Source: Cognatilysobacter lacus (GTDB lineage Bacteria > Pseudomonadota > Gammaproteobacteria > Xanthomonadales > Xanthomonadaceae). Taken from it: a stretch of 33,100 nucleotides of DNA. The notes under the pieces were generated by a model. The model searched no databases, had not been told where the DNA came from, and saw only the letters and a program-made list of their open reading frames with translations. The number at the start of each line of letters is the position of its first letter. Positions within the stretch are counted from its first letter, which is position 1. The stretch covers positions 1-33,100 of the forward strand of contig NZ_VTRV01000011.1 of assembly GCF_008274655.1 (NCBI RefSeq), in the 5' to 3' direction. The position numbers and the translations under genes were made by a program. Below, in pieces: positions 1 to 33,100 of the stretch.

Positions 1-106
1 GCTTCGGGGCGGCGGGCGGAGCGGGCGGGGCCACGACGGCGCGCACCGGCCCGACAGCCTGCCGGAACAGTTCGAGGTCGTCGTCGCGCGGCTCGTTCTC
101 GCTCAT
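1..106 (-). CDS. Smr-domain (MutS2/SmrA-like) protein, 5' fragment
   Basis: Reading leftward from an ATG at 106, the frame is open to the window edge and gives about 35 residues. It starts MSENEPRDDD and continues LELFRQAVGPVRAV before an Ala/Pro-rich stretch. The acidic run followed by LFRQAVGPVR resembles the N-terminus of SmrA/SmrB-type Smr endonuclease-domain proteins, which begin with an E/D-E/D-x-x-LFRxxM/VGxVR-like segment. A GGAG lies just upstream of the ATG. It is divergent from surE, and an Smr gene beside surE is what I recall from Xanthomonas relatives. The Smr domain itself (HGxxR motif) would lie outside the window, so the call rests only on the N-terminal tail. Confidence 0.5.
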   Translation of the reverse strand, partial: MSENEPRDDDLELFRQAVGPVRAVVAPPAPPAAPK

Positions 107-237
107 CGCTCCACACTAGCGGCATCGGGTGCCGGAACCACCACGGCGTCTTCATGAAGCGGAAGGGCACACGCGCCGTTCGGCTATCATGACCCCCCGC
201 CGACGCCGGCGGTGCCTTCCACGCGGCGCCACCATCC

Positions 238-1023
238 ATGCGAGTCCTTGTCAGCAACGACGACGGCGTCGACGCGCCGGGCATCCGCGTACTCGCGGAC
301 CACCTGCGCGCGGCCGGTCATTCAGTCATCACCGTCGCGCCCGACCGCGACCGGTCCGGTGCCAGCAATTCGCTGACGCTCGACATGCCGGTGCGCGTCG
401 TCCGGCAGGACGCGCAGACCTGGCGCGTGTTCGGTACGCCCACTGACTGCGTGCACGTCGCGCTGACCGGCATGCTCGACGAGCTCCCCGACATCGTCGT
501 ATCCGGCATCAACAACACCGCGAACCTCGGCGACGACGTGATCTATTCCGGCACCGTCGCCGCGGCGATGGAAGGCCGCGGGCTGGGCCTGCCGGCGATC
601 GCGGTCTCGCTGGCCACGGTCGACCACGTGGGCCGCAATTACGAGACCGCAGCGCGCGCCGCCGTGGAACTTGTCGCGCGGCTTGCAACCGATCCGCTTC
701 CGGCCGACACCATCCTCAACGTCAATGTTCCGGACGTGCCGTGGGAGTCGCTCGCCGGATTTGAAGTGGGTCGGCTTGGCAACCGCCATCGCGCGGAGGC
801 CTGCATCCCGCAGGTCGATCCGCGCGGCCGCCAGTGGTACTGGATCGGCGCGGCCGGCGCCGCGCAGGATGCCGGCCCCGGCACCGACTTCCACGCCATC
901 GAGCGCGGGTGCGTCTCGATCACGCCGATCCACGTCGACCTCACCCGCTTTCGCGCGCTCGAGCAGGTCGCCGGATGGGTCGGCGGGCTGGTCGACACGC
1001 TCCAGCTGCGGACGGCCGGCTGA
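238..1023 (+). CDS. surE: 5'/3'-nucleotidase SurE
   Basis: SurE is a divalent-metal-dependent phosphatase that removes phosphate from nucleoside 5'- and 3'-monophosphates and trims short polyphosphate; it is cytosolic and linked to stationary-phase survival. The 261-residue product has the usual length. The metal site is intact: D8 and D9 in SNDDG, S40 in [12 protein letters not shown], and N92 in [11 protein letters not shown], followed by the family hallmark [11 protein letters not shown]. The start is fixed by the universal N-terminal strand [11 protein letters not shown] see no strong ribosome binding site. A TATCAT at 185-190 could be a -10 box but has no good -35 partner. pcm begins 2 bases after the stop, the conserved surE-pcm pairing of gammaproteobacteria. 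Confidence 0.97.
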
Positions 1024-1025
1024 CG

Positions 1026-1697
1026 ATGCGCATGCACCTCAAGCCCGAAGCGGCCGGTAGCGGGCTCACGTCGCAGCGCGTGCGCGACCGGCTGGTGGAG
1101 CGGCTGCGCGCGAACGGAATCGCCGACGAACGCGTGTTGAACGCGATCCGCACCGTGCCGCGCCACCTGTTCGTCGACGAGGTGCTGGCGACGCGAGCGT
1201 ACGAAGACACCGCGCTGCCGATCGGTCACGGCCAGACGATCTCGCAGCCGTGGGTGGTTGCCCGCATGACCGAGGCGCTCATGGCCTCGGAGCCGAAGAA
1301 GGTGCTCGAGATCGGCACGGGCTCGGGTTACCAGGCGGCCGTGCTCGCGGCGCTCGGGCTCGAGGTGCACACCGTTGAGCGCATCGGCGAGCTGCTCCGC
1401 ATCGCGCGCAAACGCTTTCGCACGCTCGGCCTCACCGTGCGGAGCAAGCATGACGACGGCCGTATCGGCTGGGCCGAGAACGGACCGTTCGACGCGATCC
1501 TGGTCACTGCCGGAGCCCCGGCGCTGGTGGACGCGCTGCAGCAGCAGCTGGTGCCGGGCGGTACGCTGATAGCACCGGTGGGCGCGGCGAACGCGCAATC
1601 GCTGGTGAAGCTGGTGAAGCGGGCGGATGGCAGTGTCGACGAGCAAGTGCTCGCGCCTGTCGTGTTCGTCCCGCTGCTGTCGGGAATCGTGGATTGA
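1026..1697 (+). CDS. pcm: Protein-L-isoaspartate O-methyltransferase
   Basis: Pcm methylates the alpha-carboxyl of L-isoaspartyl residues in damaged proteins using S-adenosylmethionine, starting their repair to normal aspartate. The product is 223 residues. The conserved [13 protein letters not shown] segment (from residue 71) carries the active-site serine, and the SAM-binding motif I is [13 protein letters not shown] (from residue 93), with a class I Rossmann methyltransferase fold inferred beyond it. The open frame extends further upstream inside surE, but ATG 1026 sits directly after the surE stop and gives the normal family length. The N-terminus [20 protein letters not shown] also fits relatives. 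The close spacing indicates co-translation with surE. Confidence 0.96.
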
Positions 1698-1710
1698 ACC
1701 GGAGCCGCGT

Positions 1711-2325
1711 TTGAAACTTTTCGCCCCGCTATACGACCGTGCGATCGGATGGGCCAGCCATCCGCATGCCGAACGCTATCTCGCAGCACTCAGTTTCCTC
1801 GAGGCGATCATCTTCCCGGTGATGCCGGAGGTCATGCTCGCGCCGATGTGCGTGGCGCAGCCGCGTCGAGCATTTCGTTACGCGGCGCTGAGCCTGTCGT
1901 TCTCCATGATCGGCGCGGTGGTCGGGTACTACCTCGGCCACTACGCGTTCGAAGCGGTCAAGCCGTTCTTCGCATCGATCGGGCTGCTGCCGAAAATCGA
2001 ATCGGCGATCAGCGCGATGCAGGCGCGGATGGCGCAGTCGCCCTGGGGCGTTTTCTGGCTGCTCGTCGGCGGTGGTTTTGCGCCGATCCCGATGAAGATA
2101 TTCACCTGGGCGTCGGGCATCGTCGGCGTGCCGATGCTGCAATACCTGCTGGCGATGGCGCTCGGGCGCGGCAAGCGTGTCTTCCTGCTCGCGATCGTGA
2201 TCCGCGCGGGCGGCGAGCGCGCGGCAGCGGCGTTGCGCCGCTACATCGAGCCGATCGGCTGGGCCGCGATGCTGCTGCTCGTCGCGGCGATCGGCTGGCT
2301 GGCGTGGTCGGCACACGGCGCATGA
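1711..2325 (+). CDS. YqaA-family (VTT/DedA-like) inner-membrane protein
   Basis: This 204-residue polytopic membrane protein starts LKLFAPLYDRAIGWASHP (first codon TTG, read as Met). I chose TTG 1711 because GGAG at 1701-1704 is well placed before it, it follows the pcm stop by 13 bases, and the upstream extension reads as pcm in another frame. The core has FLEAIIFPVMPEVMLAP, a hydrophobic GAVVGYYLGHYAFE segment, a glycine-rich GGGFAPIPMKIFTWASG re-entrant-like loop, and a C-terminal membrane segment ending WLAWSAHGA. This pattern matches the YqaA branch of the VTT/DedA superfamily, whose members are thought to move lipids or act as proton-driven carriers; the substrate here is unknown. Its last codons overlap the nlpD start by 4 bases (ATGA). 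Confidence 0.85.
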   Translation: MKLFAPLYDRAIGWASHPHAERYLAALSFLEAIIFPVMPEVMLAPMCVAQPRRAFRYAALSLSFSMIGAVVGYYLGHYAFEAVKPFFASIGLLPKIESAISAMQARMAQSPWGVFWLLVGGGFAPIPMKIFTWASGIVGVPMLQYLLAMALGRGKRVFLLAIVIRAGGERAAAALRRYIEPIGWAAMLLLVAAIGWLAWSAHGA

Positions 2326-3074
2326 GCAGGCGCCGTCGCGCCAGCGTCCTGCTCCTGGTCGCGGTCATCGCGACGGCGGGTTGCTCGAGTACCGTTGTTC
2401 GCGAGCAGCCCGGTGCACGACATGCGCCGGCGCGACGCGTGTCGACGCCCAGGCCCGGTGCGATCGCCGTGGTTGCGCGCGGGGAAACCCTTTACTCGAT
2501 CGCAACGCGGAACGGCGTCAGCGTGCTCGATCTCGCGTCGTGGAATTCGTTGCCGCCGCCCTACACCATCTATCCCGGTCAGCGACTTCGGCTTTATCCG
2601 GGGGGCTCTGCCCCGACACGAGCAGCCTCGCGCGGCGCCGCGACGCCGGCCACCTCACCGCGCAGCCAGCCGCCGGCCGTGGCCCCCGCGCCTCCTACGG
2701 CCAGCTTCGCGTGGCGCTGGCCCGCCGAAGGAACGCTGGTCGGACGCTTCCTCACCGGCGAGCCGACGCAGCAGGGCATCGACATTGCGGGCGCGGAAGG
2801 GGCCACCGTGCGATCGGCAGCAGACGGAACCGTGGTCTATTCGGGCGCGGGGCTCGTCGGATACGGCGAGCTGGTGATCGTCAAGCACGGCGACCAGTGG
2901 CTGTCGGCGTACGGGCACAACCGCAAACGGCTGGTCAACGAAGGGCAGCTGGTGAAGGCGGGCGATCCGATCGCCGAGATGGGCCACAGCGGCGCCCCGC
3001 GCGACATGCTGCACTTCGAGATCCGATACGCCGGCAAGCCGGTCGATCCGCTGATTTACCTGCCGCCGCGCTAG
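2322..3074 (+). CDS. nlpD: NlpD-like LysM/M23 (LytM) lipoprotein, probably an amidase activator
   Basis: The product is 250 residues. A basic start and hydrophobic segment lead to a lipobox ending at C21 (IATAGC), so it should be a lipoprotein. A LysM peptidoglycan-binding domain follows (about residues 48-92), then an Ala/Pro/Thr linker and a C-terminal LytM/M23 domain (about 137-246). The LytM zinc site is degenerate. The first metal histidine position is Gln (TQQGIDIAG; only D154 remains), and the HxH motif is reduced to MLHFEIRY. E. coli NlpD has the same losses and activates the amidase AmiC instead of cutting itself, so an activator role in septum splitting is inferred. The start overlaps the yqaA stop. 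In many gammaproteobacteria rpoS follows nlpD; here two minus-strand genes follow instead. Confidence 0.9.
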   Translation: MSRRRRASVLLLVAVIATAGCSSTVVREQPGARHAPARRVSTPRPGAIAVVARGETLYSIATRNGVSVLDLASWNSLPPPYTIYPGQRLRLYPGGSAPTRAASRGAATPATSPRSQPPAVAPAPPTASFAWRWPAEGTLVGRFLTGEPTQQGIDIAGAEGATVRSAADGTVVYSGAGLVGYGELVIVKHGDQWLSAYGHNRKRLVNEGQLVKAGDPIAEMGHSGAPRDMLHFEIRYAGKPVDPLIYLPPR

Positions 3075-3089
3075 CCGCGCGCTTGCGGT

Positions 3090-3473
3090 TCAGCCGTCGG
3101 TTGGCGCCAGGATGAAGCCGGCGACCACGCGCCGGCCTTCGCCGGCCAGCACGCAGAAGGTGCGCGCCGCGGCGGCGTTGCCCATCACCTCGAAGCCGAC
3201 GCCGGCCTGCAGGCAGGTCGCCTGCGTGATCGCGGGCGCGAACCGGAGGCGCTCGCCGCTCCCGATCAGGACGACGTCGGGCGACAGCGCGAGAAGCGGC
3301 TGCAGGAGCTCGGGCGTCAGGTCCGCTGCGGCGGTTACCGGCCAGTCTTCGATGAGCGTGTCGGCCGAGACGATGAAGCTCGCCGTCAGGCAACGCTCGT
3401 TGATGAGGGCGGCGCTGCCGTCCGCGCTACGAAGCACATACGAAAAACCGGGATTCTCGAGCGTCAGTTGCAT
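3090..3473 (-). CDS. Mth938-like domain (DUF498) protein
   Basis: The 127-residue cytosolic protein begins MQLTLENPGFSYVLRSADG and contains SPDVVLIGSGERLRF and then GVGFEVMGNAAAARTFCVLA. The central VVLIGSG strand-turn and the later E-V-M-x-N-x-x-A-A-R-T-F/Y-x-x-L-A segment are typical of the Mth938/DUF498 (NDUFAF3-related) fold. Its mitochondrial relatives help assemble respiratory complex I; the bacterial role is unknown. It lies 40 bases downstream of yhbY on the same strand and probably shares its transcript. It converges with nlpD, with only 15 bases between the two stops. Confidence 0.85.
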   Translation of the reverse strand: MQLTLENPGFSYVLRSADGSAALINERCLTASFIVSADTLIEDWPVTAAADLTPELLQPLLALSPDVVLIGSGERLRFAPAITQATCLQAGVGFEVMGNAAAARTFCVLAGEGRRVVAGFILAPTDG

Positions 3474-3513
3474 GCGAACGTTCCAGGCGGTCGCCGACGT
3501 CCCACGCTGTCGC

Positions 3514-3822
3514 TCAGGCTCGCGGCAGCACGATTTGCCGCTTGTCGCGGCTCGGGCGATACAGCACCGCGGTATGCCCGATGCGCTGGACCAGCACGGC
3601 GTCGGCAGCGGCGGCGAGTGAATCGATCAGCTCGCGGCGGGCTTCGCGGTCTTCCGCTCCCACTTTCACCTTGATCAGCTCGTGGTCTTCCAGCGCCTGG
3701 CCGAGTTCCGCGACCAGCGCCGGCGTCACGCCTTTACCTCCGACCTGCAACATCGCTTTCAGCCCATGGGCGTGGCCGCGAAGGAATCGGATCTGGGCGT
3801 TCGTGAGGCTGGGAGCGGTCAA
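3514..3822 (-). CDS. yhbY: YhbY, CRS1/YhbY (CRM)-domain RNA-binding protein
   Basis: YhbY is a small RNA-binding protein that associates with pre-50S ribosomal particles. From a TTG start at 3822 the product is 102 residues. It reads [19 protein letters not shown], then the RNA-binding loop VGGKGVT (the GxxG-like signature), ELIKVKV, and [13 protein letters not shown] near the end, an excellent family match. I prefer the TTG because it gives the normal family N-terminus just before LTNAQ, with a GGAA a few bases upstream. The only upstream ATG (3861) would add 13 residues unlike the family and intrude into the rlmE promoter region. It is divergent from rlmE, as in E. coli, where yhbY lies opposite rlmE-ftsH. 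Confidence 0.92.
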
Positions 3823-3900
3823 GCGGACGTTCCGGGAGCGTGGGGAGGCGCAGGGTATCATGCGGTGATTCGCCGACTTTTCCGGCGCCCGCACACGTCG

Positions 3901-4533
3901 ATGCCGAAGCGCAGCCAGTCCAGCCAACGCTGGCTCAAGGAACATTTCTCCGATCCCTACGTGAAGAAGGCGCAGGCCGAGGGGCTGCGTTCGCGAGCCG
4001 CGTACAAGCTCGAGGAACTCGTCGAACGTGACCGGCTGCTCAGGCCCGGAATGGTCGTGGTCGACCTCGGCGCAGCGCCCGGCGGGTGGTCGCAATGGGT
4101 TCGACAGGCGCTGGGTGACTCCGGTCGAGTGATCGCCCTGGACATCCTGGAGATGCCGGCGCTCGCGGGGGTCGAATTCCTTCATGGCGATTTCAGGGAG
4201 GACGAGGTCCTATCCCAGCTGGAAGCGTCGCTCGGACAGACGCAGGTGGACCTTGTTCTGTCGGACATGGCCCCCAACATGAGTGGCATGGACTCGGTGG
4301 ATCTGCCCCGTGCGATGCACCTGGCCGAGCTCGCGATGGATTTCGGTGACCGCCACCTCCGTATCGGCGGCAATTTCCTGATCAAGCTGTTCCAGGGCGT
4401 GGGCTTCGACGATTACGTGCGTGAACTGCGGCGTCGCTACGACAAGGTGGCGATCCGCAAGCCCGCCGCATCGCGCAAACGTTCTCCCGAGGTCTATGCG
4501 CTCGCGCAGGGGCGCAGGGCGCAGATGAAGTAA
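3901..4533 (+). CDS. rlmE: 23S rRNA (uridine-2'-O)-methyltransferase RlmE (FtsJ/RrmJ)
   Basis: RlmE 2'-O-methylates U2552 in the A-loop of 23S rRNA late in 50S assembly and is a heat-shock protein in E. coli. The 210-residue product matches the 209-residue E. coli protein. Visible landmarks are [15 protein letters not shown], the catalytic lysine in [10 protein letters not shown] (K36), the SAM motif [15 protein letters not shown], the catalytic aspartate in [11 protein letters not shown], the lysine in FLIKLFQG and the final catalytic glutamate in RSPEVYALA. The K-D-K-E tetrad is therefore complete. Longer frames start far upstream inside the yhbY antisense region, but ATG 3901 ([11 protein letters not shown]) matches the family N-terminus. 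ftsH follows after 144 bases. Confidence 0.96.
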
Positions 4534-4537
4534 CGTG

Positions 4538-4566
4538 GCCTGCGGCCGCTGAAAACGATCGCAGGC
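4538..4566. repeat. Inverted repeat in the rlmE-ftsH gap
   Basis: GCCTGCG (4538-4544) and CGCAGGC (4560-4566) form a 7-bp perfect stem with a 15-base loop just after the rlmE stop. There is no T-run after it, so it is not a classical terminator. It could slow transcription, stabilise the rlmE mRNA end, or be chance in GC-rich DNA. Confidence 0.3.
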
Positions 4567-4634
4567 AAGTGGCGACGGCGCGCAAGCGGCTGTTGCCAGT
4601 CACCCGGCCTCGTCCGGCATGCATCTTGAACAGG

Positions 4635-4649
4635 CGTACAGCTCGTACG
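4635..4649. repeat. CGTAC-N5-GTACG inverted repeat upstream of ftsH
   Basis: CGTAC (4635-4639) and GTACG (4645-4649) are perfect inverted halves around AGCTC, 28 bases before the ftsH start codon. A CTTGAA at 4625-4630 just upstream resembles the -35 element of a heat-shock (sigma-32) promoter, but I could not place a matching -10. The repeat may be an operator or chance; it is recorded because ftsH is often stress-regulated. Confidence 0.25.
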
Positions 4650-4677
4650 TGCTTCAATGGGTCCACAAGGTATGAAG

Positions 4678-6570
<1,893 letters not shown>

Positions 6571-6593
6571 CGCGACGTTGCCACGCAATCCCG

Positions 6594-6623
6594 AAAAGGC
6601 CAGAGTCCGCTCTGGCCTTTTTT
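6594..6623 (+). terminator. Rho-independent terminator after ftsH
   Basis: AAAAGGCCAGAG (6594-6605) pairs perfectly with CTCTGGCCTTTT (6610-6621) across a TCCG tetraloop, and the T-run continues to 6623. It lies 24 bases after the ftsH stop and separates ftsH from the small gene and folP, which must then have some read-through or their own promoter. Confidence 0.93.
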
Positions 6624-6640
6624 CGTTTCCGGAGTCCGCG

Positions 6641-6799
6641 ATGCAACGTCCGCAGCGTTTCGGGGTTTTCCTTGCCATCGGCATTGCGATAGGCGTCGCC
6701 ATCGGGGCGGCGATGCACAACATGGGCGTTGGCGTAGGAATGGGGGTCGCCCTGGGCGTGGTGCTGTCGACCATTGCCGGCCGTCGGGGCGGGACCTGA
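6641..6799 (+). CDS. Small glycine-zipper membrane peptide (52 aa)
   Basis: ATG 6641 is preceded by GGAG (6631-6634) at good spacing and gives 52 residues starting MQRPQRFGVFLAIGIAIG. The middle is almost wholly hydrophobic with glycine every fourth residue or so (GIAIGVAIGAA, then GVGVGMGVALG), the pattern of glycine-zipper membrane segments that pack closely or oligomerise. The tail TIAGRRGGT is basic. I expect one or two membrane passes, with the break at MHNM. The stop overlaps the folP start by one base (TGATG), so the two are translationally coupled. I do not recognise a named family; similar unnamed peptides occur in Xanthomonadaceae. The function is unknown. Confidence 0.72.
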   Translation: MQRPQRFGVFLAIGIAIGVAIGAAMHNMGVGVGMGVALGVVLSTIAGRRGGT

Positions 6800-7698
6800 T
6801 GTTCGACACTGCCCCCGCGCTCGACTGCGGTGGCCGCCGGCTGGTGCTCGACGTGCCGCGGGTGATGGGCATCGTCAACGTAACGCCCGATTCGTTTGCC
6901 GACGGTGGGCAGTCTTTCGACACCGGAGCGGCGATCTCGCGCGGCCTGCAGCTCGTCGACGAGGGCGCCGACCTGCTCGACGTCGGCGGCGAATCGACGC
7001 GGCCCGGCGCCGAGGCGGTGTCGATCGACGAGGAACTGAGCCGCGTCATTCCGGTGATCGCCGCGCTGGCGAAACGCACGGGCGTACCGGTGTCGATCGA
7101 TACCTCCAAGCCCGAGGTGATGCGCGCGGCCGTGGCGGCGGGCGCGGGCATGATCAACGACGTCTACGGGTTGCGGCGCGAGGGTGCGCTCGACGCGGCG
7201 GCGTCGCTCGGCGTGCCGGTGGTGATCATGCACATGCTCGGAGAGCCGCGGTCGATGCAGGACGACCCGCGCTACGAAGACGTGGTGGCCGAAGTGCATC
7301 GCTTCCTGACCGAGCGCATCTTCGCGGCCGAGCTGGCCGGTATCGACAAGAAACGCATCGTGATCGATCCCGGCTTCGGTTTCGGGAAGACGCGCGATCA
7401 CAACCTTCAACTCCTTGCGCGCCTGCAGCGGTTTACGGAGCTCGGCGTGCCGGTGCTCGCCGGTCTGTCGCGCAAGCGGACGATCGGCGAGGTCACCGGA
7501 CGGTCCGTGCCGGCGGAGCGCGCCGCAGGCTCGGTCGCAGCGCATCTCATTGCGGCGCAGAATGGCGCGCGCATCGTGCGGGTGCACGACGTGGCCGCGA
7601 CTGTCGACGCGATCAAGGTCTGGAATGCCGTCGTCGCGCAGCCGGTGCCGCGCGTCGCAGAGGCGAAGCCCACGATTCGTTGGCCGGACGAAGACTGA
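6799..7698 (+). CDS. folP: Dihydropteroate synthase
   Basis: FolP condenses p-aminobenzoate with 6-hydroxymethyl-7,8-dihydropterin diphosphate to make dihydropteroate, the sulfonamide-sensitive step of folate synthesis. The product is 299 residues, slightly longer than the E. coli enzyme because of its tail. TIM-barrel landmarks are in order: MGIVNVTPDSFADGG (loop 1), LLDVGGESTRPGA, VPVSIDTSKPEV, GMINDVYG, VIMHMLGEPRSMQ, VIDPGFGFGKT and the pABA-side GLSRKRTIG. ATG 6799 overlaps the stop of the glycine-zipper peptide. In E. coli folP also follows ftsH directly; the peptide is an insertion in that arrangement. No clear terminator follows; a T6 run at 7803-7808 lacks a good stem. Confidence 0.96.
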   Translation: MFDTAPALDCGGRRLVLDVPRVMGIVNVTPDSFADGGQSFDTGAAISRGLQLVDEGADLLDVGGESTRPGAEAVSIDEELSRVIPVIAALAKRTGVPVSIDTSKPEVMRAAVAAGAGMINDVYGLRREGALDAAASLGVPVVIMHMLGEPRSMQDDPRYEDVVAEVHRFLTERIFAAELAGIDKKRIVIDPGFGFGKTRDHNLQLLARLQRFTELGVPVLAGLSRKRTIGEVTGRSVPAERAAGSVAAHLIAAQNGARIVRVHDVAATVDAIKVWNAVVAQPVPRVAEAKPTIRWPDED

Positions 7699-8094
7699 GC
7701 CAAGCCTCCGCACGTTAGGGCGCGGCATGGCGGAGGCGCGCGGCGCGTGCCGGTCCAGGCACTGCGCCCGTTCGTCGCTGCTTGGCTCCTCGCGTAACTG
7801 CGTTTTTTGCGCCGCTGTGGTGCGCCAACGAATGGCGAGATCGCCCTCCCCGCGCCGGGCCGAGGCGCGCACGTCCGGTTACCCACACATCCTGTGGATA
7901 AGCCTTGGGCAGCGGCTGTGGATAAGCGCGTCGCGAAGCGCCACGGCCGCATGGGGCTTTCATTGGCCAAAGTTTCGCCATGCCGATGCGCATGGCTCCG
8001 CGCGACCGCGGAGGGCCGCACCCGCCCGCAACGGATCGCGTCGCCCGGTCGCTTGCCCCACACTTCGGGCATCGCTTCCTGCCGAAGGCCACAC
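7699..8094. other. Non-coding gap between folP and the permease gene
   Basis: About 396 bases without a credible gene. The left half has GC-rich imperfect repeats and a T6 run (7803-7808) with at best a 3-bp stem, so it is not a confident terminator. The middle holds the DnaA-box cluster at 7879-7925. The right half has the palindrome TTGGCCAA (7963-7970). An AAGG about 7 bases before ATG 8095 serves the permease. I see no clear -35/-10 pair. Confidence 0.6.
7879..7925. promoter_or_regulatory. Cluster of DnaA boxes (two perfect, one with one mismatch)
   Basis: TGTGGATAA, the exact complement of the consensus DnaA box TTATCCACA, occurs at 7893-7901 and again at 7917-7925. Both lie in a longer direct repeat CTGTGGATAAGC (7892-7903 and 7916-7927), 24 bases start to start. 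TTACCCACA at 7879-7887, one mismatch from consensus, lies in opposite orientation and forms an inverted pair with the first box across 5 bases. Three boxes within 47 bases of intergenic DNA are unlikely by chance. DnaA binding is inferred. It could regulate the permease gene, titrate DnaA, or be a relic. dnaA, dnaN and an AT-rich unwinding element are all absent, so this is not an obvious oriC. Confidence 0.6.
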
Positions 8095-9516
8095 ATGACT
8101 TCCTGGCTCCGCCGCAAGGACATCGACCGGATCACGGTGCATGAGGAAGGCCGACGGCTCACTCGCACGCTCGGCTGGCCGCATCTCGTCGCGCTCGGCA
8201 TCGGCGCGATCGTCGGCACCGGCATCTACACGCTGATCGGCACCGCTGCAAACCTCGCGGGTCCAGCAGTGCTGCTGTCGTTCCTCGTCGCCGGCATCGT
8301 CTGCGCGTGCGCCGCGCTCGCCTACGCCGAGATGTCGACGATGATGCCGGCCGCGGGCAGCGCCTATACCTACAGTTACGCCGTGCTCGGCGAGGGCGTC
8401 GCGTGGATCGTCGGCTGGAGCCTGATCCTCGAGTATTCGCTCGTCGTAAGCGCGGTCGCCGTCGGCTGGTCGGGCTCGGTCGTGGAGTTCATGCGAGGGC
8501 TCGGCGTCGCGGTGCCGCAGGCTTTGGTCAGCGGTCCGCATGCGGGCGGGCTGGTCAACCTGCCGGCGGTGCTGATCGTGTTCGCGGTCGCGGGTTTGCT
8601 GATGCTGGGGACGCGGGAGAGCGCGACGCTCAACACGGTGCTCGTCATCGCGAAGGTGCTTGCGCTCGCGGTGTTCGTCGCCATCGCGCTGCCGCATTTC
8701 GACGCGGCCAACCTGCACCCGTTCATGCCGCACGGCTTCGCGAAGTCCACGGGCCCGGACGGCAAGGAGCACGGGGTGATGGCCGCTGCCGCGATCATCT
8801 TCTTTGCCTTCTACGGATTCGACGCGATCTCGACAGCCGCCGAGGAAGCGAAGAACCCGGCGCGCGACCTGAAGATCGGCATCATCGGTTCGATGGTGGG
8901 TTGCACGCTGATCTACGTGGTGGTCGCGCTCGCCGCGGTGGGCGCGATGCACTACACGGTATTTGCGCAGAGCCCTGCGCCGCTGGCGCTGATCATGCGC
9001 GAGATGGGCGAGGGCGGGGCCGCGAAGATCGTCGCCGGCGCGGCGGTGGTGGCGTTGCCGACGGTAATCCTGGCGTTCTTCTACGGGCAGAGCCGGATCT
9101 TCTTCGTGATGTCGCGCGACGGGCTGCTGCCGCGCGGATTGTCGAAAGTCAGCGTGCGCACCGGCACGCCGGTTGCTACGACGATGTTCACCGCCGTCAT
9201 CGTTGCTGCGCTCGCCGGTGTTGCCCGGCTCGACGAGATCGCGGCGCTCGCCAATGCGGGCACGCTCGCCGCGTTCATCGCGGTGGCCGCCTGCATGCTG
9301 GTGCTGCGTCGCCGGGACGCTGCGCGCGCGAGGGTATTCCGGGCGCCCGCGGCATGGCTCATCGGGCCGGTGGCGATCCTCGGCTGCCTCTACCTGTTCT
9401 GGAGCCTGCCGGATCGCACCAAGGTCTGGTTCCTGATCTGGAATGCGATCGGCGTGGTCGTCTATGTCGTCTACAGCCGCCGCAACAGCCAGCTCGCGCG
9501 CGGACACCATGCCTGA
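8095..9516 (+). CDS. APC-family amino-acid permease (YfnA/CAT type)
   Basis: This 473-residue inner-membrane protein has about 12 hydrophobic segments. The cytoplasmic N-terminus reads MTSWLRRKDIDRITVHEEG, and the first membrane helix carries GIGAIVGTGIYTLIG, the broken-helix substrate motif of the APC superfamily. Further hallmarks are YAEMSTMMPAAGSAYTYSY, FFAFYGFDAISTAAEEAKNP and GQSRIFFVMSRDGLLP. These match the cationic amino-acid transporter-like YfnA group, probably amino-acid/proton symport; the exact substrate cannot be read from sequence. ATG 8095 has an AAGG ribosome binding site and the family N-terminus; the open frame extends further upstream without family character. The DnaA-box cluster lies 170-216 bases upstream. 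miaA follows after 27 bases. Confidence 0.92.
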   Translation: MTSWLRRKDIDRITVHEEGRRLTRTLGWPHLVALGIGAIVGTGIYTLIGTAANLAGPAVLLSFLVAGIVCACAALAYAEMSTMMPAAGSAYTYSYAVLGEGVAWIVGWSLILEYSLVVSAVAVGWSGSVVEFMRGLGVAVPQALVSGPHAGGLVNLPAVLIVFAVAGLLMLGTRESATLNTVLVIAKVLALAVFVAIALPHFDAANLHPFMPHGFAKSTGPDGKEHGVMAAAAIIFFAFYGFDAISTAAEEAKNPARDLKIGIIGSMVGCTLIYVVVALAAVGAMHYTVFAQSPAPLALIMREMGEGGAAKIVAGAAVVALPTVILAFFYGQSRIFFVMSRDGLLPRGLSKVSVRTGTPVATTMFTAVIVAALAGVARLDEIAALANAGTLAAFIAVAACMLVLRRRDAARARVFRAPAAWLIGPVAILGCLYLFWSLPDRTKVWFLIWNAIGVVVYVVYSRRNSQLARGHHA

Positions 9517-9517
9517 C

Positions 9518-9541
9518 GCTTCGTCCGTCGCTTCGTCCGTC
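9518..9541 (+). repeat. Perfect 12-bp tandem duplication before miaA
   Basis: GCTTCGTCCGTC occurs twice head to tail (9518-9529 and 9530-9541), filling nearly all the space between the permease stop and the GTG start of miaA. It looks like a recent slippage duplication; it adds 12 bases to the leader and leaves no clear ribosome binding site. Confidence 0.85.
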
Positions 9542-9543
9542 AC

Positions 9544-10497
9544 GTGACAGCCGACGCCCGCCCGCTTGCCGTCGCACTGATGGGCCCGACCGCCTCGGGC
9601 AAGACCGCATTGGCGATCGACTGGGCGCTGCGATTCCACGGCGAAGTGGTGAGCGTTGATTCCGCGCTCGTCTACCGTGGGCTCGACATCGGTGCGGCCA
9701 AGCCGTCGGTCGACGAGCGCCGTGGGGTCGCGCACCACCTGATCGACATCCGCGAACCCTGGCAACCGTATTCCGCCGCGGAATTCGCCGCGGATGCACT
9801 CGCCGCCGTGGACGCGATCGTGTCGCGCGGACGCCTGCCCATCCTCACCGGCGGCACCGGCCTGTATTTCCATGCGCTCCTGCACGGCCTGTCGCCGATG
9901 CCCGAAGCCGACGCAAGTGTTCGTGCCGCGATCGAGCGGGATGCGTCGGAGCGCGGCTGGGCCTCGATGCATGTCGAGCTCGCCGGCATCGACCCGGAGG
10001 CCGCGAGGCGCATACATCCGACGGATGCGCAACGCATCCAGCGCGCGCTCGAGGTGTGGCGGGTCAGCGGTCGCAGCATCACCGACTGGCGCCGTGAACG
10101 GCCGATGCAGCGTTTCCCGTGTCGCGTCCTCAAGATTGTCGCCGCGCCCGCATCACGCGCGGTCCTGCATGACCGCATCGAACAACGTTTCGACGCCATG
10201 CTCGACGCCGGCTTTCTCGACGAGGTGCGCCGCTTGCGCGCGCGGCCGGAACTCGCCGCGCACCCGCGCCCGCTCGACCTGCCCGCGATCCGCGCCGTCG
10301 GCTATCGCCAGGCCTGGGAGCATCTCGACGGCGCATTCGAAGCCGCCGAGCTGCGCGAGCGCGGCATCCACGCAACGCGCCAGCTCGCCAAGCGCCAGCT
10401 CACCTGGCTGCGTGGCGAGCTCGACGCGGTCACCGCCGACCCGTCGCTGGATCGGGCCCGGCTGGAGGCGCTGATCAGCGGTTTCCTGCGGCGCTAG
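9544..10497 (+). CDS. miaA: tRNA dimethylallyltransferase MiaA
   Basis: MiaA transfers a dimethylallyl group to N6 of A37 in tRNAs that read codons starting with U, the first step towards ms2i6A. The 317-residue product has the P-loop GPTASGKT (14-21), then [19 protein letters not shown], the [15 protein letters not shown] segment and the C-terminal [13 protein letters not shown] and [12 protein letters not shown] motifs. GTG 9544 gives the usual short lead-in before the P-loop. An ATG at the methionine of LMGPT would cut into that motif, so I reject it. miaA-hfq-hflX-hflK-hflC is the conserved gammaproteobacterial order. A 12-bp tandem duplication abuts the start. Confidence 0.97.
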
Positions 10498-10644
10498 CGC
10501 CGCCCGTGCACGTCGCAACCACGGGAAATCAGCGACGTTGCGCTACCATCGGACCGTCGCCGGGGTGGGGACAACCCAGGCGCACGGCCGGCTCCGTCGC
10601 GGCCGCCCATAACGAAAACAAATAGAAAGGTGGGGAAACAGGCA

Positions 10645-10917
10645 ATGTCTAAGGGGCAATCTTTGCAGGATCCATTTCTCAACGCGCTGCGCCGCGAGCG
10701 GGTGCCGGTGTCGGTGTATCTGGTCAACGGCATCAAGCTGCAGGGCACGATCGAATCCTTCGACCAGTTCGTCGTGCTGTTGCGCAATACCGTGAGCCAG
10801 ATGGTCTACAAGCACGCGATCTCGACGGTGGTACCGGCGCGCAACGTGCGCGTGGGGCCGGGTGGCGGCTTCGTGCAGCCGGGGGACGAAGGCGCGTCGG
10901 AGATTCCCGCGGAATGA
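10645..10917 (+). CDS. hfq: RNA chaperone Hfq
   Basis: Hfq is the hexameric Sm-like ring that pairs small RNAs with mRNAs and influences RNA decay. The 90-residue product has Q8 of the proximal RNA face, Sm1 motif [19 protein letters not shown], and Sm2 motif [11 protein letters not shown]. The C-terminal tail is short and ends [11 protein letters not shown], compared with the longer flexible tail of the 102-residue E. coli protein. ATG 10645 ([13 protein letters not shown]) matches the family; an in-frame GTG at 10630 would add five residues and is unlikely. The 147 bases after miaA are AC-rich near the start, but I cannot place a confident promoter there. hflX follows after 24 bases. Confidence 0.97.
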
Positions 10918-10941
10918 TGGCCATGCGGTTGGAGGTGCGGC

Positions 10942-12243
10942 ATGTTTGAACGGTCGCGCAAGGGCGAGAACGCGCTGCTCATACAGCCGCATGCCGGTCC
11001 GCTGGACGAATCGGTGCTCGAGGAGTTCCAGGAACTCGCGCGTTCCGCCGGTGCGACGGTAGCCACGGTGGTCACCGCGCGCATCGACCGTCCCAACGCC
11101 GCCACGCTGATCGGCAGCGGCAAGCTCGAGGAAGTACTCGCCGCCGCCGAAGCGAGCGGCGCCGACCTGATCCTCGTCAACCACACGCTGAGCCCAGGGC
11201 AGGAGCGCAATCTCGAGCGCGCGCTCCAGCGGCGCGTGGTGGACCGTACCGGTCTGATCCTCGACATCTTCGCGCAGCGTGCGCGCAGTCATGAAGGCAA
11301 GCTGCAGGTGGAGCTCGCCCAGCTCAAGCACATGGCGACGCGGCTCGTGCGCGGCTGGACTCACCTCGAGCGCCAGCGCGGCGGTGCGATCGGCCTGCGC
11401 GGTCCGGGCGAGACGCAGCTTGAAACCGATCGCCGGTTGCTGCAGAAGCGCCTGGAGCAGTTGTCCAAGAAGCTCGACAAGGTCGAAGTGCAACGCACGC
11501 AGATGCGCCGCGCCCGCATGAAGGGCGAGTTGCCGCGCGTTGCGCTTGTCGGTTACACGAACGCCGGCAAGTCGACGCTGTTCAACGCCCTGACCGGCGC
11601 CGAGGCGTATGCGGACGACAAGCTGTTCGCCACGCTCGATCCCACCGTGCGACGCATCGACCTGCCGGGCTGCAGCGTGGTTCTCGCCGACACCGTCGGC
11701 TTCGTGCGCGACCTTCCGCATGACCTCGTCGCCGCGTTCCGTTCCACCCTGTCCGAGGCGCGCGACGCCGACCTGCTGCTGCACGTCGTCGACGCCGCCG
11801 ATCCGCTTCGCACCGAGCGCATCGCGCAGGTGGACGCCGTGCTCAAGGAAATCGAGGCGAGCGACATTCCGCAGCTGCTCGTTTTCAACAAGATCGACCG
11901 GCTGGAAGACACGGCGCCGCGCTACGACCGCTTCGTCGAGGAACGGCCGCGCGTCTGGATCTCGGCGCGCGATTCGCTGGGGCTCGACCTGCTCGGTGAG
12001 GCGATCGGACAGGTGCTCGGCCTGGAACGTGTCACCGGGCGCATCCACCTGCCGAGCATGGCTGCACGCCTGCGCGGCCAGCTGTACGAACTCGGGGCGG
12101 TTCGCGCCGAGCGCGTCGAGGAGGACGGCTGGTGGCTGGACGTGGACATGGCGCACGCCGAGGCGAGCCGCATGGCGGCCGGCCCCGGCGGCCATGCGCT
12201 GATGCCGCTTTTGCCGCCGGATGTCGAACCGCCTCTTGGTTGA
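10942..12243 (+). CDS. hflX: GTPase HflX
   Basis: HflX is an Obg-HflX GTPase that binds 50S/70S ribosomes and splits stalled or heat-damaged ribosomes. The 433-residue product starts MFERSRKGENALLIQPH, with GGAGG (10931-10935) six bases before the ATG. The N-terminal nucleotide-binding HflX domain contains IGSGKLEEV and LRGPGETQLETDRR, followed by a helical coiled region. The G domain has G1 GYTNAGKST (204-212), G2 ATLDPT, G3 DTVGF (from 250) and G4 NKID. It sits in the standard place between hfq and hflK. The name reflects early genetics around lambda lysogeny; HflX is not part of the HflKC complex. The stop overlaps a likely promoter for hflK. Confidence 0.97.
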   Translation: MFERSRKGENALLIQPHAGPLDESVLEEFQELARSAGATVATVVTARIDRPNAATLIGSGKLEEVLAAAEASGADLILVNHTLSPGQERNLERALQRRVVDRTGLILDIFAQRARSHEGKLQVELAQLKHMATRLVRGWTHLERQRGGAIGLRGPGETQLETDRRLLQKRLEQLSKKLDKVEVQRTQMRRARMKGELPRVALVGYTNAGKSTLFNALTGAEAYADDKLFATLDPTVRRIDLPGCSVVLADTVGFVRDLPHDLVAAFRSTLSEARDADLLLHVVDAADPLRTERIAQVDAVLKEIEASDIPQLLVFNKIDRLEDTAPRYDRFVEERPRVWISARDSLGLDLLGEAIGQVLGLERVTGRIHLPSMAARLRGQLYELGAVRAERVEEDGWWLDVDMAHAEASRMAAGPGGHALMPLLPPDVEPPLG

Positions 12244-12268
12244 GGCGGCCGGACCCCCCACCTAGAAT
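12240..12268 (+). promoter_or_regulatory. Candidate sigma-70 promoter for hflK-hflC
   Basis: TTGAGG (12240-12245) is followed after exactly 17 bases by TAGAAT (12263-12268): four of six and five of six matches to TTGACA and TATAAT at ideal spacing. The -35 overlaps the hflX stop codon. Transcription would start near 12275, leaving a leader of about 87 bases. It would allow hflK-hflC-yjeT to be expressed apart from hfq-hflX. Confidence 0.5.
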
Positions 12269-12361
12269 CCATCCCATTCCAAGCGCTGGCGAGAATGCCG
12301 CCCCTCGGAGGCGCGCCCCGTGCGCCCGGCGGCGGTACCGCAGCGCACCTCAGGAGCCCGC

Positions 12362-13480
12362 ATGGCCTGGAACACGCCCGGCAGTGACAACGGCGAGCCC
12401 GGACGACCCCCGCGTCGCCCGCGCGGGTTCGCGCCCGCCGATCTGCTCGCCCGCCTGAAGATCCTGTTCGACGGCGCCGGCGGTCCGGTGCGCTGGGTTC
12501 CGCTGCTTCTGGGCATCTGGCTGGTCTTCAGCACGTTCGTGCTGGTGTCCGAGCAGCAGCGCGGTGTCGTGCTGCGTTTCGGGGAGTTCGCACGCGAGCT
12601 GGCGCCCGGCCCCCACTTCAAACTGCCATGGCCGATCGAGAGCGTGGCCAAGGTCAATGCGACCGAAATCAAGACGTTCACGCAGACGGTGCCGGTACTG
12701 ACGTCCGACGAGAACATCGTGCACGTGGATCTGAACGTGCAATACCGCATCAAGGATCCGCAGCTTTACCTCTTCGGCACGCGCGACGCGGATGACGTGC
12801 TGAAGCAGGCGTCGCTGTCGACGGTGCGCGAGCTCGTCGGCCGCTCCAACCTGGACACCGTTCTCGGCTCGCGCAATTCGCTCGCGATTGCGGCGCGCAC
12901 GCGGTTGCAGGCGTCGCTCGAGGCGTATCGAACGGGTCTTGCGGTCACAGAACTCAATCTGCCGAACGCGCGCCCGCCCGAGGAGGTCAAGCCAGCCTTC
13001 GACGACGTCAACTCGGCGCAGCAGGACAAGGATCGCGTGATCAGCGAAGCCCGCGCCTATGCCGCCAAGGTGATTCCGGAAGCGCGCGGCGAAGCCGCCC
13101 GCATCAGCGCCAGCGCCGAAGGTGAAAAGGCCTCGGCGATCGCGCGTGCAACCGGCGACGCGGAACGCTTTTCGCTGCTGGTCGAGCAATACAAGGCCGC
13201 GCCCGACGTCACCCGCAAGCGCCTGTGGCTTGAAACCGTGCAACAGGTGCTTGGCGAAAACCGCACGATCATCGGCGGCGACTCACGCCAACTGATCTAT
13301 GTTCCGATGGCGCCGGCGCAGCCGGCAGCCAACCCCGTGGTGCCGCCGCTGCTCTCGCCGTCGCAGCCGCAGTCGGCGCCGGTATTGATGCCCGACGTGT
13401 TGCCCACCGTTACCGCGGACGAAGGCGGCCGAGGCCCGCGCCAGCCGCGTGCGCCGCGCGGCGCTGGAGAAGAGCGATGA
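12362..13480 (+). CDS. hflK: HflK, FtsH-associated SPFH-domain protein
   Basis: HflK pairs with HflC in a large membrane cage around FtsH and modulates its proteolysis. The product is 372 residues. The N-terminus MAWNTPGSDNGEPGRPPRR is cytoplasmic and matches the E. coli MAWNQPG start. One membrane anchor follows (about 45-62), then the SPFH/band-7 domain beginning EQQRGVVLRFGEF and containing LTSDENIVHVDLNVQYRI. A coiled region rich in Ala, Glu and Arg (about 230-275) precedes a Pro/Gln-rich tail. The start has AGGAG about six bases upstream; the open frame extends 42 bases further, but that stretch is non-homologous leader. hflC overlaps its stop by 4 bases, indicating coupled translation. 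Confidence 0.95.
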   Translation: MAWNTPGSDNGEPGRPPRRPRGFAPADLLARLKILFDGAGGPVRWVPLLLGIWLVFSTFVLVSEQQRGVVLRFGEFARELAPGPHFKLPWPIESVAKVNATEIKTFTQTVPVLTSDENIVHVDLNVQYRIKDPQLYLFGTRDADDVLKQASLSTVRELVGRSNLDTVLGSRNSLAIAARTRLQASLEAYRTGLAVTELNLPNARPPEEVKPAFDDVNSAQQDKDRVISEARAYAAKVIPEARGEAARISASAEGEKASAIARATGDAERFSLLVEQYKAAPDVTRKRLWLETVQQVLGENRTIIGGDSRQLIYVPMAPAQPAANPVVPPLLSPSQPQSAPVLMPDVLPTVTADEGGRGPRQPRAPRGAGEER

Positions 13481-14339
13481 GATATCCCGTGCTGATCGCC
13501 CTCGCAGTGGCGACGCTGCTCGCGTTGATGGGTTCGATGTTCGTGGTGCAGGAAGGGCATAGCGCGATCGTGCTGAACCTCGGGCGCCTCGCGCGTACCG
13601 ATCTGGGCCCCGGACTGCACTTCAAGTTCCCGCTGGTCGAAACGCAGCTGACCTTCGATCGCCGCCTTGACGTGCTGCCCGCCGAGCCCGAGCGCTACCT
13701 CACGTCCGAACGCAAGGACATCAGCGTCGACTTCTTCGCGGTGGGTCGCATCGAGAACCTGCGTTCGTTCTATCGCGCGACCGGCGGCGACGAGCGCATC
13801 GCGATCGAGCGCCTCGCGCCGATCATCAAGGACGCGCTGCGCAACGAGATCAGCACGCGCACCCTGTCGCAGGTGGTTTCGGGCGACCGCGCGGGCATCG
13901 TCGCGGCGCAGTTGGCCGCGATCAATCGCGGCGCATCCACGTTGGGCGTTCACATCGTCGACCTGCGCATCAAGCAGATCGACCTGCCGACCGACAGCAA
14001 GGTGATCGGCGACGTCTACAGCCGCATGCGAGCCCAACGCCAGCAGGTGGCCAGCCAGCTTCGCGCCGAAGGCGCGGAGCAGGCGCAGCGCATCAAGGCC
14101 GACGCCGACCGCGACAGCGCGGTGCTGGTGGCCGAAGCCGAGCGCGACGCGCAGCAGCTGCGTGGCGAGGGCGATGCGCAGGCGGCGCGCCTGTATGCGG
14201 GTGCCGCCGAGAAGGACCCGGGCTTCTACGCGTTCCAGCGCAGCCTCGAGGCGTACCGGCACGCATTCTCCGGCGGCCAGACGGTGATCGTGGTCGACAA
14301 GTCGGACCCGTTCCTTCAGTACCTCAAATCCGACCGCTG

Positions 14340-14340
<1 letters not shown>
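13477..14340 (+). CDS. hflC: HflC, FtsH-associated SPFH-domain protein
   Basis: HflC is the partner of HflK in the FtsH-HflKC complex. The 287-residue protein has an N-terminal anchor (about 4-24, VLIALAVATLLALMG). The SPFH domain runs from VVQEGHSAIVLNLGRL through GLHFKFPLVETQLTFDRRLD. The family segment KDALRNEISTRTLSQVVSGDR is followed by an Ala/Gln/Arg coiled coil, and the conserved C-terminus reads FYAFQRSLEAYRHAF ... SDPFLQYL. The ATG overlaps the hflK stop (ATGA), and its own stop overlaps the next start (TGATG), so hflK, hflC and yjeT should be translated as a coupled set. Length and architecture are normal. Confidence 0.96.
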
Positions 14341-16038
<1,698 letters not shown>

Positions 16039-16400
16039 CAGCTGCGGTGCGTTCGGCTACGGGGCCGCCTGCGGGCGGCTTCGTCGTTTGCGTCGATCGT
16101 TGGTGTCGCCGTGCGAGCGGGTCGCGGAGTTTCCCGGCCGGCGCGAGCGAAGCATCGCCGCGGGGCCATGTCCGCATCGACGCGGCGCGCCGGAAGCGGT
16201 GGGGGTGGCCGCGACGCGTTGCGCGGACGCGCGAATTTCGCGTGGGGGCGAGGCGCTTCCACGTGCCGCGTACGATCGCTCCCGAACGGCGCGATGATCA
16301 GCGCCGGGATGTCGAACCTCGCCGCGACGCGTGCGTGCACGCGAGTGATCGACGCCTGGCCCAGGCAAGCCCACCCCACCCGGCCACCCGTAACGAAGCC
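16039..16400. other. Gap between purA and the anti-sigma-like gene
   Basis: About 360 bases. It begins with a possible weak terminator (16064-16079). The rest is GC-rich. Open frames exist on both strands but have Arg/Ala/Gly-rich, unstructured translations without recognisable motifs. I looked for a remnant of an ECF sigma factor, expected beside the next gene, and saw none. No convincing promoter was found. Confidence 0.55.
16064..16083 (+). terminator. Possible weak terminator after purA
   Basis: GCCGCC (16064-16069) pairs with GGCGGC (16074-16079) over a TGCG loop, followed by TTCGTCGTTT, which is only partly T-rich. It lies 26 bases after the purA stop, a sensible position, but the poor T-run keeps confidence low. 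Confidence 0.4.
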
Positions 16401-17126
16401 ATGACCGTTTCCGACCAGGAAGTGCAGGCATACGTCGACGGCGAACTCGCGCCGCCGGACATCGCGCGTGTCGAGGCCGCCATCGCGGCGGACGTGCTTG
16501 TCGCAGCGCGGGTCGAACGCGCGAGGCGACTTCGAGGACCGGGCCGGGCCGCATTCGACACTGCGCCGCAACCCGCGCCGTCGCGGCTGGAGGGTCTTCT
16601 CGTTCGGGACGCGCGTGCTCGCGACTCAGCCGATCGGGATCCCGGTGCGGCGGGCGCGTCCAAGCCGCACGCGTCGCGGTGGCGCATTCCGGCAATTGCA
16701 CTGGCCGCGCTCGTCGCCGCGCTCGCCATCGGGAACCGGCTGCGCAAGCCGGAAACGCAGGTCGAGTGGCGCGACACCCGGTTCGTGGCGAGCGCCGAGC
16801 TCGCCCGTCGGCTGGATAACGCACTTGCCGGCTCGCCCGACGCCGCAGCCCCCGTCCGAATCGAACTCACCTTCCGCGACAGCCGCGGTCGGGTGTGCCG
16901 AAGCTTCGTGTCCGGTGCGTGGCACGTCGCCGGGCTCGCATGCCGCGAGGGCGGCAGTTGGACATTGCCGGTCGTCGGCGCGCTCGATGCCAGCGGCAGC
17001 GCGGCGACGAACGCCTCATCGACCGCGATGCCCGCCGAAGTCCTCGTGGCGATCGACGAACGCATGCGGGGCGGCGCATTCGACGCGGTGCAGGAGCGGC
17101 GCGCCCGCGCATCCGGTTGGCGCTGA
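16401..17126 (+). CDS. Anti-sigma-factor-like single-pass membrane protein
   Basis: The product is 241 residues. The N-terminus MTVSDQEVQAYVDGELAPPD followed by IARVEAAIAADVLVAARVER closely resembles the cytoplasmic sigma-binding segment of anti-sigma factors paired with ECF sigmas (D-E-x-L-x-A-Y-V-D-G-E-L pattern). It lacks the HxxxCxxC zinc motif. A single membrane segment (about 95-111, PAIALAALVAALAIG) leads to an outside domain of about 130 residues with two cysteines (C166, C181) that could form a disulfide. No sigma gene is adjacent: purA lies upstream and a small peptide downstream. The closest classification is a transmembrane anti-sigma or anti-sigma-like regulator. The partner and signal are unknown, and it may act on a sigma encoded elsewhere. 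Confidence 0.62.
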   Translation: MTVSDQEVQAYVDGELAPPDIARVEAAIAADVLVAARVERARRLRGPGRAAFDTAPQPAPSRLEGLLVRDARARDSADRDPGAAGASKPHASRWRIPAIALAALVAALAIGNRLRKPETQVEWRDTRFVASAELARRLDNALAGSPDAAAPVRIELTFRDSRGRVCRSFVSGAWHVAGLACREGGSWTLPVVGALDASGSAATNASSTAMPAEVLVAIDERMRGGAFDAVQERRARASGWR

Positions 17127-17178
17127 CAAGCGCGTCGCGTGCACTTGTGCCTAACGTCGACGGCCTACCCTCGGAGCG

Positions 17179-17370
17179 ATGGAGATGGACACGCCGATGC
17201 GTCGCCGGCAACGGGCGCGATTTGCGATCTCGCTGCTTGTGCCGCTTGCCTGCAGCGGTTGCGAAATGCTCGGCGCGATCTTCTACACGCCGGGCCTGCG
17301 CCTGATCGTGCTGATTGTCGTCGCCATCGCGGTGGCTGGCGCGCTCGTGTCGCGCAGCAAGCGACCCTAG
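17179..17370 (+). CDS. Small hypothetical membrane or secreted peptide (63 aa)
   Basis: The 63-residue peptide starts MEMDTPMRRRQRARF, followed by ISLLVPLACSGC, another polar-aromatic stretch (EMLGAIFYTPGLR) and a clear membrane segment (LIVLIVVAIAVAGALV) ending in basic SRSKRP. A GGAG just before ATG 17179 supports the start, though ATG 17185 or 17197 are possible. The N-terminal hydrophobic part with Cys-Ser-Gly-Cys looks like a signal or lipoprotein region, but neither cysteine sits in a standard lipobox. I do not recognise a family. Its TAG stop shares the palindrome CTAG with the modC stop on the other strand. It may be co-transcribed with the anti-sigma-like gene 52 bases upstream. Confidence 0.55.
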   Translation: MEMDTPMRRRQRARFAISLLVPLACSGCEMLGAIFYTPGLRLIVLIVVAIAVAGALVSRSKRP

Positions 17371-17993
17371 TCGTCGAAGCGGTGCACGTCCTGCGCGATG
17401 CGCGCCACCTCGTCGGCTGCGTGGCTCACGTAGATCATCGGAAGGCCGCTCTCGTCGCGGACGCCCTGCAGGTACGGCAGCAGCTCTTCGCGGCGGTCCG
17501 GGTCCAGCATCGAGAGCGGCTCGTCCAGCAGCAACAGCCGCGGCTGGGACAGCAGCGCGCGGCCCAGCGCGATCCGTTGCACCTCGCCGCCGGAAAGGCC
17601 GGTGATGCGCCGCTGCATGAGCGGGCCGAGCGCGAGCAGGGCGGCGACGTCGTCCAACGTAAAGCCGCCGGCATTGCTTCGCGCGCCGTAGAGCAGGTTA
17701 CGGCGCACGTCGAGATGCGGAAACAATCGGCCGTCCTGGAACACGTAACCGATTCGGCGCCGGTGCGGCGCGACGTCGACGCCGCGCGCCGCATCGAACA
17801 GCGTTTCGCCCGCGATGGCGATATGTCCGCGCGCGGGTCGCAACAGCCCGGCGACCGCGTGCAGCACCGAGGTCTTGCCGCTGCCCGATGCACCCACGAG
17901 CGCGAGTACCCGCGCGTCGCTCTCGATCCGCAGCCTGCGCTCGAAGCTGCCACGGCGCAGCGTTACGTCGATGGAGTGGACGACATCGCTCAC
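17367..17993 (-). CDS. modC: Molybdate ABC transporter ATP-binding protein ModC (short form)
   Basis: ModC is the ATPase of the ModABC molybdate importer. The 208-residue product has Walker A GASGSGKTS, a Q-loop in GYVFQDGRLFPHL, the ABC signature LSGGEVQRIALGRALL, Walker B LLLLDEPLSMLD and the switch histidine in YVSHAADEVAR. Its length covers only the nucleotide-binding domain; the C-terminal TOBE/Mop molybdate-sensing domain of E. coli ModC (about 350 residues) is absent and no frame downstream encodes one. The GTG start at 17993 overlaps the modB stop (GTGA), which fixes it. The stop at 17367-17369 overlaps the stop of the convergent small gene. Confidence 0.9.
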   Translation of the reverse strand: MSDVVHSIDVTLRRGSFERRLRIESDARVLALVGASGSGKTSVLHAVAGLLRPARGHIAIAGETLFDAARGVDVAPHRRRIGYVFQDGRLFPHLDVRRNLLYGARSNAGGFTLDDVAALLALGPLMQRRITGLSGGEVQRIALGRALLSQPRLLLLDEPLSMLDPDRREELLPYLQGVRDESGLPMIYVSHAADEVARIAQDVHRFDD

Positions 17994-18679
17994 GTTGCCG
18001 GCTCGCGTCGCTGCCGTTGCAGCAGGGCTTCGGCTGCCAGCATCGCCAGCAGTGAAATCGCAACGGATACGCCGCACAGCGCCCACACGCGCGACTCGGC
18101 ACCGGGCACCTGGAGCAATGCATAGATCGCCGATGAAAGCGTCTGTGTCTCGCCGGGAATGCTCGAAACGAACGTGATGGTGGCGCCGAATTCGCCGACC
18201 GCCTTCGCGAACCCGAGTACCGCGCCGGCCACGATGCCCGGCCACGCGAGTGGCATCGTCACGTCGGCGAACGCGCGCAGCGGCGATGCGCCGAGCGTCG
18301 CCGCTGCATTTTCGAGTCGCACGTCGACACCCTCGAGCGACAACCGGATCGCGCGCACCATCAGCGGGAACGCCATCACGGCGCAGGCCAGTGCGGCGCC
18401 CGTCCAACGGAACGCGAACGTGATGCCGAGCGTGTCGTGCAGCCATGCGCCGGCGACGCCACGCAGGCCGAACACCCGCAACAGGACGAAACCCGTGACA
18501 ACCGGCGGCAGCACCAGCGGCAGGTGCACCAGCGCGTCCAGCAGCAATCGCCCCGGGAAGCGTCGGCGCGCGAGCAGCCAGCCCACGGCAACCGCAGGCG
18601 GCAGGCTGGCGAGCGTGGCGAGGGTCGCGACCTTCAGGCTCAACGCGACAGCCGCAGCTTCGTCGGGCGTCAGCATCAT
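17990..18679 (-). CDS. modB: Molybdate ABC transporter permease ModB
   Basis: ModB is the inner-membrane channel subunit that forms a dimer with ModC. The 229-residue product begins MMLTPDEAAAVALSLKVATLAT and has about five or six membrane segments. Typical segments are LPLVLPPVVTGFVLL and the cytoplasmic EAA loop ENAAATLGASPLRAFADVTMPLAWPGI, which couples to the ATPase, then GFAKAVGEFGATITF near the end. The first of two tandem ATGs (18679) overlaps the modA stop, and the end overlaps modC by 4 bases, so modA-modB-modC are a coupled operon. Length and features are normal. Confidence 0.93.
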   Translation of the reverse strand: MMLTPDEAAAVALSLKVATLATLASLPPAVAVGWLLARRRFPGRLLLDALVHLPLVLPPVVTGFVLLRVFGLRGVAGAWLHDTLGITFAFRWTGAALACAVMAFPLMVRAIRLSLEGVDVRLENAAATLGASPLRAFADVTMPLAWPGIVAGAVLGFAKAVGEFGATITFVSSIPGETQTLSSAIYALLQVPGAESRVWALCGVSVAISLLAMLAAEALLQRQRREPAT

Positions 18680-19449
18680 GCCGGCGGCAGGAAACCGTGC
18701 CGACGAAAGATCGCCTGGCCTGCGGGCGAACGCAGCCATGCGACGAAACCGGCGGCCTGCGGATGCCGGCTCGCCGCGACGCGCGCGGCCGGGTAGGCGA
18801 TCGGTGCACGCGGATCGGCCGGAAGCCGCGCGAGTACGCGAACGCGCGGTTCCGCGAGCGCATCGGTCGCATACACGATACCCAGCGCCGCTTCGCCACG
18901 GGCGACCAGCTCGAGCGCGGCGCGCACATTTTCCGCCTCGACCACCCGGCCTTGCAGCGGCGCCCACATGTCCAGCGACTGCAGCACCGCGCGTGCATAG
19001 CGACCGGCGGGGACACTCGCCGTCAACGCCAGTGCGATGCGGCCGTCGCGTCCCAGGCGCGGGCGCAGGTCGAGCCCGCGACGGGGCGTGATCGGCAACG
19101 CTTCGCGCGACGCCGGCGCGATCAGCACGAGCGCGTTGCCTGCGACGTCGCGCCGCGTGCGCGCGTCGATCAGGTGTTCCTTCTGCACGACGTCCATCCA
19201 GTCGCGATCGGCGGAGATGAATACGTCCGCCGGCGCGCCTTCCTCCACCTGCCGGGCCAGTGCGGAACTGGCGCCGTAACTGATGCGCACCGGAACCGCG
19301 TGCGTGCGGCCGTAGAGCGCGCCTGCTTCGTCCAGCGTTTCCTTCAGGCTCGACGCCGCGAAAACGGTGAGCGGCGCGGCGGCCCGCGCAGCCGTCGCGA
19401 AAGCGAGCGCAGCACAAACAAGCAGGGCGAACCGGGTGAGCGCAGCCAT
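18676..19449 (-). CDS. modA: Molybdate-binding periplasmic protein ModA
   Basis: ModA captures molybdate or tungstate in the periplasm and delivers it to ModBC. The 257-residue precursor has a signal peptide (MAALTRFALLVCAALAFATA, cleavage probably after ARA). The mature protein starts APLTVFAASSLKETLDE, where the serines of AASSL contact the oxyanion. Further family features are ISYGASSALARQVEEGAPADVFISAD and GEAALGIVYATDAL. ATG 19449 was chosen for the clean signal peptide; an upstream in-frame Met would add a poor polar stretch. A TCTAAT (complement of 19478-19483) could be its -10, but no good -35 is seen. It is divergent from the UvrA-like gene, with 103 bases between. Confidence 0.93.
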   Translation of the reverse strand: MAALTRFALLVCAALAFATAARAAAPLTVFAASSLKETLDEAGALYGRTHAVPVRISYGASSALARQVEEGAPADVFISADRDWMDVVQKEHLIDARTRRDVAGNALVLIAPASREALPITPRRGLDLRPRLGRDGRIALALTASVPAGRYARAVLQSLDMWAPLQGRVVEAENVRAALELVARGEAALGIVYATDALAEPRVRVLARLPADPRAPIAYPAARVAASRHPQAAGFVAWLRSPAGQAIFRRHGFLPPA

Positions 19450-19552
19450 CGGGGCAGCCGGCGACGAAGTTGGCCGCATTAGACCAGACACGCCTTCACC
19501 CCGCCGCCTGCACCGCCATCGTCCAATACAGCTGCTGGACAGCGAGAGGCAC

Positions 19553-22213
19553 ATGACCCACGACATCGGATCCCGGGCCGGCGGCGAGCCGGCGCGACGC
19601 GACGCCTTCGTGCGCGTGCGCGGCGCACGCGAGCACAACCTCAAGGATGTCAACGTCGACATCCCGCGCGATGCCCTCGTGGTGTTCACGGGCGTCTCCG
19701 GCTCCGGCAAGTCGTCGCTTGCGTTCGGCACGCTGTATGCCGAGGCACAGCGGCGGTACTTCGAATCGGTGGCGCCGTACGCGAGACGGCTGATCGACCA
19801 GGTCGGCGTGCCCGACGTGGACTCGATCGAAGGCCTGCCGCCGGCGGTGGCGTTGCAGCAGCAGCGCGGCGCGTCGAGTGCGCGGTCGTCGGTGGGCAGC
19901 GTGACCACGCTGTCGAGCCTGGTGCGCATGATGTATTCGCGCGCCGGCAGCTATCCGCCCGGGCAGGCGATGCTCTACGCGGAGGACTTCTCGGCCAACA
20001 CGCCGCAGGGCGCGTGCCCGGGCTGCCACGGGCTCGGCTACGTGTACGAGGTCACCGAGGCCTCGATGGTGCCGGATCCGTCGCTGTCGATCCGCGATCG
20101 CGCGATCGCGTCGTGGCCGCCTGCATGGCACGGCCAGAACCTGCGCGACATCCTGGTCACGCTGGGCTACGACGTCGACCGGCCGTGGAAGGACCTGCCC
20201 CGGAAGGACCGCGACTGGATCCTCTATACGGATGAATCGCCGACGGTGCCCGTGTTCCCGGGCTTCACGCCGGCCGAGACGCGGTCGGCCATCAAGCGCA
20301 AGCTCGAGCCCGCCTACATGGGCACGTTCACCGGCGCGCGCCGGTACGTGCTGCACACGTTCGCGAACACGCAGAGCGCGTTGATGAAGCGCCGCGTGGC
20401 GCGTTTCATGACGGGCAGCGCGTGCCCCGTGTGTGATGGAAAACGGCTCAAGCGCGAGGCGCTGTCGGTGACCTTTGCGGGCGTCGACATCGGCACCCTG
20501 TCGCAGTTGTCGTTCGACCGCTTGGTGGATCTGCTGCGTCCCGTTGCCGAGGGCCGCTTCGACGACGTTCCCGCCGTTTCGCATGGCGATGCACGCGGCG
20601 CCAAAGCCACCAGACGCGACCGCGCCCAACGCAGCGCCGCCGGCAAGGCCACGCACGCCGCAGCGCCCGATATCCATCGCACGGCGACGTTGTCGGAAGA
20701 GAAGCGCATTGCCGCGCAACGCATCGCGACCGATCTGGTGGCGCGCATCGGCACCTTGCAGTCGCTCGGCCTGGGCTACCTCTCGATGGACCGTGCGACG
20801 CCCACGCTGTCGCCCGGTGAACTGCAGAGGCTTCGGCTTGCCACGCAGATCCGTTCGAACCTGTTCGGCGTGGTCTACGTACTCGACGAGCCCTCCGCCG
20901 GCCTGCATCCGGCCGACAGCGAGGCCCTGTTCGACGCGTTGCGGGAGCTACGCGACGGTGGCAATTCGATCTTCGTGGTCGAGCATGACCTGGCGATGAT
21001 GCGTCGCGCCGACTGGCTGGTCGACGTCGGCCCGGGCGCAGGCGAGCGCGGCGGCGAGGTGCTCTACAGCGGCGAACCGGCCGGACTGGAGGCGATCCCG
21101 TCGTCGGAAACCGCGCGTTATCTGTTCGAACACGTGTCGCCGCCGGCGCGCGCGTATCGCCCGCCGACGGGTTGGCTCGAGCTGCGCGACGTGCATCGCA
21201 ACAACCTGCACGCGATCGACGCACGGATCCCGCTGGGCGTGCTCACGTCGGTCACGGGTGTATCCGGTTCCGGCAAGTCGAGCCTGATCAGCCAGGCGCT
21301 CGTGGACCTCGTGTGCGGCCATCTCGGCCACGAACCCGAGGACGAAGAGCCGGAGGCCGACGAAGGACCCAGCCTCGCGCAACGCACGCGGGGTCACCTG
21401 CGCGGGGACCTCGACGCGATCCGCCGGCTGGTGCGTGTCGACCAGAAGCCGATCGGCCGCACGCCCCGGTCGAACCTCGCGACGTACACCGGCCTGTTCG
21501 ACCATGTGCGCAAGCTGTTCGCCGCGACGCCCGATGCACGCAAGCGCCGCTTCGATGCGGGGCGCTTCTCCTTCAACGTCGCCAAGGGTCGCTGCGCGAC
21601 CTGCGAAGGCGAAGGCTTCGTCAGCGTCGAGCTGCTGTTCATGCCGACCGTCTACGCGCCTTGCCCGACGTGTCATGGCGCCCGCTACAACGAGGCGACG
21701 CTGGCGGTGCGCCTGGACGGCAAGAACATCGCGGAAGTACTTGCGCTCAACGTCGAGGAGGCGGCCGAATTCTTCGCCAACCACCCGGCGGTGCGGCGGC
21801 CGCTTGAGCTCCTTCGCGAGATCGGGCTGGGCTACCTGCGGCTCGGACAGCCGGCCACGGAGCTATCGGGCGGCGAAGCGCAACGCATCAAGCTGGCGAC
21901 CGAACTGCAGCGCAACCAGCGCGGCCGCGCGCTCTACGTCCTGGACGAACCGACGACGGGCCTGCACGCCGCCGACGTCGATCGCCTTATGCGTCAGCTG
22001 CACGGACTGGTGGACGCGGGCAACACCGTGGTGCTGGTCGAACACGAAATGCGCGTGGTGGCGCAGAGCGACTGGGTGATCGATGTCGGCCCCGGCGCTG
22101 GCGACGACGGCGGCAAGCTCGTCGCGTGCGGCACGCCCGCGGAACTGGCGGCGCGTGCCGAAAGCCGCACCGCGCCTTACCTCGCCGAGGTCATGGCCCG
22201 CGCGCGCCCGTAG
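19553..22213 (+). CDS. UvrA paralogue lacking the UvrB-binding domain (class II UvrA2 type)
   Basis: The 886-residue protein has two complete ABC ATPase halves, both with Walker A GVSGSGKSS (first at 47-55). The first half ends LSPGELQRLRLATQ ... VLDEPSAGLHPAD, the second LSGGEAQRIKLATELQ ... VLDEPTTGLHAADVD. The second zinc-finger region is intact (CATCEGEG ... CPTCHGARYNEATL). Between RMMYSRAG and CPGCHGLG, the segment of about 115 residues that holds the UvrB-binding domain and the first CxxC of zinc module 1 in E. coli UvrA is missing. That defines class II UvrA2/DrrC-like proteins, linked to resistance to DNA-binding drugs. An Arg/Ala/Lys-rich insert lies near 20580-20690. ATG 19553 follows GAGAGG; its 3' end overlaps the MATE gene. 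Confidence 0.9.
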   Translation: MTHDIGSRAGGEPARRDAFVRVRGAREHNLKDVNVDIPRDALVVFTGVSGSGKSSLAFGTLYAEAQRRYFESVAPYARRLIDQVGVPDVDSIEGLPPAVALQQQRGASSARSSVGSVTTLSSLVRMMYSRAGSYPPGQAMLYAEDFSANTPQGACPGCHGLGYVYEVTEASMVPDPSLSIRDRAIASWPPAWHGQNLRDILVTLGYDVDRPWKDLPRKDRDWILYTDESPTVPVFPGFTPAETRSAIKRKLEPAYMGTFTGARRYVLHTFANTQSALMKRRVARFMTGSACPVCDGKRLKREALSVTFAGVDIGTLSQLSFDRLVDLLRPVAEGRFDDVPAVSHGDARGAKATRRDRAQRSAAGKATHAAAPDIHRTATLSEEKRIAAQRIATDLVARIGTLQSLGLGYLSMDRATPTLSPGELQRLRLATQIRSNLFGVVYVLDEPSAGLHPADSEALFDALRELRDGGNSIFVVEHDLAMMRRADWLVDVGPGAGERGGEVLYSGEPAGLEAIPSSETARYLFEHVSPPARAYRPPTGWLELRDVHRNNLHAIDARIPLGVLTSVTGVSGSGKSSLISQALVDLVCGHLGHEPEDEEPEADEGPSLAQRTRGHLRGDLDAIRRLVRVDQKPIGRTPRSNLATYTGLFDHVRKLFAATPDARKRRFDAGRFSFNVAKGRCATCEGEGFVSVELLFMPTVYAPCPTCHGARYNEATLAVRLDGKNIAEVLALNVEEAAEFFANHPAVRRPLELLREIGLGYLRLGQPATELSGGEAQRIKLATELQRNQRGRALYVLDEPTTGLHAADVDRLMRQLHGLVDAGNTVVLVEHEMRVVAQSDWVIDVGPGAGDDGGKLVACGTPAELAARAESRTAPYLAEVMARARP

Positions 22214-23666
22214 CCGGTTCGTCGCAACGGGCAACGTCGGCGATCGGTGACGGGGCCTGCCCGGGCACCTCGGTGGGCACGGCGACTTCATTTGGACCCG
22301 GGCGCAGCATCCGTGATTTCCGCCAGCCGCCGAACACGTAGTAGGCCACCGAGCCAAGCATCGCGACGATCGCGCTCGCGGGGAAACTCCACCAGATCGC
22401 ATCGGCCCCCATGCGGGGCTGCAGCAGCGAGGCGAACGGAACCCGGACGCCCCAGAGCGCGATCGCCAGGATGATCAGCGGCGGGATCACGGCGCCCGTA
22501 GCGCGGACCACGCCCGACAGCACGAACGTGACGCCGAAGAACAGGAAGGAGGCGACGACGATCGGATTGAGGTGGATCGCGATGGCCAGCGCCGGGCTGC
22601 CGTCGGGCAGGAACAGCGACAGCGTGTGCCGGTCGAACAGGATCAGCGGGATGATCAGCGCGCCCGTCATCAGGAAGTTGAACAGCACGCCTGACTTGGC
22701 CGTCGAATGCACGCGGTCCCAGCGGCCCGCACCCACGTTCTGTCCGGCCATCGACGAGCAGGCCGCGCCGATCGCCATGGCCGGCATCTGCACGTACGTC
22801 CACAGCTGCAACGAAGCACCGTACGCGGCCGCGGTGTCGACTCCGTGCTTGTTGACCATGGTGATCATCGCCAGCATGGCGACCGAGATCAGCATCATCT
22901 GCAAGCCGATCGGAATCCCCTTGACGATGAGGGACTTCAGCACCGCGAGATTCGGCCTGTAGAGCCCGCGTTCGTGGCGGCTGATCCACAGGCGATGCTT
23001 CTTGTGGCGCAGCCACAGCAGCAATGCGCCAAGGCTTACGGCGTTCGCGATGAGCGTGGCCGTCGCGGCGCCGGCGATGCCCATGCGCGGGAACGGGCCG
23101 AGTCCGAACAGCAGCACCGGATTGAAGCCGATGTCGAGCGCGACGGTGAGCAGCAGGAACAGGAACGGCGTGCGCGTGTCGCCGGAGCCGCGCAGGATCG
23201 CCGTGATAAAGGTGAAGGCGTACAGGAACGGCAGCGCGAGGAAGATGATCCTGAGATAGGCCTCGGCAAACGGCAGCGCGGCCGGCGGCGTGTCCATCAG
23301 CGCGAGCAGGTGTCGCGACAGCGGCAGGCCGATCGCGGCGATGACGATCGACAGGCCGATGAAGAACGTGGCGCTCGTGCCGATCACGCTGCGTGCCTGC
23401 TTCAGGTCGCCGCGACCGATGGCCTGCGCCACGAGGATGCTCGCCGCCATGCCGATGCCGAACACGGCACCGAGCAGCAGGAACATCACGTTGTTCGCAT
23501 TGGCGGTGGCGGTAAGCGCCTGCTCGCCCAGGAATCGCCCGACCCACACCGCATTGACCGAGCCGTTGAGCGACTGCAGCACGTTGCCGCCGAGGATCGG
23601 CAAGGCGAAGCGGAACAGCGTGCCGGCGATGGGCCCCTGCGTGAGGTCGTGACGTGGACCGGCCAT
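22191..23666 (-). CDS. MATE-family multidrug/Na+ antiporter
   Basis: The 491-residue inner-membrane protein has about 12 helices in two six-helix halves. The first begins MAGPRHDLTQGPIAGTLFRFALPILGG in the MATE manner (LTxGPIxxxLxxFAxPxxxG), followed by LGEQALTATANAN and later GMAASILVAQAIGRGDLKQA. The second half has KGIPIGLQMML and a QNVGAGRWDRV loop. It probably exports cationic drugs or metabolites using a sodium or proton gradient. The start has GGAGG about six bases upstream. The tail of about 35 residues after WRKSRM is Pro/Ala-rich and extra to the fold. Its final 23 bases overlap the end of the UvrA-like gene on the opposite strand. Confidence 0.9.
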   Translation of the reverse strand: MAGPRHDLTQGPIAGTLFRFALPILGGNVLQSLNGSVNAVWVGRFLGEQALTATANANNVMFLLLGAVFGIGMAASILVAQAIGRGDLKQARSVIGTSATFFIGLSIVIAAIGLPLSRHLLALMDTPPAALPFAEAYLRIIFLALPFLYAFTFITAILRGSGDTRTPFLFLLLTVALDIGFNPVLLFGLGPFPRMGIAGAATATLIANAVSLGALLLWLRHKKHRLWISRHERGLYRPNLAVLKSLIVKGIPIGLQMMLISVAMLAMITMVNKHGVDTAAAYGASLQLWTYVQMPAMAIGAACSSMAGQNVGAGRWDRVHSTAKSGVLFNFLMTGALIIPLILFDRHTLSLFLPDGSPALAIAIHLNPIVVASFLFFGVTFVLSGVVRATGAVIPPLIILAIALWGVRVPFASLLQPRMGADAIWWSFPASAIVAMLGSVAYYVFGGWRKSRMLRPGPNEVAVPTEVPGQAPSPIADVARCDEPATGARGP

Positions 23667-24232
23667 TCGTGCCTCCGAAGCGGGCTGGAAGGGTACCTGC
23701 TGGGGCGTGCAGGCGGCGGAATTCCGTGCGGGCGTCGCGCATGGGTGTTGCCACGCGCGCGTTGAGAGCGGATGCGGCGACGACGTTTGCCACAGTCGGA
23801 CCGGGCGCGCGACCCGTCGCTCTAGGCACACGCATCGCGCATCACGGGGCGCGGACCGGCGGTTGCCGGCTCGGGCAACTGCGGTTGTGGCCGGGTACCT
23901 GCACGACGTGGGATGCCCGCCACCTCGAACTCCCGGAACGAGCGCATGTACGCGCGAGGAAAGCCGGCATCGGCGCCGCGGGGTAGTGCCCACACGCGCT
24001 CGGCACGCGCGACCACGATGAGCTGCGTCCCGACGCTTTGGCCAAATGAACACGCGCGGTTGCCATGCCGATAACAACGGCGTGGATAGCGTTGATCGAG
24101 CTCCCGTCAAGCAATCGCGCAGCAGCACCGGGAGCAGGACGATCACCGGCAACAGCCCGGGTGGTGCCGGTGCCCGGCGGAAGCAGTGCTTCGACTTCCG
24201 CGACCGACTTTCCCCAGCACAGGAATCAGATC
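23667..24232. other. Gap between the MATE and KGG-repeat genes
   Basis: About 566 bases with no confident gene. One minus-strand frame (23822-24016) has coding-like third positions and is listed separately. The palindrome TTTGGCCAAA (24037-24046) is followed by GCCATGCCGAT (24062-24072), a pair of words also found upstream of the permease gene. Just before the KGG gene an AGGA sits 8 bases from the ATG. I see no clear -35/-10 pair or terminator. Confidence 0.55.
23822..24016 (-). CDS. Doubtful small ORF (64 codons), hypothetical
   Basis: From a GTG at 24016 the frame reads VVARAERVWALPRGADAGFP, then RAYMRSFREFEVAGIPRR, then a Pro-rich tail ending in TAG. The first half has mixed hydrophobic and charged residues and G/C-rich third positions like a real gene. 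The frame is open about 30 codons further upstream but has no ATG, and no good ribosome binding site precedes the GTG. It may be a real unnamed gene, a remnant of a longer one, or chance. I recognise no family. Confidence 0.3.
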   Translation of the reverse strand: MVARAERVWALPRGADAGFPRAYMRSFREFEVAGIPRRAGTRPQPQLPEPATAGPRPVMRDACA

Positions 24233-24532
24233 ATGGCCAGCAACAAGAACCAGGGCGGCAAGAAGGGTGGCGGTTTCGGCAGCATGGATCCAAAACGCCA
24301 GCGCGAGATCGCGTCGCAGGGCGGCCGCGCCGCGCATGAAAGCGGCCACGCCCACGAATTCGATTCGAAGGAAGCACGCGAGGCCGGCCGCAAGGGCGGC
24401 GAAGCGGTGAGCCAGGACCGCGAACACATGTCCGAGATCGGCCGCCTGGGCGGCGAAGCCGCGCGCAGTGGCGGACCCAAGAGTCCGCAGCAAGGCGGTC
24501 GCAGTGGTGAACAACATGGCGGCAATCACTGA
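24233..24532 (+). CDS. KGG-repeat (Con-10/YciG-like) stress protein
   Basis: The 99-residue, very hydrophilic protein starts MASNKNQGGKKGGGFGSMD and contains three copies of a short repeat around a basic residue and Gly-Gly: EIASQGGRAAHE, EAGRKGGEAVSQD and EIGRLGGEAARSGG. This is the KGG/stress-induced-protein repeat of the Con-10, GsiB and YciG families. It is expected to be disordered and to help survive desiccation, starvation or general stress. ATG 24233 has an AGGA at 8 bases; the upstream extension of the frame is unlike the repeat. It is monocistronic, flanked by a long gap and a strong terminator. Control by a stationary-phase sigma factor is plausible from the family, but I cannot see the promoter. 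Confidence 0.92.
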   Translation: MASNKNQGGKKGGGFGSMDPKRQREIASQGGRAAHESGHAHEFDSKEAREAGRKGGEAVSQDREHMSEIGRLGGEAARSGGPKSPQQGGRSGEQHGGNH

Positions 24533-24549
24533 CCGATCGCGACGCAAGA

Positions 24550-24574
24550 AAAAGCCCCGCACTGCGGGGCTTTT
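24550..24574. terminator. Bidirectional terminator between the KGG gene and gcvP
   Basis: GCCCCGC (24554-24560) pairs with GCGGGGC (24564-24570) over an ACT loop, extended by AAAA (24550-24553) opposite TTTT (24571-24574). The A and T runs on either side let it act on both strands; it lies 17 bases past the KGG stop and 19 bases past the gcvP stop. Confidence 0.93.
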
Positions 24575-24593
24575 CCACTCGCGCCGTGCGAGC

Positions 24594-27479
<2,886 letters not shown>

Positions 27480-27546
27480 GGCGAAGGTCTTGGCACGGCG
27501 CTGCGGCCGCGGGAGGGGGTGCCTAGGTGATCGCCACGGCCTGCGC

Positions 27547-27589
27547 CGCACGTCGACCACCAGCCCGCCGGCCTCACGGCCGACGTGCG
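27547..27589 (-). promoter_or_regulatory. Leader hairpin between glycine riboswitch and gcvP (possible expression platform)
   Basis: CGCACGTCG (27547-27555) and CGACGTGCG (27581-27589) form a perfect 9-bp stem in the gcvP leader, 68-110 bases before the start codon. A competing inner hairpin, CGGCC (27569-27573) with GGCCG (27578-27582), reads as a GTGA loop on the minus strand and shares bases with the outer stem, so the two exclude each other. A further GCAGC/GCTGC stem with a GTGA loop lies at 27601-27614. No U-run follows, so intrinsic termination is not obvious. Control of translation or Rho access is inference. Confidence 0.4.
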
Positions 27590-27631
27590 CTCGCGGGCGC
27601 GCAGCTCACGCTGCTGGAAAGCCCCGCTTGC

Positions 27632-27816
27632 CCCCTCTGTCCTTCTGCCTGAGAGTTTGGACGCGCCAGAACGCCGCGCGTCTTGCCCCTTCGGCGCCGG
27701 CGCTTGCCCGAGGGCAGGCCGATCTCTCCAGAGTGTGTGCAGCCGGCGGTGTGGGGGCCTGAGCGATTCCGGGCGATTGCGCCTTCGGCAGCGGGGCGAA
27801 CCCGCTTCTCCCACCG
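27632..27816 (-). promoter_or_regulatory. Tandem glycine riboswitch upstream of gcvP
   Basis: On the minus strand two glycine aptamers lie in series. Aptamer 1 (27747-27816) starts GGTGGGAGAAGCGG, has CCGAAGGCGCAA and CTCAGGC, and closes with CCCACACCG. Aptamer 2 (27632-27736) starts ACTCTGGAGAGATCGG, has GCCGAAGGGGCAAG, CTCTCAGGCAGAAGGACAG and the closing AGAGGGGG. The GGAGA..., CCGAAGGnGCAA and TCAGGC...ACAGAGnGG elements are the conserved core of the glycine riboswitch, and aptamer 2 fits best. Such switches usually turn on glycine catabolism when glycine is plentiful; its place before gcvP fits that. Which mechanism it uses is not evident. Confidence 0.93.
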
Positions 27817-27831
27817 GTTGCTTCGGCGCCG

Positions 27832-27837
27832 ATTGTA
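27832..27837 (-). promoter_or_regulatory. Likely -10 box for the gcvP riboswitch transcript
   Basis: Read on the minus strand, TACAAT occupies 27837-27832, a five-of-six match to TATAAT. A start about 7 bases downstream (near 27825) would place aptamer 1 at the very 5' end of the RNA, as expected. No convincing -35 is seen 16-18 bases upstream, in a GC-rich stretch. Confidence 0.5.
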
Positions 27838-27906
27838 GCCCGCCCACCGGGCCGGCCGCAGCCCGACCGCGCCCGGTTCAGGTCTCCGTGCGTTTGACGA
27901 AGCGGT

Positions 27907-29706
27907 TCAGGCTGCCGCTTCGTCGGCCGCCTGCAACTGCAGCTGCCAGAGCTGGGCGTAATGCCCGAGCGACGCGACCAGATCTTCGTGCGTTCCCTGC
28001 TCGACGATTCGCCCTGCATCCATCACCAGGATGCGATCGGCGTTCATCACGGTCGAAAGGCGGTGGGCGATGACCAGCGTCGTGCGGCCTTCGGCGATTC
28101 GTTCCAGTTCGGCCTGGATCGCCTTTTCCGAACGCGAATCGAGCGCGGACGTGGCTTCGTCGAAGATCATGATGGCCGGGTTCTTGAGCAACGCGCGGGC
28201 GATCGCGACGCGCTGTTTCTCGCCGCCCGATAGCTTCAGGCCGCGCTCGCCCACTTCCGTCTCGTAGCGGTCGGGCATCGCCATGATGTAGGAGTGGATG
28301 TGCGCCGCCTGCGCGGCCGCCTCGACTTCCTCGCGCGTCGCATCGGGGCGCCCGTACAGGATGTTGTAGTAGATCGTGTCGTTGAACAGCACGGTGTCCT
28401 GCGGCACCGTTGCGATCGCGGCGCGCACCGATCCCTGCGTGAGATCGCGCAGGTCGTGTCCATCGATGCTGATGCCACCACCGTCGGGGTCGTAGAAGCG
28501 GTACAGGAGCCGCGCGAGCGTCGACTTGCCGGAACCCGAATGGCCCACCACGGCGACCGTCTGGCCGGGACGAATCTCGAAGTCCACGCCCTTGAGGATT
28601 TCGCGTCGCGGGTCGTAGGCGAAATGCACGTCGTTGAAGCGCACGTGCGCCCTGCGGGTGGCGAGCGGCACCGCGCCAGGGCTGTCCTGCACGTCGAGCT
28701 TCTCGTCCAGCAGCCCGAACAGGCGCTCCATGTTGGTGAACGCCTGCTTGATCTCGCGATACATCATCCCGAGGTAGTTGAGCGGCGCCGCCAGCTGCAG
28801 CAGGTAGGCGTTGACCAGCACCAGGTCGCCGATGCTGAACTGCCCGGCCACCACGCCGGCGGACGCACGCCACATCAGCGCGGTGACGCCGAGCGAGACG
28901 ACGATGGTCTGTCCGACGTTGAGCACCGCGAGCGACTTCAGGCTCATCACCGTCGCCTCTTCAACGGTGCGCAGGTTCTCGTCGTAGCGCGTGGCTTCGT
29001 GCTCTTCGTTGTTGAAGTACTTGACCGTCTCGTAGTTGAGCAGCGAATCGACGGCGCGCGCGTTCGCCTTCGTGTCGGCCTCGACCTTCGCGCGGTAGTA
29101 GCGCGTGCGCCACTCGGTCACGGCGAACGTCCAGCCGATGTAACCGGCCAGCGTGAGCAGAGTGATCGCACCGAACGTCCATCCGTAGCGATAAACGAGA
29201 TAACCGGTGACCAGCGACACCTCGAGGATCGTCGGGATGATGGTGTAGATCGTCCAGTCGAGCAGGTCGGTGATCGCGGTTCCGCCGCGCTCGACGTCAC
29301 GCGAGACGCCGCCGGTTCGCCGTGACAGATGGAACTTCAGGCTCAGCGCATGCAGGTGGCGGAACACCTTGAGCGTCACCTCGCGCGCGGTGCGTGCCAT
29401 CACCCGGGCGAACACCACCTGGCGCAGCTCGGTGAAGAAGTTCACGCCGACGCGCGCCGCGCCGTAAGCAACAAGCAGCAGCACCGGAAGCGCGCGCAGG
29501 CTCGGCTGGATGTCGAGCGAGTCGACGATGTGCTTGAGCAGCATCGGTACCGTGAGCCCGAGCAGCTTGGCCACCAGCAGGCAGGCGATCGCGAAGACGA
29601 TGCGCGCCACGTGCGGCTTCAGGTAGGGCAGCAGGGCGCGGAGGATGCCGAGGTCGCTGCGCTGCGTGCCGCGCGCGGCGACGCTCAGGGGGGATGGAGA
29701 AGTCAT
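27907..29706 (-). CDS. Atm1/HMT1-type ABC exporter (fused membrane and ATPase domains)
   Basis: The 599-residue half-transporter has about six membrane segments and a C-terminal ATPase. The segment LLNYETVKYFNNEEHEATRY, with the preceding AVDS, is a hallmark of the Atm1/HMT1/ABCB7 branch, which exports glutathione-linked metal or sulfur compounds and protects against heavy metals. Also present are LSLKFHLSRRTGGVSRDVERG, Walker A GHSGSGKST, signature LSGGEKQRVAIARALL, Walker B IMIFDEATSALD and H-loop IAHRLST. It should work as a homodimer. I chose ATG 29706 (MTSPSPLSV); upstream in-frame Met codons give an unusual extension and neither has a strong ribosome binding site. It is divergent from the Bcr-like gene, which is 130 bases away. 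Confidence 0.9.
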   Translation of the reverse strand: MTSPSPLSVAARGTQRSDLGILRALLPYLKPHVARIVFAIACLLVAKLLGLTVPMLLKHIVDSLDIQPSLRALPVLLLVAYGAARVGVNFFTELRQVVFARVMARTAREVTLKVFRHLHALSLKFHLSRRTGGVSRDVERGGTAITDLLDWTIYTIIPTILEVSLVTGYLVYRYGWTFGAITLLTLAGYIGWTFAVTEWRTRYYRAKVEADTKANARAVDSLLNYETVKYFNNEEHEATRYDENLRTVEEATVMSLKSLAVLNVGQTIVVSLGVTALMWRASAGVVAGQFSIGDLVLVNAYLLQLAAPLNYLGMMYREIKQAFTNMERLFGLLDEKLDVQDSPGAVPLATRRAHVRFNDVHFAYDPRREILKGVDFEIRPGQTVAVVGHSGSGKSTLARLLYRFYDPDGGGISIDGHDLRDLTQGSVRAAIATVPQDTVLFNDTIYYNILYGRPDATREEVEAAAQAAHIHSYIMAMPDRYETEVGERGLKLSGGEKQRVAIARALLKNPAIMIFDEATSALDSRSEKAIQAELERIAEGRTTLVIAHRLSTVMNADRILVMDAGRIVEQGTHEDLVASLGHYAQLWQLQLQAADEAAA

Positions 29707-29836
29707 CCACCCAACGTAAGCCCGCATTGCCACCCGAACAACCCGCGCGGAGCCGATGGCCCGTTCCACGGACGGCGTTAACCGGGCGGCACGAGGTCGC
29801 TGCGTTTACCCTAGCCCGCCGTATCGACGCCGCCCC

Positions 29837-31090
29837 ATGACGCCCGCCGCCCGGCTCTCGACGCGCCGTCTCGCCTTGCTGCTCGGGGGCCTGGCGATGT
29901 TCGGCCCGTTTTCGATCGACACCATCTTCCCGGCGTTCCCGTCGATCGGCGTGCAACTCGGCGCCGATCCAGTGGCGATGCAGCAGACGATCAGCGTGTA
30001 CCTGATCGCGTATGCACTGATGAGCATCGTGCACGGACCGCTGTCCGACGCGGTCGGCCGACGCCGCGTGATCCTGGGTGGCCTGCTCGTGTTCGCGGCG
30101 GCATCGGCCGGTTGCGCGTTGTCGAGGGACCTGCCGACGCTGCTGGCGTTCCGGGCACTGCAGGGGCTGTCGTCCGGCGTCGGGCTGATCGTCGGACGGG
30201 CCGTGATCCGCGACGTGCTGCAAGGCCACGACGCACAGCGGCTGATGAGCCAGGTGTCCATGATCTTCGGGATCGCGCCGGCGATCGCTCCCGTCATCGG
30301 TGGCTGGATCCTGGGCTGGAGCCGCTGGCCGATGATCTTCTGGTTCCTTGTCGTGTTCGCGCTGGTGCTCGTTGCCGCAGCGTGGCTCGTATTGCCGGAG
30401 ACTCATCCGCCTGCGTCCCGATTGCCGTTGGTGCCGCGCTCCCTCCTGCGGGACTACGCGGCGATCTTCGTCAACCCGCGCTTCCAGCGGCTGGCCGCGG
30501 CGGCGGCGTTCAACTTCTCCGCGCTGTTCCTGTACATCGCGTCCGCGCCGGTGTTCGTTCTGGAGCTGCTGCGGCTGCGCGGTCGTCATCTGGACCAGAC
30601 GCAGTTCGCGTGGTTCTTCGTGCCGACGATCGGCGGAATGATCCTCGGCGCGTTCGTCTCGGGACGGGCGGCGGGCAGGCTCGGTGGCGATCGCCTCGTG
30701 CGCATCGGATTCGCCGCCAGCGGCATCGCGATGCTCTACGACGTGATCTACAACATCGTGGTGCCCGTGCCGAGCGTCCCTTGGGCGCTGGTGCCGATGA
30801 GCCTGCATGCGTTCGGCATCGCACTCGTGTTCCCGGTGCTGACGCTCGCGATCCTCGACATGTATCCGCGACAGCGCGGTTCGGCGTCGTCCCTGCAGGC
30901 GTTCACCAGCCTGGTCATGAATGCGCTCGTGGCGGGGGTTCTGTCGCCGCTGATCTCGCACCACGTGCGCTGGCTTGCCTATGCGGCGTCGGCGATGACG
31001 CTCGTCGCGTTCGGCTTCTGGCAATGGGAAGTCGCCGTGTCCCGTCGCAACGGGTTCCGCTGCGACGGCGCCGACCTGCCGCCTACCTGA
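29837..31090 (+). CDS. Bcr/CflA-family MFS drug exporter
   Basis: The 417-residue inner-membrane protein has 12 predicted helices. The family signature is clear: ALLLGGLAMFGPFSIDTIFPAFP in helix 1, then QQTISVYLIAYALMSIVHGPLSDAVGRRRVILGG containing the MFS motif A, and FRALQGLSSGVGLIVGRAVIRD in helix 4 (motif C region). GIAPAIAPVIGGWIL and DMYPRQRGSASSLQAF complete the match to the DHA1 Bcr/CflA group, which exports bicyclomycin, chloramphenicol and other compounds by proton antiport. The natural substrate is unknown. ATG 29837 starts directly at the conserved N-terminus; no strong ribosome binding site is visible. It is probably monocistronic. Confidence 0.92.
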   Translation: MTPAARLSTRRLALLLGGLAMFGPFSIDTIFPAFPSIGVQLGADPVAMQQTISVYLIAYALMSIVHGPLSDAVGRRRVILGGLLVFAAASAGCALSRDLPTLLAFRALQGLSSGVGLIVGRAVIRDVLQGHDAQRLMSQVSMIFGIAPAIAPVIGGWILGWSRWPMIFWFLVVFALVLVAAAWLVLPETHPPASRLPLVPRSLLRDYAAIFVNPRFQRLAAAAAFNFSALFLYIASAPVFVLELLRLRGRHLDQTQFAWFFVPTIGGMILGAFVSGRAAGRLGGDRLVRIGFAASGIAMLYDVIYNIVVPVPSVPWALVPMSLHAFGIALVFPVLTLAILDMYPRQRGSASSLQAFTSLVMNALVAGVLSPLISHHVRWLAYAASAMTLVAFGFWQWEVAVSRRNGFRCDGADLPPT

Positions 31091-31096
31091 CAGGCC

Positions 31097-31125
31097 AAAA
31101 AAGGGCCGGCGATTCGCCGGCCCTT
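31097..31125 (-). terminator. Terminator between the Bcr-like gene and the M2 peptidase gene
   Basis: AAGGGCCGGCG (31101-31111) pairs perfectly with CGCCGGCCCTT (31115-31125) around ATT. On the minus strand the stem is followed by a T6 run (complement of 31097-31102), so it ends the peptidase transcript well; on the plus strand the tail CGGGATC is not T-rich. Confidence 0.9.
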
Positions 31126-31130
31126 CGGGA

Positions 31131-33100
31131 TCACGCTTTCGCGGGCACCGCGGGTTTCGGCGGTGCCGGCGCCACGGGGGACGCCGCCGGCGCAGGCGGG
31201 GCGGACGTCGCCGCATCGGCCTGCCAACCGCAGGTCTTGCCCTCGTTCTGCTGCTTGAGCCACTGCTGAAGCGGCGCGAAGTATTCGAGCACTGCGGAGG
31301 CATCCATTTTCTCGCCGCCGGTGAGCTCCTTCATCGTCTTCTGCCAGGGCTGGCTCGCTCCCTTGGAAAGCATCGCCCAGTACTTGCGGCCCGCCTCGGG
31401 GTTGCCATAGAAGCTGCACTCGTACAGCGGGCCCTTGAAGCCGGACGCGTCGCACAGCGCCTTGTAGAACTGGAACTGCAGGATGTTCGCGAGGAAGTAG
31501 CGCGTGTAAGGCGTGTTCGCCGCAACGTGGTACTTCGCTGCGGCATCGAAGAAGTCCTCGCCGCGCGGGGTCGGCGGGGCCACGCCCTGGTACTTCGCCT
31601 TCAGGTCCCACCACGCCTTGTTGTACTGGTCGGGCTTGATCGAGCCGTCGAACACGCCCCAGCGCCAACGGTCGATCATCAGGCCGAACGGCAGGAAAGC
31701 GACCTTCGTCAGCGCCATCCGCATCTGCGCGTTGAGGACCGCTTCGTTGCTTACCTGCGGCTGGTCGACCAGGCCGATCGTGTGCAGGTAGGCCGGCGTC
31801 ATCGACAGCACGATCGTGTCGCCGATCGCCTCGTGGAAGCCGTCGTGCGCACCTGCCTGGAACAGCGGCGGCAGCTTGTTGTAGGCCAGGTAGTAATACA
31901 CGTGGCCGAGCTCGTGGTAGATCGTCGTGAAGTCCTGTTCGGCGGGCTTGGTGCACGTCTTCGTGCGTACGTCGCCCGCCATGTTCATGTCCCACGCGGA
32001 CGCATGGCAGACCACGTCGCGATCGCGTGGCTTGATGAATTGCGTGCGCTCCCAGTAACTCGCGGGAAGCTTCGGCATGCCGAGCGAGGTGTAGAAATCC
32101 TGCGCGCGCTCGTTCATCTGCTTGGCGGTCGCCAGCAGCGCGGTCTGTTCGGCCTCCGCGAGAGCGGCGGGCGAACGCTCGCCGGTGATCTTCGCGTTCT
32201 CGGCCGACAGGTTCTTCTGGTACTGCGCCTGCAGCGCCGCGTTGACGTCGAGGCTGCCCGCGTTCGGATACGGCGCCATCAGGTCCCAGAGGTTGCTCCA
32301 GTCCTGCTGCCACATGTTGCCCATCAGGTGCGCCGGCAGCATGTGGCCCGCGACATGTCCGCGCTGCGCACCGTACTTGGCGTCGAGCTTGGTGCCGGCA
32401 TAGCAATGCAGCTGCTCGTACAGCGGCTTGACCTGGCCCCACAGGCGATCGGTTTCGGCCGACAGCTCCGCGGGGGTCATGTCGTAGCCGGAGCGCCACA
32501 GCTCCCCGGCGTCGGCGTAGCCGAGGTCGCGCGCGCCCTCGTCGATCAGCGCGACGAAACGCGAATAGTCCTTGCGCTGCGAGGTGGCGGTCGAATGCCA
32601 GCCCTGCCACGCATCGAGCTGTTCGTCGTAGTCGCGGCTCTTGGCCAGCACGTCCTCGAGGTCACCGAGCTGTCGGCAACTCTTCGCCGGGCCTTCGCCC
32701 TTGCAGTACTCGCCTTTGCCGTACGCGCCTTCCATCCGCGTCGCGATGGCGGTGAGCTCGGCGAGTTTCGCAGGATCCTTCGGCGGTGGCATCGCCGCCT
32801 GCAGCTTGAGCAGGGAGATCGCGCGCGCGGTGTCGGGCGACATCTTCTGCCCCTCGAACCTGCGCGACTGCTCGATCCATCCGTTGAGCTGCGCGAGGTA
32901 GCGCTCGTTCGCCTTTGCAGAGACGAGCTCGCTGTCCTCGTTGATGTACGTCGACGACAGCCACTGCGCGGAGGTCAGTTCGGGGTACGACTTGCGGTAT
33001 TCGTCGTTGACGCGCGCGATGAACTGGTCGGCGGTTTCGTTGGCGGGCGCGACGGCAGCGGCCGGGCTGCCGGTGGTCGCGGTCGCGCCGGGGGGCGCCT
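31131..33100 (-). CDS. M2-family peptidyl-dipeptidase A (ACE-like), 5' end missing
   Basis: The frame runs from its stop at 31131 to the window edge without interruption (655 residues seen); the signal peptide and first residues lie outside. M2 enzymes are zinc dipeptidyl-carboxypeptidases related to angiotensin-converting enzyme. The zinc motif HELGH (codons at 31902-31916) is followed by GAHDGFHEAIGDTI, giving the downstream glutamate ligand. Other family parts are HMLPAHLMGNMWQQDWSNLWDL, VVCHASAWDM, DRWRWGVFDG and FLANILQFQFYKALC. The visible N-terminal part (NETADQFIARVNDEYRK) follows an Ala/Thr/Pro-rich linker, and the C-terminus is a Pro/Ala tail (SAPPAPAASPVAPAPPKP). A periplasmic place is inferred from the family. 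The ATG at 32843 is internal, not the start. Confidence 0.94.
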   Translation of the reverse strand, partial: APPGATATTGSPAAAVAPANETADQFIARVNDEYRKSYPELTSAQWLSSTYINEDSELVSAKANERYLAQLNGWIEQSRRFEGQKMSPDTARAISLLKLQAAMPPPKDPAKLAELTAIATRMEGAYGKGEYCKGEGPAKSCRQLGDLEDVLAKSRDYDEQLDAWQGWHSTATSQRKDYSRFVALIDEGARDLGYADAGELWRSGYDMTPAELSAETDRLWGQVKPLYEQLHCYAGTKLDAKYGAQRGHVAGHMLPAHLMGNMWQQDWSNLWDLMAPYPNAGSLDVNAALQAQYQKNLSAENAKITGERSPAALAEAEQTALLATAKQMNERAQDFYTSLGMPKLPASYWERTQFIKPRDRDVVCHASAWDMNMAGDVRTKTCTKPAEQDFTTIYHELGHVYYYLAYNKLPPLFQAGAHDGFHEAIGDTIVLSMTPAYLHTIGLVDQPQVSNEAVLNAQMRMALTKVAFLPFGLMIDRWRWGVFDGSIKPDQYNKAWWDLKAKYQGVAPPTPRGEDFFDAAAKYHVAANTPYTRYFLANILQFQFYKALCDASGFKGPLYECSFYGNPEAGRKYWAMLSKGASQPWQKTMKELTGGEKMDASAVLEYFAPLQQWLKQQNEGKTCGWQADAATSAPPAPAASPVAPAPPKPAVPAKA

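Follow-up and report, generated by a model that had tools for sequence, protein, structure and literature searches.

A DARS-like module of DnaA boxes and an AT-centred inverted repeat behind folP in Cognatilysobacter lacus

Our analysis points to a compact module at 7868-7989 (minus strand) in the window, by which we mean the whole stretch of 33,100 nucleotides of Cognatilysobacter lacus DNA that was analysed (contig NZ_VTRV01000011.1, positions 1 to 33,100). We read it as a DnaA-reactivation module of the DARS1 type, which stands singly here and forms tandem arrays in some relatives, and we put the probability of this reading at roughly 0.55. Read along the minus strand, the module opens with an AT-centred inverted repeat, followed after 37 bp by a DnaA box, after a further 15 bp by a second box and after another 5 bp by a third box of opposite orientation; it measures about 120 bases and its spacing is rigid. 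The element probably serves the timing of replication rather than acting as a switch for the permease gene next to it. In the papers found, the recharging of DnaA has so far been worked out in E. coli. DARS-like sequences are already known to be conserved in many proteobacteria, both DARS1-like and DARS2-like ones according to an excerpt of PMC10380432, and it is the variant of the module that appears to be new.

The original prediction described three clustered DnaA boxes, and their coordinates, a 12-base repeat, a 24-base distance and an opposed pair were all reproduced; correct as it was, this description took in just one end of the larger conserved element. Box I (7879-7887, plus strand; TTACCCACA, one mismatch) has the position and orientation of E. 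coli DARS1 box I and is opposed to box II (7893-7901, minus strand), which is an exact TTATCCACA. The two are separated by 5 bp and their starts by 14, the same distances as in E. coli DARS1. A third strong box, again an exact TTATCCACA, is located 24 bp from box II (7917-7925, minus strand), and each exact box is held by one copy of the repeat CTGTGGATAAGC (7892-7903 and 7916-7927, copies 24 bases apart). At 12 bp from box II, where DARS box III is placed in E. coli, there is a degenerate site with mismatches at six of nine positions (7905-7913, minus strand).

Upstream of the module lie ftsH and folP, the gene for dihydropteroate synthase (6799-7698, plus strand; Pfam Pterin_bind, E 1.9e-86), which is the upstream neighbour in all folP loci compared. 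Downstream lie an amino-acid permease gene (8095-9516, plus strand; Pfam AA_permease_2), which is a variable neighbour and has its start codon about 105 bp beyond the end of the module, and miaA (9544-10497, plus strand; Pfam IPPT). The boxes are indeed remote from dnaA, which is located on contig C146, outside the window; with its position between folP and the permease gene, this places the module outside oriC. Across the genome as scanned (2,855,702 bases in 301 contigs, 91.87% complete), exact TTATCCACA occurs four times, as often as the reversed pattern. Two of these sites are in the window, one (C146:12962) is near the dnaA 5' end and one (C116:1659, locus L254, own contig) is a lone box without the module. 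Sites with at most one mismatch number four in the window, a mildly high count that is reached in 5 of 100 shuffles, and the unusual property is the clustering of the boxes rather than their number. A search of 7650-8150 for a sigma-70-like promoter found none and is little informative, because shuffles likewise gave none; in a search for hairpins, the module folded no better than shuffles (z -0.74).

What is conserved besides the boxes? We considered 33 modules, namely the one in the window and 32 from folP loci of Lysobacteraceae-type genomes, the latter chosen by their three boxes alone in a scan that left out 13 loci, which either duplicated other entries or belonged to E. coli. Aligned on the boxes, these modules share three features, given here by their distance from box II: an inverted repeat (-80 to -64), a patch (-49 to -45) and a weak box (-12). 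None of these features had been used in choosing the modules, and the conservation of the inverted repeat is counted in support of the preferred explanation. In the window, the inverted repeat is TTGGCCAAAGTTTCGCCA (7963-7980, no strand), with one mismatch to the Fis core consensus; it keeps a near-fixed register in the family, being displaced by one base in three of the 33 modules, the window included. The letters of the spacers vary between modules, and spacing and sites stay. At the 12-bp position, 14 of the 33 family modules have three mismatches and none has fewer; at the 24-bp position all 33 have at most three, which was a selection criterion for 32 of them. Of 30 class-level hits, which represent 26 loci, 27 have a box with at most three mismatches at 12, the spacing of E. 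coli DARS1. Hence, in modules of the folP type, the strong third box seems to have moved outward by one 12-bp step.

The 33 sequences make up the sequence model R1, and a control model, R2, has the letters of R1 reversed at equal sequence number and information content. A further model, R3, was built from 23 class-level modules outside the family, leaving out L261 (same order) and L269 and L275 (near copies); its modules were picked with R1, so that the two models are not independent in their choice of sequences. The window module matches R1 with 54.2 bits (E 2.2e-14 per genome), a score to be read with the window being one of R1's own sequences, and R3, which contains no Lysobacteraceae, recovers it with 34.7 bits (E 1.4e-9). 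Within the family, R1 matches are present in 234 of 247 genomes and in 51 of 54 genera, at 1 to 13 per matching genome, and no match anywhere was seen in the other 13 genomes. In a draw of Gammaproteobacteria that includes the own genome and three others of its family, with eight candidates scored per genome, R1 matches 203 of 377 genomes and 153 of 271 genera, and R2 matches one genome in a draw of equal size. The E-values come from a shortened calibration, and it is thus the contrast between R1 and R2 that carries the argument.

Dense clusters elsewhere in the genome and loss of the boxes in close relatives are among the outcomes that the original prediction had named as speaking against it. 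By R1, the own genome holds a single match and hence no further cluster. A strict pattern, which fixes the distance between boxes II and I at 14 and lets the distance from box II to a third box range from 10 to 33, is found in six of the eight genus genomes, and in all six the third box lies at 24 despite the range allowed; all eight carry at least one R1 match somewhere. The strict pattern was found in none of 387 other family genomes searched, and the same spacing with changed letters occurs in other genera (among the best 80 of 269 folP loci, in named genomes). Conceivably, the boxes could have come together by chance, or could represent a recently spread repeat without function, as might be thought from a box number in the window only mildly above that of shuffles. 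This is already contradicted by the comparison, given the identical spacing in six of eight genus genomes and the ratio of 203 class genomes to one for the reversed control, and varying spacer letters between constant sites are unlike a recent copy; we consider it exceedingly improbable.

The relation to known elements was explored in six 50-kb stretches of E. coli (300 kb in total) chosen for DARS1, DARS2, oriC, datA, priA and folP, where the rppH-mutH stretch (2.97 Mb) is what we take to be DARS2 and the stretch after glyVXY is the presumed place of datA. The sole R1 match at E up to 10 is DARS1 (NC_000913.3 813100-813200, 25.3 bits, E 2.4e-6), and R2 has no match in the same 300 kb. R3 ranks DARS1 first (31.8 bits, E 2.2e-8), the rppH-mutH stretch second (17.2 bits, E 7.7e-4) and the stretch after glyVXY, by a weak match, third (E 0.013), and it touches two further weak places in the DARS2 stretch and one place at E 1.6. 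The oriC stretch is matched by neither model, and R1 has no match in DARS2, in the 50 kb expected to contain datA or at E. coli priA. The suggestion that the site resembles a DARS of E. coli has thus gained weight, because DARS1 is picked out of 300 kb that hold oriC, DARS2 and presumably datA as well.

E. coli DARS1, located between bioD and uvrB, has its boxes I and II separated by 5 bp and its box III at 12 from box II. The window module shares with it the opposed boxes I and II with their 5-bp gap, a third box oriented as box II and an intergenic position. It differs in its neighbours, in a third strong box at 24 rather than 12, in the 1 to 13 R1 matches per matching family genome and in an inverted repeat that is complete in the window, whereas E. 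coli DARS1 has the right half alone. The R1 match to DARS1 may exceed the opposed box pair, for which there is modest support: 2 of 5000 shuffles equal the similarity of the DARS1 flank, but among 17524 positions in two E. coli loci, 98 exceed it. The match covers 101 bp, which is the length given for DARS1 in an excerpt of PMC5742627. As far as excerpts of two papers go, the head-to-head box pair is characteristic of DARS and essential for it, being required for the release of ADP, with box III as a helper (PMC10380432, PMC5742627). An opposed-box core plus Fis sites is also a trait of DARS2 in the excerpted sources (PMC5742627, PMC8682772), the core of which is tied to relatives of E. coli in the part available of PMC4245941. 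Unlike the window module, DARS2 has IHF sites and a length of 455 bp; the best match to the IHF consensus TAAnnnnTTGATW in 7699-8094 has three mismatches. Like datA, the module groups DnaA boxes in non-coding DNA at a distance from oriC, but datA depends on IHF and arranges its boxes differently (PMC5742627, in excerpt). Given the six mismatches of the window at 12 and its exact box at 24, we call the module DARS-like and do not file it as a DARS.

Are the modules behind folP a means of holding DnaA? Among the best 80 of 269 folP loci, R1 matches lie behind folP in 19, and 61 are without one. Six folP loci (L062, L069, L083, L115, L117 and L120) contain tandem arrays of four to five modules, which in several Lysobacter-type genomes separate folP from miaA (at 4901-5641 in L069), and nine matches were counted in one locus of genome G165. 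A titration sink made of many strong boxes could take up much DnaA at such arrays, and the touch of R3 (E 0.013) on what is presumably datA would agree with it. Such a sink, however, needs boxes alone and neither rigid spacing nor an opposed pair nor a near-fixed inverted repeat; moreover, R1 finds nothing in the 50 kb meant to hold datA and one match in the own genome. We therefore judge a sink unlikely and prefer a reactivation module of the DARS1 type.

The genes downstream of the folP module vary among relatives and comprise the permease, miaA, a sodium:solute symporter and a gene next to a fatty-acid desaturase frame. In several relatives that have retained the module, tblastn detected no permease in the interval from folP to miaA, and in all of the roughly 15 Xanthomonas-type loci listed folP almost abuts miaA with no R1 match. 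The proposal of a DnaA-regulated permease promoter found no support, as relatives keep the folP module in front of miaA, the symporter or other genes, and we reject a permease promoter as the main function. More generally, the module could be a promoter element, controlled by DnaA and its partner, at which box-bound DnaA represses or activates whichever gene adjoins it. This is conceivable for the permease gene, which starts about 105 bp past the module, and for priA, which lies beside the module in many genomes. Against it stand the constancy of the folP copy while the downstream gene changes, the orientation of the module relative to folP, which differs between genera, and the folP arrays, which comprise four to five modules in each of six loci and follow no obvious promoter logic. 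We regard such promoter control as doubtful.

Modules at priA are indeed recurrent. Of the 26 class-level places fetched outside the family, a sample biased towards the best-scoring ones, six have priA beside the module (L270, L271, L274, L276, L277 and L288) and two have rpmE, in E. coli the divergent neighbour of priA. Within the family, priA adjoins the module in 15 genomes and 17 loci, two pairs of which are the same place; these include L226, L231, L237, L238, L243, L244, L248, L250, L252, L257 and L258, and Pfam confirms four of the priA-adjacent loci. The family copies at priA have exact boxes I and II and a weak box at 12, and R3 also recovers priA modules and folP arrays. Within open-licence papers, nothing was found on the element in Xanthomonas relatives or at priA; Fujimitsu 2009 is reportedly the reference given for DARS outside E. 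coli. In the flanks of four Xanthomonas-type loci, Pfam names two genes, catalase and prephenate dehydrogenase. A dispersed module in genome G013 (L225) lies just 3' of the catalase gene.

How might the module promote DnaA reactivation? We envision a scenario whereby DnaA would bind to the opposed pair and release its ADP there, the resulting assembly being made more stable by the third strong box. The inverted repeat would bind a dimeric, DNA-bending partner, for which Fis is the leading candidate, and this partner would help or time the assembly; the module may in turn affect initiation. The DnaA of this genome retains D269, R285 and L290 as well as the DNA-contact residues of domain IV that were checked, but R227 is replaced by Q and V211 by M. 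DARS1 depends on D269 of DnaA according to an excerpt of PMC5742627, and, as a point against the scenario, it is reported to require no protein factor in what is available of PMC4585315. Fis is encoded in the genome (NF001659, 104 bits versus a cut-off of 99). Of the 33 modules, 25 carry the Fis core GNNYANNNNNTRNNC with no more than one mismatch at a single fixed register, as compared to 1.4% in random sequence of 60% GC. In the window, the core has one mismatch and is one base off that register, and the gap between folP and the permease gene holds two perfect matches to the loose consensus elsewhere, so that the call of a Fis site in the window on its own is weak. A position at which the Fis consensus wants A or G is C in 18 of the 33 modules, and another dimeric protein is thus possible.

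A farther-reaching idea, which we advance tentatively, is that DARS1 was reduced from a composite element spread over the Gammaproteobacteria, with an inverted repeat (class consensus TGGTCA-AT-rich-TGACCA, near-fixed in register) as partner site, an element that recurs beside priA and forms arrays with a shifted third box at folP in Lysobacteraceae. If this were true, each chromosome would have several stations that recharge DnaA with the aid of a bending protein, and recharging would be linked to the gene of a restart helicase, priA. The model provides candidate recharging sites in the 203 of 377 sampled Gammaproteobacteria, with a partner site half-kept in DARS1, and it lets the place and manner of DnaA reactivation, and its differing copy number and position, be examined in other bacteria.

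The modules also appear to have a preferred direction. Among 37 single-contig genomes, four had no match (G069, G104, G175 and G191), and the remaining 33 yielded 182 matches, or 171 after 11 antisense overlaps were dropped, which collapsed to 114 loci; 19 matches from seven unclosed genomes were excluded. With most genome lengths rounded and the terminus taken as opposite dnaA, 89 of the 114 loci are directed against the replication fork, with the inverted repeat on the terminus side, and 25 with the fork. Many of these loci are orthologous, which makes the true sample small: 18 loci from three genomes represent 10 groups, nine of which are directed against the fork (two-sided binomial about 0.02, calculated by hand). 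We take the fork-opposed polarity as a lead only. As a separate observation, genome G035 (L020, 2932-2982) has a three-box cluster with 16/26 spacing that directly follows a permease gene and precedes a terminator-like hairpin.
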